Shown one piece after another: positions 1-64,000 of a stretch of DNA of 64,000 bases. Position numbers and translations under genes: made by a program. The notes below the pieces were generated by a model. That model was not told where the DNA came from. It searched no databases and saw only the letters and a program-made list of their open reading frames with translations. Within the stretch, counting starts at the first letter, position 1. Each line of letters begins with the position of its first letter. Source of the DNA: Crossiella cryophila (lineage in GTDB: Bacteria; Actinomycetota; Actinomycetes; Mycobacteriales; Pseudonocardiaceae); contig NZ_JACHMH010000001.1 in NCBI RefSeq assembly GCF_014204915.1, forward strand, positions 6,101,501-6,165,500, in the 5' to 3' direction.

Positions 1-127
1 GGCCGGGCGCATCCCGGCCGGACGGCCCGGCGAACCGGCCGAGATCGCGGCGGCCATCGCCTGGCTGCTGGGCCCGGACTCCTCCTTCACCACCGGTGCG
101 GTGGTCCGGGTGGCGGGCGGCCTCTAG
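1..127 (+). CDS. SDR-family oxidoreductase, C-terminal fragment
   Basis: Only the last 41 codons lie in the window, read from base 2 and ending in TAG at 125-127. The peptide has the usual SDR ending: a segment PAGRPGEPAEIAAAIAWLLG, then SSFTTGAVVRVAGGL, which matches the conserved 'R.G.P.EIA....FL.S..S.Y.TG......DGG' end of classical SDRs. It is therefore probably a short-chain dehydrogenase/reductase. The cofactor motif and the catalytic Tyr-Lys are outside the window, so the substrate cannot be judged. The 3-prime end is 72 bp before the next gene on the same strand. Confidence 0.8.
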   Translation, partial: AGRIPAGRPGEPAEIAAAIAWLLGPDSSFTTGAVVRVAGGL

Positions 128-199
128 CCGGTCAGCGGGCTGTGCCCGCGTTGTGTTCGCGGTAAGCGCGACGTCAGAACTGCCGCCTACGCTGCCGCC

Positions 200-550
200 A
201 TGACCTACCTGAGCAGCGCGAACGCCGCCGAGCGCACGCTGACGCTCGCCGCGGGCCCGGAACGGCCGAAGCTGACCTACCACACCGATGGTGACCGCCT
301 GGTCGTCTTCGCTGCCGTCGGTGGGGCGCCACAGCACCCCAACTGGTTCCACGAGGTCCTCACCCACCCGGAGGTCACCGTCGAACTCGACGGCGAGACC
401 TTCCCCGCCGTCGCCGCGGTCACCACCGGCCCCGAGCGGTACCGGATCTGGTCCACCGCGGTCCGCCGCACCCCCGCCCTGGCGGAGTACCAGGTCAGGG
501 CCGGGGCGCGGACGATCCCAGTGATCACGTTGCGCCGCCGGGAAGTCTGA
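200..550 (+). CDS. DDN-like (F420-type) nitroreductase-family protein, short N-terminus
   Basis: 116 residues. The core TDGDRLVVFAAVGGAPQHPNWFHEVLTHPEV is the signature of the deazaflavin-dependent nitroreductase (DDN/Rv3547-like) split-barrel family, which usually uses F420 or a related flavin. Members normally carry about 30 extra N-terminal residues including a GR.SG..R..PL phosphate-binding stretch. Here that stretch is replaced by AAERTLTLAAGPERPKLTYH, so cofactor binding may be altered or lost. The ATG at 200 is the only sensible start, because the previous gene stops at 127. The gene ends 37 bp before the EndoQ-helicase fusion and may be co-transcribed with it. The family call is firm; the reaction is unknown. 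Confidence 0.75.
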   Translation: MTYLSSANAAERTLTLAAGPERPKLTYHTDGDRLVVFAAVGGAPQHPNWFHEVLTHPEVTVELDGETFPAVAAVTTGPERYRIWSTAVRRTPALAEYQVRAGARTIPVITLRRREV

Positions 551-587
551 AGACGAGGGTGTCGGTGCGGGCTGGCAAGATCGCCGT

Positions 588-3748
<3,161 letters not shown>

Positions 3749-3752
<4 letters not shown>

Positions 3753-4123
3753 TCGGCCGGGTGGCGGCTGATCAGCACGATCACCACGATGGCCAGCCCG
3801 ATGGCGAGCACGCCCTGGTAGAAGCCGGTGAAGGCGGTGATCGCCGCGGTGACCATGCCGATGACCTGCATGGTCACCGCCAGCGGCCGCGCCCAGTCCG
3901 GGCCGGCCAGCAGGCGGAGTGCGGCCAGGAACAGCAGCACCGCGATCGCCGGGTTGGCCACGATGACCACCCAGGCGAACCCGGAGACGTGCTGGCCGTG
4001 GTCCAGGCGGGTGGAGATGGTCAGCAGCTGCACCACCCAGACGCCCAGCGTGGCCACCGCCTGGGCGAACATGATCACCCTGGCCACGGTCAGCCCCCGT
4101 GGTGTGCCCACCGCTGTGTCCAT
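3749..4123 (-). CDS. Small four-helix membrane protein, function unknown
   Basis: 124 residues with four predicted hydrophobic helices, at about 14-37, 49-74, 78-101 and 102-118. They are separated by short polar loops, and the tail is a short ISRHPAD. No catalytic motif or named family is recognised. The gene converges on the EndoQ-helicase gene, and the two stops share the bases CTAG (3749-3752). The start is ATG at 4121-4123, preceded by the strong site GAGGGGAGGGG. That leader is a mirror image of the one for the divergent lipoprotein gene, which suggests the two are expressed together. Confidence 0.75.
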
Positions 4124-4194
4124 CGGGACCCCTCCCCTCGCACCGTGGTTAACGTCGGCACGGTAACCACCGGCGAGGGGGAGGGGTCCCGATG
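4121..4194. promoter_or_regulatory. Mirror-image divergent leader spanning both start codons
   Basis: The whole 74-bp interval from the minus-strand ATG (4121-4123) to the plus-strand ATG (4192-4194) is an inverted repeat. The left side begins CATCGGGACCCCTCCCC and the right side ends GGGGAGGGGTCCCGATG. An inner pair GTGGTTAACGT / ACGGTAACCAC also matches at 10 of 11 positions. One indel separates the arms. Both genes therefore have the same Shine-Dalgarno and upstream sequence, apparently from duplication and inversion or shared regulation. Confidence 0.85.
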
Positions 4195-4467
4195 CGGCGA
4201 GGCTGGATTTCCGCGACCGTGCTCGTGACGACGGTGCTGCTGACCGCCACCGGGTGCGCGGCCGAGCAGCCGACGGTGTGCAGTGGCGGGTTCTGCTCGG
4301 GGCCCGCGTACAGCCCGTCCACCGCCACCCGGATCCAGACCGGCATCGTGCACGTGCTCAGCGCCATCGGCTTCGCCGCGGTGGTGCCCGGCACCGCGGC
4401 CGGGCCCGCCCGCCGGGTCCAGCCACTGCCCACCCGGCCGCTGCGTGGCTGGACCCCGACCGGCTGA
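4192..4467 (+). CDS. Small predicted lipoprotein
   Basis: 91 residues. The N-terminus has Arg-Arg, a hydrophobic stretch (VLVTTVLLTA) and a lipobox-like TATGC, so Cys22 is the probable lipidated residue; the -3 position is Ala rather than Leu, which is slightly atypical. The mature part has two further Cys (VCSGGFC) that may form a disulfide, and a weak hydrophobic stretch around residues 50-66. No family is recognised. The start ATG follows GAGGGGGAGGGG. It is divergent from the small membrane protein and shares its leader sequence, so a joint role in the envelope is plausible but unproven. Confidence 0.6.
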   Translation: MRRGWISATVLVTTVLLTATGCAAEQPTVCSGGFCSGPAYSPSTATRIQTGIVHVLSAIGFAAVVPGTAAGPARRVQPLPTRPLRGWTPTG

Positions 4468-4532
4468 ACCGGGTGATTCCGCCGATGGCGTAACCGATCC
4501 CGGGCCCGCGGCGGTGGATCTACGGTGGCCGC

Positions 4533-5357
4533 ATGCGCAACTCACCGATCACCGGCTGGGCCGCCGGTGTGCCCTACACCGCCCTGCCCCCGGCGACCGA
4601 CGGCCCGGCTCCGCTGATCGTCACCTGGCACATGCTGGACGCGCCACGCTCGGACGCCGCCTTCGCCGCCGCGTTGCCGATGGAGGAGCTGCCTGCCTGG
4701 CGGGTGCACCTGGGCATGCCGATGTGCGGCCTGCGAATGGTCGACGGCAGCATGGACGCCGGACTGGCGCTGGTACAGCAGGACCCGCTGATGTCCTTCC
4801 TGCACCCCTTCGTCGCGCAGGCCACCGAGGAGTTCCCGGCCGCCCTGGCCGCGCTCCGGGAGCAACTCCCGGTGGATGACGGTCCGATCGGGGTGCTCGG
4901 CGGCTCGCTGGGCGGGGCGGTCGCGCTGCGGGTGCTGGCCGACACCCAGACCCCGGTCTTCGCCGCGGCCGTGGTGAACGCCGCGATCCGGATGCGCTCG
5001 GTCGTGGACCTCTTCCCCGGCGACTACCCCTACGACGAGCAGTCCGCCAAGGCCGTCGACAGCCTGGACTTCCTGCCGCGCGCCGAGGTCCTGGCGCGCC
5101 GGGCGCCGCTGCTGGTGGTCAGCGGCGAACTGGACCACCCGGCACTGCGGGCGGACGCGCTCGCCCTGGTCGAGGCGGCCGGGGACCGGGCCGAACTACT
5201 CTCCATCCCCGGGCTGGCGCATCCACTGGCCGAGGAACCCGGCATCGAACCCGCACCCCAGTCGCCGACGGCCCGCGCGGTCGACCTCGGCCTGACCAGG
5301 TGGTTCCGCCGCTACCTCGCAGCGGTCAGCGCCGGGACCTCGATCGCGCCCAGGTAG
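4533..5357 (+). CDS. Alpha/beta hydrolase
   Basis: 274 residues, alpha/beta-hydrolase fold of the dienelactone-hydrolase/prolyl-oligopeptidase type. The nucleophile elbow is GGSLGG (Ser near residue 124). The acid is probably the Asp in SGELDHP (near 199) and the His is in GLAHPL (near 229), so the triad is complete. There is no signal peptide, so it is likely cytoplasmic. The substrate is unknown. The 3-prime end overlaps the convergent FAD monooxygenase gene by 46 bp, so the last 15 codons are read on both strands. Confidence 0.8.
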   Translation: MRNSPITGWAAGVPYTALPPATDGPAPLIVTWHMLDAPRSDAAFAAALPMEELPAWRVHLGMPMCGLRMVDGSMDAGLALVQQDPLMSFLHPFVAQATEEFPAALAALREQLPVDDGPIGVLGGSLGGAVALRVLADTQTPVFAAAVVNAAIRMRSVVDLFPGDYPYDEQSAKAVDSLDFLPRAEVLARRAPLLVVSGELDHPALRADALALVEAAGDRAELLSIPGLAHPLAEEPGIEPAPQSPTARAVDLGLTRWFRRYLAAVSAGTSIAPR

Positions 5358-6694
5358 CCGTCCGGGCGGACCAGCACGGTCGAACCCACGGGCACGCCGT
5401 AGACCGCGCGCACCGACTCCTCGGTGATCACGAAGCTCCGCTCGCCAGGGCTGTCCGTGCCAGGCCGGGATCCGCCGAAGATCAGCCGGGTCTGGTGCGG
5501 CCCCTGGAACAGCTCGAACAACCGGCCGCCCCCGGCCAGCCGGGCATCCGGCGCGCGGTCCCCGGCCGCCAGCCCGCTCGCCGTCTCCACTCCGGCCGGG
5601 GCGAGCGGGCCGCCGCGGTAGCTGATGTCGAGCTGGTGGGTTTCCCGGCCACGCCGCAGACCCTCGGTGGCATCGCGCTGGAGCAGCCGGGAACTCAGGC
5701 CCAGCACCGCCGCGGCCACCGGCAGCCGCTCCCGCTCGTAGCTGTCCAGGAGTTCCTCGGTGCCGGCGGCCAGTTTCCAGCCGAGGTTGTAGGCGTCCTG
5801 CACGCCGGTGTTGAGGCCCTGGCCACCCGCGGGGGAGTGCACGTGCGCGGCGTCCCCGGCCAGGAACACCCGCCCGACCCGGTATCGGTCGACCATGCGC
5901 ACATTGGCCCGGTACAGCGAGAGCCAGACGAGTTCGGTCAGCCGCAGCTCCTCGCGGCCGGTGGTGGCGGTGACCAGGTCCTGGAGTTCGGCCAGGGTGG
6001 GCAGTTCGGCGCCGTCGGCCGGAGGTGGGGCGTAGAGCTGGAAGGTGTCGGTGCCGGGCAGCGGACACAGCGCCAGCGCCCCGGACTCGCCCGGCCAGGC
6101 GTGCCAGAACTCGCGGTCCAGCCCGGTCAGCCGGACATCGCCGACCAGCATCCGCTGGGTCTCCAGGGTCTCGCCGAGGAAGTCCACACCCAGGGTCTTG
6201 CGCACGAAGCTGCGCCCGCCGTCCGCGCCGATGAGGTAGGCCGCGCGCATCGAGCGGCCGCCCACGGTCGCGGTGACCCCCTCGGCGTCCTGGGTGAAGC
6301 CGGTCAGCGGGGTGCCGAACTCCACCCGGCCGCCCAGTTCGGCCAGCCGGTCGCGCAGCAACTGCTCGGTGCGCCACTGCGGGCTCATCAGGATGTTCGG
6401 GTAGGGCACCTGCTCGGTGGGTTCGCGCAGCTCGTCGATGCGCTGGTCGCCGAGCACCTCGCGGCCGCGGTAGGCGCGGATGAGCGGGTACTGGCCGCCG
6501 TGGGCCAGCAGCGCGTCCAGCACGCCGAGGTCCTCGAAGACCTCCTGGGTGCGCGGCTGGACGCCCTTGCCGCGGGCGCCGGGGAAGGGTTCGGTCCTGG
6601 CCTCGACCAGGCGGAACGGCATCCCGCGGCGGGCCAGGTCCACGGCAAGGGTCAGGCCGGTCGCGCCGGCGCCCACGATGAGGACGGGGTCCAT
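5312..6694 (-). CDS. FAD-dependent aromatic monooxygenase
   Basis: 460 residues of the PheA/TfdB-type flavoprotein hydroxylases. The N-terminal Rossmann motif is VLIVGAGATGLTLA followed by LVEAR. The second FAD motif GRVFLAGDAAHVHSPAGGQG lies around residues 270-290, followed by NTGVQDAYNLGWKLA. The C-terminal domain is short. Such enzymes hydroxylate phenols, polyketides or drugs with NAD(P)H and O2. The ATG at 6694 is preceded by AAGGAG, and that site overlaps the outer arm of the operator between this gene and the divergent TetR gene. This strongly suggests direct repression, probably relieved by the substrate. Substrate unknown. Confidence 0.87.
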   Translation of the reverse strand: MDPVLIVGAGATGLTLAVDLARRGMPFRLVEARTEPFPGARGKGVQPRTQEVFEDLGVLDALLAHGGQYPLIRAYRGREVLGDQRIDELREPTEQVPYPNILMSPQWRTEQLLRDRLAELGGRVEFGTPLTGFTQDAEGVTATVGGRSMRAAYLIGADGGRSFVRKTLGVDFLGETLETQRMLVGDVRLTGLDREFWHAWPGESGALALCPLPGTDTFQLYAPPPADGAELPTLAELQDLVTATTGREELRLTELVWLSLYRANVRMVDRYRVGRVFLAGDAAHVHSPAGGQGLNTGVQDAYNLGWKLAAGTEELLDSYERERLPVAAAVLGLSSRLLQRDATEGLRRGRETHQLDISYRGGPLAPAGVETASGLAAGDRAPDARLAGGGRLFELFQGPHQTRLIFGGSRPGTDSPGERSFVITEESVRAVYGVPVGSTVLVRPDGYLGAIEVPALTAAR

Positions 6695-6701
6695 GACAAC
6701 T

Positions 6702-6751
6702 CCTTAACGACGTTAAATTTAACGTCGTTAAGGTTGCTTGAACGGCGTTAA
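6702..6751. promoter_or_regulatory. TetR operator array: three TTAACGNCGTTAA-like units
   Basis: Bases 6702-6733 form a perfect 32-bp palindrome that is itself two 13-bp palindromes of the form TTAACGNCGTTAA (6704-6716 and 6719-6731; centre-to-centre 15 bp). A third, weaker unit AACGGCGTTAA sits at 6741-6751. The first unit overlaps the Shine-Dalgarno of the FAD monooxygenase gene. The third ends 10 bp before the TetR ATG. The placement suggests the TetR protein represses both genes. Confidence 0.88.
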
Positions 6752-6761
6752 GCTGTCAAGC

Positions 6762-7379
6762 ATGGCTCTGGATCGCGAGACTGTGGTGCGCACCGCACTC
6801 GAGGTGCTCGACGAGGTCGGCCTGGACGCGCTGACCCTGCGCCGCATCGCCACCAGCCTGGAGGTCCAGGCCCCCGCGCTGTACTGGCACTTCAAGAACA
6901 AGCAGGAACTCGTCGACGAGATGGCCACCCAGGTGCTGCGCGCCGCGCACGAACCCCCCGAGGAGGGCCTGGACTGGCGGGAGATCGCCCGCCGCTCCGG
7001 GGTCGGCCTGCGGCGCGCGCTGCTGGCCCACCGCGACGGCGCGCGCATGGTCGCGGGCACCCACCTGACCGACACCAGCGCCTACGACTCGATGGAACGA
7101 GCGCTGTCGACCTTCACCAAAGCCGGGTTCAGCCTGTCGGCGGCGATCTCCGGGCTGACCACGATCTACCACTTCACCGTGGGCTTCGTGATCGAGGAAC
7201 AGGCCGTGCACCCCACCCCGGCCGAACGCGATCCGCGCTATGACTTCGCCGCCCGCGCCGCCCGGATGGACACCGCCGCGACCCCACTGGCGGTGGCCGC
7301 GGGCAAGGAGCTGTTCAGCGACTTCGACCGCCGCTACCGGCAGGGCCTGGAACTCATCGTGCGCGGCCTGGCCGGCTGA
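6762..7379 (+). CDS. TetR-family repressor (tetracycline-repressor-like C-domain)
   Basis: 205 residues from ATG 6762. The N-terminal helix-turn-helix is typical: VVRTALEVLDEVGLDALTLR, RIATSLEVQAPALYWHFKNK, then QELVDEM. The C-terminal part resembles the TetR_C ligand-binding domain of tetracycline repressors, with aromatic and Glu residues in the TIYHFTVGFVIEEQ helix. An upstream TTG at 6738 lies inside the operator and is a worse start. It is divergent from the FAD monooxygenase and very probably controls it and itself through the palindromic array. The inducer is unknown, but an aromatic substrate of the monooxygenase is the obvious guess. Confidence 0.88.
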   Translation: MALDRETVVRTALEVLDEVGLDALTLRRIATSLEVQAPALYWHFKNKQELVDEMATQVLRAAHEPPEEGLDWREIARRSGVGLRRALLAHRDGARMVAGTHLTDTSAYDSMERALSTFTKAGFSLSAAISGLTTIYHFTVGFVIEEQAVHPTPAERDPRYDFAARAARMDTAATPLAVAAGKELFSDFDRRYRQGLELIVRGLAG

Positions 7380-7436
7380 CCACCCCAGCCGTGGTGCCAC
7401 AGCCGTGGCAGTGTGCGTGACTCAGTGGCCGGGAAA

Positions 7437-7817
7437 TCAGTGGCCCAGCAGGCAGAACGGGTGCCCGGCCGGATCGGCGTAGACCTGCCAGCCCCGGCCC
7501 AGCGCACTGTCCAGCAAGGTCGCCCCCAGCTCCAGCACCCGCTCGTGCGCGGCGGAGAGGTCGGCGACGTCGATGTCCAGGTGTGCCAGCTGCGGCCGCT
7601 GCGAGTCACCCCAGACCGGCCGCCGGTGCCCTGGCTGACGCTGGAAACAGAGCACCCGGCCATCAGGCAGGTGCAGCGTGGACCAGTCGGCGTTGACCGC
7701 CCAGCGCCGATCGGGCCGGTTGACCTCCCCGCCCAGCAGCTCCTGGTAGAAGGCGGCCAGCCGGCGCGGGGCCGGGCAGTGGAGGACGAGGCACTGGAGC
7801 ACACCCAAGGGACGCAC
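7437..7817 (-). CDS. VOC-superfamily (glyoxalase/bleomycin-resistance-like) protein
   Basis: 126 residues from a probable GTG at 7815-7817 (an alternative GTG lies at 7800-7802). Typical VOC features are seen: an opening strand VLQCLVLHCPAPRRLAAFYQ, a middle LAHLDIDVADLSAAHERVLELGA, and the ending GWQVYADPAGHPFCLL. The metal-ligand positions (His in LVLHC and LAHLDI; a final Glu is not clear) are incomplete, so this may be a binding protein rather than an enzyme. It is divergent from the HhH-GPD gene with only 30 bp between the starts. The family is sure; the function is not. Confidence 0.78.
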   Translation of the reverse strand: MRPLGVLQCLVLHCPAPRRLAAFYQELLGGEVNRPDRRWAVNADWSTLHLPDGRVLCFQRQPGHRRPVWGDSQRPQLAHLDIDVADLSAAHERVLELGATLLDSALGRGWQVYADPAGHPFCLLGH

Positions 7818-7847
7818 CCGCCGGAGGCTACTGCCATCCTTGTCGCC

Positions 7848-8420
7848 ATGACTCGCACGCTGTGCCTGGCCCAGGACCCGGCCGCGGACGCCCTGCTCAC
7901 CGAGAGCCACCTGGCGCTGCTCTTCGGCATGCTGCTGGACCAGCAGATCCCGATGGAGAAGGCGTTCAAGGGCCCCAGGGTGCTCGCCGACCGGCTCGGC
8001 GAGCTGGACGTCCGGCAGATCGCCGAACTCGACCCCGAGGCATTCGCCGCGGTGATGTCCCAGGTCCCCGCGGTGCACCGCTTCCCGGGCTCGATGGGCA
8101 AGCGCCTGCAGGACCTGGCCCGTTTCCTGGTCGAGCACTACGACGGCCAGGTCGACCGCCTGTGGACCGAGGGCGAGCCGGACGGCAAGGAAGTCCTCAA
8201 GCGGCTCAAGGCGCTGCCCGGCTTCGGCGACCAGAAGGCCCGGATCTTCCTGGCCCTGCTGGGCAAACAGCGCGGCGTGACCCCGCGAGGCTGGCGGGCG
8301 GCCGCGGGCGCCTACGGCGAGGACGGCTCACGGCGCAGCGTGGCCGATGTGGTGGACACCATGACCCTGACCGAGGTCCGCGAGTTCAAGAAGGCGGCCA
8401 AAGCCGCGGCCAAGGCTTAA
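7848..8420 (+). CDS. HhH-GPD-type base-excision-repair-like protein
   Basis: 190 residues from ATG 7848. It matches the short actinobacterial HhH-GPD family (TIGR03252-like): ESHLALLFGMLLDQQIPMEKAF, then a helix-hairpin-helix near residues 120-140 (LKALPGFGDQKARIFLALLG). The end is Lys/Ala-rich (REFKKAAKAAAKA). Canonical DNA glycosylases have a catalytic Asp soon after the HhH; here the region GVTPRGWRAAAG has none in the usual place, so glycosylase activity is doubtful. It probably binds DNA. It stops 52 bp before the epoxide hydrolase gene on the same strand. Confidence 0.8.
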   Translation: MTRTLCLAQDPAADALLTESHLALLFGMLLDQQIPMEKAFKGPRVLADRLGELDVRQIAELDPEAFAAVMSQVPAVHRFPGSMGKRLQDLARFLVEHYDGQVDRLWTEGEPDGKEVLKRLKALPGFGDQKARIFLALLGKQRGVTPRGWRAAAGAYGEDGSRRSVADVVDTMTLTEVREFKKAAKAAAKA

Positions 8421-8472
8421 CCGCTGGCTGAAGAGGACCGAAGTTGTCCTCTTCGGTGGATAGCGTGGGGTC

Positions 8473-9618
8473 ATGAGCGAGATCGACCCCTTCCGCATCG
8501 ACATCCCGCAGTCCCAGCTCGACGATCTGCACGCGCGGCTGGACCTGACCCGCTGGCCGGACGAGCTGCCCGGCACGGGCTGGGACTACGGGGTCCCGCT
8601 CGACTACCTGCGCGAGCTGACCGAGTACTGGCGACACGGTTACGACTGGCGGGTGCACGAGCAGCGGCTCAACTCCTTCCCCCAGTTCACCACCGAGATC
8701 GACGGCCAGCACCTGCACTTCCTGCACATCCGCTCCCTGGAGCCGGACGCGGTGCCGTTGATCATGACCCACGGCTGGCCCGGTTCGATCGTGGAGTTCC
8801 TCGACGTGATCGGCCCGCTGACCGACCCGAGCGGCCACGGCGCGCCCGAGGGCAGCCCCGCCTTCCACCTGGTGCTGCCCTCCATCCCCGGCTACGGCTT
8901 CTCCGGCCCCACCCGCGAGACCGGCTGGAACGTCAACCGGATCGCCACCGCCTTCGCCGAGCTGATGCGCCGCCTGGGCTATGACCGCTACGGCGTGCAG
9001 GGCGGGGACTGGGGCTCGGCGATCAGCCAGGCCATCGCCATCGCCGACCCCGCGCACGTGCACGCGGTGCACCTGAACATGCTCATCACCCGCCCCGATC
9101 CCGAGGTCACCGACCTGACCGAGGAGGAGCTGGCCAAGCTGGCCACGCTCAACCGCTACCAGGACGAGCTGTCCGGGTACATGAAGATCCAGTCCACCCG
9201 GCCGCAGACCCTCTCCTACGGCCTCACCGACTCCCCGGTGGGCCAGCTGGCCTGGATCGCGGAGAAGTTCAAGGAGTGGACCGACTCCAAGTCGGTGCCC
9301 GAGGACGCGGTGGATCGCGATCACCTGCTGACCAACGTGATGCTGTACTGGCTCACCGGCACCGCGGGCTCCTCGGCCCGGCTGTACTACGAGTCCGCGC
9401 GCAGCTGGGGCAGCCAGCCCCCGCTCACCCAGCCGCTGGCCGTGGCGGTCTTCCCGCACGATCTGACCCAGCCGGTCCGGCGCCTGGCCCAGAAGCAGTT
9501 CCCCACCCTGACCCGGTGGACGGAAATGCCGCGTGGCGGGCACTTCGCGGCCATGGAGGAACCCGACCTGTTCGTGTCGGATGTGCGGAACTTCTTCCGC
9601 GACCAGCTCCCGATGTGA
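8473..9618 (+). CDS. Epoxide hydrolase (EHN-domain family)
   Basis: 381 residues. The N-terminal EHN domain (PFRIDIPQSQLDDLHARLDL, TRWPDELPG) is followed by an alpha/beta-hydrolase core. The oxyanion motif is HGWPGS and the nucleophile Asp is in QGGDWGS (near residue 180). The catalytic His is probably in MPRGGHFAAMEEPDL near the C-terminus, which is the normal place. A lid Tyr (YESARS) is also present. It opens epoxides to diols in the cytoplasm. The ATG at 8473 is the natural start. A strong hairpin ends the transcript 12 bp downstream. Confidence 0.9.
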   Translation: MSEIDPFRIDIPQSQLDDLHARLDLTRWPDELPGTGWDYGVPLDYLRELTEYWRHGYDWRVHEQRLNSFPQFTTEIDGQHLHFLHIRSLEPDAVPLIMTHGWPGSIVEFLDVIGPLTDPSGHGAPEGSPAFHLVLPSIPGYGFSGPTRETGWNVNRIATAFAELMRRLGYDRYGVQGGDWGSAISQAIAIADPAHVHAVHLNMLITRPDPEVTDLTEEELAKLATLNRYQDELSGYMKIQSTRPQTLSYGLTDSPVGQLAWIAEKFKEWTDSKSVPEDAVDRDHLLTNVMLYWLTGTAGSSARLYYESARSWGSQPPLTQPLAVAVFPHDLTQPVRRLAQKQFPTLTRWTEMPRGGHFAAMEEPDLFVSDVRNFFRDQLPM

Positions 9619-9630
9619 TCAAGTAAGCCT

Positions 9631-9671
9631 CTACGGGGCCGGTCCCGGCACCCACGGGACCGGCCCCGTAG
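9631..9671 (+). terminator. Hairpin terminator after epoxide hydrolase
   Basis: Perfect 17-bp stem, CTACGGGGCCGGTCCCG (9631-9647) and its complement (9655-9671), with a 7-nt loop. It begins 12 bp after the TGA of the epoxide hydrolase gene. No T-run follows, as is usual in high-GC actinomycetes. Confidence 0.85.
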
Positions 9672-9815
9672 ATCCCGCTTTCCCCAGCTCCGCCCCGGTA
9701 TCCCGAATCGCCCAGGGAAACGGAATACGGCATCTCCTCGCCGCGGCGCCCTCCCGATGGGAAAACTCGGAGGATGCGCGCCTTCGCGCCAAGGGATGAC
9801 CAAGGGGAGATCACC

Positions 9816-12776
9816 GTGTCAGGACAGCGCGTGCGGCGCTGGTGGGGGCTGCTGCTCGCACCGGCGCTGGCGGCCGGGATGCTCGTGCCCAGCGCCGCGG
9901 CCGCACCCATCACACCGCCACCACCCACCCCCGCCCCACCGGTCGCCAACGCGCCGGCCCCGGCCTGCGCGATCACCGCGGGCGGCCTGATCGGCGACCG
10001 CTGGCAGGCACTCAACGCGGGCGCCGGACCGCTGGGCTGCCCGACCGGCCCGGAACAGGACGTGCCCGGCCGCCGCGGCCGCAAGCAGGGCTTCGAGCGC
10101 GGCGAGGTCGTCTGGTCCCCTGACCAGGGCCCGAACCTGGTCGTCTCGGCCTACCGGGTGCGCAACGACGTCACTCTGGACTGGGGCCCCACCAACGACC
10201 CCTGGAGCTACGACGGCTTCCTGATCGGCTGGTCGCACAACGGCCTGTCCAGGGTGGAGGACGTCTACGGCGGCCCGCGCACCTGGGGCACCTTCACCAT
10301 GCCGCTGACCCGAGGCCCCGGCCGCTACGACTTCACCGTCACCGGCTGCGACAAACGCCCCGGCCAGTCCGGCTTCAAATGCGCCCAGGGCGCGGCCATC
10401 CCGGTCAGCCTCACGCTGCCCGACCTGGCAGGCACCCCCACCGGCTGTCCTGGCCCCGCGGTGGAGGGCAACCTGGGCCGCCGCTGGCGGGAACTGGGCG
10501 GCGCCACCGGCAAACTCGGCTGCCCCACCGGCGCGGCGTTCAACGGCCCCAAGGGCCGGGTGCAGGGCTTCGCGCACGGCCAGCTCGCCGAATCACCGGG
10601 GCAGGGCGGCAACCTGGTGGTGGCCACCTACTCGGTGCAGAACCGGGTCTATGTGGAGTGGGGCCCCACCGACGGGTTCTTCTACGACTTCTTCATCGTG
10701 CGCTGGTACCAGCCCGGCCGCGATCCCCGGCAGGCCGATGTGAAGTACCGGCAGGACCGCCGCCGCGAGGGCCACTTCAGCTTCGACGCCGAGGTCCCCG
10801 GCGAGATCCAGGTCGAACTCCAGGGCTGCGACAACGCCGTCGGCGGCGCGAAGTGCAATCAGGGCTGGACCCAGCGTGCCGCCACCACCGTCCGCTCCTC
10901 CGGCGGGGTGGACCTGCGTGGGTTCACCGCCACCCAGCCCGCCGAGGCGCCCCGGCACCTGGACAAGCGCCGCGAGCTGGTCACCGAGTTCCAGGCCTGC
11001 CAGAGCGTGCTCAGCCCGACGGGGGAGAAGGCGGGGGAGGACACCGGCATCGCCTGGATGGCACACCTGGACCGGCTCCGCCGCAAGGGTGTGGCCAGCC
11101 AGTGCGAGAACCAGGCCCCCAGCCAGGAATTGGTCAACCGGGCGTTGCGGCAGACCCAGCCGTACATGACCGGCTCCTCCACCGACGACATCCCCACCTG
11201 CCACCGCGACGCCGACTACGACGCCGTGCTCAAGAGCCTGGTGGTGATCAGCAGCAAGTACTGGGACCTGCTCTACCCGCTGACCCGCACCCACCTGCTG
11301 CGGCACCTGCTCACCGAGAACGGACCGCATTCGGTCGACGACGAGAAGATCACCGTCTGCGGGCTGGTCGACGTGCCCGAGACCGAGAACCACCGGCTGC
11401 TCATCGAAAGCTCCCGCTACCTGAGCAACCAGCGCCTGCGCGAGGCCACCGGTGACGCGCGCTACGACAACGCCGCCAACGGGATGCGCGAGCACCTGCT
11501 GCGCCAGTTGCAGACCTTCGCCAAGCACGACTTCATGGAGTACAACGCCCGCCCGTACCAGCGGTACTCGCTCAACGCGCTGCTCAACCTGTTCGACCAC
11601 GCCCAGGACCCGGCCATCCGCACCGCCGCCCAGATCGTGCTCGACTACGCCACCACCAAGTTCGCCCTCAGCAGCAACCAGCTGCGCCGCGCCGGCCCGT
11701 TCCGCCGCATCGCCGACCGCGCCGACGCCGACAACCAGAGCTACTACGCGGCCAACTCCGACCCGCAGACCGGCTTCTTCCAGCTGTGGACCGGCCTGCT
11801 GGCCAACACCGGCGACCACATCCCGCGCCACTACAGCGGCGAGGCCCTCATCGTCGGCGTCTCGGGCTACCTGCCGCCGCGCGCGGCGATCCAGCGCGCC
11901 ATGGACAAGTCCGTCAGCTACCAGCACTCCTTCCAGCACGGCCCCCGCCCGAAGCTGAGCTTCTCCGCCGACTCGGCCATGCCCGGCCTGGAGATCTACG
12001 CCAGCTCACCCTCCTTCCAGCTCACCGCGGGCGGGATCTGGGGCAACAGCGGCTACGGCATGGACGAGGTCCGCGGCAGCAAGCTCTACGGCCGCGCCCA
12101 GGCCACCACCCTGATGCCCACCCGCAACACCCCCGGCCGGGAGACCCGCACCGACGACCTGATCCGCTTCGACGGCTTCCACAACAGCGGCGGCCCCGCC
12201 GACCGCGACCGGGTCAACACCTGCGTGTCCGGCGGCTTCGCCTGCGGCCTGCGCCTGGTGGTGCCGCAGTTCCTGCGCGAGTGCGCCCAGCGCGTGGTCG
12301 AGGCCCGCTGGGAGTTCCTCAACCTCAACACCCCTGCCTGCGGCAACCTGGGCGTCTACGTCGCACTCAACTCAGTCGACAAGGCCAGCGCCTCGCACGG
12401 GGTGGTCGGCGTCCTGCACGCCGTGGAGTCCACCACCATGGACTTCACCGCCTTCCACACCCGCACCCGCGAGCTGAACCCCAACCTCACCAACGAGATC
12501 AGCACCCAGGAGGCCGGCCTGATGACCACCGCAGACGGCCACCGCTACCAGTTCAAGCTCAACACCAACGACAACTACGACCCCCTGATCAAGTCCGTCG
12601 ACGGCCAGCCCCAACCCCACTGGACCACCGCACCCCTGGCCGCAGGCCCGATCCTGCGCAGCCGAGGCCACGAAGGCTTCCTGGAGATCACCCACCCGGA
12701 ATGCCGCGCCACCACCACCCTGGACTACCGGGACCCACTCAACCCCAGGATCACCACCCAGCCCGGCACCTGCTGA
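9816..12776 (+). CDS. Large secreted LGFP-repeat protein with unassigned C-terminal domain
   Basis: 986 residues from GTG 9816, which has the site AAGGGGAGA and directly precedes a signal peptide (RVRRWWGLLLAPALAAGMLV, cleavage near AAAAP). A short Pro-rich stretch follows. Two tandem modules (about 57-215 and 218-375) each start with an LGFP-like repeat (GDRWQALNAGAGPLGCPTG; GRRWRELGGATGKLGCPTG) followed by a beta-rich segment with WGPT. The last 600 residues are rich in helices, then beta structure, resembling the layout of toroid-type polysaccharide lyases, but no catalytic set is certain. LGFP repeats are linked to cell-wall binding. It is flanked by terminators, so it is probably a single-gene transcript. 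Confidence 0.75.
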   Translation: MSGQRVRRWWGLLLAPALAAGMLVPSAAAAPITPPPPTPAPPVANAPAPACAITAGGLIGDRWQALNAGAGPLGCPTGPEQDVPGRRGRKQGFERGEVVWSPDQGPNLVVSAYRVRNDVTLDWGPTNDPWSYDGFLIGWSHNGLSRVEDVYGGPRTWGTFTMPLTRGPGRYDFTVTGCDKRPGQSGFKCAQGAAIPVSLTLPDLAGTPTGCPGPAVEGNLGRRWRELGGATGKLGCPTGAAFNGPKGRVQGFAHGQLAESPGQGGNLVVATYSVQNRVYVEWGPTDGFFYDFFIVRWYQPGRDPRQADVKYRQDRRREGHFSFDAEVPGEIQVELQGCDNAVGGAKCNQGWTQRAATTVRSSGGVDLRGFTATQPAEAPRHLDKRRELVTEFQACQSVLSPTGEKAGEDTGIAWMAHLDRLRRKGVASQCENQAPSQELVNRALRQTQPYMTGSSTDDIPTCHRDADYDAVLKSLVVISSKYWDLLYPLTRTHLLRHLLTENGPHSVDDEKITVCGLVDVPETENHRLLIESSRYLSNQRLREATGDARYDNAANGMREHLLRQLQTFAKHDFMEYNARPYQRYSLNALLNLFDHAQDPAIRTAAQIVLDYATTKFALSSNQLRRAGPFRRIADRADADNQSYYAANSDPQTGFFQLWTGLLANTGDHIPRHYSGEALIVGVSGYLPPRAAIQRAMDKSVSYQHSFQHGPRPKLSFSADSAMPGLEIYASSPSFQLTAGGIWGNSGYGMDEVRGSKLYGRAQATTLMPTRNTPGRETRTDDLIRFDGFHNSGGPADRDRVNTCVSGGFACGLRLVVPQFLRECAQRVVEARWEFLNLNTPACGNLGVYVALNSVDKASASHGVVGVLHAVESTTMDFTAFHTRTRELNPNLTNEISTQEAGLMTTADGHRYQFKLNTNDNYDPLIKSVDGQPQPHWTTAPLAAGPILRSRGHEGFLEITHPECRATTTLDYRDPLNPRITTQPGTC

Positions 12777-12796
12777 GCCCCGCACCGCCCACCACG

Positions 12797-12837
12797 CGGC
12801 TGCCCTGGTTACCCGCTATCGGTAACCGGGGCAGCCG
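12797..12837. terminator. Bidirectional hairpin terminator
   Basis: The arms CGGCTGCCCTGGTTACC (12797-12813) and GGTAACCGGGGCAGCCG (12821-12837) pair with one mismatch around a loop of 7 nt. The hairpin sits between the convergent LGFP gene and the DUF7660-like gene, and can serve both. Confidence 0.8.
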
Positions 12838-12883
12838 CTGGCCGGGATCACCCGCAGGTCCTGAAGCGCTCGTGGCCCATGGG

Positions 12884-13210
12884 TCACTCGTAGGTCCTGG
12901 CCGCGGACAGCTGCTGGGCCAGCGCCCGCCAGCTCGGCGCCACCGTGTCGTGGCGCTCCCAGCGCGGATCCAGCTGCGACCGCGTCGCCAGCCAACTCGC
13001 CCACGCGTCCAGGAAGCTGCTGACGGTGGGGTTCTTCCACCCGTCGTTGGGATCATCGTCGAGGTAGGCGACGTAGGTACCGGCCGCGATCGCCGCGTGC
13101 CGGGCCTGTTCCTGCGGTTCGATGTCCTCGGCGAGCAACGCCAGGTAGGCGACGAAGTCAGCGGCGGTCTCAACCAGGTCGCAGTCGTGCACGTTCTTCG
13201 GGGTGGCCAC
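12884..13210 (-). CDS. Small acidic DUF7660-like protein
   Basis: 108 residues from a likely GTG at 13208-13210 (MATPKNVHDCDLVETAADFV). The pattern, an ETAADFVAYLALLAEDI helix followed by WKNPTVSSFLDAWASWL, resembles the DUF7660 family of small soluble proteins found near toxin or immunity genes; the match is from memory and moderate. The start is uncertain because there is no strong ribosome site; earlier in-frame GTG/TTG codons exist. It is the last gene downstream of the three paralogous genes and is separated from the nearest by 56 bp, so it is likely in the same transcript. Function unknown. Confidence 0.6.
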   Translation of the reverse strand: MATPKNVHDCDLVETAADFVAYLALLAEDIEPQEQARHAAIAAGTYVAYLDDDPNDGWKNPTVSSFLDAWASWLATRSQLDPRWERHDTVAPSWRALAQQLSAARTYE

Positions 13211-13266
13211 GGTGCCACCGTACAAAATCAACCAACCCACCGGACCGTTGTCCGCGCATACCCCGA

Positions 13267-13566
13267 TCACCAGTGGTCGTAGATCCGCATCTGCGCCGAG
13301 TACACCGGAACCGCATCCGGCGCCGGGTCGGGCACCGTGAAGCAGTCCACCCGCACCTCGCCGTCCAGATCGGCGAACTCCGCCGCGGCATCCTCCAACA
13401 GGATCGCCACGCACTTCTCCAAGGACTGGATGGCCAGCGAGGAGTTGGGCACCTGGGACGTTGGTTCATCACCAAACAGCCGCCAGCCCCCGTGCCCCCG
13501 GTCCTCCAAGATCATGATCCGCCACCAGTAGTTCTGCCACTTCTTCCACTTCTCCCAGTCCTCCAC
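13267..13566 (-). CDS. Unrecognised small protein, tandem paralogue copy 3
   Basis: 99 residues from GTG 13564-13566, which follows GGAGGGGG. It shares with its two upstream neighbours the pattern W-x2-W-x2-YWW, a following G-x2-GW, VPNSSLA, SLE, LLEDAA, EVRVDCFTVPDP and a C-terminal S-x-Q-x-R-x-YD. It is acidic, with no signal peptide or membrane segment. No named family is recognised. It ends in YDHW, two residues longer than the others. The leader (TTCTCTTGGAGGGGG) is nearly identical to that of copy 2, so duplication took in the ribosome site. Confidence 0.7.
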   Translation of the reverse strand: MEDWEKWKKWQNYWWRIMILEDRGHGGWRLFGDEPTSQVPNSSLAIQSLEKCVAILLEDAAAEFADLDGEVRVDCFTVPDPAPDAVPVYSAQMRIYDHW

Positions 13567-13600
13567 CGCAATCCCCCTCCAAGAGAACGGGCCGTCCCCG

Positions 13601-13891
13601 TCATTCGTCGTAGATCCGCGTCTGCTTCGAGACCACCGGGACGTCATCGGGTCCCGGGTCGGGCACGGTGAAGCAGTCCACCCGCACCTCCCCGTCGAAC
13701 TCGCTGAAGCTGTCCGCCGCGTCCTCGACCATCGCCGCCGCCCACTCCTCCAGCGACATGACCGCCATGGCGGCGTTGGGCACCTTGAGCAACGGGCGTG
13801 CGGCCCGCATCGGCTGCCAGCCCCCGTATCCGTTGTCCTCCAGCATCAGCAGCTGCCACCAGTAGTCCCGCCACTTCGTCCACTTCTGCAC
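13601..13891 (-). CDS. Unrecognised small protein, tandem paralogue copy 2
   Basis: 96 residues from GTG 13889-13891 preceded by GGAGGGGG. Same family as the flanking copies: KWTKWRDYWWQLLMLED, GGWQ, VPNAAMAVMSLEEW, VEDAADSFSEFDGEVRV, CFTVPDPGPDDVPV and a C-terminal YDE. It has diverged most in the GW-VPN loop (RAARPLLK). The gap to copy 3 is 34 bp and to copy 1 is 35 bp, with similar intergenic sequence. The role is unknown. Tandem small acidic paralogues like this are typical of immunity-gene arrays, but no cognate toxin is seen within the window. Confidence 0.7.
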   Translation of the reverse strand: MQKWTKWRDYWWQLLMLEDNGYGGWQPMRAARPLLKVPNAAMAVMSLEEWAAAMVEDAADSFSEFDGEVRVDCFTVPDPGPDDVPVVSKQTRIYDE

Positions 13892-13926
13892 CGCTGCCCC
13901 CTCCAAGAGAACGGTCCATCCCCGTG

Positions 13927-14211
13927 TCAGGCGTCGTAGGTCCGCATCTGCGCCGAATACACCGGAACGTCATCCGGCCCGGGGTCGGGCACGGTGAAGC
14001 ACTCCACCCGCACCTCCGCGTCCATCTCCCGGAAGGAGTCGGCGACGTCCTCCAGCAGATAGGCCACACACTCCTCCAGCGACATCCGCGCCAACGCGGA
14101 GTTGGGCACCTGGGACATCGGATCGGGCCCCAACGGCTGCCAGCCCTCGTAACCCTTGTCCTGCAACATCAGGGCCCGCCACCAGTAGTTCTGCCACTTC
14201 ACCCACGTCAC
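13927..14211 (-). CDS. Unrecognised small protein, tandem paralogue copy 1
   Basis: 94 residues from GTG 14209-14211, with a purine-rich GAGGGGGG site a little further upstream than in the other copies. It is the first copy in the direction of transcription. It has the same conserved set: VKWQNYWWRALMLQD, GWQPLG, VPNSALARMSLEECV, LLEDVADSF, EVRVECFTVPDPGPDDV and YSAQMRTYDA. Copies 1 and 3 are alike in the VPVYSAQMR-YD ending, while copy 2 has VPVVSKQTR. The promoter should lie in 14212-14453, shared divergently with the next gene. Confidence 0.7.
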   Translation of the reverse strand: MTWVKWQNYWWRALMLQDKGYEGWQPLGPDPMSQVPNSALARMSLEECVAYLLEDVADSFREMDAEVRVECFTVPDPGPDDVPVYSAQMRTYDA

Positions 14212-14453
14212 CGCTGAGTCCCCCCTCACGACGCGGCCGATGCTCTCCTCCGGATCCCGGCCAGGAGGAAGCCTGGCTGACCGGCACGCCAACCGATCAC
14301 AACTTCCCGTGCCTGACCCCAGCGACCGCAGACGGCGACCCCATCGGGACGGGGCGAAGTGACGGTGGTCGGGAATGGCCGCGACGTACGATCGCGGTGA
14401 GGGCGAAGCGCCAGGCCGAGATTCCGGCACCGGCGTGCGGGGGAGGGGTCAGG

Positions 14454-14891
14454 ATGTTCGGTTGGAAGAAGAAGCTCGACGATCTGATGGAGCAGCTCAG
14501 GCCCGACCTGAGCCGTGAATCGCTCGGCGTCGGGCCCGCCTTCCCTGGCGTCGCCCCGAACCCGCACATGAGCAGTGCTGCCCGGAAACGCAATGCGGAA
14601 CTGCGTACGGGGGCGCTCGCGCTCGGCGTTCTCGTCGACTGGCGGGAGGTCAACAGCAATCCACGCGTGGTCCTGATGTTCGATGTGGAGACCGCCGACG
14701 GCATCTCGTTCCGCGGTATCGCGGACGAAGGCCTCACGATCACCGAACTCATCCGGCTCGCCCCAGGACAGACGTTGCCCGTGCGCTACCGGCCGGCCGT
14801 CCTGGACCACTACGTCTGCCTTGCCCGGGACGCGGACCCCGCCCACGTGCGACAGCTCTCTGACGAGATCGCGAGCCGCAAACGGACCTGA
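14454..14891 (+). CDS. Hypothetical 145-residue soluble protein
   Basis: Starts at ATG 14454 after GGGAGGGGTCAGG. The N-terminus is amphipathic (MFGWKKKLDDLMEQLRPDL). The second half is beta-rich, GVLVDWREVNSNPRVVLMFD, then TPVRYRP-like sequence QTLPVRYRPAVLDHYVCLAR. This resembles the small beta-barrel of DUF3592-like proteins, but the match is weak. No catalytic motif, signal peptide or long hydrophobic helix is seen. It is divergent from the paralogue array and lies just before an IS relic. Function unknown. Confidence 0.65.
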   Translation: MFGWKKKLDDLMEQLRPDLSRESLGVGPAFPGVAPNPHMSSAARKRNAELRTGALALGVLVDWREVNSNPRVVLMFDVETADGISFRGIADEGLTITELIRLAPGQTLPVRYRPAVLDHYVCLARDADPAHVRQLSDEIASRKRT

Positions 14892-14916
14892 CCCGAAGTC
14901 AGCGGCCGGGCCGCCT

Positions 14917-15097
14917 GATCACGGGATCGGCCGCTCGCGGGGTGGGTTGCCGACGAAGATCCGTCACCTCGTCGATGGCAGCGGGCTGCCTCTGGTCACG
15001 CTGATCATGCCCGGCCAGGCCGGGGACTCCCCGATGCTGCCGCCGGTTCTGCCAAACGAAGCAATGGCCCGGCCTCGTCACCCGATACGACACCCAC
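14917..15097 (+). pseudogene. IS5-family transposase relic
   Basis: Translation from 14917 gives IGRSRGGLPTKIRHLVDG followed by PGQAGDSPMLPPVL, which is the conserved second DDE region of IS5-type transposases (GRSRGG-TKIH-VDG ... TPGQ-GDS). The match stops at about 15051. In another frame, 15056-15097 reads TKQWPGLVTRYDTH, the usual C-terminal motif (KR-RG-ATRYDK). The middle of the gene, including the last catalytic residue, is deleted. No terminal inverted repeats were found. Nothing recognisable is seen from 15098 to 15210. Confidence 0.72.
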
Positions 15098-15210
15098 CGC
15101 GAGCACTCGCTGTGTTGTGGGGTGCCAGGGACTGTGTTCGATGTGTCGTCCGTGGGCCGCCGTGCCCGCGCACTCTCCGGCGCTGACTTGGTGCGCACAA
15201 TCCCGATCGT

Positions 15211-15687
15211 CTAGAGCTTGTCCACAGCGGACTCGAAGTTCTTCCACTCCAGCTCTAGCGCGCTCCACATCGAGCCGCAAGCCTGCGCCACGCTCTGGCC
15301 CGGCAGTTTGTTGCTGCCGTTCACGCTGTCACAGTTCTGCTGCAGCAGCTCTACCCGCCGCACCACCGTCTCGCCCGCTTCCTTGACCTTGCCTGGCTCC
15401 CGGTCCGGGAACCACCTCGCCAGGCCCACTTGCACCTGCGACACGGCCGCGCCCATCAAGGGCAGGAGCCCGCGGCACGCCGGATTGGTCGGCGTCGATG
15501 CGATGTTCTGGCCGCAGGACCTCCTCAGCCTGTCGAGATTTCTGGTGTGCATCTGCCGGACCTCGGTGGGCGTGTTCGGTTTGGCCGACCCCGCCTTGGG
15601 GTCGCTGCCCGACGGCGCAGCCTGCTGTTGCGTGGCACATCCGGTCAGCGCTAGGCAGGCCAATAGCACCAGAGCGGTTCGACGCAT
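15211..15687 (-). CDS. Predicted lipoprotein with four mature cysteines
   Basis: 158 residues from ATG 15685-15687. The signal peptide MRRTALVLLACLALTGC ends in a classic lipobox (LTGC), so Cys17 should be lipidated. The mature domain is helical and has four other Cys (SCGQN, PACRG, QNCDS, QACGS), which may form two disulfides. Basic and charged helices LARWFPDREPGK and VVRRVELLQQ are present. No named family is recognised. It lies between the IS relic and the decayed element, but it looks intact and keeps normal codon use. Confidence 0.72.
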   Translation of the reverse strand: MRRTALVLLACLALTGCATQQQAAPSGSDPKAGSAKPNTPTEVRQMHTRNLDRLRRSCGQNIASTPTNPACRGLLPLMGAAVSQVQVGLARWFPDREPGKVKEAGETVVRRVELLQQNCDSVNGSNKLPGQSVAQACGSMWSALELEWKNFESAVDKL

Positions 15688-16061
15688 GCACGCACAGTAG
15701 CGGGCCGGGAGGGGCCTCGCCTCAGTTCCGGGGCAGTCGGCTCGAGCTGACATCCGGTGGCGCCGAGGTGCGCGCGGGCAGCACCGTCCGGTGGGCCTCC
15801 GCGTGGGGCAGTGGGGCCGGGTGGTGCTGGACAGCCCCGCGTGCGCGGGGATCGGGGTGTTCGAGATGGTGCTGGGTTCTCCACCAAGGTGGGCGTGGCC
15901 GCCTCAGGCTAGGAGGGAGCACCGACATCCCGTCCGCGCCCACCCCGCCCAGCCGCGAGTCCGACGGGTAGCGGCGAGCCCAGCCGCGCACCGGCGGCCG
16001 TGCCGAACACCGCGGCGGAGGGCGCGGAGGGCCCGGGGTGTTCGTGGACACTGTGGCCGCC
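15688..16061. other. Non-coding or decayed stretch
   Basis: No gene can be supported here. Both strands have only arginine/proline-rich open frames without ribosome sites. A single short hairpin CCCCGCGTGCGCGGGG lies at 15835-15850. The stretch follows the 3-prime end of the RacP-like relic and may contain remains of the same element. Confidence 0.5.
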
Positions 16062-16518
16062 TCACCGGCGCCTCGGGCCGCGTGGCGTACGGCCGCAGCC
16101 GGCGGTGGCGGGCTCGTCCAGGCCCAGCTTGGTCAGCACTTCCAGCGTCGCGCGGACCCCGCCGAGTTGTTCGCGGACAAGACGGATCCAGTCGTCCTGC
16201 GGACCGCGCAGGTAGTGCGGCTCGATCGTGGCCGAGGCCAGCCGGGTGAGCCGGGGCAGCTGCGCGGCGAACTGCGCCCGCTCGTAGTCGATCAGCTCCG
16301 GCAGGTCCGGGTTCAGCCGGTAGCCGTCGCCCCGGGTGAAGATCAGCGGGGTGGCGGGCCAGCACCACCCGCAGGTGCACCAGCCCGCGCCGGACCTGGT
16401 GCGCCGAGAGCTTCGTGGCCGAGACCAGCTGGCGCCGGGTCAGCGCCGCAGGCCAGGCCTCCGGCAGCGCGACGCGGACCTGCTCGCCGCAGACGTGTTC
16501 CGGGAGCGCGCGGCGCAT
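16062..16518 (-). pseudogene. RacP-like winged-helix protein, frameshifted
   Basis: The first frame, from ATG 16516-16518, gives MRRALPEHVCGEQVRVALPE then AALTRRQLVSATKLSAHQVR and RGLVHLRVVLA, a winged-helix domain. Near 16350 the reading frame shifts. The continuation in the next frame is TPLIFTRGDGYRLNPDLPEL, YERAQFAAQLPRLTRL, then EPHYLRGPQDDWIRLVREQL, to a TGA at 16062-16064. The joined protein resembles the RacP proteins of actinomycete plasmids and integrative elements. One indel makes it a pseudogene unless sequencing error is responsible. Its start is 8 bp from the stop of the upstream relic. Confidence 0.65.
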
Positions 16519-16525
16519 CGCGGTG

Positions 16526-17041
16526 TCACTGTCCGCGCAGCAGCTTGGCCAGGCCCTCGTCCAGGCTGGTGTTGCCGGTGTCGACCGCGCTCTCCGTCCA
16601 CTCCAGCGCCGCCCGGACCCGGTGGTGTGGGCCAGTTCGCGCTGGATCGGGGAGCGCTGGCGCACGATGTCCACCGCCTGCATCGAGTGATCCACCTGGG
16701 CCCGGTTGATCGCCCGTTTGGCGGTGGCCTCGGCCAGGCCATGCTGGCCGAGGCCACCGACGGGCGGCGCAGGAAGTCGGTGGGTAGGTCGTGGATGGCC
16801 GCGTCAGTGGTCCAGCGGCGCGCGCCGGTGTGTTCGTGCACCGGCGCGCTTGATCATGGCGAAGCGGTCTCGGTCCACCTGGACCGTGGCCAGGATCCGG
16901 TGCACCGCATAGGAAACCCCGTCGCGGCGCTGGGAGGCCGGCCACCGCGCGGCCACCCACCGGTGCTTCTGCCGGGCGCATCGGCTCCAGCTCCGGGTAG
17001 CGCGTCTCGGTGACGTTGCGGATCATGCCGGTCCGGGACAT
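16526..17041 (-). pseudogene. Decayed mobile-element gene upstream of RacP relic
   Basis: Begins at ATG 17039-17041 with a strong AAGGAG site: MSRTGMIRNVTETRYPELEP. Coding potential then moves between frames: YAVHRILATVQVDRDRFAMIK near 16870, RRWTTDAAIHDLPTDFL near 16790, RAINRAQVDHSMQAVDIVRQ near 16690, and finally VRAALEWTESAVDTGNT ending in RGQ and TGA at 16526-16528. At least three indels are needed to restore one frame. No family is recognised, but its place before a RacP-like gene fits an actinomycete integrative element. Confidence 0.6.
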
Positions 17042-17189
17042 CTCCGGTCTCCTTGATCCCGCGGTGCGTGGCGGGCGCGGCAGCCAGTGTGGGCGCGAAC
17101 GCTTTCGGTCCGTCATCGCCGATCGGATGACATGTTTTCGCAGATCAAGGCATGTTTCTCTTGGTGTGGCGGAAGCGTTCGGGTGCCAG

Positions 17190-17550
17190 TCACGGTGACG
17201 GCGTGCCGAATGGATCCGGTGTGCTGGAGCGGCTTCGCCAGGCCCGGGTTCGGCACGCCGGGGAGCGGGAACGGGCGTCGGCGCGGCGTTCCGGGCCTGG
17301 GGTCCAGGCGGTGTCGCACACCGGGCACGCGGTGCTGCCCTCTGCCGCGGTGTTGCGCACCGCGGGTACCCGGGTGGCCAGGCCCCGCCGCCACCTCCAG
17401 TGCTGGGAGCGGCAGTGGGGGAGCAGTTGACGGCGTGGGCGCGTTTGCCGGGAACCAGGACTTGGCCGCGGGTCGGGCAAGACCGCTGGTTGGGGACGGG
17501 TTCCGCGATCAGGTGCGGGGTGGTGCCGGTCGAGGTTGCTCGTCGTCTCC
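17190..17550 (-). pseudogene. Two-zinc-finger protein, frameshifted
   Basis: One frame reads PNQRSCPTRGQVLVPGKRAH then AVNCSP. After a shift near 17410 the next reads CRSQHWRWRRGLATRVPAVR, then TACPVCDTAWTPGPERRA and SPACRTRAWRSR to a TGA at 17190. Rejoined, this is the CP-C-G...YC(S)-AC-R-W-R arrangement, present twice, of small zinc-finger proteins common on actinomycete plasmids and AICEs. A Cys of the first finger is now Arg, so decay is well advanced. It is the first gene of the same minus-strand series as the RacP relic. The original start is not clear. Confidence 0.6.
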
Positions 17551-18113
17551 GGCCGCTGGTGCGGGGCTGCCTCCCGCTCACCAGGCCACGGTAGGGCGGC
17601 CGGGTTCACCAGCACGACGGCCGGACGAGCGACCTCGCCGGCTGCTGCTCGAACTTCTCGGACAGGCACTCATCCACGCCGCGATCACATGGATCCACGC
17701 TTTGTCAGACACGCCCTAGCCGCGGCGGCGGATCGCGGTCACCATCCCGCGACGCCGCGATCAGCAGGCCACCGGTGTTCGAGTCGGTGATCTACAGGCG
17801 GTGCTTGGCCACGCTACTCATCTGGCTTTGAGGACACGGGCTGGCGGATGCCGTGGGAAGCCGGAGCCCACGTAACGCCGTTGGCCGCCCCCGTGGTTCT
17901 GCCAGCCGAACCACGGGTGGGAGTGCCCGGCCTCCGGCTGGGGCTGCCGGAGGTTGCGGGCCGGAACGTGGTCGCGTGGACCGGACGGGCTGGGGGAGGG
18001 GACCGGAGGCTTACACCTGCGCACCTGCGCACCTGCGCACCTGGGCTCCGGCGTCGCCGAGGCCAGGTGGGCGAATGGGCGGGGGAGCTGGAGCCGGTAG
18101 GCGGCTGGTTGGG
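17551..18113. other. Gene-free stretch
   Basis: No convincing gene. A plus-strand frame ends ALIHAAITWIHALSDTP at about 17719 and could be a transposase tail, but the rest is not recognisable. The remaining open frames are proline/arginine-rich and without ribosome sites. The stretch includes the tandem repeat at 18014-18045. Confidence 0.45.
18014..18045. repeat. Four copies of the 8-bp unit CACCTGCG
   Basis: CACCTGCG is repeated at 18014, 18022 and 18030, with a fourth copy CACCTGGG at 18038. It lies 68 bp beyond the 3-prime end of the SRPBCC gene in non-coding sequence. The copy number is likely to vary between strains. Confidence 0.85.
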
Positions 18114-18548
18114 TCAGGTGGGGGTGGGTTGGGTGGTGAGGGTGGCGTCCAGGGCGTCCAGGCACTTGATCCAGCCGGTGGTGTAGTTCTCGTAGCCCGC
18201 GGTCTCGGCGAAGGTGTGGGTCAGGATCAGGCGGCAGCCGGTGGGCTCCTCGTGCAACTCCAGGCTCAGGTGGTCGTCGACCTCGCGGAAGGCGAACAGG
18301 CGGGGTGGGTCGACCGCGATCACCTCGCCGTCCAGGGTGCCGCCCTCGCCGTTGTCGAAGCGGATCACGCCGCCGGGGCGCAGGTCCAGCTCGACCGCGG
18401 GGAAGGGGTACCAGACGCTGAGGTGTTCCGGGGTGGTCAGGGCGCGCCAGACCTTCTCCCGGGAGTGGGTCAGGTGGCGTTCCAGGCGCAGGGCGAGGCG
18501 GCCGTCGGGCAGGCGGGTGGTGTCGTCGGCGGGGGATGGGGTGGTCAT
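18114..18548 (-). CDS. SRPBCC (AHSA1-like) protein
   Basis: 144 residues from ATG 18546-18548 with an AAGGAA site. The fold is indicated by RLERHLTHSREKVWRALTTP, HLSVWYPFP, DLRPGGVIRF, RLFAFREV and GCRLILTHTFAE, the usual order in activator-of-Hsp90-homologue-type START-like proteins. These bind hydrophobic ligands. Its ATG overlaps the TGA of the upstream ArsR gene (ATGA), so the two are translationally coupled, a common arrangement of ArsR plus SRPBCC genes in actinomycetes. Ligand unknown. Confidence 0.88.
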   Translation of the reverse strand: MTTPSPADDTTRLPDGRLALRLERHLTHSREKVWRALTTPEHLSVWYPFPAVELDLRPGGVIRFDNGEGGTLDGEVIAVDPPRLFAFREVDDHLSLELHEEPTGCRLILTHTFAETAGYENYTTGWIKCLDALDATLTTQPTPT

Positions 18549-18886
18549 GGGGTTTCCTTGCGGGGCTTGGGGGTGTGGCCCTCGGGCATGGTGTCGAGGT
18601 GCTGTTCCAGGACGTTGAGGCGTTCGGTCCAGAGCTTGCGGTAGGGCGCGATCCAGGCGTCGATCTCGGCCAGGGGCTCCGGGCGCAGCTCGTACCAGCG
18701 GCGCTGGGCTTCCGGGCGGACGTTGACCAGGCCGGCCTCGCGCAGCACGCGCAGGTGCTTGGACGTGCCGGGCTGGGTGAGGCCGAGCTGCTCGGTCAGC
18801 TCTCCGACCAGGCGGGGGCGTTCCAGGAGCAGGTCCAGGATGCGGCGGCGGGTGGGTTCGGCGAGTACTTCGAATGGGGCTGGCAC
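18545..18886 (-). CDS. ArsR-family transcriptional regulator
   Basis: 113 residues. The start is GTG at 18884-18886 (an overlapping ATG is out of frame). Winged helix: PFEVLAEPTRRRILDLLLER, LVGELTEQLGLTQPGTSKHL, RVLREAGLVNVRPEAQRRWY. There is no metal-binding Cys motif (ELCVCD), so it is not a metal sensor of the ArsR/SmtB type. The end (WIAPYRKLWTERLNVLEQHL) is a dimerisation helix typical of ArsR genes paired with SRPBCC proteins. The AT-rich 41 bp upstream (including TATATAA on the minus strand) is a plausible own promoter. Confidence 0.9.
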   Translation of the reverse strand: MPAPFEVLAEPTRRRILDLLLERPRLVGELTEQLGLTQPGTSKHLRVLREAGLVNVRPEAQRRWYELRPEPLAEIDAWIAPYRKLWTERLNVLEQHLDTMPEGHTPKPRKETP

Positions 18887-18927
18887 ATGAGCAACATACC
18901 ATGGGGTTTATATAATCAAAAATGGAT
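18887..18927 (-). promoter_or_regulatory. AT-rich promoter candidate for ArsR-SRPBCC pair
   Basis: The gap between the MFS stop and the ArsR start is markedly AT-rich for this genome. It reads GATTATATAAACC on the minus strand, giving a TATATAA -10-like element about 20 bp before the GTG. No clear -35 was found. It may also contain the ArsR binding site, although no strong palindrome apart from CCATGG is visible. Confidence 0.4.
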
Positions 18928-20163
18928 TCACCTGGTGGTGGCGAGGGTGACCCCACGGAACACCCGCACCGGGAACACCAGCACCAGCAACCCGACCCCC
19001 ACCGCACCCAACCAGAACGGCGCGGCCAACCCAAAATACCGCGCCAGCACCCCACCCAGCGCGGACCCCGCCAGCATCGCAGCCCCGGACAGCCACCGAT
19101 AACTGCTGTGCACCCGTCCCAGCAGCTCAGCGGGCACCAACGACTGCCGCAACGAGGCCCCCACCGTCGAGGACACCACCAGATAACCCCAGAAAACCAT
19201 CAGCGCCGCGGCCACCACGACCACCTCCCGGCTCACCGCCAGCACCAGGTGCGCCACCGCCTCCAGCGCGAACCCCGCCCGCAGGAACACCGGCACCCCA
19301 AGCCACCCGATCAGGCGATCCGCCAGCAACCCACCCAGCACCCCGCCCACCGCCGCGGCCACCAGCAACAGGCCGTACCCGACCTCCCCGAGCCCCAGCC
19401 GCTCCCGCGCGATCAGCACCAGCACCGCCGCCATCGCCCCCAGCGCCACATTCGACACCGCGATCACCGCCGTCAACGCCCGCAACACCCGGTGCCGCAG
19501 CAACCACCGCACCCCACCGGCCATCTCCGCCCACAACGACCCCCGCGGCCCACCCCGCTCCGCCACCCCCGCAGGCAACCGCAGACACAACGCCGCCACC
19601 AGCAACAACGCCCCGGCGTCCACCAGGAACGGCACCCACACCGCCACCACGAACAACATCGCACCCACCGGCTTGGCCAGCAGATCCCGCCCCACCACCG
19701 CCGACCCCAGCAACCGCCCATGCGCCCGCGCCAACCCCGCGGGCCCCACCAACGCGGGCACCATCGTGCTCGCCGCGTTCTCGAACACCACCCCCGCACA
19801 CCCGACCACGAAGAACACCAGGTACAGCAACCACAACGACGCCTGCCCGGCCAGCAACACCAACCCCAGCACCGCCAGGGCCACCGACCGCGTCAGCGCC
19901 GCCACCACCAGCACCCGCCGCCGACCCACCCGGTCCACCAGCGCCCCACCCGGCAACCCGAACACCAGCCCCGCCGACTGCTGCGCCACCGCCAACCCGG
20001 CCACCTGCACCGGATCCCTGGTCAACGCCGCGGCCAGCAACGGCCCGGCCACCATCGTCACCCCATCGCCGACCGCCGAGACCGTGCCCACCACCCACAA
20101 CCTGGCAAAACCCGCACCCAGCCCCATGATCACTGGACGCGCCGGAACCAGCACGGGTTGCAC
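18928..20163 (-). CDS. MFS drug-efflux-type transporter
   Basis: 411 residues with about 12 hydrophobic helices. The N-half has the order GDGVTMVAGPLLAAALTRDP then FGLPGGALVDRVGRRRVLV, which contains the MFS loop 2-3 motif (G-LVDRVGRR). It resembles the DHA3/MFS_3 group that includes macrolide exporters. A central cytoplasmic loop (ERGGPRGSLWAEMAGGVRW) is typical. The start is taken as GTG 20163; ATG at 20127 is possible. The ArsR-SRPBCC pair follows 41 bp downstream on the same strand. Substrate unknown. Confidence 0.85.
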   Translation of the reverse strand: MQPVLVPARPVIMGLGAGFARLWVVGTVSAVGDGVTMVAGPLLAAALTRDPVQVAGLAVAQQSAGLVFGLPGGALVDRVGRRRVLVVAALTRSVALAVLGLVLLAGQASLWLLYLVFFVVGCAGVVFENAASTMVPALVGPAGLARAHGRLLGSAVVGRDLLAKPVGAMLFVVAVWVPFLVDAGALLLVAALCLRLPAGVAERGGPRGSLWAEMAGGVRWLLRHRVLRALTAVIAVSNVALGAMAAVLVLIARERLGLGEVGYGLLLVAAAVGGVLGGLLADRLIGWLGVPVFLRAGFALEAVAHLVLAVSREVVVVAAALMVFWGYLVVSSTVGASLRQSLVPAELLGRVHSSYRWLSGAAMLAGSALGGVLARYFGLAAPFWLGAVGVGLLVLVFPVRVFRGVTLATTR

Positions 20164-20215
20164 CAGGCCACCACGGACCGCCCTCGCCCATCACCCGCGC
20201 GGGGGAGCCTCACCA

Positions 20216-20995
20216 TCACCGACCCACGAACGTGGCCTTCCCCGGCCCTTCGCTCAAGAACGATCGCACCCCGCCCCGCAGATCCTCGGTGTCCCACAAC
20301 GCCGCCGCGATCCCGGTCACCTCCCGGTTCGCCTCCGCCACCCCACCACGCTCGAAATGCGCCAGCACCCGCTTGGTCGCCGCGTGCGCCAGCGTCGGAC
20401 CACTCGCCAACCGCGCCGCCAACGCCACCGCCGCCTCGGCGAACCCCTCAACCGGCAGCACCCGGTTCACCACACCCCACTCCCGCAACGTCTCCGCCGG
20501 ATACCGATCCCCGGTGAACACGAACTCCTTCGCCCGCGCCACCCCGGCCCGCGCCGCCAACCGCTGCGTGCCACCCATCGTCGGGGTCAACCCGATCACG
20601 TTCTCCACCAGCCCGAAACCGGCCTTCTCACTGGCCAGCAACAGATCACAGGCCAGCGCCACCTCCACCGCCCAGGTCAGGCACAACGCGTGCGCGGCGA
20701 ACACCGTCGGGAACGGCAACGCCGCGATCCGCTCCGGCACCGCCAGCATCTCGTCGAACAACGCCTTCGCCGCCACCGCATCGGCCTGCGCGGCGAACAA
20801 CGACACATCCACCCCGCCACTGACCACCTTGCCCTCCGCCCGGATCAGCAACGCCCTCGGCGGATCCGCCTCCACCCGGGAGATCGCCTCGACCAGCTCC
20901 TCCTGCAACTGAGCGGTGTAGAGGTTCAACGGCGGCGCGTCCACGGTCAGCACGGCCAACCCGGCCGAACCCCGGTCAAGGCGAAGCAACTGCAC
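20216..20995 (-). CDS. Enoyl-CoA hydratase/isomerase family protein
   Basis: 259 residues from GTG 20995 with the site GGGAG. Crotonase-fold features: LIRAEGKVVSGGVDVSLFA (CoA and oxyanion loop), then AHALCLTWAVEVALACDLLL and FGLVENVIGLTPTMGGTQRL, near the second oxyanion/Glu region. Classical hydratases have Glu at both catalytic positions. Here the first is in the ALCLTWAVEV segment and the usual G-GG-G turn is replaced by AHALCLTW, so hydratase activity is uncertain. The Glu in LVENVIG is kept. Probably acts on an acyl-CoA. Confidence 0.82.
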   Translation of the reverse strand: MQLLRLDRGSAGLAVLTVDAPPLNLYTAQLQEELVEAISRVEADPPRALLIRAEGKVVSGGVDVSLFAAQADAVAAKALFDEMLAVPERIAALPFPTVFAAHALCLTWAVEVALACDLLLASEKAGFGLVENVIGLTPTMGGTQRLAARAGVARAKEFVFTGDRYPAETLREWGVVNRVLPVEGFAEAAVALAARLASGPTLAHAATKRVLAHFERGGVAEANREVTGIAAALWDTEDLRGGVRSFLSEGPGKATFVGR

Positions 20996-21092
20996 GTGTG
21001 ACTCCCGTCAACTGCGGGGGACCAGACCCCCGGAATCGGGCTCAATACCCAACAGTGGATCACACGATCAAGCAGACCCGGGGGACCACCTG

Positions 21093-22184
21093 ATGATCAT
21101 CCGCCTCGCCGCGGCCACCACCACCGCCCTGCTGCTGGCCACCACCCCGGCAGCAGCCACCCCACCGCGACACCCACGCGTGCAACAAGCGGTGGACAAC
21201 CTGACCAGGAAACACGACCTCCCCGGCGCCCAGCTCCGGCTCAACGGCACCCACGTCTTCACCAGCGGCAAGGGCGACCTCGGCACCGGCGCACCCATCC
21301 CGCGCGACAGCACCGCCCGCATCGGCAGCATCACCAAGACCTTCGTCGCCACCGTCGTACTGCAACTCGCCGCCGAAGGCCGCCTCACCCTCGAGGACAC
21401 CGTCGGCCAACACCTGCCCGGCCTGATCAACCGCAACGGCAACGACGGCAACCGCATCACCGTCCGCCAGCTCCTCCAGCACACCAGCGGCCTGCCCGAA
21501 CACGTCGGCGAACTCGAAGGCCGCGGCTACGAGAAGGTCCGCTACGGCCACTTCACCGCCCAGGACCTGCTCGACATCGCCCTCAACCACCAGCCCGACT
21601 TCGCCCCCGGCACCCAATGGCGCTACAGCAACACCGGCTACGTCGTGGCCGGCCTGCTCATCGAGAAACTCACCGGCCACCGCTGGGGCGAGGAAGTCAC
21701 CCGCCGCATCATCAAACCCCTCGGCCTGCGCGACACCAGCGTCCCCACCGAGGACGACCTCGGCCTGCCCGGCCCACACGCCCGCGGCTACCAGATCCTC
21801 GAAGACGGCCGCCGCGCCGACTTCACCCGCCTCAACACCACCGCCTTCCACGCCGCCGGCGCCATGATCTCCACCAGCGCCGACCTCACCCGCTTCTTCG
21901 ACACCCTGGTCAACGGCGACCTCCTGCCCCCGGCCCAGCACGCCGACCTCACCCGCACCGTGCCCTCCGGCGACGGCTGGGGCTACGGCCTGGGCATCAA
22001 CGCCCGCGACCTGCCCTGCGGCGTGCGCTGGTGGGGACACGCGGGCAGCGTCTTCGGCTGGTTCACCTACAGCGCCGTCACCACCACCGGCCGCAAAGCC
22101 TCCATCATCGTCAACCAGGCCTACCTCACCGACGCCCAGTCCAACGGCGTCGGCGAGGCCATCAACGCCGCCTTCTGCCCCTGA
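21093..22184 (+). CDS. Secreted serine hydrolase (class C beta-lactamase/DD-peptidase fold)
   Basis: 363 residues with a signal peptide (MIIRLAAATTTALLLATTPAAA, cleavage near AAATP). The active-site motifs are in order: SITK (SxxK, near residue 80), YSNTGY (YxN, near 180) and HAGSVFG (HxG, near 318). These define the beta-lactamase/D-Ala-D-Ala carboxypeptidase/esterase family. A length of about 340 after cleavage is normal. It is likely to act outside the membrane on peptidoglycan or a small ester/amide. It converges on the LLM gene, with 22 bp between stops. Confidence 0.9.
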   Translation: MIIRLAAATTTALLLATTPAAATPPRHPRVQQAVDNLTRKHDLPGAQLRLNGTHVFTSGKGDLGTGAPIPRDSTARIGSITKTFVATVVLQLAAEGRLTLEDTVGQHLPGLINRNGNDGNRITVRQLLQHTSGLPEHVGELEGRGYEKVRYGHFTAQDLLDIALNHQPDFAPGTQWRYSNTGYVVAGLLIEKLTGHRWGEEVTRRIIKPLGLRDTSVPTEDDLGLPGPHARGYQILEDGRRADFTRLNTTAFHAAGAMISTSADLTRFFDTLVNGDLLPPAQHADLTRTVPSGDGWGYGLGINARDLPCGVRWWGHAGSVFGWFTYSAVTTTGRKASIIVNQAYLTDAQSNGVGEAINAAFCP

Positions 22185-22206
22185 CCGACCCCGCCGCCGG
22201 TCACCC

Positions 22207-23001
22207 TCACCGCGGGGGACCGGCGGCCACCACCGCCCGCAACTCCGCCACCGAACGCCGCCACCCATCCCACAACAACCAGCTCACCCCGGCATCGGCG
22301 TACTCCGACACCTGACCGGCCGACGGCTGCACCCCACTGCCCCACAACGCCAGATCCACCTCCACCCGACCACCCGAAGCGACGAAATCCGCCTTGATCC
22401 GCCCCGCCTGCTCCGGCGTCGGCAACACGAACCCATCCTCATCCCGCACGATCGGGAACAACCCGTCCACCCGCGCCGCGGCCAGGAACGGCGCCTTGCG
22501 CGGCCACAACCCACTCGTCCACAACGGCACCCGCACCGGCGCGAACTCCACATCACTGACCTGGAAATTCGCCCCCTCATGGTGCACCCGCTCACCGGCG
22601 AAGAACCGCCCCAGCAACTCCACACCCTCGCGGAACCGCCCGGCCCGCGCCGCGGCAGGCTCAGCCTCCCCGAACTGCGCGTAGTCCCGCGGCACCCCCA
22701 TACCCAGCCCCAGCAACAACCGCCCACCCGACAACCGCTGCAACGTGCCCGCCTCGGCCGCCAGCTTCCACGGCCGACGACGGGGGAGTGGCACGATCAT
22801 CGGCCCGAACCGGATCCGGCTGGTCCGCGCCGCCACCGCACCCAGCGTCACCCACGGATCAGCCACCGGCGGCGCCGCCACCAGGTGATCCCACATGAAA
22901 AACCCGTCCCACCCGGCCTGCTCGGCGGCCACCGCCAGCTCCACCAGCAACGCCGGATCCCCATACGGGCCATAACAGGGCACATAGATCGCGAACCGCA
23001 T
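22207..23001 (-). CDS. LLM-class (F420/flavin) oxidoreductase
   Basis: 264 residues from ATG 22999-23001 (ATG 23008-23010 is possible). Luciferase-like TIM-barrel features: MRFAIYVPCYGPYGDPALLV, AEQAGWDGFFMWDHLV, RIRFGPMIVPLPRRRPWKLA and LSGGRLLLGLGMGVPRDYAQ. This is the pattern of actinobacterial LLM enzymes, often F420-dependent. The length is slightly short for the family (usually 280-330). The substrate is unknown. It lies downstream of the GNAT gene, from which it is separated by a hairpin. Confidence 0.87.
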   Translation of the reverse strand: MRFAIYVPCYGPYGDPALLVELAVAAEQAGWDGFFMWDHLVAAPPVADPWVTLGAVAARTSRIRFGPMIVPLPRRRPWKLAAEAGTLQRLSGGRLLLGLGMGVPRDYAQFGEAEPAAARAGRFREGVELLGRFFAGERVHHEGANFQVSDVEFAPVRVPLWTSGLWPRKAPFLAAARVDGLFPIVRDEDGFVLPTPEQAGRIKADFVASGGRVEVDLALWGSGVQPSAGQVSEYADAGVSWLLWDGWRRSVAELRAVVAAGPPR

Positions 23002-23026
23002 ACCGCGCATCCTGCCCCAGACAGCA

Positions 23027-23058
23027 GTGTGGGGCGGCCCCGAAGGACCACCCCACAC
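23027..23058 (-). terminator. Hairpin after GNAT gene
   Basis: GTGTGGGG (23027-23034) pairs with CCCCACAC (23051-23058), and inner GG/CC bases may extend the stem. It sits 3 bp beyond the GNAT stop codon and before the LLM gene start, so it probably ends or weakens the GNAT transcript. Confidence 0.7.
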
Positions 23059-23060
23059 AC

Positions 23061-23963
23061 TCACACCAGGTCGACGCGCTCCATCTGCACCGGATACCCG
23101 GCACGGGCGAACGTCGCCGCCATCGGCGTGTTCGTCTGATCGGTGGCGGCCGCGATGCGGTCCACCCCGGCCTCGGCATGCACCTGCGTCGCCTCGACCA
23201 ACAGGTCAAACGCATAACCATGCCCGCGTTGTTCCGGAACCACCCCGATATACCCGACAACCGGGTCCGACGGGGTATGACCGGGCACCGTGATCCCCAC
23301 CAGCTCACCCGCAGGCGTGTACGCCAGCAACCAGGCGCTGCGCGGACTCGGCAGCCACTTGAGGTAGTCCAGCTCCTCCTGCGCCGCCGCCTCCAGGCCG
23401 TCCTCCTCGACCCGCAACCGCACATGCGCGTCCAGGCTGCCCTGGTGGATCAACCGGAACGCCTGCAGCACCGATTCCTCATCCGGAGCAGGCCGGAACA
23501 CCAACCGCCCCGGCCGATCGGGCACCCCGCACTCCGGCGTCCACAGGTACCGGAACCGTTCCACCAGCACCCGGTACCCGGCTGCCTCCGCCGCGGCGAT
23601 CCGGCTCTCACCAGCGGCCCGCGCCGCCGGATCGGCCCGCCAGCCCGGCGGCAACCGCAGCTCGTACTCGGCCCGCAGGGGAGAGGTGTTCAGCAACTCC
23701 GTCGCGGCCGCGCCATCGATGAAGTCGAACCAGTCGAGCGTGATCGGCTTACTGTCCTTCGGACCACCCCACCAGGCAGCGCGCGCCACGACCACGTCCT
23801 CGCGCAGCGCCACCCAGGTCCACTCCGGACGATAAGCGCCGGTAGCGGCCATGGTGAGGTAGTCCTGTCCGAACCGCGCCCTGCCCACCAGGGCGGGATC
23901 CGGGAGCGAGGCGAACAGCCGCTCCTCGCCGGGCTCGATCGAACGAATGACCAGATCGGTCAT
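23061..23963 (-). CDS. GNAT-family N-acetyltransferase
   Basis: 300 residues from an ATG with GAAGGGA upstream. The C-terminal GNAT domain shows AWLLAYTPAGELVGITV, VVGYIGVVPEQRGHGYAFDL (acetyl-CoA pyrophosphate loop, Q-x2-G-x-G) and ATDQTNTPMAATFARAGY. The N-terminal 170 residues are a degenerate or second acetyltransferase-like half. The substrate cannot be read from sequence. The gene is preceded by a 20-codon leader ORF whose sequence can pair with the ribosome site of this gene, an arrangement that suggests translation-dependent induction, as in antibiotic-resistance genes. No resistance function is shown by the protein itself. Confidence 0.88.
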   Translation of the reverse strand: MTDLVIRSIEPGEERLFASLPDPALVGRARFGQDYLTMAATGAYRPEWTWVALREDVVVARAAWWGGPKDSKPITLDWFDFIDGAAATELLNTSPLRAEYELRLPPGWRADPAARAAGESRIAAAEAAGYRVLVERFRYLWTPECGVPDRPGRLVFRPAPDEESVLQAFRLIHQGSLDAHVRLRVEEDGLEAAAQEELDYLKWLPSPRSAWLLAYTPAGELVGITVPGHTPSDPVVGYIGVVPEQRGHGYAFDLLVEATQVHAEAGVDRIAAATDQTNTPMAATFARAGYPVQMERVDLV

Positions 23964-24063
23964 GAGAAGAAGTCCCTTCGGAAAGCTCAGCGCTCCCCAG
24001 TCAGAACTTCGACGCCCTCGCAGCGAAGGGGGAGCACCAGATCGGCAACGAACGTGCGATCAC
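23964..24063 (-). promoter_or_regulatory. Attenuator-like leader of the GNAT gene
   Basis: On the minus-strand RNA, GUGCUCCCC in the leader ORF can pair with GGGGAGCGC just after its stop (9 bp, one G-U). The adjacent CCCUUCG can pair with CGAAGGG, which contains the GNAT ribosome site. A ribosome held in the leader ORF would break these pairings and expose the site. A promoter-like TTCGTA and TAGGGT lie upstream, near 24090-24130. Confidence 0.5.
24001..24063 (-). CDS. 20-residue leader peptide upstream of GNAT
   Basis: GTG at 24061-24063 to TGA at 24001-24003, coding MIARSLPIWCSPFAARASKF. It has a very strong ribosome site (GGGAGGTGG, 8 nt from the GTG), which is better than that of the GNAT gene itself. 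The TGA is 37 bp before the GNAT ATG. The sequence is too short for homology. It is supported by position, ribosome site and the pairing of its codons with downstream sequence. Confidence 0.5.
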   Translation of the reverse strand: MIARSLPIWCSPFAARASKF

Positions 24064-24139
24064 GGTTACCACCTCCCTTTCCTCGGCTCGGAGAGCGTGC
24101 CGGAACCCTAACAAAGCTCACCCATCCGGTACGAACGCT

Positions 24140-24466
24140 TTATCCGGGCCGATCCACCTCGAAGGTCCCGTTGGCCCCGCGCACCGTCACCCGCACCTGC
24201 TTGGACTCCCCGGACAGCACCGCCAGGCAGGAGAAGATCCGCGCGTCCTCGATCGGCTGCCCACTGGGACACCGCACGATGTCCAGCCCGGTCACCTCGT
24301 ACCGGTCCACCAGCACCGACCGCACCCCGAACTCCAGCCGGTCCTGGTCGAACACCGGCACCGCGGGCTTGCCCGGGGGAGTGGCCCCGCGAGGGGGACC
24401 GGCGCACCCGGCCAGCGCCGCCGTCAGCAGCAGCACCCCGCACCTGGCCAGGCCGTTTCCGATCAT
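24140..24466 (-). CDS. DUF4333-domain lipoprotein
   Basis: 108 residues. The signal peptide MIGNGLARCGVLLLTAALAGC ends in a good lipobox (LAGC). The mature part carries the DUF4333 pattern: VLVDRYEVTGLDIVRCPSGQ, then IFSCLAVLSGESKQVRVTV, with two conserved Cys expected to form a disulfide. DUF4333 proteins are small envelope proteins of actinobacteria without known function. It follows the SRPBCC gene by 57 bp on the same strand and precedes the GNAT leader. Confidence 0.85.
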   Translation of the reverse strand: MIGNGLARCGVLLLTAALAGCAGPPRGATPPGKPAVPVFDQDRLEFGVRSVLVDRYEVTGLDIVRCPSGQPIEDARIFSCLAVLSGESKQVRVTVRGANGTFEVDRPG

Positions 24467-24523
24467 GAAGTAAACGGTATCTTGCTGGCCTGAAGCTTCG
24501 CTGTCGTCTGACTGCCGCCCGAC

Positions 24524-25033
24524 TCAACCCCGCTCGGCCATCGCGGTGATCGTCTCGGTCATGTGCTCCCGGATCTGCCCCAGCCGCTCCCGCACCCCGG
24601 CCGCGGCCACCACCGGTGACAACCCGGCGACCATCTCCCGCAACCCGGTGTCCCCGGGACCGTGCAGGAAGGTCTGCCGCACCACCGTCCGCCCGAACGC
24701 GGCGCCGGACAGCTCATAACGCCAGGTCGTGCCGGGTAGCGCCGGATCCTCCGCGTCGTCGAGGACCACCCAGCCGAAGACCCGGCCCGGCTCGGACTCG
24801 GTCACCACGCACAGCACGTCGGAGGAGAAGCCGTCCCCGTACTCGTTGTGACCGGCGAACCGGGCACCGACCCGAGGGCCGGGGGAGTCGGAGTCAAGCC
24901 AGGCCCCGCCGGTGCACTCCGGACTGAACTCGCCGATCCTGGCGACGTCGGTGATGATCTCCCACAGCTTCTCCGGCGCGACCTCGACGGTCAGCTCGAC
25001 CTCGGTCCGCGCGCCGGTCACCTTGTCAGCCAC
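24524..25033 (-). CDS. SRPBCC-family (polyketide cyclase/dehydrase-like) protein
   Basis: 169 residues from GTG 25031-25033, chosen because GGGAGGAAACCC sits directly upstream. START-like fold: VELTVEVAPEKLWEIITDVA, RIGEFSPECTGGAWLDSD, GARFAGHNEYG, FGWVVLDD and TTWRYELSG. These proteins bind hydrophobic ligands; the mycobacterial relatives are annotated as polyketide cyclases without proof. A trailing helix (RERLGQIREHMTETITAMAE) completes the fold. The gene is not linked to a biosynthetic cluster here. Confidence 0.85.
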   Translation of the reverse strand: MADKVTGARTEVELTVEVAPEKLWEIITDVARIGEFSPECTGGAWLDSDSPGPRVGARFAGHNEYGDGFSSDVLCVVTESEPGRVFGWVVLDDAEDPALPGTTWRYELSGAAFGRTVVRQTFLHGPGDTGLREMVAGLSPVVAAAGVRERLGQIREHMTETITAMAERG

Positions 25034-25757
25034 GGGTTTCCTCCCAACGGATCTTGGCCGATGGTAGGACCGCCGTGCACGTGGTCGGCCGGGCTTCACC
25101 GGCCTGGGCAGCCGCTCCACTCGAAGGAGTGGGCCCCAGAACCACTACTTAACATAATGTAGATTATCGGTCAGAAACCAGCAGGCGCCGAAAGGGGCAG
25201 ATCAGGCTGGTTTTCGACTTGTTCGCCAACGTGCGCGTTGCCTTCGCGTGCCGTCGCACGGCCGCGTCGCTAACGCGCCGACCCACGGCCCGGCCGTCGT
25301 CCGTCGCGTCGACACGCGGCGGAATGCCGGGCGGCGCGGCGATGGGCGAGCGTTCCGGCGACCAGCCGAGCCGATGGGTGCCTTGAGCGGCCGCTGAAGC
25401 CTCAGATCCTCGGTTTCCGGGTAACCCGGGCATACCGGGTCATTACGTCACTGTGACGCTAGTTGACCCTGGGGCCCGGCGAATTCGAGGTGATCCCAGC
25501 TTCTGCGGCGACACATTCCCCGTCGGGCTCCTCCGGGCCGCCCACTGAGAGCCGTCCAGCGGCAGGTCGGGCTGGCGCGTCGGCGGAGTTTCGTCGGAGG
25601 AAGCGTTCTGGCGAACTCGGGCGACCAGCGGCACAACGCATCCCCCGCGGGGCATGGAGCCGGTATCCGTGCTGGTCAGATGGGCGTTTCGTGCATAACC
25701 GCTATTATGCACGAAACCAGAAGAATCATGGGGGAGTCAGCAGTCTGGCGGATTTGG
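25034..25757. other. 700-bp stretch without a supported gene
   Basis: No open frame has both a ribosome site and recognisable sequence. Visible features: an AT-rich patch at about 25148-25170 (TAACATAATGTAGATTATC) that may be part of a promoter, a short inverted repeat CGTCAC-T-GTGACG near 25446-25458, and the large palindrome at 25686-25717. A minus-strand frame ending ICPFRRLLVSDR near 25165 is not recognised. This may be a deletion scar. Confidence 0.5.
25686..25717. promoter_or_regulatory. Orphan 32-bp palindrome
   Basis: GTTTCGTGCATAA (25686-25698) and its exact complement (25705-25717) flank CCGCTA. Thirteen-bp perfect arms rich in A/T look like an operator for a dimeric regulator rather than a terminator. 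No regulator or promoter-proximal gene is next to it: the nearest gene is the 3-prime end of the DUF1772 gene, 41 bp away. It could also act as that gene's terminator. Confidence 0.55.
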
Positions 25758-26198
25758 TCACGCCAGGGCGTACAGGACGGTGGCGCCGAGGCAGGCGATC
25801 GTGCGCAGGTGGTTCCACCCGGTCCAGCGGCGCAGGAAGCCGCGCCACAGCTCCTGCCCCGCCGGCGTGGCCGGGTCGGCGGCGTCCAGGGCGTTGTTCA
25901 TCGGCACGTTCACGATGGCCGTCACCGCGAGCATCCCCCCTACCACCAGCACGGCGGCGATGGTGGGCAGCAGCGGGAAGCCCTCGAGCACCGCCAGCAC
26001 CGCGCTGCTGATCGGCGCGCCCAGGAAGGCCAGCAGGAACAGCGGGTTCACGATGGTGCGGTTGACCTGCCGCATGACCTCGGCGGCCTCCTGCGCCGGG
26101 CGTTTGGCCAGTGCGGGCATCACCACGGCGGAGAAGGTGAAGAACAGGCCGGTCAGGATGGCGGTGGTGCTCTCGGCGACGACGGTCAGCGCGATCAT
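25758..26198 (-). CDS. DUF1772 (anthrone-oxygenase-like) membrane protein
   Basis: 146 residues from ATG 26196-26198 with GGGAGGACACC. Four hydrophobic helices (about 4-27, 49-66, 72-93 and 128-146) with TGLFFTFSAVVMPALAKRP and VNVPMNNALDAAD, the signature of DUF1772, a family that includes fungal anthrone oxygenases. The N-x2-W (RRWTGWNHLRT) motif near the end is present. It is divergent from an AraC-type regulator with 138 bp between starts, so that regulator may control it. No polyketide genes are near, so the substrate is open. Confidence 0.88.
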   Translation of the reverse strand: MIALTVVAESTTAILTGLFFTFSAVVMPALAKRPAQEAAEVMRQVNRTIVNPLFLLAFLGAPISSAVLAVLEGFPLLPTIAAVLVVGGMLAVTAIVNVPMNNALDAADPATPAGQELWRGFLRRWTGWNHLRTIACLGATVLYALA

Positions 26199-26336
26199 GG
26201 TGTCCTCCCAGTGTTGTGCAGTGCGTCCAGTCTGAGTGCCGTTCGGCGGATGATCCATGCCTGAAGCGCGCGTTTTCCTGTTCCTTCGTCCAGCCGACGT
26301 GGACGCCGGGCCAGTCGGGTGCGGATACTCGGACGG

Positions 26337-27293
26337 GTGGACCTCACCTCTCCCCCGGCGCCGCCGGCCGATCCGCTGGGCGCGGCCCTGCACCACCTGC
26401 GGATGGACGGGGCCTGGTACTTCCGGTCCGAGCTGACCGAGCCGTGGCGGCTGGACCTGCCGCCGATGGGTGACTGCCTGTGGTTCCACGTCGTCACCGC
26501 GGGCCGCTACTGGCTCTCCGTACCCGGCCAGGCCCCGCGCCAGGTCTCCCCCGGCGAGCTGGTCCTGGTGCCGCACGGGCAAGGACATGAGCTGTGGAGT
26601 GAGCCGGGGCTGCCCGCTCCCCCGGTGATCCAGGACATCCCGCACGAGTACGTCAGCGAGCGGTACGCGATCCTGCGGCACGGTGGTGGTGGCAAGTCGA
26701 CGAGCCTGGTGTGCGGGGCGGTGCGTTTCGACCACCCGACCGGATATGGGCTGATGGCGCGGCTCCCCCGGCTGATGGCGGTGGCCGACCCGGCCCTGGA
26801 CGCCACGCTGCGACTGCTGGCGGCCGAGGCGCGGGAGCTGCGGCCCGGTGGCGAGACGGTGATCACCCGGCTGGCCGATGTGCTGGTGATCCAGGCGATC
26901 CGGAGCTGGCTGGGCACGGATCCGGCGGCGCGGGCGGGGTGGCTGGGGGCGTTGCGGGATCCGCAGGTGGGGCGGGCGGTGGCGCTGGTGCACCGGGAGC
27001 CCGCACGGGCGTGGACGGTGGCGAGTCTGGCCGCGGCGGTGGCGATGTCGCGGTCGGCGTTCGCGGCGCGGTTCACCGAGCTGGTGGGTGAGCCGGTGAT
27101 GCAGTACGTGACGCGGTGGCGGATGCACGTGGCGGTGGGGCGGTTGCGGTCCGGGGAGGTGCCGGTGGCCGTGGTGGCGCGGGAGCTGGGGTATCTGTCG
27201 GAGGCGGCGTTCAGCCGGGCGTTCAAGCGGATCGCCGGGGTCTCCCCCGGTTCGGTGCGGCGGGCGGGGCCGTTGGCAGGGTTGCTGGGCTAG
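26337..27293 (+). CDS. AraC-family regulator with cupin domain
   Basis: 318 residues from GTG 26337 (an alternative GTG lies 18 bp upstream). The N-terminal cupin_6-type domain: CLWFHVVTAGRYWLSVPGQA, QVSPGELVLVPHGQGHELWS. The C-terminal AraC domain has two HTH motifs: WTVASLAAAVAMSRSAFAAR and VAVVARELGYLSEAAFSRAF, then KRIAGVSPGSVRR. Such regulators typically control an adjacent divergent oxidoreductase or membrane gene, here DUF1772. The domain order and length are normal. Confidence 0.9.
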   Translation: MDLTSPPAPPADPLGAALHHLRMDGAWYFRSELTEPWRLDLPPMGDCLWFHVVTAGRYWLSVPGQAPRQVSPGELVLVPHGQGHELWSEPGLPAPPVIQDIPHEYVSERYAILRHGGGGKSTSLVCGAVRFDHPTGYGLMARLPRLMAVADPALDATLRLLAAEARELRPGGETVITRLADVLVIQAIRSWLGTDPAARAGWLGALRDPQVGRAVALVHREPARAWTVASLAAAVAMSRSAFAARFTELVGEPVMQYVTRWRMHVAVGRLRSGEVPVAVVARELGYLSEAAFSRAFKRIAGVSPGSVRRAGPLAGLLG

Positions 27294-27373
27294 TTCTGCC
27301 GGAGGTGTCTGCCGGAGGTGAATGCGGCGATATTCGGATCGCGGTGACGGGGTCGGCCGGTAGCGTCCGGGTG

Positions 27374-28201
27374 GTGGCGAGGGTGTTGGAGCTGAACTAC
27401 TTCCCGATCAAGGGGTGCGCTGGCATCTCGGTGCCGGATGCGCTGGTGAACCCGGCTGGGCTGGCGTTGGACCGCAGTTTCATGGTGGTCAGCCCGGAGG
27501 GGGTGTTCCGGTCGCAGCGGCGGGATCCGCGGCTGGCGCTGGTGTGCCCGCAGGTGCTGGGTGGCGGCGAGGTGCTGCGATTGTCGGCCGAGGGGTTCGA
27601 GTCGGTGGACGTCGAGGTCGACGCGGTGGGTCCGCGGCGACCGGTGGAGATGTTCGGCGATCCGTATCGGGCGATCGATCAGGGCGAGGCCGCGGCGGCG
27701 TGGTTGTCGGCGGTGGTGGGTGATCCGTGCCGGTTGGTGCGGGTGCCGCCGGAGCATGACCGGGCCACCGACGGGTTGACGCCGGGGACCTCGGGTTTCG
27801 CCGACAGCAGTGCGGTGCACCTGTTGTCGGTGGATTCGCTGGCCGGGTTGAACGAGCGGATGGTGGCCGCGGGGGCGGTGGCGCTGCCGATGTCGCGGTT
27901 CCGGGCCAACATCGTGGTCGAGGGGTGGGACGGACCGCACGTGGAGGACGAGCTGCGGCGGTTGCGGATCGGGGATGTGGAGCTGGGGTACACCAAGCTG
28001 GCCATCCGGTGTGCGGTGACCACGGTGGATCAGGAGTCCGGGGTGAAGCAGGGACCGGAGCCGTTGCGGTCGCTGGCGAAGTACCGGCGGGCGGCGCAGG
28101 GCGGGGTGGCCTTCGGGGTGAAGTTCGCGGTGCTGCGGTCCGGGAAGCTCTCGGTGGGCGATGAGCTGTCGGTGCTGGAGTGGGGCGCCTCGGAGCTGTG
28201 A
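27374..28201 (+). CDS. MOSC-domain protein (YcbX-like)
   Basis: 275 residues from GTG 27374. The N-terminal MOSC beta-barrel: RVLELNYFPIKGCAGISVPD, then LDRSFMVVSPEGVFRSQRRD. The MOSC core: SRFRANIVVEGWDGPHVEDE and IRCAVTTVDQESGVKQGPEP, in which the conserved Cys (R-C-x-V-T-T-V-D) is the expected molybdenum-cofactor ligand. YcbX-like proteins reduce N-hydroxylated compounds with an electron-transfer partner; this protein has no fused ferredoxin domain. Two perfect 13-bp repeats (TCTGCCGGAGGTG, 27295-27320) lie in the upstream gap. Confidence 0.88.
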   Translation: MARVLELNYFPIKGCAGISVPDALVNPAGLALDRSFMVVSPEGVFRSQRRDPRLALVCPQVLGGGEVLRLSAEGFESVDVEVDAVGPRRPVEMFGDPYRAIDQGEAAAAWLSAVVGDPCRLVRVPPEHDRATDGLTPGTSGFADSSAVHLLSVDSLAGLNERMVAAGAVALPMSRFRANIVVEGWDGPHVEDELRRLRIGDVELGYTKLAIRCAVTTVDQESGVKQGPEPLRSLAKYRRAAQGGVAFGVKFAVLRSGKLSVGDELSVLEWGASEL

Positions 28202-28214
28202 GTCCCCCGCTGGA

Positions 28215-29207
28215 TCAGCGGAGGTGGCCGACCTGGTCCCAGGCTGGGTCGGACTGGGTGTCCAGGGTGGCGGTGGGCTGGCCGTGCACCCAGGTGGTGA
28301 TGGTGGCCAGGGTGGCGGTGTCGGTGGAGTCGCAGTAGAGGTGCAGGGTGCGGGTGCCGCGGCCGGTCTCGTGCGCGACGAGCAGGGCGGCGGCGTCGAG
28401 GTGGCGCATGAGGTCGTCCTCGAGGTCCTGCAGGTCGGTGAGGCCGGCGCTGGTGGGCAGGTCGCGGGGGTCCTGGGTCGGGTAGCGCAGGGTGATGCCG
28501 GCGTGCAGGTCCAGGAGTGGGTGGTCGATCCAGCGCATGGGGCGCATGGCGATGGCGGTGAGGCGGGCGCCGTCCTGGCCTTCGCCTTCCATGACCACCC
28601 AGCTGGGTTCGGGGTGGCGGGCGGCCATGGCGTGCACGGTCTCGGGGAGCGCATCGGCCGGTAGGGCGTCGGCTGGTTGTTCGGCGGCGGTGTTGACCTC
28701 GCCGATCCAGCGTTCGAGGTCGTCTTCGCCGAGTAGCCAGGTGAGGGTGAGGAAGGCGATCTGGAGGGCGGCGTCCTCGGGCATGTTGGGGAACTGCGGG
28801 TGGTGCACGGTGACGTCGACCAGCAGGGACTGTTCGTCGACGGTCAGGGAGAGCCGGGTTTGTTCGAGGTCGAGTTCCCAGTCGGCGAAGTCGAGTTGCT
28901 GGTTGAGCACGTTGGGGTCGGCCTGGCGGGCGGCGCGGTACTCCCAGGTGGCGTCAGGGGCGGGGGCGGCGCGCAGCCAGCGTTCGGTGAGCGGGCGCAG
29001 GGCCGGGTCGCCGTTGGCGGTGACGCAGAGTGAGTGCTGGGCGTCGCGGCCGGGGCCGAGTTCCCATTGCAGGTCCTTGTTGATGGCGTTGACCAGGTGG
29101 GCCATCTGTTCGGGCAGGTCGGCGAAGTCGCCGGAGTGGATGGCGTTGGCGAGCAGGGTGGCGCCTTCCTGCTGCCACCAGTGCCAGAACTCCTCGATGC
29201 CCTGCAT
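28215..29207 (-). CDS. DUF695-domain protein
   Basis: 330 residues from ATG 29205-29207 (ATG 29214-29216 is possible). N-terminal WHWWQQEGATLLANAIHSGD resembles proteins that carry DUF695. The C-terminal DUF695-like domain includes LQDLEDDLMRHLDAAALLVA, HETGRGTRTLHLYCDSTD and WDQVGHL. It is soluble and acidic, without signal peptide. The first half repeats the layout WELDLEQTRLSLTVDEQSLL, suggestive of an evaluator of an ordinary cytosolic process, but nothing is known about function. It converges on the MOSC gene. Confidence 0.75.
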   Translation of the reverse strand: MQGIEEFWHWWQQEGATLLANAIHSGDFADLPEQMAHLVNAINKDLQWELGPGRDAQHSLCVTANGDPALRPLTERWLRAAPAPDATWEYRAARQADPNVLNQQLDFADWELDLEQTRLSLTVDEQSLLVDVTVHHPQFPNMPEDAALQIAFLTLTWLLGEDDLERWIGEVNTAAEQPADALPADALPETVHAMAARHPEPSWVVMEGEGQDGARLTAIAMRPMRWIDHPLLDLHAGITLRYPTQDPRDLPTSAGLTDLQDLEDDLMRHLDAAALLVAHETGRGTRTLHLYCDSTDTATLATITTWVHGQPTATLDTQSDPAWDQVGHLR

Positions 29208-29404
29208 CTCCACCATCCAGCCGTGCGGGTGTCGGACGCTTGCGCGGTCAACGTAACCGATGGGGCGGGCGATTGCCCTGTGGTTCGGGGGTGTGGCGGA
29301 GTGGCTCTCGGTGTTGACGCTGGGTGAGCGTGGCCGGGGGTGGGTAGGGGGTTGGTCACCGGCCGTGTCGATCTTTGTCGGTGGTGTGCGGTATTCCTCT
29401 GGGT

Positions 29405-30397
29405 GTGTTGTTGTCGCAGGCCCAGGAGTCGTTCTTCCTCGCGCGTCGCTCCCGCAAGGATTCCCCGCACACCACTGCCGCGTATCGGCGTGATCTGGCG
29501 GGGATCTCGGTGTTGCTGGCCGGGGCCGCCGGGTGCGCTCCCCCGGCGCTGGAGTTGGCGGCGGTGGGTGCGGGGGCGTTGCGGGAGGCGTTCGGGTCTT
29601 TCGCGGAGACCCATGCCAAGACGTCGGTGTCGCGGGCCTGGTCGACGTGGAATCAGTTCATGAACTTCTGTGTGGCCGATGGTCTGGTGGCGGGGAATCC
29701 GATGGGGGCGGTGGCGCGGCCGCGGCCGGCGGCGTCGATGCCGAAGCCGTTGCGGGGTGAGGACACGCCGGAGCAGTTGCTCTCGGCGGTGGCCTCGGGT
29801 GAGCGGAAGTCGCGGGATCCGTGGCCGGAGCGGGATCTGCTGGTGGTGGGGTTGGGGCTGGTGACCGGGTTGCGGTCGGCGGAGATGCGGGCGTTGCTGG
29901 TCAGCAGTGTGGTGGGGCGGCCGGGTGAGCAGCGGTTGCATGTGCGGGGCAAGGGCAGCCGGGAGCGGTCGATTCCGATCAGTGCGCCGATGGAGGCGGT
30001 GCTGGGGCGGTATCTGGCTTCGTGCCGGGCTCGGTTTCCGCAGGCGCGGTTCGGGCGGGAGTCGGCGTTGTTGCTGGATCTGCGGGGTGAGCCGATCGGG
30101 CGGGGTGCGTTGCAGTATCTGGTGAGCTGTTGTTATCGGGCGGCGGGTATTCACGATCGGGTGCCGACGGGGGCGAACCTGCATGCGTTGCGGCATACCT
30201 TTGCCACCCGGTTGGCCGAGGACGGGGCGAACGCGGCGGAGATTATGGCGTTGCTGGGGCATGCGAACCTGAATACGAGCCAGAACTACATCGAGGCGAC
30301 GGGGCGGGAACAGCGGGCGGCGGTGATGGGCAACCGCACTTACCGGGCGCTTGCGGAGGCGGCGGGGGTGGGTGGTGAGCCGGCTGTCGGTGACTGA
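29405..30397 (+). CDS. Tyrosine recombinase/integrase
   Basis: 330 residues; start chosen at GTG 29405 (MLLSQAQESFFLARRS), with GTGs at 29381 and 29384 possible. The N-terminal SAM-like core-binding domain includes SPHTTAAYRRDLAGI. The catalytic set is complete: Arg in GLVTGLRSAEM, Lys-box in VRGKGSRERSIPI, HALRHTFATRL (H-x2-R), LLGHANLNTSQNYIEAT (His and the Tyr nucleophile). It should cut and rejoin DNA. No tRNA, attachment repeat or excisionase was found beside it, and the decayed element is 12 kb away, so its target is unknown. Confidence 0.9.
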   Translation: MLLSQAQESFFLARRSRKDSPHTTAAYRRDLAGISVLLAGAAGCAPPALELAAVGAGALREAFGSFAETHAKTSVSRAWSTWNQFMNFCVADGLVAGNPMGAVARPRPAASMPKPLRGEDTPEQLLSAVASGERKSRDPWPERDLLVVGLGLVTGLRSAEMRALLVSSVVGRPGEQRLHVRGKGSRERSIPISAPMEAVLGRYLASCRARFPQARFGRESALLLDLRGEPIGRGALQYLVSCCYRAAGIHDRVPTGANLHALRHTFATRLAEDGANAAEIMALLGHANLNTSQNYIEATGREQRAAVMGNRTYRALAEAAGVGGEPAVGD

Positions 30398-30483
30398 TGC
30401 TGGGTGGGTTTCATCCGGAATTGGGTCGGATTACGGTCGTTGTTCACCGAGTTGCGGAAAAGATGCTTGGGAATGGGTGCGCC

Positions 30484-30518
30484 GTCACTTATCGTGGTTG
30501 GGTAACCACAGTTGTGAC
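30484..30518. promoter_or_regulatory. Nested inverted repeat before zinc-finger-like gene
   Basis: The inner pair GTGGTT (30494-30499) and AACCAC (30504-30509) lies inside an outer pair GTCAC (30484-30488) and GTGAC (30514-30518), both centred near 30501. It is 28 bp upstream of the next gene's start and is likely an operator or part of its promoter. Confidence 0.5.
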
Positions 30519-30546
30519 GCTCCCCCGTTCACCTGGAGGTGGCGCC

Positions 30547-30918
30547 GTGACCAGCCCAGGGCACGGCTTGACGCAGGGTTCGACCGCGGTTCGGTCGTGT
30601 CCGGAATGTGGCCGGGTTGTTTCGCACCGGATGGAAAGGGAACAGCTGCGCGCTGACCTGTCCGTGGTGTGGCTGCTGGTGGATGCGGCGGGTGTGGTTC
30701 GGGTGCGGCGTTTCTGTGTGGGTTGCGCGCCGCGTGCTCCGGTGCTGAATGTGGAATGCCATGGGTGTGGTGATGGCCCGTTGGTGTGTGCGGCGGGGCC
30801 GGATTTGCCGGGGCCGGTGGTGTCGTGGTTGTCGGCGGCGGGTTGGTTGTTGGACGAGCCGGTGGCGTGTGCGCGTTGCGCGGCGCGGTCGGTGCCGGAG
30901 CAGCGGCGGGCGCGGTAG
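30547..30918 (+). CDS. Small protein with four CxxC motifs
   Basis: 123 residues from GTG 30547 with a strong site GGAGGTGGCGCC. Four Cys pairs are seen: SCPECGR, RFCVGCAP, ECHGCGDGP and ACARCAA. They are spaced so that two treble-clef or ribbon-type zinc sites are possible. A hydrophobic strand (LSVVWLLVDAAGVVRVR) joins the first two. No named family is recognised. It could bind zinc and act as a DNA- or protein-binding module. It follows the recombinase gene by 149 bp, including a nested palindrome, so it has its own promoter. Confidence 0.65.
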   Translation: MTSPGHGLTQGSTAVRSCPECGRVVSHRMEREQLRADLSVVWLLVDAAGVVRVRRFCVGCAPRAPVLNVECHGCGDGPLVCAAGPDLPGPVVSWLSAAGWLLDEPVACARCAARSVPEQRRAR

Positions 30919-30942
30919 CCCGCGGGGAATTCCCCGGGGCCG
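30918..30942. terminator. Short GC hairpin between convergent genes
   Basis: CGGGGAATTCCCCG (30923-30936) is a perfect palindrome flanked by GCCC and GGGC, giving a bulged stem. It directly follows the CxxC-protein stop and precedes the convergent hydrolase. A short T-run (CTTTTCC) lies about 10 bp beyond. A terminator is plausible. Confidence 0.45.
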
Positions 30943-30994
30943 CCGCGACCTTTTCCGCTGTTGTTGTTTCCGGAATCGTTGCGGGGCAACGGAT

Positions 30995-31858
30995 TCAGCC
31001 GAGTACCTCGCGGAGTTTGGCGGCGAAGGCCTCGGGCTGTCCGGGGTAGCCGTATTCGCCGCCTGCGAAGCCGCCGTGGTGGCTGGGGAAGACGGTGGCT
31101 TCCTGGCCGAGCAGGGCGGCGGTGGCCACGGCGGTGCGTCCGGTGAATGCCTCGCCGGTCTCCTCCCCCACCGCGATCACCACTCTGGTGGGTGCGGCGA
31201 GCAGTGCGGTGAGGTCGGGCTGGTAGTCGGCGACGGCGCGCGAGCGGTCGGAGAGCAGTGGGTCGTCGCGCTTGCCGTCGTCCTCGGTGGGCATGCCGAA
31301 CTGGGCTGGGTCGGCCGGGGGCTGGGCGAAGTACTCCTCGGTGAACTCCCCCTGCCAGGAGGTCATGGCGATGAAGGCGGCCATGCCCGCGCCCCAGCCC
31401 TTGGCCTGGTATGCCTGTGTCCAGCCGTTGGCGGCGCGTTCGGCGGCCGCGGCGTCGGGCACCACCCGGGTCAGCGGCGGTTCGTGGGCGACCAGGGTGG
31501 TCACGTCCCCGGGGTGGGCGGTGACCAGGGCGAGGGCGGTGATCGCGCCGCCGCTGCTGGCGAACATCTCCACCGGGCCGGCACCGAGGGTTTCGATGAT
31601 GGCGTGCAGGTCCTCGGCCTGGCCGGTGGGCGTGTGGTCGACCCGGCCGTCCTGACGGGTGCTGCGGCCGAGGCCGCGCGGGTCGTAGGTGATCACGGTG
31701 CGGTCGGTCAGGTAGGTGGTCAGGGTGGCGAAGCCGTCGGCGCTCATGGGCTGGCCGATCAGGAACAGCGGTGCTCGGCCGTCGGCGGCCGGCAGTGGTC
31801 CGTGCACGTCGTAGACGAGCTGGGCGCCGGCGAACTCAAGGGTGTGCGTGGTCGTCAT
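30995..31858 (-). CDS. Alpha/beta hydrolase
   Basis: 287 residues. The fold is clear from YDVHGPLPAADGRAPLFLIG, TVITYDPRGLGRSTR and the nucleophile elbow VEMFASSGGAITAL (Ser in a degenerate A-S-S-G-G rather than G-x-S-x-G). The catalytic His is probably in FPSHHGGFAGG near the C-terminus and the acid in VIAVGEETGEAF. There is no signal peptide. It ends in FAAKLREVLG. The substrate is unknown. It lies 65 bp downstream of the GH92 gene stop region on the same strand, but there is no clear shared function. Confidence 0.85.
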   Translation of the reverse strand: MTTTHTLEFAGAQLVYDVHGPLPAADGRAPLFLIGQPMSADGFATLTTYLTDRTVITYDPRGLGRSTRQDGRVDHTPTGQAEDLHAIIETLGAGPVEMFASSGGAITALALVTAHPGDVTTLVAHEPPLTRVVPDAAAAERAANGWTQAYQAKGWGAGMAAFIAMTSWQGEFTEEYFAQPPADPAQFGMPTEDDGKRDDPLLSDRSRAVADYQPDLTALLAAPTRVVIAVGEETGEAFTGRTAVATAALLGQEATVFPSHHGGFAGGEYGYPGQPEAFAAKLREVLG

Positions 31859-31923
31859 GGCAGTAGAGACCCTTCCGGGAGCGGAAACTCATCGGCTCCG
31901 GAGCATCATCGTGGTCAGGACTG

Positions 31924-34218
31924 TCATTGGTAGGACGGTGGCGCGGCGTCGGGGGTGATTGCCCAGTTCGTGTCGGGGGTGGCGCGCAGGCGGAAGTCGA
32001 GGTGGCCGCCGGTGCGCACGAGGTGTTGGGGTAGCCAGGTGCGGGCCCAGTTCTCGCCGTTGAGGCGGAGCTGGGTGGTGTAGGGGCGGGCGGCGCCCGC
32101 GCCGGGGGCGGTGATGTGGAGTTCGCCCGCGTTGGGTGGGCGGATCTGGATGGCGGGGAACAGTGGGGTGTGCACGGACAGGTCGGCGGTGCCGGGGGTG
32201 ACCGGGTAGAGGCCGAGGGCGGACCAGACGTACCAGGAGGACTGGGCGCCGAGGTCGTCGTTGCCGGGCAGGCCGTCGGGGGTGGGGGCGAAGAGTTCGC
32301 TCTGGATGCGGCGGATGACGGCCTGGCTCTTCCAGGGCTGACCGACGTAGTTGTAGAGCCAGGGGGTGGAGAAGTCGACCTCGTTGCCGGACCACTGGTA
32401 GGGCTCGTTGGGGCCGACGTTGACCTTGGTGAAGAACTCGTCCATCAGCGGCTGGGCCTTGGCCTTGCCGCCGAGGGCGGTGATGAGTCCGGCGATGTTG
32501 TGCGGGACGAACCAGCGGTACTGGGCGGCGTTGCCCTCCTCGAAGCCGTCCTGGCCGAACTGGCCGGGTGGGGGTGGCACGAAGCCGGGTCCGGGCGGGA
32601 ACTGGCCCTTGCTGTCCTTGGGGCGCAGGTAGCCGGTGTTGGGGTCGAACAGGTTGCGCCAGTACTCGCCGCGTTTGGCGTAGGTGGCGGCGGTGGCGGG
32701 GTCGCCGAGGGTGCGGGCGAAGCGGGAGATGGTGAAGTCGTCGACGGCGTATTCGAGGGTCTGGGAGGCGCCTTTGCGGACGTGGCCGACCAGGGCGCGG
32801 TCGTTGGGGACGTAGCCGAGTTTCTGGTAGTCCTCGATGCCCTGGCGTTCGATGTAGCCCCACTGGACGGGTTCGGCCTTGGTGGCGCCTTTGAGCATGT
32901 ATTTCAGGGCGGTGCGGGTGTCGAAGCCGGTCGCGCCGTAGGCGTGCAGGTTGACCAGGAGCGGGACGCTGTTGTCGCCGTTCATCACGCTGGTGTAGCC
33001 GTTGGCCATGGGCCAGCGGGGCAGCCAGCCGCCCTGGACGGCGGCGAGCACGAGGCTTTGGGCCATGTCACTGGCGCGGTCGGGGTAGAGCCAGCCGTGC
33101 AGTGGGGCCAGGCTGCGGTAGGTGTCCCAGTCGGAGAAGTTGGCGTAGTGGGTGCGGCCGGGTTCGACCTGGTGGATCTGGCTGTCGAAGCCGGGGTAGC
33201 GGCCGTCGAGGTCGTTGAAGGTGTTGGGGTGGATCAGGGAGTGGTAGAGGGCGGTGTAGAAGGTGGTGCGGTGGGCTGGGGTGCCGCCGCCGATGCGGAT
33301 GCGGCCGAGGTGTTCGCGCCACTGGGCGCGGGTGGCGGCGCGGACGGGGTCGGGGTGCCAGCCGGGGATCTCGGCCAGGTTGGCGCGGGCGCCGTCGGCG
33401 CTGACGTAGGAGAGGGCGACCTTGGCGCGTAGCTGGCGGTTCTGGCTGGTGTCGAAGGTGAGGTAGGCGCCGGATTTCGGGTGGTCCGCGCTGGTGCCGC
33501 CGGGGGTGACGGTGCTGCCGTCCCAGGTGCCGTGGGCGGTGAAGGGGCGGTCGAACTTCAGGGCGAAGTGCACGGTGTACTTGTTGCCGCTCTCGCCGCA
33601 GAAGCGGCCGGTGGTGGCGGAGCCGGTGATCTCGTCGGGGGCGCTGATCCGCACGGTGGCTGCGCTGTTGCCTGCCAGGCTGGCGCCGGTTTTGATCAGG
33701 ACCTGGGCGGTGGCGCCCTCGGGGTAGGTGAAGGTGCCCAGTCCGGCGCGGGTGCTGGCGGTGAGTTCGGCGCGGATCTTGGAGTCCTCGAGGGTGACGC
33801 CGTAGTGGGCGACCTCGGCGCGTTCGGTGCGGTGGGAGAACTTCTCGGTGCGGTTCCACGGGGCCGGGCCGATCTCGCCGGTGACCGGGAGGATCGGGAT
33901 GTCGCCGAAGGCGCTGCAGCCGACGGAGGCGTGGGTGAGGCTGAAGCCGCGGATCGGGCCGAGGTGGTAGTTGTAGCCGGCGTAGTTGCCGTTGTCCGGG
34001 CTCCACTGGATCATCCCGAAGGGGGCGGTGGGGCCGGGGAAGGTGTTGATCTCGCCGACGACCGGGCCGCCCTTGCCGGTGCCGATCATGGGGTCGACGT
34101 ACTGGGTGGGGTCGGCGATGAGGGTGTCGTCGGTGGTCGCGGCGCCGGGGATGGCGGTGCCCAGCAGGGTGATGGCGGCGAGTGCGCCGATGACAGCGCG
34201 ACGGTTGCGAGATCTCAC
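31924..34218 (-). CDS. Secreted GH92 alpha-mannosidase
   Basis: 764 residues with a signal peptide (RRAVIGALAAITLLGTAIPG, cleavage near GAATT). GH92 features run in order: YVDPMIGTGKGGPVVGEINT, FPGPTAPFGMIQWSPDN, FSLTHASVGCSAFGDIP, then the catalytic half with HYANFSDWDTYRSLAPLHGW, WPMANGYTSVMNGDNS, FEEGNAAQYRWFVPHN and LPGNDDLGAQSSWYVWSALG. GH92 enzymes are calcium-dependent exo-alpha-mannosidases, often alpha-1,2. A LacI-type operator lies 18 bp upstream of the start, which fits induction by mannosides. The length is normal for the family. Confidence 0.93.
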   Translation of the reverse strand: MRSRNRRAVIGALAAITLLGTAIPGAATTDDTLIADPTQYVDPMIGTGKGGPVVGEINTFPGPTAPFGMIQWSPDNGNYAGYNYHLGPIRGFSLTHASVGCSAFGDIPILPVTGEIGPAPWNRTEKFSHRTERAEVAHYGVTLEDSKIRAELTASTRAGLGTFTYPEGATAQVLIKTGASLAGNSAATVRISAPDEITGSATTGRFCGESGNKYTVHFALKFDRPFTAHGTWDGSTVTPGGTSADHPKSGAYLTFDTSQNRQLRAKVALSYVSADGARANLAEIPGWHPDPVRAATRAQWREHLGRIRIGGGTPAHRTTFYTALYHSLIHPNTFNDLDGRYPGFDSQIHQVEPGRTHYANFSDWDTYRSLAPLHGWLYPDRASDMAQSLVLAAVQGGWLPRWPMANGYTSVMNGDNSVPLLVNLHAYGATGFDTRTALKYMLKGATKAEPVQWGYIERQGIEDYQKLGYVPNDRALVGHVRKGASQTLEYAVDDFTISRFARTLGDPATAATYAKRGEYWRNLFDPNTGYLRPKDSKGQFPPGPGFVPPPPGQFGQDGFEEGNAAQYRWFVPHNIAGLITALGGKAKAQPLMDEFFTKVNVGPNEPYQWSGNEVDFSTPWLYNYVGQPWKSQAVIRRIQSELFAPTPDGLPGNDDLGAQSSWYVWSALGLYPVTPGTADLSVHTPLFPAIQIRPPNAGELHITAPGAGAARPYTTQLRLNGENWARTWLPQHLVRTGGHLDFRLRATPDTNWAITPDAAPPSYQ

Positions 34219-34236
34219 GCGTCCTCCTCGACGGTT

Positions 34237-34252
34237 CTGACAACGTTGTCAG
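34237..34252. promoter_or_regulatory. LacI-type operator upstream of GH92
   Basis: CTGACAACGTTGTCAG is a perfect 16-bp palindrome with the central CG typical of LacI/GalR-family operators controlling glycoside hydrolases in actinomycetes. It is 18 bp before the GH92 ATG. No LacI-type gene is within the window, so the regulator is elsewhere. Confidence 0.8.
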
Positions 34253-34399
34253 TCCGGTGCGAGGATAAGAATGGCGCGCCGGGGACGTAACGGACAAGCG
34301 TCGAACGGGTGGTTGGCCGCACCACCCATCGGGAGTCTTCCGCCTGGCAGGGGCACGAACTCAGACTTGCCCGTGCTCATCGAGGGAGAAGGGGCGCCG

Positions 34400-35107
34400 G
34401 TGCCGCCGACCCGCGCTCAGGACCAGCCGACGGCGGTGGTCACGGGCGCTTCCCGGGGCATCGGCGCGCGGATCGCCGCCGCTCTGGGGGACAGTCACCG
34501 GCTGGTGCTGGGTGGCCGGGGATCGCCCGCGCTGACCCGGCTGGCGCGGGAGTTGCCGGACGCGCAGGCGTGGCCGGTGAACCTGGCCGATCCACGCGCG
34601 CTGCACGTGCCGCCAGGGATCGAACGGCTGGACGCGCTGATCCACAACGCCGGGGTGCTGGCCACCGGGCGGATCGATGAGTGCGACGGCGGGCTGTGGC
34701 GGCGGACCTTCGAGGTCAACGTGTTCGCCGTGGTCGAGCTGACCCGGCTGCTGCTCCCGGCCTTGCGCAAGGCGGGCGGGCATGTGGTGCTGATCAACTC
34801 CACCGCGGGGTTGCAGGCCAACGCGGCCCGCGGGGCGTACTCGGCGAGCAAGTACGCGTTGCGGGCCTTCGCCGACTCGCTGCGTGCGGAGGAGCCGCGG
34901 TTGCGGGTGACCACGGTGTTCCTGGGGCGGGTGGCCACCGACATGCAGCGGGACGTGTGCGCGGTGGAGGGGTTGCGGTATCAGCCGGAGCGTTACCTCT
35001 CCCCCGCCACCGTGGCCGAGACCGTGCGCGCGGTGCTGGCCGCACCGCGGGAGGCCTGTGCGACCGAGCTGGTGCTGCGGCCGGGGGCTACCCGGGGAAG
35101 CGACTGA
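34400..35107 (+). CDS. SDR-family oxidoreductase
   Basis: 235 residues from GTG 34400, preceded by AGGGAGAAGGGG. Cofactor motif TAVVTGASRGIGARIAAALG, then HRLVLGGRG, which suggests NADP. ALIHNAGVLATGRID holds the conserved N-A-G, the catalytic Ser is in LINSTAGLQ, and YSASKYALRAF carries Tyr and Lys. The enzyme should therefore be active. It is short for classical SDRs. The 3-prime end overlaps the convergent phosphatase gene by 20 bp. The substrate is unknown. Confidence 0.88.
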   Translation: MPPTRAQDQPTAVVTGASRGIGARIAAALGDSHRLVLGGRGSPALTRLARELPDAQAWPVNLADPRALHVPPGIERLDALIHNAGVLATGRIDECDGGLWRRTFEVNVFAVVELTRLLLPALRKAGGHVVLINSTAGLQANAARGAYSASKYALRAFADSLRAEEPRLRVTTVFLGRVATDMQRDVCAVEGLRYQPERYLSPATVAETVRAVLAAPREACATELVLRPGATRGSD

Positions 35108-35516
35108 CCCAGCGCTTCTGCCAGGGGGTTTCCACCGCGTGCTTGTTGTGGTGGGCCCGTGCCCAGGCCACCGCCTCGGTGGGTGGCACGCCGGCCAGGA
35201 TGGCCAGGCAGGCGATGACGGTGCCGGTGCGGCCGACGCCGCCGTTGCAGGCGACCTCCACCCGCTGTCCGGAGCGGGCTGCGGCGTGCAGGGCGGTGAT
35301 CCGGCGGATGGCCTCGGCGTGGTCGCGGGGCAGCCGGAAGTCGGGCCACTCCAGCCAGTGCCGGGTCCAGGTCAGGGAGTCGTCGTGGCGGGCGCGCAGG
35401 CGGGGGCTGCCCAGGTAGAGGCCGAAATCGGGTTGTGGGCCCTCGGGGATGGGGTGGCGCAGGCCCCGGCCGCGCACGACCGCTCCGTCGGGCAGGGTGA
35501 TCGCTCCGGTCAACAT
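35088..35516 (-). CDS. Protein-tyrosine-phosphatase-like protein
   Basis: 142 residues from ATG 35514-35516. The P-loop VEVACNGGVGRTGTVIACLA is the C-x5-R signature of dual-specificity/PTEN-like phosphatases, although the His before the Cys is Ala. A general-acid Asp is probably in WPDFRLP (WPD loop). Both points suggest an active Cys phosphatase, possibly on protein or phosphoinositide substrates. No signal sequence is present. The last 20 bp overlap the convergent SDR gene. Confidence 0.85.
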   Translation of the reverse strand: MLTGAITLPDGAVVRGRGLRHPIPEGPQPDFGLYLGSPRLRARHDDSLTWTRHWLEWPDFRLPRDHAEAIRRITALHAAARSGQRVEVACNGGVGRTGTVIACLAILAGVPPTEAVAWARAHHNKHAVETPWQKRWVSRFPG

Positions 35517-35546
35517 GATCAAACCCTAGCCGGGGCGGAAACTCCG

Positions 35547-35706
35547 TCGACCGGGTTTCGCTCAGGGTTGTAGCCTGCCGCTCGTGCGCAGCCCCGAGGC
35601 TTCCAGACGGTAGCCACCGGTCCCCCGGTGGCGTGCCTCTTCACGGCCACCGGCCGGACCGCGGTCGATCACCCTTGTCGATCCACTGTGGTTGCGGAGT
35701 CCTGCT
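35547..35706 (+). promoter_or_regulatory. Attenuator-like leader of the Cmx-type exporter
   Basis: A promoter TCGACC (35547-35552) and TAGCCT (35571-35576), 18 bp apart, put the transcript start at or next to GTG 35584. A perfect 8-bp hairpin GCCACCGG/CCGGTGGC (35613-35632) begins at the leader stop codon. A second GCCACCGG at 35646-35653 can pair with the same CCGGTGGC, so two alternative hairpins exclude each other. Confidence 0.65.
35584..35613 (+). CDS. 9-residue leader peptide of Cmx-type exporter
   Basis: GTG 35584 to TAG 35611-35613 codes MRSPEASRR. The promoter -10 ends 7 bp before the GTG, so the ORF is probably translated from a leaderless transcript, common in actinomycetes. Its stop codon overlaps the base of a hairpin. 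A ribosome stalled by a drug on this ORF would change which hairpin forms. It is too short for homology. Confidence 0.6.
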   Translation: MRSPEASRR

Positions 35707-36855
35707 GTGCCTGTTGTGTTGTATTTGCTCGCCCTCGCCGTGTTCGCGCAGGGCACTTCGGAGTTCATGTTGTCCGGCCTGCTGCCGGACCTGGCCGCTG
35801 ATCTGCACGTCAGTATCCCGGCCGCGGGTGCGCTGACCTCGGCCTTCGCCGCCGGGATGATCGTGGGCGCGCCGCTGATGGCGATCCTGAGCCTGCGCTG
35901 GCCGCCCCGGCACGCGCTGCTGGCCTTCCTGTCGGTGTTCCTGGTGGTGCACGTGCTGGGTGCGCTGACCACGAGTTATCCGGTGCTGCTGGCCACCAGG
36001 GTGGTGGCGGCGCTGGCCAACGCCGGGTTCCTGGCGGTGGCCCTTGCCACCGCGGCCGCTCTGGTGGCGGCCGACGCCAAGGGCCGGGCGACCGCGGTGC
36101 TGCTGGGCGGGGTGACCCTGGCCTGTGTGGCGGGGGTGCCGGCGGGGGCGTTGCTGGGTCAGGCGTGGGGGTGGCGGTCGGCGTTCTGGGCGGTGGCCCT
36201 GGTCTCCGCGCCCGCGCTGGTGGCGATCCTGCGCTGGGTTCCGGCGGGCCGGGCCGAGGACGCGCCGGGGGTGCGTGGTGAGCTGCGGGCGTTGCGGCGG
36301 CCGCGGCTGGCACTGGTGTTGCTGCTGGGTGCGCTGGTCAACGGCGCGACGTTCTGCACGTTCACCTATCTGGCGCCGATGGTCACCGAGGTGGCCGGGA
36401 TCGGGGCGGACTGGGTGCCCGCGGTGCTGGCGCTGTTCGGGATCGGCTCCTTCCTGGGGGTGAGCCTGGGTGGGCGGATCGCGGATTCCCGGCCGCGGCT
36501 GGTGCTGGCCGGGGGCGGGGTGGCACTGGTGTGCGGGTGGACGCTGTTCGCGCTGACCGCGGGTGCGCCGGTGGTCGCGCTGGTCCTGGTGCTGGTGCAG
36601 GGGATGTTGTCCTTCGCGGTGGGCGCCACGTTGATCTCCCAGGCGCTGTACGCGGCCGTCGGTGCGCCGCGGCTGGGTGGGGCGGGGGCGACGGCGGCGT
36701 TCAACGTCGGCGCGGCGCTGGGTCCGTGGGCCGGTGGGCTGGCCATCGCGGCCGGGTACGGGTACCGGGCGCCGCTGTGGGTCAGCGCCGGGCTGGCCGG
36801 GGCGGCGTTGCTGGTGGGGCTGGCGGCTCACCGGGTGGCGGTCTCGGAGCGGTAG
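35707..36855 (+). CDS. Cmx/CmlR-family chloramphenicol-type MFS exporter
   Basis: 382 residues from GTG 35707 (site GGAG, 7 nt). It has about 12 hydrophobic helices. The start PVVLYLLALAVFAQGTSEFM then LSGLLPDLAADLHVSIPAAG is closely like Cmx/CmlR chloramphenicol exporters, as is ATRVVAALANAGFLAVALAT. The motif at the loop, SLRWPPRHALLA, is the usual MFS loop 2-3. The role is inferred: proton-driven efflux of chloramphenicol or a related drug. Expression is probably induced through the leader ORF and alternative hairpins. The 3-prime end overlaps the flavin reductase gene by 28 bp. Confidence 0.85.
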   Translation: MPVVLYLLALAVFAQGTSEFMLSGLLPDLAADLHVSIPAAGALTSAFAAGMIVGAPLMAILSLRWPPRHALLAFLSVFLVVHVLGALTTSYPVLLATRVVAALANAGFLAVALATAAALVAADAKGRATAVLLGGVTLACVAGVPAGALLGQAWGWRSAFWAVALVSAPALVAILRWVPAGRAEDAPGVRGELRALRRPRLALVLLLGALVNGATFCTFTYLAPMVTEVAGIGADWVPAVLALFGIGSFLGVSLGGRIADSRPRLVLAGGGVALVCGWTLFALTAGAPVVALVLVLVQGMLSFAVGATLISQALYAAVGAPRLGGAGATAAFNVGAALGPWAGGLAIAAGYGYRAPLWVSAGLAGAALLVGLAAHRVAVSER

Positions 36856-37424
36856 GAGTGGCCCAGGTGCTCGCCGAGGCCGAAGTAGTGGCGGAAGTTG
36901 TAGATCAGCGGCTGCCACCGGGCCGGGTCGACGTGCTCGGTACCGGGCACGACCAGCCCTGGATCGGCGTGCACGGCGAGCACCTGGGCTTCCACGATGA
37001 CGAAGTCCCCGTCGCCACCGGGCCGCGACTCGGTGGCGACGGCTTCGAGCTGCAGCGGGCATTCGGCCACCCGGGGCGGCCGGACCTTGAGCGCGGGCAG
37101 TTCGGTCAGTCCGGCGGCGGCGAACTTCGCGGGCTCGAAGCGATGGCTGGGTTTGCCGGCCGGAACCGGGTCACGGCCGGTGAGCGGCGCGAGTCGTTCC
37201 ACCGCTTCCCACAGGCCGGGGCCGGGCAGGTTGATCACCAGCTCGGGGCGCTCACGCAGGTTGCGGGCGGTCTGACCTTGTTCGCCCAGGCCGAGCACGA
37301 TGGTGTGGCCCAGGGCCCAGGCCGAGGACATCGGGGCCAGGTTGGTGCTGCCGTCGGGGTTCTCCGTGCTCAGCAGGACGACCGGGGTGCCGAAGTAGAG
37401 GATTTTCGGGTGGATGGTGCGCAT
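36828..37424 (-). CDS. Flavin reductase-family (split-barrel FMN) protein
   Basis: 198 residues from ATG 37422-37424. PKILYFGTPVVLLSTENPDG, STNLAPMSSAWALGHTIVLG and NLRERPELVINLPGPGLWEA are the FMN-binding pattern of flavin reductase-like proteins (the DIM6/NTAB group). The C-terminal FRHYFGLGEHLGHSYRSETA is also typical. These supply reduced FMN or act as oxidoreductases with unknown partners. No monooxygenase component is adjacent. It converges on the exporter, with overlapping ends, and is divergent from the pentapeptide protein with 66 bp between starts. Confidence 0.85.
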   Translation of the reverse strand: MRTIHPKILYFGTPVVLLSTENPDGSTNLAPMSSAWALGHTIVLGLGEQGQTARNLRERPELVINLPGPGLWEAVERLAPLTGRDPVPAGKPSHRFEPAKFAAAGLTELPALKVRPPRVAECPLQLEAVATESRPGGDGDFVIVEAQVLAVHADPGLVVPGTEHVDPARWQPLIYNFRHYFGLGEHLGHSYRSETATR

Positions 37425-37490
37425 GGCGGGGACGCTAGGACCGGGACCCTTCGGCGGCGGCCGAAGCAACCGGCGGCCTAGAGTCGCGGG

Positions 37491-38330
37491 GTGATGTTGC
37501 GAGCCGACTGCGCCAACTGTTTCGGACTGTGCTGTGTTGTGCCCGCCTATGCAGCCTCGGCCGACTTCGCCATCACCAAACCCGCGGGCACGCCGTGCCC
37601 GAACCTGCTCGCCGACTTCCGCTGCGGCATCCACACCAAGCTGCGCGACCGCGGTTTCCCCGGCTGCACCGTCTATGACTGCTTCGGCGCCGGTCAGCAG
37701 GTCGCCCAGCACACCTACGGCGGCCAGGACTGGCGCTCCTCCCCCGCCCGCGCCAAGGAGATGTTCGCGGTCTTCCCCGTAGTGCGGGAACTGCACGAAC
37801 TGCTCTGGCATCTCACCGAGGCCCGGCGCCACCCCGCCGCGGCGTCCCTGCGCACCGAACTCGACGAGTTGCGGGCCGAACTGGAGCGGCTGGCCGGGCT
37901 GCCCCCGGCCGAACTGCTCGCGCTGGATGTGGCCTCCCGGTGGCAGCGGGCGGATCCGCTGCTGACCCGGGTCAGTGAGCTGGTCCGGGCCGAGGCGCCA
38001 GGGCCGGAACGGCGCGGGGCCGATCTCATCGGCGCCGACCTGCGCCGAAAACGACTGCGCGGGGCGAACCTGCGGGGCGCCTACCTGATCGGGGCCAACC
38101 TGCGCGAGGTCGACCTGGCCCTGGCCGACCTGATCGGGGCTGACCTGCGCGGCGCCGACCTGCGGGGCGCGGATCTGTCCGCGGCGTTGTTCCTGACCCA
38201 GTTCCAGGTCAACGCCGCCCAGGGCGACACCGCGACCCGGCTGCCAGCCGGGCTGGACCGGCCCGGCCACTGGATCAGCGCGTCTCCGGCCCGGTCTGGC
38301 CGGGTGGCGGGGGCCCGGCGGCGGCGCTGA
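37491..38330 (+). CDS. Cys-cluster protein with pentapeptide-repeat C-terminus
   Basis: 279 residues from GTG 37491 or ATG 37494. The first 70 residues carry a Cys-rich set: RADCANCFGLCCVVPAYA, TPCPNLL, RCGIH and GCTVYDCFGAG. This resembles iron/zinc-binding YkgJ-like clusters. A helical middle (about 90-165) follows. From about 178 to 232 there are pentapeptide repeats A(D/N)L-x-G: ADLIGADLRRKRLRGANLRG, AYLIGANL, ADLIGADLRGADLRGADLS. A right-handed beta helix of roughly 2-3 coils would form. Some pentapeptide proteins bind gyrase, but this one is short and its role is unknown. Confidence 0.82.
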   Translation: MMLRADCANCFGLCCVVPAYAASADFAITKPAGTPCPNLLADFRCGIHTKLRDRGFPGCTVYDCFGAGQQVAQHTYGGQDWRSSPARAKEMFAVFPVVRELHELLWHLTEARRHPAAASLRTELDELRAELERLAGLPPAELLALDVASRWQRADPLLTRVSELVRAEAPGPERRGADLIGADLRRKRLRGANLRGAYLIGANLREVDLALADLIGADLRGADLRGADLSAALFLTQFQVNAAQGDTATRLPAGLDRPGHWISASPARSGRVAGARRRR

Positions 38331-38462
38331 GGTCAGTCCGGCCAGCTCCAGCGGATGCCGAACTCACCCGGTCCGTAGCCCAGGGCCAGCGCGTGCACCC
38401 GGTGCGGGGCCGACTCTCCGGACGGGTTGCCGCACCTGCCCTGATCGGGCGGGGCGCTGGAG

Positions 38463-38505
38463 CGCGTGCCTCCCACACCATCGGGACCGGGGCGGGAGGC
38501 ACGCG
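38463..38505. terminator. Bidirectional hairpin terminator
   Basis: CGCGTGCCTCCC (38463-38474) pairs perfectly with GGGAGGCACGCG (38494-38505), with a 19-nt loop. It lies between the convergent pentapeptide-protein gene and the SDR at the end of the ethanolamine-type operon. Confidence 0.85.
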
Positions 38506-38512
38506 TCAGTGC

Positions 38513-39277
38513 TTACAGCGGGGTGACGTAGGCGCCGGTGAGGCCGCCGTCGACGAGGAACTGGGAGGCGGTGATGAAGCTGGAGTCATCGCTGGCCAGG
38601 AAGGTCACCGCGGCGGCGATCTCGGCGGGCTCGGCGAAGCGGCCCATCGGGATGTGCACCAGGCGGCGGGCGGCGCGCTCGGGGTCCTTGGCGAAGAGTT
38701 CCTGCAGCAGTGGGGTGTTCACCGGGCCGGGGCACAGGGCGTTGACCCGGATGCCCTCGCGGGCGAACTGCACACCCAGCTCCCGGGACATCGCCAGCAC
38801 GCCGCCCTTGGAGGCGGTGTAGGAGATCTGGCTGGTGGCCGCGCCCATCACCGCCACGAAGGAGGCGGTGTTGATGATCGAGCCCTTGCCCGCGCGCTGC
38901 ATGTAGGGCAGCACGTACTTGCAGCACAGGTACACCGAGGTCAGGTTGACCTCCTGCACCTTGCGCCATGCCTCCAGGCCCGTGGTCAGGATCGAGTCGT
39001 CCTCCGGCGGGGAGATGCCGGCGTTGTTGAAGGCGATGTCGATGCGCCCGTACTTCTCGAACACCGTGGCATACAGGGCCTCGACGTCGGTGGGACTGGT
39101 GACATCGGCGCGCACGAACAGGCCGTTGACCTCATCGGCGACCTGCTTGCCGGTGGCCTCGTCGATGTCGACGACCACCACCGTGGCGCCCTCCTCCGCG
39201 AAGCGGCGGGTGGTGGCCAGACCGATGCCGCTGGCCGCGCCGGTGATGACCGCGACGCGGTCGGTGAGCCGTCCCAT
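38513..39277 (-). CDS. SDR oxidoreductase, last gene of the gamma-glutamyl operon
   Basis: 254 residues. Classical SDR motifs: VAVITGAASGIGLATT (cofactor), VVVVDIDE (Asp after beta-2, so NAD is likely), FNNAGISP, catalytic Ser in INTASFVAVM and YTASKGGVLAM. The C-terminal FLVDGGLTGAYVTPL is complete. Its ATG overlaps the TGA of the aldehyde dehydrogenase gene (TGATG), so the two are coupled. In this operon an alcohol dehydrogenase is needed to oxidise gamma-glutamylethanolamide to the aldehyde. This SDR is the best candidate (inference). Confidence 0.88.
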   Translation of the reverse strand: MGRLTDRVAVITGAASGIGLATTRRFAEEGATVVVVDIDEATGKQVADEVNGLFVRADVTSPTDVEALYATVFEKYGRIDIAFNNAGISPPEDDSILTTGLEAWRKVQEVNLTSVYLCCKYVLPYMQRAGKGSIINTASFVAVMGAATSQISYTASKGGVLAMSRELGVQFAREGIRVNALCPGPVNTPLLQELFAKDPERAARRLVHIPMGRFAEPAEIAAAVTFLASDDSSFITASQFLVDGGLTGAYVTPL

Positions 39278-40644
39278 CAGTTCTCCTCAGTGCTGACGAA
39301 CACGTTCTTGACCTCGGTGAACCCGTCCAGGGCGTCCGGTCCCAGCTCACGGCCGAGCCCGGACTGCTTGAACCCGCCAAACGGCGTCCAGTAGCGCACC
39401 GAGGAGTGCGAGTTGACCGAGAGGTTCCCGGCCTCCACCCCGCGGGCCACCCGCAGCGCGCGGCCGGCATCGCGGGTCCAGATCGAGCCGGAGAGCCCGT
39501 ACTCGGTGTCGTTGGCCAGCCGCAGCGCGTCGGCCTCGTCGGTGAAGGGCAGCACCGAGACCACCGGTCCGAAGATCTCCTCGCGCCAGGCCCGGTCCTG
39601 CTCGTCCTTGGGCAGCAGCACGGTGGCCGGGTACCAGAACCCGTCGCCTGCGGGGGCTTGGCCGCGGTAGGCGACGGTGGTCTCATCCACGTAGGAGGCG
39701 ACCCGGTCCCGGTGCGCGGCGGTGATCAGCGGGCCCATCTCGGTGGACTCGGCGGCCGGATCGCCGACCACCACGCCCTTGACCGCGGGTTCGAGCAGCT
39801 CCAGGAACCGCTCGTAGACCTCGCGCTGGACGAGGATCCGGGAGCGGGCGCAGCAGTCCTGGCCCGCGTTGTCGAAGACCCCGTACGGGGCGCTGGCCGC
39901 GGCCTTGTCCAGGTCGGCGTCGGCGAAGACGATGTTGGCGCTCTTCCCGCCCAGTTCCAGGGTCAGGCGTTTCACCTGGTCGGCGCAGCCGGCCATGATC
40001 TGTTTGCCGACCGCGGTGGACCCGGTGAAGACCACCTTGCGCACGCTGGGGTGGGTGACGAAGCGCTGGCCGACCACCCGGCCCGCGCCGGGCAGCACCT
40101 GGAAGACGTCCTCGGGGATCCCGGCCTGGTGGGCCAGTTCGGCCAGCCGCACCGCAGTGAGCGGGGTCAGCTCGGCCGGTTTGAGCACCACGGTGTTCCC
40201 GGCCGCGAGGGCGGGGGCGAAGCCCCAGGCGGCGATCGGCATCGGGAAGTTCCACGGCACGATCACCCCGATCACGCCGAGGGGTTCGTGGAAGGTGACG
40301 TTGAGGCCGCCCGCCACCGGGATCTGGCGGCCGAAGTGCCGTTCGGGGGCGCCCGCGTAGTAACGGATCACGTCCCTGGCGTTGCCCGCCTCCCAGCGGG
40401 CGTTGCCGATGGTGTGCCCGGCGTTGCGGACCTCCAGCGCGGCCAGGTTCTCCAGATCGGCGTCCACGGCCTCGGCGAAGCGGTGCAACAGCCGGGCCCG
40501 GTCGCCGGGGCTGACCGCCCGCCAGGCCGGGAACGCCTTGGCCGCGCGTTCGATCGCGGCGTCGGTGGCGGCCGCGTCGGCCAGCGCGATGGTGTCGAAG
40601 ACCGCGCCGGTGGCCGGGTTGATCAGGTCGTGGGTGGCGCTCAC
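39277..40644 (-). CDS. Aldehyde dehydrogenase of gamma-glutamylation pathway
   Basis: 455 residues from GTG 40642-40644. ALDH motifs are complete: IVPWNFPMPIAAWGFAPALA with the Asn, VVLKPAELTPLTAV, VVFTGSTAVGKQIM, LELGGKSANIVF with the Glu, NAGQDCCARSRILV with the nucleophile Cys, and EIFGPVVSVLPF. It is like PuuC/AldH enzymes acting on gamma-glutamyl-amino aldehydes. The GTGA overlap with the GATase gene upstream and TGATG with the SDR downstream make a tight unit. Expected reaction: gamma-glutamyl aldehyde to acid, with NAD(P)+. The exact substrate is inferred from neighbours. Confidence 0.93.
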   Translation of the reverse strand: MSATHDLINPATGAVFDTIALADAAATDAAIERAAKAFPAWRAVSPGDRARLLHRFAEAVDADLENLAALEVRNAGHTIGNARWEAGNARDVIRYYAGAPERHFGRQIPVAGGLNVTFHEPLGVIGVIVPWNFPMPIAAWGFAPALAAGNTVVLKPAELTPLTAVRLAELAHQAGIPEDVFQVLPGAGRVVGQRFVTHPSVRKVVFTGSTAVGKQIMAGCADQVKRLTLELGGKSANIVFADADLDKAAASAPYGVFDNAGQDCCARSRILVQREVYERFLELLEPAVKGVVVGDPAAESTEMGPLITAAHRDRVASYVDETTVAYRGQAPAGDGFWYPATVLLPKDEQDRAWREEIFGPVVSVLPFTDEADALRLANDTEYGLSGSIWTRDAGRALRVARGVEAGNLSVNSHSSVRYWTPFGGFKQSGLGRELGPDALDGFTEVKNVFVSTEEN

Positions 40645-41375
40645 GCGGTCGCTCCTCGGGCTGCGCTCACCAGCGCGGCGAACAGCGGCGCGCTGGGGTG
40701 TGCTGGGTCGGTGGTGTCCTCCTCGGGATGCCACTGCACCCCGAGCGCGAACGGGTGGCTGGGTTGCCGGACGGCCTCGATGGTGCCGTCCGCGGCGTGC
40801 CCGACCGCTTCCAGGCCAGGGGCGAGCCGGTCGATGGCCTGGTGGTGATAGCAGGAGACCTCGATCTTCTCCCCGAGCAGGGTGGCCGGCGGGCAGCCCG
40901 GTTCCAGGTGCACGGTGGTGCGGCCGAAGCGGCCGGGCGCGGGCTGGTGGTCGCGGTGGCCGAGCACCTCGGGCAGGTGCTGGTGCAGGGTGCCGCCGAG
41001 GCCGACGTTGAGCAGTTGCGCGCCCCGGCAGATCGCCAGCAGCGGGGTGCGCCGGTCCAGTGCGTGGTAGAGCAGTGCGAGTTCGGAGCTGTCCCGGTCC
41101 GGGCGGATACCGGTGCTGTGTTCGGTGGGTTCGGCCTGGTAGCGCCGGGGGTCGATATCGGCGCCGCCGGCCAGGATCAATCCGTCCAGCCGGGGCAGCA
41201 CCCTGGCGGCGTTGCCGCCCGGTGGCAGCAGCACCGGGATGCCGCCCGCGGTGGCGACCGCGTCGAGGTAGCTGGCGGGCAGCAGGGCGGCCGGGCGTTG
41301 CCACACGCCCCAGGCGGTGGTCTCCAGGTAGCAGCTGATCCCGATGACGGGGGCGTCAGAGGCGTTCGAAGCCAC
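40641..41375 (-). CDS. Gamma-glutamyl-amide hydrolase (PuuD-like class I GATase)
   Basis: 244 residues. Class I glutamine-amidotransferase-type hydrolase: VIGISCYLETTAWG, LDGLILAGGADIDPRRY, nucleophile Cys in LLAICRGAQLLNVGLGGTLH, and the His-Glu pair in LGVQWHPEED. The pattern fits gamma-glutamyl-gamma-aminobutyrate hydrolases. It would split gamma-glutamyl amides into glutamate and amine or amino acid. It overlaps the synthetase gene by 20 bp upstream and the ALDH gene by 4 bp downstream. The natural substrate in an ethanolamine pathway would be gamma-glutamylglycine. Confidence 0.92.
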   Translation of the reverse strand: MASNASDAPVIGISCYLETTAWGVWQRPAALLPASYLDAVATAGGIPVLLPPGGNAARVLPRLDGLILAGGADIDPRRYQAEPTEHSTGIRPDRDSSELALLYHALDRRTPLLAICRGAQLLNVGLGGTLHQHLPEVLGHRDHQPAPGRFGRTTVHLEPGCPPATLLGEKIEVSCYHHQAIDRLAPGLEAVGHAADGTIEAVRQPSHPFALGVQWHPEEDTTDPAHPSAPLFAALVSAARGATA

Positions 41376-42729
41376 GGAACAGCTCCCAGTCGGTGACAGC
41401 GGCCTGGTACGCGGCGATCTCGATGCGCGCGGCGTTGAGGTAGTGCCCCACCACGTCCTCGCCGAAGGCGGTGCGGGCCAGCTCGCTGGCCTCGAAGGCT
41501 TCCACCGCCTCGGGCAGGGTCGAGGGCACGTGCTCGGCGTCGCTGTCGTAGGCGTTGCCGGTGAGCGCCTCGCCCAGCGGGAGTTCGTTGTCGATGCCGT
41601 CCAGCCCGGCCGCGATCAGCGCCGCGGTGGCCAGGTACGGGTTGACGTCGCCGCCGGGCACCCGGTTCTCCACCCGCAGGCTGGCCCCGCCGTGCCCGAC
41701 CAGGCGCAGTGCGCAGGTGCGGTTGTCCGGGCCCCAGGCCACCGCGGTGGGGGCGAAGCTGCCGGGCACGAACCGCTTGTAGGAGTTGATGTTCGGTGCC
41801 AGCAGCAGGGTCAGCCCGCGCAGGTGGGCCAGCTGCCCGGCCAGGAAGTGCTCGGCCAGCGCGGACATGCCGTGGCGGCGATCGCCTGCGAAGACCAGGT
41901 CGCCGTCGGCGCCGCGCAGGCTGATGTGGATGTGGCAGGAGTTGCCCTCGCGCTGGTTGTACTTGGCCATGAAGGTCAGGCTCTTGCCCTCCTGGGCGGC
42001 GATCTCCTTCGCGGCGGTCTTGTAGATGCTGTGGTTGTCGCAGGTGGCCAGCGCCTCGGCGTAGCGGAAGGCGATCTCGTGCTGACCGGGGTTGCACTCG
42101 CCCTTGGCCGATTCCACCCGCAGCCCGGCGGTGGTCATCTCGTTGCGGATGCGGCGCAGCAGCGGCTCGATCCGGGAGGTGCCCAGCAGCGAGTAGTCCA
42201 CGTTGTACTGGTTGCTCGGGGTCATGTTCCGGTAGCCGGCGTTCCAGGCCTGCTCGAAGCTGTCGTCGAAGACGATGAACTCCAGCTCGGTGCCGACCTG
42301 GGCGACCAGGCCGCGTTCGGCCAGCCGGTCGAGCTGGCGGCGCAGGATCTGCCGCGGTGAGGCGGGTACCGGGGTGCCGTCGGCCCAGACCACGTCGGCC
42401 AGCACCAGCGCGGTGGCCGGGTGCCAGGTGGCCAGGCGCAGCGTGTCCAGGTCCGGGCGCAGGGTGAAGTCGCCGTAGCCGGTTTCCCAGGAGGACATCT
42501 GGTAGCCGCCGACGGTGTTCATGTCCACATCCACCGCGAGCAGGTAGTTGCAGGCCTCGGCGGAGTGCGGCACGACGTCCTCGAGGAAGTGCCGGGCGGC
42601 GATCCGCTTGCCCTGCAACCGGCCCTGCATGTCGGTCATGGCCAGCAGCACGGTGTCGATCTGGCCGATGTCGACCAGCTCGTGCAGCCGCGCCAGCGAG
42701 AGCGGGGCTGTGGTTCCCGACTGCGACAC
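41356..42729 (-). CDS. Glutamine synthetase-like gamma-glutamylamide synthetase (GlnA3/GlnA4-type)
   Basis: 457 residues from GTG 42727-42729, chosen because GGAGG is 6 nt upstream. Glutamine-synthetase motifs are in order: VGTELEFIVFDD, SAKGECNPGQHEIAFRY, NSCHIHISLRGADGD (ATP/metal), APNINSYKRFVPGSFAP and NRVPGGDVNPYLATAALIAA. The classical adenylylation loop NLYDLP is absent. In Streptomyces such proteins (GlnA3, GlnA4) join glutamate to polyamines or ethanolamine, and not to ammonia. The adjacent permease of the ethanolamine type favours ethanolamine. The first 40 residues (SLARLHELVDIGQIDTVLLA) are the beta-grasp region. Confidence 0.9.
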   Translation of the reverse strand: MSQSGTTAPLSLARLHELVDIGQIDTVLLAMTDMQGRLQGKRIAARHFLEDVVPHSAEACNYLLAVDVDMNTVGGYQMSSWETGYGDFTLRPDLDTLRLATWHPATALVLADVVWADGTPVPASPRQILRRQLDRLAERGLVAQVGTELEFIVFDDSFEQAWNAGYRNMTPSNQYNVDYSLLGTSRIEPLLRRIRNEMTTAGLRVESAKGECNPGQHEIAFRYAEALATCDNHSIYKTAAKEIAAQEGKSLTFMAKYNQREGNSCHIHISLRGADGDLVFAGDRRHGMSALAEHFLAGQLAHLRGLTLLLAPNINSYKRFVPGSFAPTAVAWGPDNRTCALRLVGHGGASLRVENRVPGGDVNPYLATAALIAAGLDGIDNELPLGEALTGNAYDSDAEHVPSTLPEAVEAFEASELARTAFGEDVVGHYLNAARIEIAAYQAAVTDWELFRGFERL

Positions 42730-42743
42730 GACCGCCTCCGTAA

Positions 42744-42761
42744 TGGTCTGCGATTGGACCT
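42744..42761. promoter_or_regulatory. Candidate operator GGTC-N8-GACC before synthetase gene
   Basis: GGTC (42745-42748) and GACC (42757-42760) are separated by 8 bp and lie 16 bp upstream of the synthetase start. The same spacing occurs at 45077-45094 upstream of the permease. Both are preceded or followed by AATGGTCTG-like sequence. They are candidate sites for the GntR/FCD regulator encoded between. Confidence 0.45.
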
Positions 42762-42823
42762 TTGCAGGATGGTGGGTGACCAGCGCCACTGTCAAGCGCG
42801 CAGGTCAGCCAGTGTGGACAGGC

Positions 42824-43573
42824 TCAGCTCAGGAAGGCCCGCAGCAGCGCCGCGGTGCCCGCCAGGTGCTCGGCCATCGCCGCCCGCGCCGCCGGGCCGT
42901 CCCCGGCCAGCACCGCCGCCACGATCCGCTCGTGCTGTTCGTGCGAGTGCTCGATGTTGTGCCCCAGCAACGGGATCGCGTCCAGCAGCTCGTTGATCCG
43001 CATCCGGTTGTCGGCCACCGCCGAGGCCAGCGAGGGCGACCCGGTGATCTGCGCGATGGCCAGGTGGAACCGGGAGTCCAGGTGCCGGTAGGTCTCCGGG
43101 GTGGCGGTGCGGACCTGCTCGTGCACCGCGCGCAGCAGCGCCCGCTCCGGCTCCGGCAACGGCCGGGTCGCCGCCGCACCCGCCGCGCCGGTCTCCAGCA
43201 CCTCCCGGAAGGTCAGCGTGTCCTCCAGGCCGACCGAGCCCATGCCGACCACCAGCTTGCGCAGCCGGGCCTTGCCGCGCGGGGCGTCCTCGGCCCGGTT
43301 GACCACGAAGGTGCCGCCGAAGCGCCCGCGCCGGGACTCCACGTACCCGGACTGCTGCAACGCCCGGATCGCCTCCCGCAGCGTCATCCGGCTCACGCCC
43401 AGCCGCACCGCCAGATCCCGCTCGGCGGGCAGCCGCTCGCCAGGGCCGACCACGCCGAGCTTGATCGCCTGCAGGATCCGCTCCACCGCCTCCTCGAAGG
43501 CGTTGCCGCTGCGGACCGGGCGGAAGACGGCCTGGTCGGCCAGGGTGGCGGGTGGCTCCGGTTCGGAACTCAT
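42824..43573 (-). CDS. GntR-family regulator, FCD (FadR) subgroup
   Basis: 249 residues from ATG 43571-43573. Winged helix: AFEEAVERILQAIKLGVVGP, GERLPAERDLAVRLGVSRMT, LREAIRALQQSGYVESRRGR. The C-terminal FCD domain: LTFREVLETGAAGAAA, HLDSRFHLAIAQITGS (metal-site Asp/His), and HEQHERIVAAVLAGDGPAAR. FCD regulators sense small carboxylates or amino compounds. It lies between the permease and the synthetase gene on the same strand and should control both, with the GGTC-N8-GACC sites as candidate targets. Confidence 0.92.
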   Translation of the reverse strand: MSSEPEPPATLADQAVFRPVRSGNAFEEAVERILQAIKLGVVGPGERLPAERDLAVRLGVSRMTLREAIRALQQSGYVESRRGRFGGTFVVNRAEDAPRGKARLRKLVVGMGSVGLEDTLTFREVLETGAAGAAATRPLPEPERALLRAVHEQVRTATPETYRHLDSRFHLAIAQITGSPSLASAVADNRMRINELLDAIPLLGHNIEHSHEQHERIVAAVLAGDGPAARAAMAEHLAGTAALLRAFLS

Positions 43574-43586
43574 GACCGCCACGATC

Positions 43587-45041
43587 TCACGGGTCCTCCA
43601 GTTCGGCCGTGGCGCGACGCACCGCCTCGAACTCCTCTTCCGGGGCCTGCGCCACCAGGTGGTGGCGGCTGTAGAACCAGAAGTAGGCCAGCGCGAGCAG
43701 GAAGATCCCGGCCATGACCCCGGCGGCCAGGATGTCCACCAGGAAGGTGGCCACCACCGCCGCGGCGGCCAGCACCAGCGCGATGCTCGTGGTGACCACC
43801 CCGCCCGGGGTGCGGTAGGGACGCGGCAGGTTCGGCTCGCGGATCCGCAGCACGATGTGCGAGACCATCATCAGCACATAGGACACGGCAGCGCCGAAGA
43901 CCGCGATGTTGATCAGCTTGGCGCCGTTCTGGGTGATCGCGGCCAGGATGAACCCGATCGCGCCGGGCACCAGCAGCGCCAGGATCGGCGTCTTGCGCTT
44001 GCCGGTCACCGACAGCTTCCGCGGCAGGTACCCGGCCCGCGACAGCGCGAACAGCTGCCGGGAGTAGCCGTAGATGATGGAGAAGAAGCTGGCCACCAGT
44101 CCGGCCAGGCCGATGTAGTTGACGATGTCGGCGATCACCGCGTTGCTGCCGTAGACCGCGCGCAACGCCGCGGGCAGCGGGTTGTCCGAGGACTTCAGCG
44201 CGTTGCTGCCGGCCCCGCCCGGGGCGGCGATCAGGATCAGCGCGGCGAAGACCAGCAGCACCAGCATCGCGGCCACGATGCCCTTGGGCATGTCCTTGCG
44301 CGGGTCGCGCGCCTCCTCCGCGGCCAGCGGCACGCCCTCGATGGCCAGGAAGAACCAGATGCCGTAGACGAAGGCGGCCAGGATCCCGGCGTAGCCGAAG
44401 GGCAGGAACGGGCTGGCCCCGACCGCGTCGGTGGGTGGGATGTCGGTGAGCCGGGACAGGTCGATCATCGGGATCATGGCCACCACGAAGATCACCAGGC
44501 CGACCACGGCGATGGCGGTGATGACGAACATCAGCCGCAGCGCCTCACCGACGCCGTAGAGGTGCACGCCGACGAAGATGGCGTAACAGACCAGGTAGAC
44601 CGGCCAGCCGTTGGTCAGCCCGAACAAGCCGAGCGCCTGGACGTAGCCGCCGATGAACACCGAGATGGCCGCGGGCGCGATGGTGTACTCGATCAGGATC
44701 GCGGTGCCGGTGGCGAATCCGCCCAGTGGTCCCAGCGCGCGCCGGGCGAAGCCGTAGCCCGCCCCGGCCACCGGCATCGCCGAGGCCATCTCGGCCAGGC
44801 CGAAGACCATGCAGGTGTACATCACCGCAACCAGGATGGTGGCGATCAGCAGACCGCCGAACCCGCCCTGGGCCAGGCCGGAGTTCCAGCCGGAGAAGTC
44901 CCCGGAGATGACGTAGGAGACGCCGAGCCCGGCGAGCAGGACCCAGCCGGCCGCGCCTTTCTTGAGCTGGCGTTGCTCCAGGTAGGCCGCCTCGACGTGG
45001 GTGTAGTCCACTCCCCCGCCCTTGGGCTGTTCTGTGCTCAC
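43587..45041 (-). CDS. Ethanolamine-type APC permease
   Basis: 484 residues from GTG 45039-45041, preferred because GGAGG lies 5 nt upstream; a TTG start at 45083 would add 14 residues. The sequence YLEQRQLKKGAAGWVLLAGL, GVSYVISGDFSGWNSGLAQG, GFGGLLIATILVAVMYTCMV and PVAGAGYGFARRALGP is close to the ethanolamine permease family (TIGR00908). About 12 hydrophobic helices are present. It is a cytoplasmic-membrane cation or amine importer. Its position in the gamma-glutamyl operon supports ethanolamine as substrate (polyamines less likely). Confidence 0.9.
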   Translation of the reverse strand: MSTEQPKGGGVDYTHVEAAYLEQRQLKKGAAGWVLLAGLGVSYVISGDFSGWNSGLAQGGFGGLLIATILVAVMYTCMVFGLAEMASAMPVAGAGYGFARRALGPLGGFATGTAILIEYTIAPAAISVFIGGYVQALGLFGLTNGWPVYLVCYAIFVGVHLYGVGEALRLMFVITAIAVVGLVIFVVAMIPMIDLSRLTDIPPTDAVGASPFLPFGYAGILAAFVYGIWFFLAIEGVPLAAEEARDPRKDMPKGIVAAMLVLLVFAALILIAAPGGAGSNALKSSDNPLPAALRAVYGSNAVIADIVNYIGLAGLVASFFSIIYGYSRQLFALSRAGYLPRKLSVTGKRKTPILALLVPGAIGFILAAITQNGAKLINIAVFGAAVSYVLMMVSHIVLRIREPNLPRPYRTPGGVVTTSIALVLAAAAVVATFLVDILAAGVMAGIFLLALAYFWFYSRHHLVAQAPEEEFEAVRRATAELEDP

Positions 45042-45076
45042 GCGCGCCTCCACCTGGGGTCCGGTCAGCGGCTGAT

Positions 45077-45094
45077 TGGTCAACGGTCAGACCA
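45077..45094. promoter_or_regulatory. Candidate operator TGGTC-N8-GACCA before permease gene
   Basis: A perfect 5-bp-arm palindrome, TGGTC (45077-45081) and GACCA (45090-45094), separated by 8 bp. An inner GGTCAGACC (45085-45093) is also palindromic. It is 36 bp upstream of the GTG at 45041. The related site before the synthetase gene suggests a regulon controlled by the local GntR protein. Confidence 0.5.
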
Positions 45095-45136
45095 TTGCCT
45101 ATATGTGTGAGCGAGGCTACAAAGCCTGTCAAGCCC

Positions 45137-46054
45137 TCAGTGGGCCAGTTGCAGCAGCCGGCCCAGCCCTGGATCGGTCAGGGCGGCCTTGGCCCGTCCC
45201 CATTTGCCCGCGGCCTCACCCCAGTAGTCGAAGGTGCTGCCGGGCTTGCTGAGCAGGCCGTGGTGGATGCAGAACCACAGCGTCCAGGTGAAGTCCGACA
45301 TCGCCTGGAACAACCGCGTCCTGGCGGTCAGCCGCGGGTCGGCGCCGCCGGAGTAGGCGTTGGCGAGCAGGGCGAGGCGATCGGGGTCGAACTGGCCCTC
45401 CGCGGCGATGTTGCCCAGCTCGAACCCGGGATCGCCCATGCCGCTGAGCTGGTAGTCCACGATCCGGATGCCGCCGGGCTCCTCCAGGAAGTTCTCCGCC
45501 AGCAGGTCGTTGTGACACGGCCGCGCGGGCGGCGGATCCGCGGTCAGGACCTGTTCCAGCTCCTGCGCGATCGGCAGGTGGTCGAGGTAGTCGGGGAAGA
45601 CGGTCAGCCCGTGCCGGTGGCAGATCTCCAGCAGCCGACGCTGTTTGGCGAAGATGTCGAAGTCGTTGACGAAGGGCCGCGGCGCGGCGTGCAACCGGCG
45701 GCAGGCCGCGGCCAGCTGCGGGATCCGGCCGGGTTCGCGGGTGTCGGCGAAGCCGAGCGTGCGACCCGGCAGGTACTCCAGCACCAGCGCGGGCAGCGCC
45801 TCGATGATGTGTAGAACCCGTGGCCCCGCACCGGATTCGGCCGCCACCACGGTGTTGGCGATCTCCTCGGCCAGGGGCACGCCCAGCCCGGCCTCGGCCA
45901 CCGCGGGGTCCAGCACCCGCAGCACCTGGTCCACCCCGTCCACCCGCAGGTGCGCGACCAGGTGGCTCAGACCGCCGGTCATCGGCAGCAGTTCCACCCG
46001 CCGCCCCGTCCACGCCGGGACCTGACTGATCGCGTCCTGCACGGTCGCCGACAT
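45137..46054 (-). CDS. Choline/ethanolamine-kinase-like phosphotransferase
   Basis: 305 residues from ATG 46052-46054. Protein-kinase-like/APH fold of the choline kinase family: ELLPMTGGLSHLVAHLRVDG, VLRVLDPA, VLEYLPGRTLGFAD. Catalytic loop ARPCHNDLLAENFLEEPGG (H-N-D-x2-x2-N, Brenner-like) and metal loop IRIVDYQLSGMGDPGFELGN. It would phosphorylate ethanolamine or choline, or a related amino alcohol. It is first in the minus-strand series before the permease (95 bp gap), and divergent from the FAD-GcvT gene. This supports the reading of the region as amino-alcohol metabolism. Confidence 0.85.
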   Translation of the reverse strand: MSATVQDAISQVPAWTGRRVELLPMTGGLSHLVAHLRVDGVDQVLRVLDPAVAEAGLGVPLAEEIANTVVAAESGAGPRVLHIIEALPALVLEYLPGRTLGFADTREPGRIPQLAAACRRLHAAPRPFVNDFDIFAKQRRLLEICHRHGLTVFPDYLDHLPIAQELEQVLTADPPPARPCHNDLLAENFLEEPGGIRIVDYQLSGMGDPGFELGNIAAEGQFDPDRLALLANAYSGGADPRLTARTRLFQAMSDFTWTLWFCIHHGLLSKPGSTFDYWGEAAGKWGRAKAALTDPGLGRLLQLAH

Positions 46055-46062
46055 AGTCGCCG

Positions 46063-46082
46063 AGTGTGTTGGCGCACACACT
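46063..46082. promoter_or_regulatory. Palindrome between kinase and FAD-GcvT genes
   Basis: AGTGTGT (46063-46069) and ACACACT (46076-46082) flank 6 bp (TGGCGC). It lies 9 bp upstream of the kinase ATG and 64 bp before the divergent start. An operator for a shared regulator is plausible. It does not resemble the GGTC-N8-GACC motif. Confidence 0.5.
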
Positions 46083-46145
46083 TGTCCGTCAAGACACGCG
46101 GCCGCACGGTTCCCCCGACCGGCCCACCTGCGCTACCAAGGACTC

Positions 46146-48605
46146 GTGTCCGTGGACCGAACGCTCCCAGCCCGCGCCCGCATCGTCGTGATCGGCGGCG
46201 GCGTCGGCGGTACCAGCATCGCCTACCACCTCGCCAAACTCGGCGAACGAGACGTCGTGCTGCTCGACCGGGACGAGCTGACCAGCGGCTCGACCTTCCA
46301 CTCGGCGGGACTCGTCGGTCAGCTGCGCGCCGATGTGACCCTGACCAGGATGAACATCTACTCCGCCCAGCTCTACGCCGAGCTGGAGGCCGGGGAGAAC
46401 CCGGTCGGCTTCGTGCCCTGCGGCGGCATCCGGCTGGCCTGCACCCCGGAGCGGATGGAGGAGGCGCGGCGGCAGATAGGCTGGTCCCGCACCGTTGACC
46501 TGCCGCTGCAGGAAATCAGCCCGGCCGAGGCCAAGGAGCTGTTCCCACTGCTGGACACCTCCGGCGTGCTCGGCGGCACCTACCTGGCCACCGACGGCTA
46601 CGTCGACCCGGCCCAGCTCACCTACTCCCTGGCCGCGGGCGCCCGCGCCGGCGGGGTGCGGATCTTCCCGCACACCAGGGTGCTGGGCATCGACGTGCGC
46701 GAGGGCCGGGTCCGTGGCGTGCGCACCGACCGCGGCGAGATCGAGGCCGAGATCGTGGTCAACTGCGGCGGCATGTTCGCCGCCGAGATCGGCAGGCTGG
46801 CCGGGGTGCGGGTGCCGATCGTGCCCATGTCGCACCAGTACCTGATCACCGAGCCGGTCCGCCCGCGCGACGGCAGCCACCTGCCGACCCTGCGCGATCC
46901 GGACAACCTGGTCTACTTCCGCGAGGAGGTCGACGGCCTGCTCATGGGCGGCTACGAACGCGACTCCGCGCCCTGGGCGCAGACCGGGGCGAACTTCGAC
47001 GCGGTGCCGCCGGACTTCAACGGCAAGCTGCTGCCCGAGGACTGGGACCGCTTCGCCGAGATCGCCGAGGCCGCCCAGCTGCGGGTGCCGACCATGGCCA
47101 CCGCCGGCATCCGCAAGATGATCAACGGCCCGGAGGCATTCACCCCGGACAACGAGTTCTGCCTCGGGGAGACCGAGGTCGGCGGGTTCTTCGTGGCCGC
47201 AGGGTTCTGCGCGCACGGCATCGCCGGGGCGGGCGGCATCGGCAAGGTGATGGCCGAGTGGATCGTGGCCGGGGAACCGGAGTTCGACCTCTCGCACATG
47301 GACATCCGCCGCTTCGGCCGCCAGTACCGCTCCCCTGGCTACACCCGCAAGCGCACGGTGGAGAACTACGAGACCTACTACGACATCCCGTTCCCGCACC
47401 GGGAACGCGGCGCCGGGCGACCGCTGCGGGTGTCCTCGGCCTACTCCTGGCACCGCGAGCACGAGGCCAGCTTCGGCGAGAAGTCCGGCTGGGAGCGGGT
47501 CAACCACTACGAGCGCAACGCCGCCGCCGGTCAGGAGTCCTGGCGCCCGCACGGCTGGGCGGGCCGCAACTGGTCCCCGGCCATCGGCGCCGAACACCTG
47601 GGCACCAGGGAGCGCGCGGGCCTGTTCGACGAGTCCTCCTTCGCCAAGATCGAGGTCACCGGCCCCGGTGCGGCGAGGTTGCTGGACTGGGTGTGCGCCA
47701 ACGAGGTCGCCGGTCCGGTCGGCGCGATCACCTACACCCAGGCGCTCAACGCCCGTGGCGGCATCGAATGCGATTTCACCGTCACCCGCTGGGGCGAGCA
47801 CGAGTTCCAGGTGGTCACCGGCACCGCCTTCGGCTCGCACGACGCGGCCTGGCTGCGCCGGCACGCCCCGGCCGACGGTTCGGTCCGCATCGCCGATGTC
47901 ACCGGCGCCTGGTCCTGTTTCGCCCTGTGGGGCCCGCGCTCGCGGGAGATCCTGGCCGGACTCACCCCCGCCGCCCTGGACAACGAGGCGTTCCCCTACC
48001 TCACCGCCCAGGAGACCACCGTCGGCGACGTCCCGGTCCGCGCGCTGCGGGTGACCTTCGCCGGTGAGCTGGGCTGGGAGCTGTACTGCTCCAGCGAGTA
48101 CGGCGCCGCGCTGTGGCGCACCCTCTGGGCGGCCGGGCAGGAACACGGCGTCATCGCCGGTGGCTACCGGGCCATCGACAGCCTGCGGCTGGAGAAGGGC
48201 TACCGGCTCTGGGGCTCAGACCTGACCCCGGAGCGCACGCCGTATGAGGCGGGCCTGGGCTTCTGCGTGAAGCCGGACAAGCCCGGCGGCTTCCACGGCC
48301 GGGAAGCCCTGTTGCGGCGCAAGGAAGCCGGGTTCACCCACCGCCTGCGCTGCCTGACCCTGGACGATCCGCTGGCCCACCCGCTGGGCAGTGAGGCGGT
48401 CCGGGTCAACGGCGAGGTGCTGGGCCGGGTGACCACCGGCGGGTACGGCTACACCGTGGGCCGTTCCATCGCCTTCTGCTACCTGCCGGTGGACCGGGTC
48501 AAGATCGGCACCGAGGTCGAGGTGGAGGTCTTCGGCCGCTGGGTGCCCGGCGTGGTCGAACGCGATCCGCTGCTCGACCCCAAGGGCACCCGCATCCGGG
48601 CCTGA
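46146..48605 (+). CDS. FAD oxidoreductase-GcvT fusion (dimethylglycine/sarcosine dehydrogenase-like)
   Basis: 819 residues from GTG 46146. Residues 1-400 are a DAO-type FAD domain: ARIVVIGGGVGGTSIAYHLA and SGSTFHSAGLVGQLRA, where the His is placed like the flavinylated His of dimethylglycine dehydrogenases. An FAO_M-type link (about 400-455) and a C-terminal aminomethyltransferase domain (from about 460: ERAGLFDESSFAKIEVTGPG, CDFTVTRWGEHEFQVVTGTA, RAIDSLRLEKGYRLWGSDLT) follow. It should demethylate an N-methyl-glycine with the methyl passed to tetrahydrofolate. Here it may link glycine or choline-derived compounds to C1 units. It is divergent from the kinase. Confidence 0.92.
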   Translation: MSVDRTLPARARIVVIGGGVGGTSIAYHLAKLGERDVVLLDRDELTSGSTFHSAGLVGQLRADVTLTRMNIYSAQLYAELEAGENPVGFVPCGGIRLACTPERMEEARRQIGWSRTVDLPLQEISPAEAKELFPLLDTSGVLGGTYLATDGYVDPAQLTYSLAAGARAGGVRIFPHTRVLGIDVREGRVRGVRTDRGEIEAEIVVNCGGMFAAEIGRLAGVRVPIVPMSHQYLITEPVRPRDGSHLPTLRDPDNLVYFREEVDGLLMGGYERDSAPWAQTGANFDAVPPDFNGKLLPEDWDRFAEIAEAAQLRVPTMATAGIRKMINGPEAFTPDNEFCLGETEVGGFFVAAGFCAHGIAGAGGIGKVMAEWIVAGEPEFDLSHMDIRRFGRQYRSPGYTRKRTVENYETYYDIPFPHRERGAGRPLRVSSAYSWHREHEASFGEKSGWERVNHYERNAAAGQESWRPHGWAGRNWSPAIGAEHLGTRERAGLFDESSFAKIEVTGPGAARLLDWVCANEVAGPVGAITYTQALNARGGIECDFTVTRWGEHEFQVVTGTAFGSHDAAWLRRHAPADGSVRIADVTGAWSCFALWGPRSREILAGLTPAALDNEAFPYLTAQETTVGDVPVRALRVTFAGELGWELYCSSEYGAALWRTLWAAGQEHGVIAGGYRAIDSLRLEKGYRLWGSDLTPERTPYEAGLGFCVKPDKPGGFHGREALLRRKEAGFTHRLRCLTLDDPLAHPLGSEAVRVNGEVLGRVTTGGYGYTVGRSIAFCYLPVDRVKIGTEVEVEVFGRWVPGVVERDPLLDPKGTRIRA

Positions 48606-48614
48606 CCCCTGGCT

Positions 48615-48654
48615 GGACTCGGTTCGACGCCGCGCATGGCGCCGAACCGAGTCC
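48615..48654. terminator. Bidirectional hairpin terminator
   Basis: GGACTCGGTTCG (48615-48626) pairs perfectly with CGAACCGAGTCC (48643-48654), and the loop GACGCC/GGCGCC may pair further. It lies between the FAD-GcvT gene and the convergent hydrolase gene. Confidence 0.88.
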
Positions 48655-48661
48655 GGACTGC

Positions 48662-49546
48662 TCAGGCGCGGACCAGGCTGCCCACGAACTCCAGCACCCG
48701 TGCCAGCACCGCTTCCGGATCATCCAGCGACATCGAGTGCCCGGTGCCCGGCAGCACCTCGACCCTGGTCACGCTCGACATCCGTTCGAGGCGTTGCCTG
48801 GCCAGCGCGGAGTCGTGCATCTGGCTGCGTTCCCCGAGCAGGAACAGGCTGGGCACGCTCAGCGCCAGCAGTTCCTCGTCGCTGAACACCGGCGGGTTCG
48901 GCAGTACCCGGCGGAAGGCGAACATGGCCGGGGCCAGCGGCATCAGCCAGTCCTCGGTCAGCGCCGCGTTGGTCAGTGACCGCGCCGCCCACTCCCGCAT
49001 CTCCCTCGGCGCGCCGAAGAACGCCGAGCAGGCCATCGCCCAGGAGATGAACCGCACCCCGACCTGCTCGAACCCCGGCGGGTCCAGCAGCGAGATCGAG
49101 GCCACCCGCGCCGGGGCGTGCACCGCGGTGTGGATCGCCGTCCAGGCCCCGTAGGAGGACCCGACCAGGCTGGCGCGCGCCACGCCCAGCCCGTCGAGCA
49201 CCTCGACCAGCCAGGCCGCCAGGTCCCGGCCATCGCGCACCGGCTTGTCGTGGTGGTGATGCCCCGGCTCGCCGATGGCCTCCACCGCGAACACCGGATG
49301 CGCCGCGCTGAGCTGGTGCACCAGACCGCGGAACATCAACGGCGCCCCACTCGAACCCGGCAGCAGCACCAGCGGCACGCCGCACTCCTGGCCACTGCGG
49401 TGCACCCGGGTGGTGCCGAAGGAGGTCGGCACGTCGGTGGTCACCGTCAGCGGCGGCCAGTGCTCGGCCAGCAGCCGGTCGTAGATCCGGATGTACTCCT
49501 GCCGCGCGTCCTCGCTCGGAAACCGGCCCACGTAGTCAGTCGTCAT
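48662..49546 (-). CDS. Alpha/beta hydrolase, paralogue B
   Basis: 294 residues from ATG 49544-49546. Fold: PLVLLPGSSGAPLMFRGLVH (oxyanion loop), PVFAVEAIGEPGHHHHDKPV, then nucleophile elbow ASLVGSSYGAWTAI, acid in LFLLGERSQMHD, and His in VLPGTGHSMSLDDPEAVLAR. The triad is complete. It is a close relative of the gene upstream, with the same start (VGRFPSEDARQEYIRIYDRL). The two overlap by 11 bp, so they form one unit. The substrate is unknown; the palindrome before the pair suggests control by the divergent TetR. Confidence 0.87.
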   Translation of the reverse strand: MTTDYVGRFPSEDARQEYIRIYDRLLAEHWPPLTVTTDVPTSFGTTRVHRSGQECGVPLVLLPGSSGAPLMFRGLVHQLSAAHPVFAVEAIGEPGHHHHDKPVRDGRDLAAWLVEVLDGLGVARASLVGSSYGAWTAIHTAVHAPARVASISLLDPPGFEQVGVRFISWAMACSAFFGAPREMREWAARSLTNAALTEDWLMPLAPAMFAFRRVLPNPPVFSDEELLALSVPSLFLLGERSQMHDSALARQRLERMSSVTRVEVLPGTGHSMSLDDPEAVLARVLEFVGSLVRA

Positions 49547-50453
49547 GAGTCCCCACCGTTGAGTCGCCGGGCCGGCCGACGCGCGATCCGACGAAGTCCA
49601 GCACCAGCCCGACCGTCCGTTCTGGATCATCAATGTGCACCACGTGACCGGCCCCTGGCACGACCACGGCGCCGGTGATGTTCGGGAAGGCGGCCACTCG
49701 CGCCCGTGCGGCTGCCGCATCGTGCAGAACGCTGCGCTCACCGAAGAGGAACAACGTCGGCACCGCCAGCGCGGCCAGTTGTTCGTCGGTGAGGACCACC
49801 GCGTCCGGCAGCACCCGCCGGTACCGGACCATCTTCGGGAACAGCCGCGGCACCCAGTCCTCCAGCAGCGTCCCGTTGGGCAGCCAACGTGCCGCCCAGG
49901 CCCGGATCGGCCGGGGCATCGGGGTGAACACCGCGCCCAGCAGCAGCCAGCGGATGGCCCGCCAGCCCAGCCGTTCCAGCGCGGGCGGATCGATCAGCGT
50001 CGCCGAGGCCACCCGCTCCGGCGCGTGCAGTGCGGTGTGCACCGAGATCAACGCGCCGTAGGAGCAGCCGACCAGGTGCGCGCGTTCGACCCCCAGCGCG
50101 TCGAGCACCTCCACCAGCCAGGTCGCGAGGTCCGCGCCGCTGAGCACCGGCTTGTCCTGCAGATCATGTCCAGGCTCGCCGATGGTCTCCAGCGACAGCA
50201 CCGGATGCACGGCACTGAGCTGCCGGATGACCGGCCGGAACCCCAGCGGGGTCCCGCCGGCCCCGGTCAGCAACACCAGCGGCACCCCGTCGCCGGACCC
50301 GTTGTGCTGCACCCGCGTGCGGCCGAAGGAGGTCTCGACCTGCACGAAGTCCCGGGCCGATGGCCAGTACTCGTCCATCAGCTCGTCGTGGACCCGGATG
50401 AACTCCTGCCGGGCCCGCTCACTCTTGAACCGTCCTACCCGCTCCTTGCCCAT
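49536..50453 (-). CDS. Alpha/beta hydrolase, paralogue A
   Basis: 305 residues. Same family as the downstream gene: VGRFKSERARQEFIRVHDEL, VPLVLLTGAGGTPLGFRPVI, nucleophile AHLVGCSYGALISVH, acid in LFLFGERSVLHDAA, His in VVPGAGHVVHIDDPERT. The C-terminal ten residues overlap the start of paralogue B. The pair came from tandem duplication and then diverged, with many differences in the cap domain (PMPRPIRAWAARWLPN). Divergent from a TetR regulator with a perfect palindrome in the 68-bp gap. Confidence 0.87.
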   Translation of the reverse strand: MGKERVGRFKSERARQEFIRVHDELMDEYWPSARDFVQVETSFGRTRVQHNGSGDGVPLVLLTGAGGTPLGFRPVIRQLSAVHPVLSLETIGEPGHDLQDKPVLSGADLATWLVEVLDALGVERAHLVGCSYGALISVHTALHAPERVASATLIDPPALERLGWRAIRWLLLGAVFTPMPRPIRAWAARWLPNGTLLEDWVPRLFPKMVRYRRVLPDAVVLTDEQLAALAVPTLFLFGERSVLHDAAAARARVAAFPNITGAVVVPGAGHVVHIDDPERTVGLVLDFVGSRVGRPGDSTVGTHDD

Positions 50454-50476
50454 GTCGCCCCCATCACTCTCGGTTA

Positions 50477-50492
50477 TGATACGAGCGTATCA
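50477..50492. promoter_or_regulatory. TetR operator palindrome
   Basis: TGATACGAGCGTATCA is a perfect 7-2-7 palindrome in the 68-bp gap between the divergent hydrolase A and TetR genes. It is 24 bp from one start and 30 bp from the other and fits a TetR dimer site that controls both directions. Confidence 0.82.
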
Positions 50493-50521
50493 GAAGTCGA
50501 GGTTGTCGTAGGGTGTGCGCC

Positions 50522-51133
50522 GTGCCAAAACGGGTTGATCATGAGCAGCGCCGCACCGAGATCGCGGAGGCCCTGCTGCGCATCGCGGGCACCCGCGGCC
50601 TGCACGCCGCGAGCATGCGCGAGGTCGCCGCCGAGGCTGGGGTGTCCCTGCGCCTGGTGCAGTACTACTTCCACACCAAGGAAGAACTGCTGCTCGACGG
50701 CATGGCCCGGCTGGTCGACAAGCTCAACGACCGCATGCTCGAACGCATCCGCGCCGCGGGCCTGCCTCCGACTCCGCGCGGCATCCTGTACGCGGCACTG
50801 ACCGGTCTGCTGCCCACCGACGAGGACAGCCACCGCGTCCAGCTCACCTTCGTCGCCTTCCAGACGCTGATGATCACCGACCCGGCCTTCGCCAACCGCA
50901 ACTTCGGCACCACCCCGGACAAGATGGAGCGCTACCTGGCCGACCAGATCAGCCAGGCCCAGCAGGCAGGCGAGATCGCCCCCGACCGGGACCCGGCCCT
51001 GCTCGCCACCGCCCTGATGGCCCTCACTGGCGGCCTGGTCTCCAGCGTGATCGCCGGCCAGCGCGACGCCGAAGCCGCCGAAGCCGTCCTGCGCGACCAC
51101 CTGGACCACCTGTTCACACCCGATCGAGGTTGA
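50522..51133 (+). CDS. TetR-family regulator
   Basis: 203 residues from GTG 50522 (PKRVDHEQRRTEIAEALLRI). HTH: GTRGLHAASMREVAAEAGVS, LRLVQYYFHTKEELLLDG. The C-terminal ligand domain (FVAFQTLMITDPAFANR, then LLATALMALTGGLVSSVIAG) is of the TetR_C group common in actinomycetes. It stops 22 bp before the SDR gene on the same strand, so the two are an operon. It likely regulates the divergent hydrolases and itself through the palindrome at 50477-50492. Confidence 0.9.
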   Translation: MPKRVDHEQRRTEIAEALLRIAGTRGLHAASMREVAAEAGVSLRLVQYYFHTKEELLLDGMARLVDKLNDRMLERIRAAGLPPTPRGILYAALTGLLPTDEDSHRVQLTFVAFQTLMITDPAFANRNFGTTPDKMERYLADQISQAQQAGEIAPDRDPALLATALMALTGGLVSSVIAGQRDAEAAEAVLRDHLDHLFTPDRG

Positions 51134-51155
51134 TCACTAGCGGGAGGAAGCACTC

Positions 51156-51962
51156 ATGGCGTTACTCGCGGGCAAGACAGCGATCATCACCGGCGCGAGT
51201 TCCGGGATCGGCGCGGCCGCGGCCGTGGTGTTCGCCGGGCACGGGGCGAACGTGGTCCTGGCCGATGTCAACGCCGACGCCGGGGCCGAAGTCGCCCAAC
51301 TGGTTCAGGACGGTGGCGGACAGGCGTTGTTCGTAGCCACCGACGTGACCAGGGAAGCCGAGGTGGCAGCCCTGGTGCGGGCGGCCGTGGCACGGTTCGG
51401 GCGGGTGGACTGCGCGTTCAACAACGCCGGCATCGACGGACCCGTTGCCGGGCTGGAGGAACACACCGAGGAGAACTGGGACCTGGTGCTCGGGGTCAAC
51501 CTCAAGGGCGTGGCCCTGTGCATGAAGCACGAGGTGCGGCAGATGCTCGCCCAAGGCGGCGGTGGCGCCATCGTGAACACCGCCTCGGTCGTGGCCCTGA
51601 TGGCGGTGGACGCCGGCATCGCGCCCTATGTGGCCTCCAAGCACGCCGTGGTGGGCCTGACCCACACCGCCGCCCTCGAGTACGCCACCCGGGGGATCCG
51701 GGTCAACGCGATCTGCCCCGGCGGAGTCCGGACCCCACTCGCCGAACACGTCCAGCAGCAGGGCGCGGGGACCGATGAGCTGGCCCTGGCCATGATCCCG
51801 ATGCGTCGCCTGGCCGAGCCCAGGGAGATCGCCGAACCGGCGGCCTGGCTGTGTTCGGACGCGGCTTCCTACGTCACCGGCAGCACCTTCACCGTGGACG
51901 GGGGCATGACCACCGGCCACCCGACCCCGTTGCGTGTCCCGGTGCCGGAGCCGAGGAGCTGA
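51156..51962 (+). CDS. SDR-family oxidoreductase
   Basis: 268 residues from ATG 51156 (GGGAGGAAG site). Complete classical SDR: AIITGASSGIGAAAAVVFAG, NVVLADVNADAGAE (Asp, so NAD is preferred), FNNAGIDGP, NTASVVALMAVD with Ser, YVASKHAVVGLTHTAALEYA with Tyr/Lys, and ICPGGVRTPL. The end TFTVDGGMTTGHPTPLRVPV is typical of bacterial oxidoreductases annotated as 3-oxoacyl or alcohol dehydrogenases. It is in operon with the TetR gene. Confidence 0.9.
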   Translation: MALLAGKTAIITGASSGIGAAAAVVFAGHGANVVLADVNADAGAEVAQLVQDGGGQALFVATDVTREAEVAALVRAAVARFGRVDCAFNNAGIDGPVAGLEEHTEENWDLVLGVNLKGVALCMKHEVRQMLAQGGGGAIVNTASVVALMAVDAGIAPYVASKHAVVGLTHTAALEYATRGIRVNAICPGGVRTPLAEHVQQQGAGTDELALAMIPMRRLAEPREIAEPAAWLCSDAASYVTGSTFTVDGGMTTGHPTPLRVPVPEPRS

Positions 51963-51972
51963 CGCGCCACGG

Positions 51973-52005
51973 CCTGCCCGCCGCGCCGGTCAGGCGGCGG
52001 GCAGG
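51973..52005. terminator. Hairpin terminator overlapping esterase 3-prime end
   Basis: CCTGCCCGCCG (51973-51983) pairs perfectly with CGGCGGGCAGG (51995-52005). The right arm lies inside the last codons of the convergent esterase gene. It can end the SDR transcript and, in part, the esterase one. Confidence 0.75.
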
Positions 52006-52913
52006 TGTTCCTCGGCGAAGGCGGCCGCGTCGGCGACCGCCTTCGCCGCGGCCGGGAGGTGGCCGGCGAGCAGATGCCACACGTGGCCCATCTCAGGCGC
52101 GACGTCCAGGCGTACGGGCACGGCGTCCTCGGCCAGCTTGGTGGCCAGCCGGATGGCGTCGCTGAGCATGACCTCGTGACCGCCGATCTGGATCAGGACC
52201 GGCGGCAGTCCGCGGGTGTCGGCGAAGACCGGCGAGGCCAGCGGGCTGTGCCGCGGGGTGCTGCCCAGGACCAGGTCCGCCGCGCGGCTCAGCCCCGCAC
52301 GGTTGACCGACGGGTCGATGCCGTCGAGCGTGCGCATCGTGGCCCCGGTGTGTTCGAGGTTCGCCCAGGGGGAGATGGCGATCGAGGCGGCCGGCAGCGG
52401 CAGCCCCTGGTCACGGGCCGCGACCAGGGCGCTGATCGCCATCGCGCCACCGGCGGAGTCGCCGGCGACCACCACGTTCTCCGGCCGGGCGCCGTGTGCC
52501 AGCAGCCAGCGGTAGGCCGCGACCGCGTCCTCGACAGCGGCGGGGAACACCGCCTCGGGCGCGAGCCGGTAGTCCGGCACCAGCACACCGGCGCGCAGGC
52601 GCTGGGCGAGAGTGCCGACCAGGCCGCGGTAGCCCAGCGGGTCTCCCACCAGGTAGGCGCCGCCGTGCAGGTAGACCAGGTACCTGCCGGTGACGGCCGC
52701 CGCAGGGGTCGCCCACTCGGCGGCAACCCCGTCGGCGTCCACCGCCTCGAAGCTCACCCCGTCCGGCGCCGGAAAGCTGTCCCGGAAGAACTCCCGGTAG
52801 GCGAGCCGGATGTCCGCCAGGGTGTCAGGTCCCACCCCGGCGGCCGCGTCGAAGACACCACCGCTGCGGGCCGCCCACTCCCGGTAGAAGGCAGGGACAT
52901 CGATCGAGACCAT
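51990..52913 (-). CDS. Alpha/beta-hydrolase-3 (HSL-type) esterase
   Basis: 307 residues. Hormone-sensitive-lipase-family motifs: YLVYLHGGAYLVGDPLGYRG (HGG oxyanion hole), ENVVVAGDSAGGAMAISALV (GDSAGG nucleophile), the acid region LIQIGGHEVMLSDAIRLATK (Asp or Glu; the usual D is in 'LSD') and the His in MGHVWHLLAGHLP. It probably hydrolyses small or mid-chain esters in the cytoplasm. Its promoter region has a MerR-type palindrome. A methyltransferase gene lies upstream in the same orientation, 119 bp away. Confidence 0.9.
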   Translation of the reverse strand: MVSIDVPAFYREWAARSGGVFDAAAGVGPDTLADIRLAYREFFRDSFPAPDGVSFEAVDADGVAAEWATPAAAVTGRYLVYLHGGAYLVGDPLGYRGLVGTLAQRLRAGVLVPDYRLAPEAVFPAAVEDAVAAYRWLLAHGARPENVVVAGDSAGGAMAISALVAARDQGLPLPAASIAISPWANLEHTGATMRTLDGIDPSVNRAGLSRAADLVLGSTPRHSPLASPVFADTRGLPPVLIQIGGHEVMLSDAIRLATKLAEDAVPVRLDVAPEMGHVWHLLAGHLPAAAKAVADAAAFAEEHLPAA

Positions 52914-52974
52914 GACGGGTCCTCCTCAGCGCGGCTGCACAGCGGCTGAGTCCCAGCCGCCCCGCGAGTCTTGG

Positions 52975-52998
52975 ACCGTCACACCAATGTGAAGGTCA
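52975..52998 (-). promoter_or_regulatory. MerR-type operator/promoter candidate
   Basis: On the minus strand GACCTTCACA and TGTGACGGTC face each other across TTGG with one mismatch. The left arm contains TTGACC, a -35-like hexamer. MerR-family activators bind such sites between widely spaced -35 and -10 boxes. It is 62 bp upstream of the esterase start. No MerR gene is in the window, so the regulator is unknown. Confidence 0.5.
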
Positions 52999-53032
52999 AG
53001 CGGAGGCGGCCAGAGGGGGGCTGTTCCGTAGT

Positions 53033-53692
53033 TCACTCCTTTCGGGTGCGCATCCCCAGCAGCACCGGTGTCGGGGAGCCGCCCTCCCCGAAGCGTTCGA
53101 GGACCAGACCGGCGGCCAGGAACTCGTTCAGCAGGTCGGGCAGCGGGAGATGGGTGGCACCGACCTTGTCGCGCAGACCGTTGGCGGTCCAGGACGCGGT
53201 CGTCCACTGGGTGTCCCGGTAGCCGGGGTTGATCACTATGGCCGCCGGATCGGACCGGTCGGCGAAACCGCCGCAGAAACACGGGTGCACCCCGAGGTGG
53301 ACGAACACGCCGCCTGGGCGCAGGACTCGGGATACCTCGCGGAGTACCGCCGGATAGCCGGGCATGTCGGTGTGGGTCAGCACCGTCACCACGGCAGCCA
53401 GGGAACCATCTGCGATGGGGAGACATTCGGCGTCGCCCTGGGTCACGGGCATTCTCGCCGACGCGTGACCGAGCATACCCCAGGAAATGTCGAGTCCGAC
53501 CGGCGTCCAGCCCAGCGCCCGGAGTCGACCCGCGTTCGCACCGGTTCCGCAGCCTATTTCCAGGCAGGGGCCACTTCCGGGGCCGAGCAGGTCGGCCAGC
53601 AGCCTGGCCAGTTCCAGCAGGTCAGCGCCCTGCTGGGCGGCGAGGAAGTCGTGTTCGTACCAGTCCGCGATGTCATCGTATCGGGCACGCAT
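53033..53692 (-). CDS. SAM-dependent methyltransferase
   Basis: 219 residues from ATG 53690-53692 (MRARYDDIADWYEHDFLAAQ). Class I Rossmann methyltransferase: motif I GPCLEIGCGTGANAGRLRAL, motif II VGLDISWGMLGHA, then QGDAECLPIADGSLAAVVTV and EVSRVLRPGGVFVHLGVHPC. The last part is a short beta hairpin (VLLGMRTRKE). It methylates a small molecule of unknown identity. Upstream bases include GATTGGGG near the start. A GTG 15 nt upstream is possible as an alternative start. Confidence 0.87.
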   Translation of the reverse strand: MRARYDDIADWYEHDFLAAQQGADLLELARLLADLLGPGSGPCLEIGCGTGANAGRLRALGWTPVGLDISWGMLGHASARMPVTQGDAECLPIADGSLAAVVTVLTHTDMPGYPAVLREVSRVLRPGGVFVHLGVHPCFCGGFADRSDPAAIVINPGYRDTQWTTASWTANGLRDKVGATHLPLPDLLNEFLAAGLVLERFGEGGSPTPVLLGMRTRKE

Positions 53693-53778
53693 GCCCCAAT
53701 CGAACACGCTGAGTTTCGATTCTTGCCCGCCATTGCGCCAAGGGCGAACGCTGAATAACTCGATTGGGGCTGATGGGC

Positions 53779-54387
53779 TCAGGGAGCTGTAGTCAGGTCG
53801 AATTGGCCCTTGCGGCCGTGTACAACTGCTCTCAGGCCGACGCGGTTGGCTGGACGGATCGGCAGTGCCTCGTCCAGTGCAGCCAGGGTGGCGCGCAGCG
53901 GGTCTGGATCCGGAGACATCGCGTGCAGCTCCACCAGCGTCGCCATCGGAAGGTTCCTGGCCGCTGGGTGTGTTGTGCCGCCCCAATCAATCAGGAACGG
54001 GACGACTCCAGTGCCTGGCGGGGTGAGCCGCCAGCTCAGTTGTCGTCCGTCGGTGGTGAGTCGCCCCATCGCCTGCGGTGCGCCCGGATCGGCGCCGCGG
54101 GCACGGGCGGCGGCCACGCTCGCATCGATGTCCGTGGTGCGGGCGGCCCAGGTCACCAGGCTGGGGCCGGTCAGCGTGTCGAGTCCGAAGATCGTGGGCT
54201 CGGTCCCGCCGGCCGGATCCGGCCCGATGATCTCGAGAAAGGCCTGCTCACCCAGGCCGAGCAAGTAGTTCGCGGTTCCCCACGCAGCGTGGTGACCGCC
54301 TGGTACCGGGCGGTCACCGGAAAGGAGGTGGATCAGGTCAACGGTGCCGGCCAGGTCCGGCGTCGCCAGCACGAGGTGGTCAAGCAT
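53779..54387 (-). CDS. Glyoxalase-like domain protein
   Basis: 202 residues from ATG 54385-54387 with GGAG. The N-terminal DHLVLATPDLAGTVDLI, then GGHHAAWGTANYLLGLGEQA and FLEIIGPDP are the pattern of the PF13468 glyoxalase-like domain. Two VOC-type half-barrels are likely. Conserved metal ligands are doubtful: His at the start (LDHLVL) and Glu in FLEIIG could serve. Function unknown. It is divergent from the acyl-CoA dehydrogenase gene, with an 18-bp palindrome in the gap. Confidence 0.82.
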   Translation of the reverse strand: MLDHLVLATPDLAGTVDLIHLLSGDRPVPGGHHAAWGTANYLLGLGEQAFLEIIGPDPAGGTEPTIFGLDTLTGPSLVTWAARTTDIDASVAAARARGADPGAPQAMGRLTTDGRQLSWRLTPPGTGVVPFLIDWGGTTHPAARNLPMATLVELHAMSPDPDPLRATLAALDEALPIRPANRVGLRAVVHGRKGQFDLTTAP

Positions 54388-54436
54388 GGGTCTCCGTCCC
54401 TCTTGACATCCCGCTACAGCCATACCAGATTGCTGC

Positions 54437-54454
54437 TGACTGATTGATCAGTCA
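54437..54454. promoter_or_regulatory. TetR-type operator palindrome
   Basis: TGACTGATTGATCAGTCA, a perfect 8-2-8 palindrome. It lies 20 bp before the acyl-CoA dehydrogenase GTG and 50 bp before the divergent glyoxalase-like gene. This form is typical for TetR-family regulators of fatty-acid and branched-acid catabolism. No TetR gene is adjacent. Confidence 0.75.
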
Positions 54455-54473
54455 CTTAGTGGCGGAGGTGGCT

Positions 54474-55640
54474 GTGCGGCAGGTGCGGGACGGGCTCGAT
54501 CTCACCGCGGAACAACGGGACTTCATCAGCCTCGCCCGGGATTTCGCCGCGACGGAAATCCGTCCGGCTGCGCGCACGGTGGATGAGGCTGACACGGAGA
54601 GCCCGCTTGAACTGTGGACTCGTGCCGCGGCGCTGGGCCTGACCGACCTGATGCTGCCCGCCCGGCTGGGTGGCGGCGGGATCGAGGACCTGCTCACCCA
54701 GGCCCTCATCCAGCAGGAACTCTGCTACGGCGACATCGGCATCGGCAACCTGCTGACCTCCAGCGGGTTCACCGCCGGTCCGCTGCTCGCGCTGGGCACC
54801 CCGGAACAGCAGGCCCGCTGGCTGGGGCCGCTGTGCGGCAAGAACCCACCGCTGACCGCGGTCGCGGTGACCGAACCGGACATCGGCTCCGATGCCGCAG
54901 GCCTGCGGACCAGGGCCGTGCGCGACGGCGCGGAGTACGTGCTGACCGGGCAGAAGACCTGGATCTCCAACGCGCCCTACGCCGAGTTCTTCGTGGTGTT
55001 CGCGACGGTGGACCCGGCGCTGCGCTCGCGTGGTGTCACCGCCTTCGTGGTGGAACGGGACCGGCCGGGGCTGACGGTCGGCCCGCCCATGCGCAAGCTC
55101 GGGCAGCGGGCGATCGTCAACGCCGAGGTCTTCCTGGACGAGGTGCGGGTGCCGGTGGAGCACCGGCTCGGCGGGGAGGGCGAGGCCTTCCGCGGGCTCA
55201 TGCGGACCTTCGACGCCTCGCGGATCCTCATCGGCGCGGCCTGCACCGGCCTGTCCAGGGCCGCCCTGGACACGGCCACCGACTACGCCCGGCAGCGGGT
55301 GCAGTTCGGCACGCCCATCATCGAGCACCAGGCGGTCGGCTTCCGGCTGGCCGACATGGCGGCCAAGGTCGACATCTCGCACCTGCTGACCGTGCGCGCG
55401 GCCCAGCTCTTCGACCGGGGTGAGCCGGTGGCGGCGGAGTCGGCGATCGCCAAGGTCACCGCCTCGGAGAACGCCATGTGGTGTGCCTGGGCCGCGGTGC
55501 AGACCCTGGGCGGCTGGGGCTACTCGCGGGAGTTCCTGGTCGAGAAATGGCTGCGTGACGCCAAGCTGGAGGAGATCGAGGAGGGCACCTCCGACATCCA
55601 GCGACTGATCATCGCCAGGTCGCTGGCCAGGCCGAGGTGA
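54474..55640 (+). CDS. Acyl-CoA dehydrogenase
   Basis: 388 residues from GTG 54474, chosen for the site GGAGG 7 nt upstream. ACAD motifs: TAVAVTEPDIGSDAAGLRTR, YVLTGQKTWISNAPYAEFFV, QFGTPIIEHQAVGFRLADMA, VQTLGGWGYSREFLVEKWLR, then EEIEEGTSDIQRLIIARSLA with the catalytic Glu region. FAD-linked alpha,beta-dehydrogenation of an acyl-CoA is expected. Its TGA overlaps the GTG of the synthetase gene (GTGA), so they are translationally coupled. The acyl chain is unknown. Confidence 0.92.
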   Translation: MRQVRDGLDLTAEQRDFISLARDFAATEIRPAARTVDEADTESPLELWTRAAALGLTDLMLPARLGGGGIEDLLTQALIQQELCYGDIGIGNLLTSSGFTAGPLLALGTPEQQARWLGPLCGKNPPLTAVAVTEPDIGSDAAGLRTRAVRDGAEYVLTGQKTWISNAPYAEFFVVFATVDPALRSRGVTAFVVERDRPGLTVGPPMRKLGQRAIVNAEVFLDEVRVPVEHRLGGEGEAFRGLMRTFDASRILIGAACTGLSRAALDTATDYARQRVQFGTPIIEHQAVGFRLADMAAKVDISHLLTVRAAQLFDRGEPVAAESAIAKVTASENAMWCAWAAVQTLGGWGYSREFLVEKWLRDAKLEEIEEGTSDIQRLIIARSLARPR

Positions 55641-57961
55641 GCACGCTGGCCCGATTCACCGATCCGGCCTCGGTGGCGGTGGTCGGCGCGTCGGCCGACC
55701 CGGCCAAATGGGGTCACTGGCTGGCCCTTGGCGCGCTGGCGGGCGCGCACCGGCGCCGGGTGCACCTGGTCAACCACCGCGGTGGCCTGGTCGCCGGGCG
55801 GGAGTGCCTGACGAGTGTGCGGGCACTGCCCGAGGTGCCGGAGCTGGTGGCGGTGTGCGTACCCGCGCGGGCCGTATCAGAGGTGGTGGAGGAGGCCCTC
55901 GCGCTGGGGGTGCGGGCGTTCCTGGTGATCACCAGCGGGTTCACCCCCGCGGCCGAGGCGGCTCTGGCCGACCGGGTCCGGCGGGCTGGGGCCCGGCTGA
56001 TCGGCCCGAGCTGCCTCGGTCTCTACGACGCCGACACCGAGCTGCGGCTGCTGTGGGGCGAATGCGCGCCGGGTGCGCTGGCCATCGTCTCGCAGAGCGG
56101 TCAGCTCGGGCTGGAAGTGGCCGGCCTGGCCGCCGCGGCGGGTCTGGGGGTGTCGCGGTTCGTCTCGGTTGGCGCCCAGTGCGATGTCACCGCGACCGAC
56201 CTGCTGCACGGCCTGGCCGGTCACGCCCGCACCCGGGTGGTCCTGCTGTACCTGGAGGGCTTCGGCGACGGCCGCGCGGTGCACACGGCCCTGGCCCGCC
56301 TGCGTGCGGCCGGTAAACCGGTCGTGGTGCTGACCGCCGGGGCCAGCCCGGTCGGCGCGGCCGCGGTCCGCTCACACACCGGCGCGCTCAGCTCCACCAC
56401 CGATGTGGTGCGCGCGGCCCTGCGCGCGGCGGGCGCGATCCTGGCCCGCACCCCGGCCGAGGCGGTCCGCGCCGCCGCCCAGCTCGCCGCGGGGATCCCG
56501 CGCGGCGACCGCGTCGGCGTGGTCAGCGACAGCGGCGGCCAGGGCGCCTTGGCCGCCGACCTGATCAGCGAGGCCGGCCTGACCCCAGGCATCCCGGTCG
56601 ACCTGGCCGGGGCCGGCGAGGGGGACCTGGGCAGCTACGCGGTGGCCATCGAGCGGGTTCTGGGCGGCGGGGATGTCGACGCGGTGCTGCTGACCGGCTA
56701 CTTCGGCCGCTACGCGGTGGACTCGCCAGGCCAGGCCGCCGCCGAGATCGCGGTGGCGCGACGCCTGGCCGAGCTGGGTCGCGGTGGGTGTCCACTGGTG
56801 GTGCACAGCATGGCCGCGCACGAACCGGACTCACCCGCCGTGGCCGTACTGCGGGCCGGCGGGGTGACCGTGCACGCCGAGATCGACATGGCGGTCGAGG
56901 CCCTCAGCCTGGCCGCGCAGTGGCGAGCCGGGGCCGCGCGGGACCTGTCGGTGCGTGGCGTGGACGCCAGGGCGGTGGGTCACGGAACCCAGAGCACCAC
57001 GGCAACGGTGAACACCTCCTGGAGTGACTCAGCGCCGAGTGTCATCACCTACTGGAGTGCTCGGGAGTTGCTGTCCGCGTCCGGCGTGCCGTATCCGGCC
57101 GCTCAACCGGTGGCCTCCCGGACCGAGGTTCTGGCAGCGACCGCACGGCTGCGCGGGCCGTTCGTGCTCAAGGCGGGCTGGATCGAGCACCGCACCGAGC
57201 AGGACGCGGTGCGGGTCGGGCTGGCCGATCCGGTGGCGGTGCTGGCCGGTTACGACGAGCTGGCCGGACGGCTCGGCGAGCACGGGTACGTGGTCGAGGT
57301 GCAGGATCAGCGTGCCGGGGTGGTCGAGCTGATCGTGGGGTTCCGGCGGGATCCGGCGTTCGGGCCGGTGGTGCTGGTCGGGATCGGAGGCACGTTGGCC
57401 GAGGTGTACCGGGACGTCACGGTGGAACTGGCGCCGGTGGATGCGGACCTGGCCGGGACGATGCTGCGGCGGTTGCGGGGGTGGCCGTTGCTGGCGGGAT
57501 GGCGGGGTCGTCCGGCGGTGGACGTCGAGGCGGCGGCCCGGGTGGTGGCCGCGGTGTCCCGGGTCGCGCTGACGCGGGGTGACCTGGCGGAGGGTGAGAT
57601 CAACCCGTTGCGGGTCGGGCCGTCGGAGGCGGTCGCGGTGGACGCGCTGCTCGTGCCGATGGCGGGGCGGGATCAGCAGGCGGCCGAAGCTCGGGCGGAT
57701 GTGGCCGGGGTGGCCGAGGCGCGGATGGACCTGGCCGGGGCGGTCGAAGCGCAGATGGATGTGACTGGGGCGGCTGAAGCGCAGATGGATGATGCTCAGG
57801 CGGATACGGCCGGGGTGGATACGGCCGGGGCGGATTCGGCGCGGCCAGATGTGGTTGGGCTGGATGTGACCGGGCTGGACCTGACTGGGGCGGATGTGGC
57901 TGGGGCGGACGTGACTGGGACGAGCTGGCGGGGAGAGCGGATGCCAGGGGTGTCGTGGTGA
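55637..57961 (+). CDS. ADP-forming acyl-CoA synthetase with repetitive C-terminal tail
   Basis: 774 residues from GTG 55637. Order: CoA-binding domain (SVAVVGASADPAKWGHWLAL), succinyl-CoA-ligase-like domain (LAIVSQSGQLGLEVAGLAAA, SVGAQCDVTATDLLHGLAGH, active-site His in RSHTGALSS near 251), then an ATP-grasp half (GPFVLKAGWIEHRTEQDAV, GPVVLVGIGGTLAEVYRDVT, EGEINPLRV) from about 475. This is the acetyl/acyl-CoA synthetase (NDP-forming) layout in one chain. After about residue 677 there is an 85-residue tail of D(V/L)(A/T)G(A/V)-type repeats, not part of the family. It is coupled on both sides by GTGA overlaps. Confidence 0.88.
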   Translation: MSTLARFTDPASVAVVGASADPAKWGHWLALGALAGAHRRRVHLVNHRGGLVAGRECLTSVRALPEVPELVAVCVPARAVSEVVEEALALGVRAFLVITSGFTPAAEAALADRVRRAGARLIGPSCLGLYDADTELRLLWGECAPGALAIVSQSGQLGLEVAGLAAAAGLGVSRFVSVGAQCDVTATDLLHGLAGHARTRVVLLYLEGFGDGRAVHTALARLRAAGKPVVVLTAGASPVGAAAVRSHTGALSSTTDVVRAALRAAGAILARTPAEAVRAAAQLAAGIPRGDRVGVVSDSGGQGALAADLISEAGLTPGIPVDLAGAGEGDLGSYAVAIERVLGGGDVDAVLLTGYFGRYAVDSPGQAAAEIAVARRLAELGRGGCPLVVHSMAAHEPDSPAVAVLRAGGVTVHAEIDMAVEALSLAAQWRAGAARDLSVRGVDARAVGHGTQSTTATVNTSWSDSAPSVITYWSARELLSASGVPYPAAQPVASRTEVLAATARLRGPFVLKAGWIEHRTEQDAVRVGLADPVAVLAGYDELAGRLGEHGYVVEVQDQRAGVVELIVGFRRDPAFGPVVLVGIGGTLAEVYRDVTVELAPVDADLAGTMLRRLRGWPLLAGWRGRPAVDVEAAARVVAAVSRVALTRGDLAEGEINPLRVGPSEAVAVDALLVPMAGRDQQAAEARADVAGVAEARMDLAGAVEAQMDVTGAAEAQMDDAQADTAGVDTAGADSARPDVVGLDVTGLDLTGADVAGADVTGTSWRGERMPGVSW
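57690..57925 (+). repeat. Degenerate tandem repeats coding an Asp/Ala/Gly tail
   Basis: GCGGATGTGGCCGGGG, GCGGATGGACCTGGCC, GCAGATGGATGTGACTG and GCGGATACGGCCGGGG-type units repeat about every 15-36 bp. The protein reads (A)xMD(V/L)(A/T)GA and later LDVTGLDLTGADVAGADVTG, similar to pentapeptide-like units A-D-V/L-x-G. The repeats are imperfect, so they arose by expansion and drift. The range covers the last quarter of the synthetase gene. Confidence 0.7.
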
Positions 57962-59709
57962 AGGTGACCGGCGGGCAGGCAGTGGTGCAGGCGTTGCTCG
58001 CGCACGGGGTGGACACCGTGTTCGGGATCCCGGGCACGCACAACCTGGAGATCTACCGGCACCTGGCCGCCGAGGGCGTGCGGCATGTGAGCACCCGGCA
58101 CGAGCAGGGCGCCGCCTATGCCGCCGACGGGTACGCGCGGGCCAGCGGCCGGCCGGGAGTGTGCCTGGTGACCTCGGGACCGGCGACCCTGAACGCCGCG
58201 GCGGCGATCGGGCAGGCCTACTCCGACTCGGTGCCGGTGCTGCTGATCTCTCCCGGCCTGCCACTGCGGCATCCGGGCCGTGGCAACGGCTACCTGCACG
58301 AGATGAAGGACCAGTCGGCGGCGATGCAGGCGATCGCGGGCTACAGCCTGCGGGTGACCTCGGTGGCGGAGATCCCGGGGGCGGTGGCGGAGGCGTTCGC
58401 GTACTTCCGGGCCGGGCGGCCGCGGCCGGTGCACCTGGAGATCCCGGTGGACGTGCTGGGCGAGGTCGCCGAGGTCGTGATCGGGGGGCCGGTGGCGGTG
58501 GGGCGGGTGCTGCCGGAGTCGGGGGTGCTGGCGCGGGTGGTCGAGGTGCTGGGGGCGGCTCGGCGGCCTGGGCTCCTGGTCGGTGGCGGGGCCAAGGGGG
58601 CGGCGGGGCTGGTTCGCGAGCTGGCGGAGTCGCTGGGGGCGTCGGTGATCAGCACGGCCAATGGGAAGGGGGTGCTGGCCGAGGGGCATCCGTTGAGTCT
58701 GGGCGCGGGGGTGCATTTGCCGGGGGTCGCGGAGTTCGTGCGGGACTGCGATGTGCTGGTGGTCCTGGGCAGTGAGCTGGCGCCCAGTGACTTCTGGGTT
58801 GAGCCGTTGGCCCGGCCGGGGTGTTTGGTGCGGGTGGATGTGGATCCGGGGCAGTTGCGGGTCAACGCCATGCCGGAGGTGGAGGTGGTGGGGGATGTCG
58901 GGGCGGTGCTGGCCGAGCTGCTCCCCCGGCTCGCCGGACGGGAACGGCGGGATGACGGTGGCGGGGATCGGCTGGGCAGCGGGGGGCTGGCGGGGGGCGG
59001 GCCTGGGTGTGGAGCCGGGTTGGGCGATGAGTCGTCACCTGGCGCCGAGGTCTCATTGGGGATCGGGGGGTCATCGGGCGGTGGGGTGTCGGCAGGCGAT
59101 GGGGTGCTGGCGGGTGGCGGGGTAGAGCGGGCCGCCTGGTGGCGGGAGCGGTTGCGGGGGCAGGGGCGGGCTGAGGGGGCTCGGTGGTTGTGGTTGCTGG
59201 AGGTGCTGGGTGAGGCCCTTGGGGATGGGATCTTGGGCGCGGACAGTGCGATGGCCTGCTACTACGGGGCATTGACGAACTTGCCGGTGCAGCGGCCGGG
59301 TGGGTTCTTGTATCCGACCGGGTTTGGCACCTTGGGGTATGGGTTGCCCGCTGCCATTGGGGCCGCGGTGGCTTGTCCGGGGGTGCGGACGGCGGCGTTG
59401 CTCGGGGACGGTGGGGTGATGTTCACCGTGGCCGAGTTGGCCACCGCCGCGCAGCTTGGGCTGGCGTTGCCGGTGCTGGTGGTGGACAACGCGGGGTACG
59501 GGGAGATCCGGGCGGAGATGGTGGAGCGGGAGGATCCGGTGCACGCGGTGGATCTGCCCTCGCCGGACTTCGCGGCGTTGGGGCGGGCGCTGGGGTGTCA
59601 TGGGGTTCGGGTGGCGGATGCCGACTCGTTGCGGGTGGAGCTGGCGCGGGCGTTCGAGGCTGACCGGCCGACGGTGTTGCACCTGCCCGAGGTGTTGGAG
59701 CGGGGCTGA
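57958..59709 (+). CDS. ThDP-dependent decarboxylase/carboligase (acetolactate-synthase-like)
   Basis: 583 residues from GTG 57958 (GTGA overlap with the synthetase stop; GTG 57955 also possible). N-terminal ThDP domain: GGQAVVQALLAHGVDTVFGI, PGTHNLEIYRHLAAEG, TRHEQGAAYAADGYARASGR with the catalytic Glu. C-terminal: LLGDGGVMFTVAELATAAQL and VDNAGYGEIRAEMVE (ThDP-Mg motif GDG-x-N). It is close to the AruI/2-oxo-acid decarboxylase group by GIPGTHN. Between domains there is an unusual 60-residue Gly/Ser-rich insert (about 325-385). The reaction in this operon is unknown, but a 2-oxo acid could feed the synthetase or dehydrogenase. Confidence 0.87.
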   Translation: MKVTGGQAVVQALLAHGVDTVFGIPGTHNLEIYRHLAAEGVRHVSTRHEQGAAYAADGYARASGRPGVCLVTSGPATLNAAAAIGQAYSDSVPVLLISPGLPLRHPGRGNGYLHEMKDQSAAMQAIAGYSLRVTSVAEIPGAVAEAFAYFRAGRPRPVHLEIPVDVLGEVAEVVIGGPVAVGRVLPESGVLARVVEVLGAARRPGLLVGGGAKGAAGLVRELAESLGASVISTANGKGVLAEGHPLSLGAGVHLPGVAEFVRDCDVLVVLGSELAPSDFWVEPLARPGCLVRVDVDPGQLRVNAMPEVEVVGDVGAVLAELLPRLAGRERRDDGGGDRLGSGGLAGGGPGCGAGLGDESSPGAEVSLGIGGSSGGGVSAGDGVLAGGGVERAAWWRERLRGQGRAEGARWLWLLEVLGEALGDGILGADSAMACYYGALTNLPVQRPGGFLYPTGFGTLGYGLPAAIGAAVACPGVRTAALLGDGGVMFTVAELATAAQLGLALPVLVVDNAGYGEIRAEMVEREDPVHAVDLPSPDFAALGRALGCHGVRVADADSLRVELARAFEADRPTVLHLPEVLERG

Positions 59710-59750
59710 GCTGAGGCGTCCGGGCCCGCTTGAGGTGGTGGGGCCAGCTG

Positions 59751-61352
59751 TCAGTGCAGGCGTTGGCGGGTTACCTCGGTCAGGGTGGTCTCGGTGGCGC
59801 GTTCGAAGGTGATGGTCGCCTCGGTGCTGGTCAGGTCCAGGGTGGCGAGCAGGTTGCCGAAGTAGGGGCCTGCTGTTTTGTGCCAGTGGGTGGGTTGGGC
59901 TGGGACGCCGGAGAGGCGGGTCCACGCGTGCATGAGCGCGGCGGGCAGGCGCCACCAGCCGAGGTGCAGGGCCGGTTTGAACAGCGCGGGTTCGGCGTTG
60001 CGCAGGGGCGAGCAGGTCAGCTGGTGCACGGGGGTCTTGCTGGTGGTGCGGGCCACGTAGCTGTGGTGGACGTCGCCGGAGAGCACCGCGACCGTGCCCT
60101 CGGTCTTGGCCGCTGCCTCGTGCAGGACCTGGGAGAGCTGGTCGAAGGACTCGCGGAAGCTGGCCCAGTGGTCGAAGTCGCCGAGCTGGCGGATGCGTTC
60201 GGCCAGCCTGCCGCGCCGGCCGGGGCGGGTGGCGGCGTGCTCGTTGCGGGCCTGCAGGTGGTGGATCACCGGGGGCAGCAGCCAGGGCAGGGAGCTGCCC
60301 AGGAGCAGGTGGCGGTACTCGGTGCCGGCACCGGCGAGCTGGGCGGTGAGCCAGGCGAATTCCTCGTCGTCGAGCATCTTGCGGCGGCCGTCGCGCAGGA
60401 TGCGGCCCGCCCGGCTGTCCACCATGAGCAGGCGGACCGGGCCGAAGTCGCGGCAGAAGCTCCACTGGGCGTGCTTGTGTTCGCCGATCTCGGTGTCCCA
60501 GCGCTGCGCGTGTGCTTCCAGCAACTCCTGCGCGTCCGCCCCGTGCAGGGCCTGGACCTGCTGGTACACCTCGTCCTTTGCCAGTGCGGTGGGGCTGAGG
60601 TTGCCCAGGTGCTGGTACACCCAGTAGGAGGCCAGCGCGCCGCGGACCCGCTTGGCCCACCACGACTTGGCCGCCATCTCGGTGCGCCAGGTCTCGGAGG
60701 TGTTCCAGTCGTCGCGGACGTCGTGGTCGTCGAAGATCATCGAGGTCGGGACGGTGGAGAACAGCCAGCGGATCTCGGGTTCGGACCAGCTCTCGTGGTA
60801 GAGCTGGGTGTACTCCTCGTAGTCGGCGACCTCGATGCCGGGCGGTTCGGCCAGGTCACGGCGCTGCTTGAGGTACTGCTGGGTGCGGTCGGTGGTCTCG
60901 TCGGCGTAGATCTGGTCGCCGAGCAGCAGCAGTGCCTCGGGGCGTTCCCGCACCGGCAGCTCAAGCAGGCGGGTGGCCAGGGCGGACAGTGCGCAGTGGC
61001 CGATCTTGGCGCGCTGGGCCGGGTCTTCTGGCCGGGCGAAGCGGCAGGAGCCGAAGGAGACCCGCACCGAGTGGTCGGCCTGGCCGGGCAGGGTGCGGAT
61101 GACGCTGGGCGGGAAGTCGGACTCCGGCAGCGGCCAGGCGGGTTCGCCGTCGAGGTGGACCTGGTACTCGTGTTCGGTGTCCGGGGTCAGGCCGCTGAGC
61201 ACGACCAGCGCGTAGTGGTGGCCGCCGACCTGGAAGGTGCCGCTCTCGGCGTCGAGAACCCGGACCGTGCCGGGGCCGTCGGTCTCCACCCAGACGGTGG
61301 CCGAGTTGTCGTCGACGTGGCGCAGCAGCGGTCCGAGCACGAGGTTGGGCAC
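59751..61352 (-). CDS. PhoD-like alkaline phosphatase/phosphodiesterase
   Basis: 533 residues. The N-terminal fibronectin-like domain (SATVWVETDGPGTVRVLDAE) precedes the metallophosphatase core: VRVSFGSCRFARPEDPAQRA, LLLLGDQIYADETTDR, SMIFDDHDVRDDWN, RLLMVDSRAGR and VAVLSGDVHHSYVAR. These are the metal ligands of PhoD-like enzymes. There is no twin-arginine or other signal peptide, so this form is cytoplasmic, unlike classical PhoD. The substrate is unknown. It is 10 bp from the convergent-orientation neighbour on the same strand (adenosine-deaminase-like gene stop). Confidence 0.87.
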   Translation of the reverse strand: MPNLVLGPLLRHVDDNSATVWVETDGPGTVRVLDAESGTFQVGGHHYALVVLSGLTPDTEHEYQVHLDGEPAWPLPESDFPPSVIRTLPGQADHSVRVSFGSCRFARPEDPAQRAKIGHCALSALATRLLELPVRERPEALLLLGDQIYADETTDRTQQYLKQRRDLAEPPGIEVADYEEYTQLYHESWSEPEIRWLFSTVPTSMIFDDHDVRDDWNTSETWRTEMAAKSWWAKRVRGALASYWVYQHLGNLSPTALAKDEVYQQVQALHGADAQELLEAHAQRWDTEIGEHKHAQWSFCRDFGPVRLLMVDSRAGRILRDGRRKMLDDEEFAWLTAQLAGAGTEYRHLLLGSSLPWLLPPVIHHLQARNEHAATRPGRRGRLAERIRQLGDFDHWASFRESFDQLSQVLHEAAAKTEGTVAVLSGDVHHSYVARTTSKTPVHQLTCSPLRNAEPALFKPALHLGWWRLPAALMHAWTRLSGVPAQPTHWHKTAGPYFGNLLATLDLTSTEATITFERATETTLTEVTRQRLH

Positions 61353-61362
61353 GGCGCCTTGT

Positions 61363-62370
61363 CTATCGCATCGCGGTCACCGGCGGGGCGGCGAGCCAGG
61401 CATCGATGCCGCGGTGCAGCTCGGCCTTGGTCTCCGGCGGGGCGAAGGAGGCATCGGCGGCGTCGCGGGCCAGGTCGGCCAGTTGCGGGTCGGTGAGGCC
61501 GAAGGTGTCCCGGACGCGCTGGAACTCCTCGGTGAGGGTGACGCCGGTGAAGTTGGGGACGTCGGTGTTGAGGGTGACGACCAGGCCGGCGGCCAGCAGT
61601 TCGGGCAGCGGGTGGCTGGGCAGGTCGGGGACCAGGCCGAGGGTGACGTTGGAGGAGGGGCAGACCTCCAGGGGGATGCCGCGGTCGGCGACCTCGGCGG
61701 CGAGTTCGCGGTCTTCCAGCACGCGGAAGCCGTGGCCGAGGCGTTCGGTGAGCCCGAGGGTGAGGGCCTCGCGGACGCTGGGCGGGCCGCAGGACTCGCC
61801 CGCGTGATGCACCAGGTGCAGGCCCGCGTCCCTGGCTTCCGCGATGACCTGGGCGAACGGCGCGAGCGAGTAGCTCTCCTCCCCCGCCATGTCCAGGCCG
61901 ATGACCCGGCCGGGGAAGCGGCGGGCCAGCTCCAGGGTGCGCTGGGCTCGTTCGACCGAGCGGCGGCGGGAGTGGTCCAGGATGATCTCGACCTCGATGC
62001 CGTGCTCGGCCTGGCCCTCGTCGAGTCCTTCGAGCACAGCGGTCAGCGGCATGGCCAGGTCGCCGAGGCGTTCGCCGTGCGCAGCCGCGGTGAACCGGAT
62101 CTCGGCGTAACGGGTGCCCTGGGCGGCCTCGTCCGCGCAGAACTCCCGGGCCATCCGGCGGAAGTCGGCCGGGATGCGCAGGCAGTCCCGGATGTGCGAG
62201 TTGGCGTCGGCGAAGGCGCGGAAGCCCTGGAAGGAAGCGCCGTCACTGGTGAGGCTGTCCGGCAGCTCGATGCCGTGGGTGGTGGCGATCTCCTGGAGGG
62301 TCTCCCTGCGCAGGGTGCTCTCCAGGTGCACGTGCAGGTGGGTCTTCGGCAGCGTCAGCAGGTCCCGCAT
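61363..62370 (-). CDS. Adenosine-deaminase-like enzyme
   Basis: 335 residues. Amidohydrolase motifs: LPKTHLHVHLESTLRRETLQ (metal His pair), LHLVHHAGESCGPPSVREAL (catalytic His-Ala-Gly-Glu), RLGHGFRVLED, LEVCPSSNVTLGLV and VVTLNTDVPNFTGVTLTEEF. Zinc site and catalytic Glu are kept. In classical adenosine deaminases the sequence is HLDG (here HLES) and NTDDP (here NTDVP), so the second Asp, which contacts the purine, is Val. It may deaminate another nucleoside or base. It lies 11 bp from the PhoD-like start and could be in the same transcript. Confidence 0.85.
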   Translation of the reverse strand: MRDLLTLPKTHLHVHLESTLRRETLQEIATTHGIELPDSLTSDGASFQGFRAFADANSHIRDCLRIPADFRRMAREFCADEAAQGTRYAEIRFTAAAHGERLGDLAMPLTAVLEGLDEGQAEHGIEVEIILDHSRRRSVERAQRTLELARRFPGRVIGLDMAGEESYSLAPFAQVIAEARDAGLHLVHHAGESCGPPSVREALTLGLTERLGHGFRVLEDRELAAEVADRGIPLEVCPSSNVTLGLVPDLPSHPLPELLAAGLVVTLNTDVPNFTGVTLTEEFQRVRDTFGLTDPQLADLARDAADASFAPPETKAELHRGIDAWLAAPPVTAMR

Positions 62371-62417
62371 GGGCGCAGCGTAGGCAGTCCGGGCGGACGG
62401 CGCCGCTCAATATCGGC

Positions 62418-62546
62418 TCAGGCGGCCGCGGTCGCCTCGGTACCGGGCGCGGGCTCGAACCAGCCGAGCCAGGGGCATTCCAGCGCGAAGAAGTACTCGA
62501 CCACCACAGCTGGGGTATCCGGCGGGAGATCCTCGGAAATCGGCAT
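62418..62546 (-). CDS. Possible 42-residue protein
   Basis: ATG 62544-62546 to TGA 62418-62420, sequence starting MPISEDLPPDTPAVVVEYFF and continuing with ECPWLGWFEP. A GGAGG site exists but is about 14 nt from the ATG, so initiation is doubtful. It is between the adenosine-deaminase-like and LysR genes, same strand. The composition (acidic start, aromatic middle) is unlike a shadow frame. No family is recognised. Confidence 0.4.
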   Translation of the reverse strand: MPISEDLPPDTPAVVVEYFFALECPWLGWFEPAPGTEATAAA

Positions 62547-62593
62547 GTCAGAAGGGTGCTACCTCCAGCGAGGTGGAGGTCAAGAGCGCTGGG

Positions 62594-63493
62594 TCAAGGC
62601 AGTGGGGTGAGGTGTTCGGCCGCGGTGCGGACCACCGCGTCGGCCAGTGCGGACAGCGGGGGTGAGTCCAGTTTCCACTGCTGCCAGTACAGCGGCACGT
62701 CCACCGGGTGCTCCGGGGCGAGGGCGACCAGCAGTCCGTTTGCGGCCTGCTCATCGCCTTGCACGTCCGGGATCATCCCCCAGCCAAGGCCACGCAGCAC
62801 CGCGGCCAGGAAGATGTCCGAGGCGGGCACCAGGTGCTGGCGGCTGCTCGGCTCGCGCCGGGTGAGGTCGCGGGCGAAGCGGTGCTGCAGGTCGTCCTTG
62901 CCGTCGAAGACCACCACCGGCGCCTGCGGCAGCAACTCGGTCAGCGGGCCGCCGGTGAGCCAGCGGCGGATGAAGGCCGGGCTGGCCATCGCCTGGTAGC
63001 GCATCCGGCCCAGCGGGCGCACCGAGCAGCCCTGCACGGGTTCGGGGGTGGAGGTGACCGCGGCCAGCACCAGGCCCTCGCGCAGCAGGTCGGTGGTGTG
63101 GTCCTGGTCCTCCCTGCGCAGCGCGAAGCACACCTGGAGGTGCTCGGGGACCCTGGTCAGTGTGGTGAGGAACCAGGTGGCCAGGGAGTCGGCGTTGACC
63201 GCCACCGGCAGCACGTTCGGCCGCCCGTCCTCGGGCAGTCCCAGTTCGGCGCGGGCGTCCTGGGCCAGCAGCGCGAGCTGGCGCCCGAACCTGGCCACCA
63301 CCTCGCCGGAGTCGGTGAGCCGGATCGGTTTGGCGCGTTGCAGCAGCACCCGGCCGACCCGCTGTTCCAGGGCCTTGATCCGCTGGCTCACCGCGGACGG
63401 GGTGACGTGCAGGGCTCGAGCGGCGGCCTCGAAGGTGCCCTCGTCGACCGCGGCGAGCAGGGTGCGGACCTGGTCGAACGGCAGGTCGTCCAT
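62594..63493 (-). CDS. lysG: ArgP/LysG-type LysR-family regulator
   Basis: 299 residues from ATG 63491-63493 (GTG at 63494-63496 adjacent). HTH: FDQVRTLLAAVDEGTFEAAA, RALHVTPSAVSQRIKALEQR, VGRVLLQRAKPIRLTDSGEV, typical of ArgP/IciA/LysG. The C-terminal ligand domain includes VNADSLATWFLTTL, MRYQAMASPAFIRRWL and LRGLGWGMIPDVQ. ArgP-type proteins sense lysine or arginine and activate the divergent exporter gene. The divergent LysE gene here gives the classic lysG-lysE arrangement. The symbol is given on arrangement as well as sequence. Confidence 0.9.
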   Translation of the reverse strand: MDDLPFDQVRTLLAAVDEGTFEAAARALHVTPSAVSQRIKALEQRVGRVLLQRAKPIRLTDSGEVVARFGRQLALLAQDARAELGLPEDGRPNVLPVAVNADSLATWFLTTLTRVPEHLQVCFALRREDQDHTTDLLREGLVLAAVTSTPEPVQGCSVRPLGRMRYQAMASPAFIRRWLTGGPLTELLPQAPVVVFDGKDDLQHRFARDLTRREPSSRQHLVPASDIFLAAVLRGLGWGMIPDVQGDEQAANGLLVALAPEHPVDVPLYWQQWKLDSPPLSALADAVVRTAAEHLTPLP

Positions 63494-63509
63494 CACGATG
63501 GCTAATGAT

Positions 63510-63546
63510 AGTGAAGAATCTTTAGCTGGTCTGCTGGATCTTCACT
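63510..63546. promoter_or_regulatory. Inverted repeat in lysG-lysE gap
   Basis: AGTGAAGA (63510-63517) and TCTTCACT (63539-63546) face each other with 21 bp between. It lies in the 69-bp gap between divergent starts and ends 16 bp before the LysE GTG. A LysR-type regulator commonly binds across such a region; this is the likely LysG site. Confidence 0.6.
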
Positions 63547-63562
63547 CCTTAGCGTCAAGAAC

Positions 63563-64000
63563 GTGTACGGATACTTGACACCGCTGGCCGCCGGTCTGGG
63601 CACCGGGTTGTCCCTCATCATCGCGATCGGTTCGCAGAACGCCTTCGTGCTGCGCCAAGGGCTGCGCCGCGAGCACGTGCTGCCGGTGGTGGCCATCTGC
63701 GGGATCTCCGACGCGGTGCTCATCGCCGCCGGGGTCAGCGGCATCGGCGGCCTGGTGCAGCTGTGGCCGAGCGCGCTGACCGTGGTCGGCTGGGCCGGCG
63801 CGATCTTCCTGCTCGGCTACGGCCTGCTCGCCGCCCGCCGCGCCCTGAACCCCTCGGCCATGCAGGCCGGGGTCAGCACCAGCGGATCGCCGCGCGCGGC
63901 GATCCTCACCTGTCTGGTGCTGACCTGGCTCAACCCGCACGTCTACCTGGACACGGTGCTGCTGCTCGGCTCGGTCGGCAACGGCTACGGCGCGGCCCGC
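63563..64000 (+). CDS. lysE: LysE/ArgO-family amino-acid exporter, N-terminal part
   Basis: First 146 codons, open at the window end; start GTG 63563. The pattern AAGLGTGLSLIIAIGSQNAF, VLRQGLRREHVLPVVAICGI, SDAVLIAAGVSGIGG, GWAGAIFLLGYGLLAARRAL and LTWLNPHVYLDTVLLLG is the LysE/ArgO family. About four of the expected six helices are in the window. It exports lysine and/or arginine. It is divergent from the LysG-type regulator, so induction by basic amino acids is expected. The stop codon is outside the window. Confidence 0.92.
   Translation, partial: MYGYLTPLAAGLGTGLSLIIAIGSQNAFVLRQGLRREHVLPVVAICGISDAVLIAAGVSGIGGLVQLWPSALTVVGWAGAIFLLGYGLLAARRALNPSAMQAGVSTSGSPRAAILTCLVLTWLNPHVYLDTVLLLGSVGNGYGAAR

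Follow-up and report, generated by a model that had tools for sequence, protein, structure and literature searches.

We propose that a chloramphenicol-responsive attenuator controls the Cmx-type exporter of Crossiella cryophila, a reading to which we assign a probability of roughly 0.7 and which draws on sequence comparison, RNA folding and published rules of drug-dependent stalling. From these we infer that a translating ribosome stalls on a short leader peptide, that the stall switches the pairing of the RNA downstream, that the pump is induced as a result, and that control is mainly translational. The locus lies in a 64,000-nucleotide stretch of C. cryophila DNA (the window), and its features are collected in Table 1. 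The original prediction had placed there a promoter TCGACC-N18-TAGCCT, a GTG at 35584 that opens a peptide MRSPEASRR, a hairpin at the stop codon of this peptide, and a second GCCACCGG at 35646, and each of these elements was found where it had been put. Four further elements emerged from the present comparison of sequences: a predicted pairing between the leader and the ribosome-binding site (RBS) of the exporter gene, a promoter that looks WblC/WhiB7-like, the apparent presence of the leader across the family including mobile cmx genes, and candidate leaders of the same kind before ABC-F and Cfr-like genes.

Table 1 Features of the leader and exporter in the window, and related leaders before ABC-F genes
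Feature	Position	Strand	Basis
Box resembling the WblC/WhiB7 type, GAAACT, 3 bp 5' of the -35 element	35538-35543	+	consensus GAAAWY, one mismatch
-35 element TCGACC	35547-35552	+	WblC consensus TKGMNN; relatives mostly TGGACN
-10 element TAGCCT, 18 nt after the -35 element and 7 nt before the leader start	35571-35576	+	sequence
Putative leaderless leader ORF GTG...TAG, MRSPEASRR, 9 codons	35584-35613	+	conservation, synonymous bias
Leader segment predicted to pair with the exporter RBS/start region 35694-35710	35586-35604	+	minimum-free-energy fold
Hairpin arm 1, GCCACCGG, first base is the G of the leader stop TAG	35613-35620	+	sequence
Hairpin arm 2, CCGGTGGC, common to both alternative pairings	35625-35632	+	sequence
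Arm 3, CACGGCCACCGG, alternative partner of arm 2	35642-35653	+	sequence, recurrence
Exporter RBS GCGGAG (35694-35699) and start codon GTG (35707-35709)	35694-35709	+	sequence
Cmx/CmrA-family chloramphenicol efflux MFS transporter, 382 aa	35707-36855	+	NF033135
ABC-F leader loci L153, L154, L156-L160, L162	200-510 nt upstream of ABC-F match		endings EVDR/EIDR, CCRCCG hairpin

The exporter gene and its surroundings

The exporter scores 530.6 bits (E 2.1e-159) against NF033135, the NCBIfam model for Cmx/CmrA, whose curated cut-off is 400, which bears out its earlier description as chloramphenicol-type. Its nearest relatives in a homologue search are from Crossiella, and the genome around it comprises 10.06 Mb. 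The RBS of the gene lies in a TGCGGAG context that is kept in many relatives. Divergent from the exporter is a small ORF (35088-35522, minus strand) whose product carries a CNGGVGRTG motif and resembles a protein tyrosine phosphatase; a search of NCBIfam returned no match for it. The other neighbours, a GH92-family glycosyl hydrolase (31924-34218, minus strand) and an SDR oxidoreductase (34271-35107, plus strand), have no evident link to the exporter. Inspection of the regions upstream of exporter paralogues in the same genome revealed no SPEASR-type leader, and elsewhere in this genome leader-like matches are weak, with E about 0.02 or worse.

Conservation of the leader points to selection on a peptide

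Comparison with other Cmx-like genes, which the original prediction had put forward, covered 80 related exporter loci from Streptomyces, Nonomuraea, Microtetraspora, Amycolatopsis, Kibdelosporangium, Rhodococcus and others, and a leader of the form M-x-[S]-P-E-[A/S]-[S/D/E/N]-R is kept in 78 of them. The Glu of this motif is replaced by Lys in two Rhodococcus loci and by Asp in one locus; the two loci outside the 78 are L014, which has a degenerate leader, and L055, in which none was found. The distance from leader to exporter gene ranges from 89 to 505 nt. Nine residues, with the stop codon at the hairpin, are found in 47 of the 78 leaders, and the remaining 31 run to 19-28 residues and read through the hairpin. 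Single-base codon differences from the consensus, counted over 53 distinct leader cores, are synonymous in 79 cases and non-synonymous in 10, against an expectation of 16 and 47; because the loci are phylogenetically related, these counts overstate independence and the p-value of the synonymous bias is overstated. The comparison nevertheless suggests that selection acts on the leader peptide. An Rfam search with seven leader loci matched no family, and the peptide strings occur in none of the papers of the library searched.

The hairpin and the AGA at codon 8 are very highly conserved at the nucleotide level, as might be expected if the conserved stretch were a site in DNA or RNA at which a protein binds, with an incidental reading frame and no translation. 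We consider this highly improbable, since differences across codons 2-8 are overwhelmingly synonymous, ATG and GTG interchange as start codons from locus to locus, codons 6 and 7 change jointly (Ala-Ser to Ser-Asp and the reverse), and every locus has its start codon at a set position behind the -10 box.

The promoter position suggests leaderless translation

WblC promoters follow the consensus GAAAWY, 3 bp, TKGMNN, 16-19 bp, TANNNT (PMC7157823), from which the promoter in the window, GAAACT-CCG-TCGACC-18-TAGCCT, departs at one position of its first element and at one of its second. Relatives usually have an A-rich box, 3 bp, a TGGAC-like -35 element and an 18-nt spacer, and a TKGM -35 element at 17-19 nt is found in 54 of the 80. 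By these measures the leader promoter resembles the WblC/WhiB7 type; S. coelicolor cmlR2 is an entry in the listed WblC regulon. A scan of the window leader for the sigma-70 consensus returned no promoter, as is to be expected of actinobacterial promoters.

A TANNNT box lies 6-8 nt 5' of the start codon in all 80 leaders and at none of 79 control positions. Transcripts from S. coelicolor WblC promoters start 7-8 bp past the -10 box (PMC7157823), and with the spacing observed here the transcript should therefore begin at the leader start codon or within 1-2 bases of it. The position of the promoter is thus in keeping with the earlier proposal that the leader ORF is translated leaderless, a mode of initiation that appears probable throughout the family.

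Codons 6-8 form a predicted stall site

Codon 6 of the leader is Ala in 68 and Ser in 10 of the 78 leaders, and in the 80-leader set Asp at codon 7 accompanies Ser6 in 9 of 11 cases but Ala6 in only 2 of 69. Penultimate Ala gives the strongest inhibition by chloramphenicol and Ser or Thr a weaker one, with an Asp at the P site acting as a potentiator (PMC11832420). Codons 6-7 would accordingly constitute a chloramphenicol-type stall motif matching the published rule, and the pairing of the weaker stall residue, Ser6, with the potentiating Asp7 implies that codon 7 occupies the P site during the stall. In the C. cryophila leader, the P site would then hold codon 7 (Ser, 35602-35604) and the A site the AGA of codon 8 (35605-35607). 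Drug-dependent stalling on the peptide, as the original prediction envisaged, is made plausible by the synonymous bias together with this motif.

AGA stands at codon 8 in 75 of the 78 leaders, and the exporter genes of the set use it for only 0.5% of their arginines. In three relatives of mobile cmx (L090, L147 and L149; Micrococcus, Microbacterium and Brachybacterium) PESDT replaces PESDR, and Arg is thus not indispensable at this codon; in L108 and L110 codon 8 is CGC instead of AGA, and the stop codon follows directly. The rarity of AGA would also suit a leader that senses translation stress in general, through slow AGA decoding, many antibiotics or amino-acid shortage, and not phenicols as such; WblC-type promoters respond to many drugs (PMC7157823), and related ABC-F leaders have Val or Ile as the penultimate residue. 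We think a general sensor of this sort quite unlikely, given that the pattern of Ala or Ser-Asp fits chloramphenicol specifically and that the gene under control encodes a phenicol exporter.

A conserved hairpin has a candidate competing arm

The second copy of GCCACCGG, at 35646-35653, can pair with arm 2, and the duplex of arms 2 and 3 can be extended such that CCGGTGGC-GTG pairs with CAC-G-GCCACCGG. The predicted fold of the leader RNA is more stable than those of its dinucleotide shuffles (z -3.2). Cmx leaders alone contain one double change in the hairpin of arms 1 and 2, too little variation to be informative, and for this reason the set was widened to ABC-F, Cfr-like and divergent leaders; three pairs of the hairpin then covary, with 7 double-change cells, as against 0 of 500 shuffles. 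A motif complementary to arm 2, and hence arm-3-like, lies downstream in 50 of the 80 leaders where shuffles expect 5.7, and it is present too in 26 of 80 intragenic stretches of matched length. Copies like arm 3 number 39, compared with 7 like arm 2. A permutation test for cognate pairing of arms 2 and 3 was not significant (p 0.21) and had little power, arm 2 being nearly invariant. The covariation in the first hairpin and the recurrence of arm 3 are consistent with the switch in pairing that had been predicted, in which a stalled ribosome is expected to cover arm 1 in part.

Leader-RBS complementarity favours translational control

In the fold of the window leader, nucleotides 3-21 are paired with the RBS and start codon of the exporter gene, and masking of nucleotides 1-35 raises the mean unpaired probability of the RBS region from 0.19 in the full RNA to 0.46, values that refer to free RNA with the stalled ribosome mimicked by simple masking. 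Across the 80 loci, masking of the leader increases the unpaired probability of the RBS in 41 and decreases it in 12. Leader nucleotides 21-30, around the predicted stall site, show stronger pairing with the RBS of their own exporter gene than with those of other loci (z -4.4, p<1/5000, 45 non-redundant loci), and pairing is individually strong in only 15 of the 80 leaders. In the window the duplex between nucleotides 10-31 and the RBS is no better than shuffles (z +1.4), though the full fold pairs the RBS with leader bases. Cognate complementarity between leader and RBS thus appears to hold in part of the family and, as computed here, would favour translational over transcriptional attenuation.

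In ribosome-mediated transcriptional attenuation, the hairpin of arms 1 and 2, or a later one, would terminate transcription unless a stalled ribosome blocked it, an arrangement that has been proposed for Streptomyces wblC and ABC-F genes. The T content just after the first hairpin is raised (36% versus 21%), with at least four T in eight in 25 of the 80 loci; attenuation of transcription has been described for Streptomyces are5sc and wblC (PMC12421871, PMC7157823); and some of the leaderless attenuators of S. lividans have no clear U-tract (PMC8079986). However, a terminator scan of the window leader found no terminator-like site, that is, no GC-rich hairpin followed by a U-tract. Moreover, in the 31 loci whose peptides cross the hairpin an unstalled ribosome would disrupt it, and so block termination when no drug is present, and the complementarity between leader and RBS points to translation. 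We therefore regard transcriptional attenuation as unlikely, with a small but real chance of being correct, and prefer translational attenuation.

Related leaders precede mobile cmx, ABC-F and Cfr-like genes

A leader, MSSPESDRSGVVGHTASPLNH, whose peptide begins MSSPESDR, stands before cmx of C. striatum pTP10, of C. glutamicum pXZ10145.1 and of a P. aeruginosa plasmid; that of a Rhodococcus fascians plasmid is MTSPESDRAGAHGHAVSPMKL. The hairpin of mobile cmx occupies the same place and has an entirely different sequence. The RBS/start region of cmx, TCGGAGTACTCGATG, finds its complement in the leader bases TCGAGTCCCGA, and masking of the leader raises the accessibility of the RBS from 0.28 to 0.55.

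A covariance model of the leader, run over 296 actinomycete genomes, gave strong matches before Cmx genes and weaker ones before other resistance genes, and a class-wide pattern search returned 14 genomes, compared with 1 for the reversed control, with mostly Cmx and ABC-F leaders among the matches. At eight ABC-F loci the apparently leaderless leaders read MEIEVDR[I/A/L], MELIEVDR[A/L], MLIEEVDRI or MLTPEIDRA, and all end with AGA or AGG, one codon, and a TAG that overlaps a GCCRCC hairpin. The leader is present in 7 of 8 loci at an identity of at least 71% and in one at 61%, and is absent from more distant loci. The ABC-F proteins have their best match among ribosomal-protection ABC-F models, but below the curated cut-off. 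In L113, L117, L119 and related ABC-F leaders the penultimate residue is Val or Ile and not Ala or Ser, and the drug sensed is for that reason probably other than chloramphenicol.

A gene for a Cfr-like 23S rRNA methyltransferase (350 bits, below the cut-off of its model) is preceded by a leader of the same apparently leaderless kind, MSTPIADRA, with the same hairpin. This gene (L109/L150; minus strand, leader at the centre of the locus) lies directly downstream of a Cmx homologue, so that two candidate phenicol-resistance genes adjoin. No Cfr-like relatives were found in viral contigs.

Their shared form suggests that the Cmx, ABC-F and Cfr-like leaders have a common descent. A wider claim would be that one portable class of leaderless attenuator serves unrelated actinobacterial resistance genes (Cmx with SPEASR/SPESDR, Cfr-like with MSTPIADRA, ABC-F with MEIEVDRL/MLTPEIDRA), in which the ending is fixed (AGA/AGG, one codon, UAG in a CCRCCG hairpin) and the residues before the Arg are retuned to the drug; we put this forward tentatively, at somewhat less than even odds.

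Discussion

According to the model that we favour, a WblC/WhiB7-type promoter would give a transcript whose 5' end lies at the leader start codon or within 1-2 bases of it, and ribosomes would initiate on the leaderless nine-codon ORF. When no drug is present, the ribosome would complete the leader and depart, the hairpin of arms 1 and 2 would form, and the RBS and start codon of the exporter gene would be paired, largely with leader codons, so that little pump is made. In the presence of chloramphenicol, the ribosome would halt once codon 7 has entered the P site, with the rare AGA of codon 8 next to it in the A site, the penultimate residue being Ala6 (or, in relatives, Ser6 together with Asp7). 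The stalled ribosome would mask the leader codons and arm 1, which would remove the strand that sequesters the RBS and leave arm 2 to pair with arm 3, and the RBS would open.

Chloramphenicol-induced attenuation before cat genes is classical. In the cat86/catA-type systems of Gram-positive bacteria, a ribosome that chloramphenicol halts on a short leader frees the RBS downstream (reviewed in PMC8876359), as we propose here, but the resistance gene, the peptide, the mode of starting and the position of the hairpin differ. The leader of cmlA reportedly ends NADK and so also has Ala, Asp and then a basic residue. As the original prediction noted, attenuation is established for chloramphenicol exporters with other leader peptides: that of cmlA is induced by chloramphenicol through a leader of nine residues, and cmlA1 of class 1 integrons (Tn1696) shares with the C. 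cryophila locus a nine-codon leader and an MFS chloramphenicol exporter, and has alternative stem-loops and sequestration of the RBS of the kind predicted here (PMC8876359). The cmlA leader differs in having a Shine-Dalgarno start and in belonging to a proteobacterial cassette, whereas the Crossiella leader is predicted to be leaderless, encodes an unrelated peptide, would carry the anti-RBS within its own codons and has a WblC-like promoter; CmlA itself is only remotely related to the Crossiella exporter (22 bits).

In wblC/whiB7 and in are5sc, tiaA and lmrC, a short actinobacterial uORF likewise senses ribosome-targeting antibiotics (PMC7157823, PMC12421871). The tiaA and are5sc uORFs have ribosome-binding sites and drugs of the lincosamide type stall ribosomes at their start codon, whereas the Crossiella leader would be leaderless and its predicted chloramphenicol stall is internal. 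The leuL, trpL and ilvL attenuators of S. lividans are similar in having a leaderless leader peptide followed by hairpins, often with the U-tract missing, but sense aminoacyl-tRNA and control biosynthesis or tRNA-ligase genes (PMC8079986). No leader of the SPEASR type appears in the passages of that paper that were consulted.

We regard the novelty of the proposed Cmx leader attenuator as provisional, since a 1992 paper on Rhodococcus fascians cmr and a 2009 paper on S. coelicolor cmlR1/cmlR2 may describe inducibility.

For inducible phenicol resistance in actinobacteria, the model names a particular peptide and the codon at which it should stall, a scope that includes the mobile cmx of Corynebacterium and Pseudomonas plasmids (L087, L144), and the leader would be a natural chloramphenicol sensor based on leaderless initiation. 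Should the leaders of the ABC-F and Cfr-like genes prove to be of this class too, comparison of the peptides would show how a single RNA device is adapted to one ribosome-targeting drug or another, and searches with the leader motif could reveal resistance genes that are not yet annotated.
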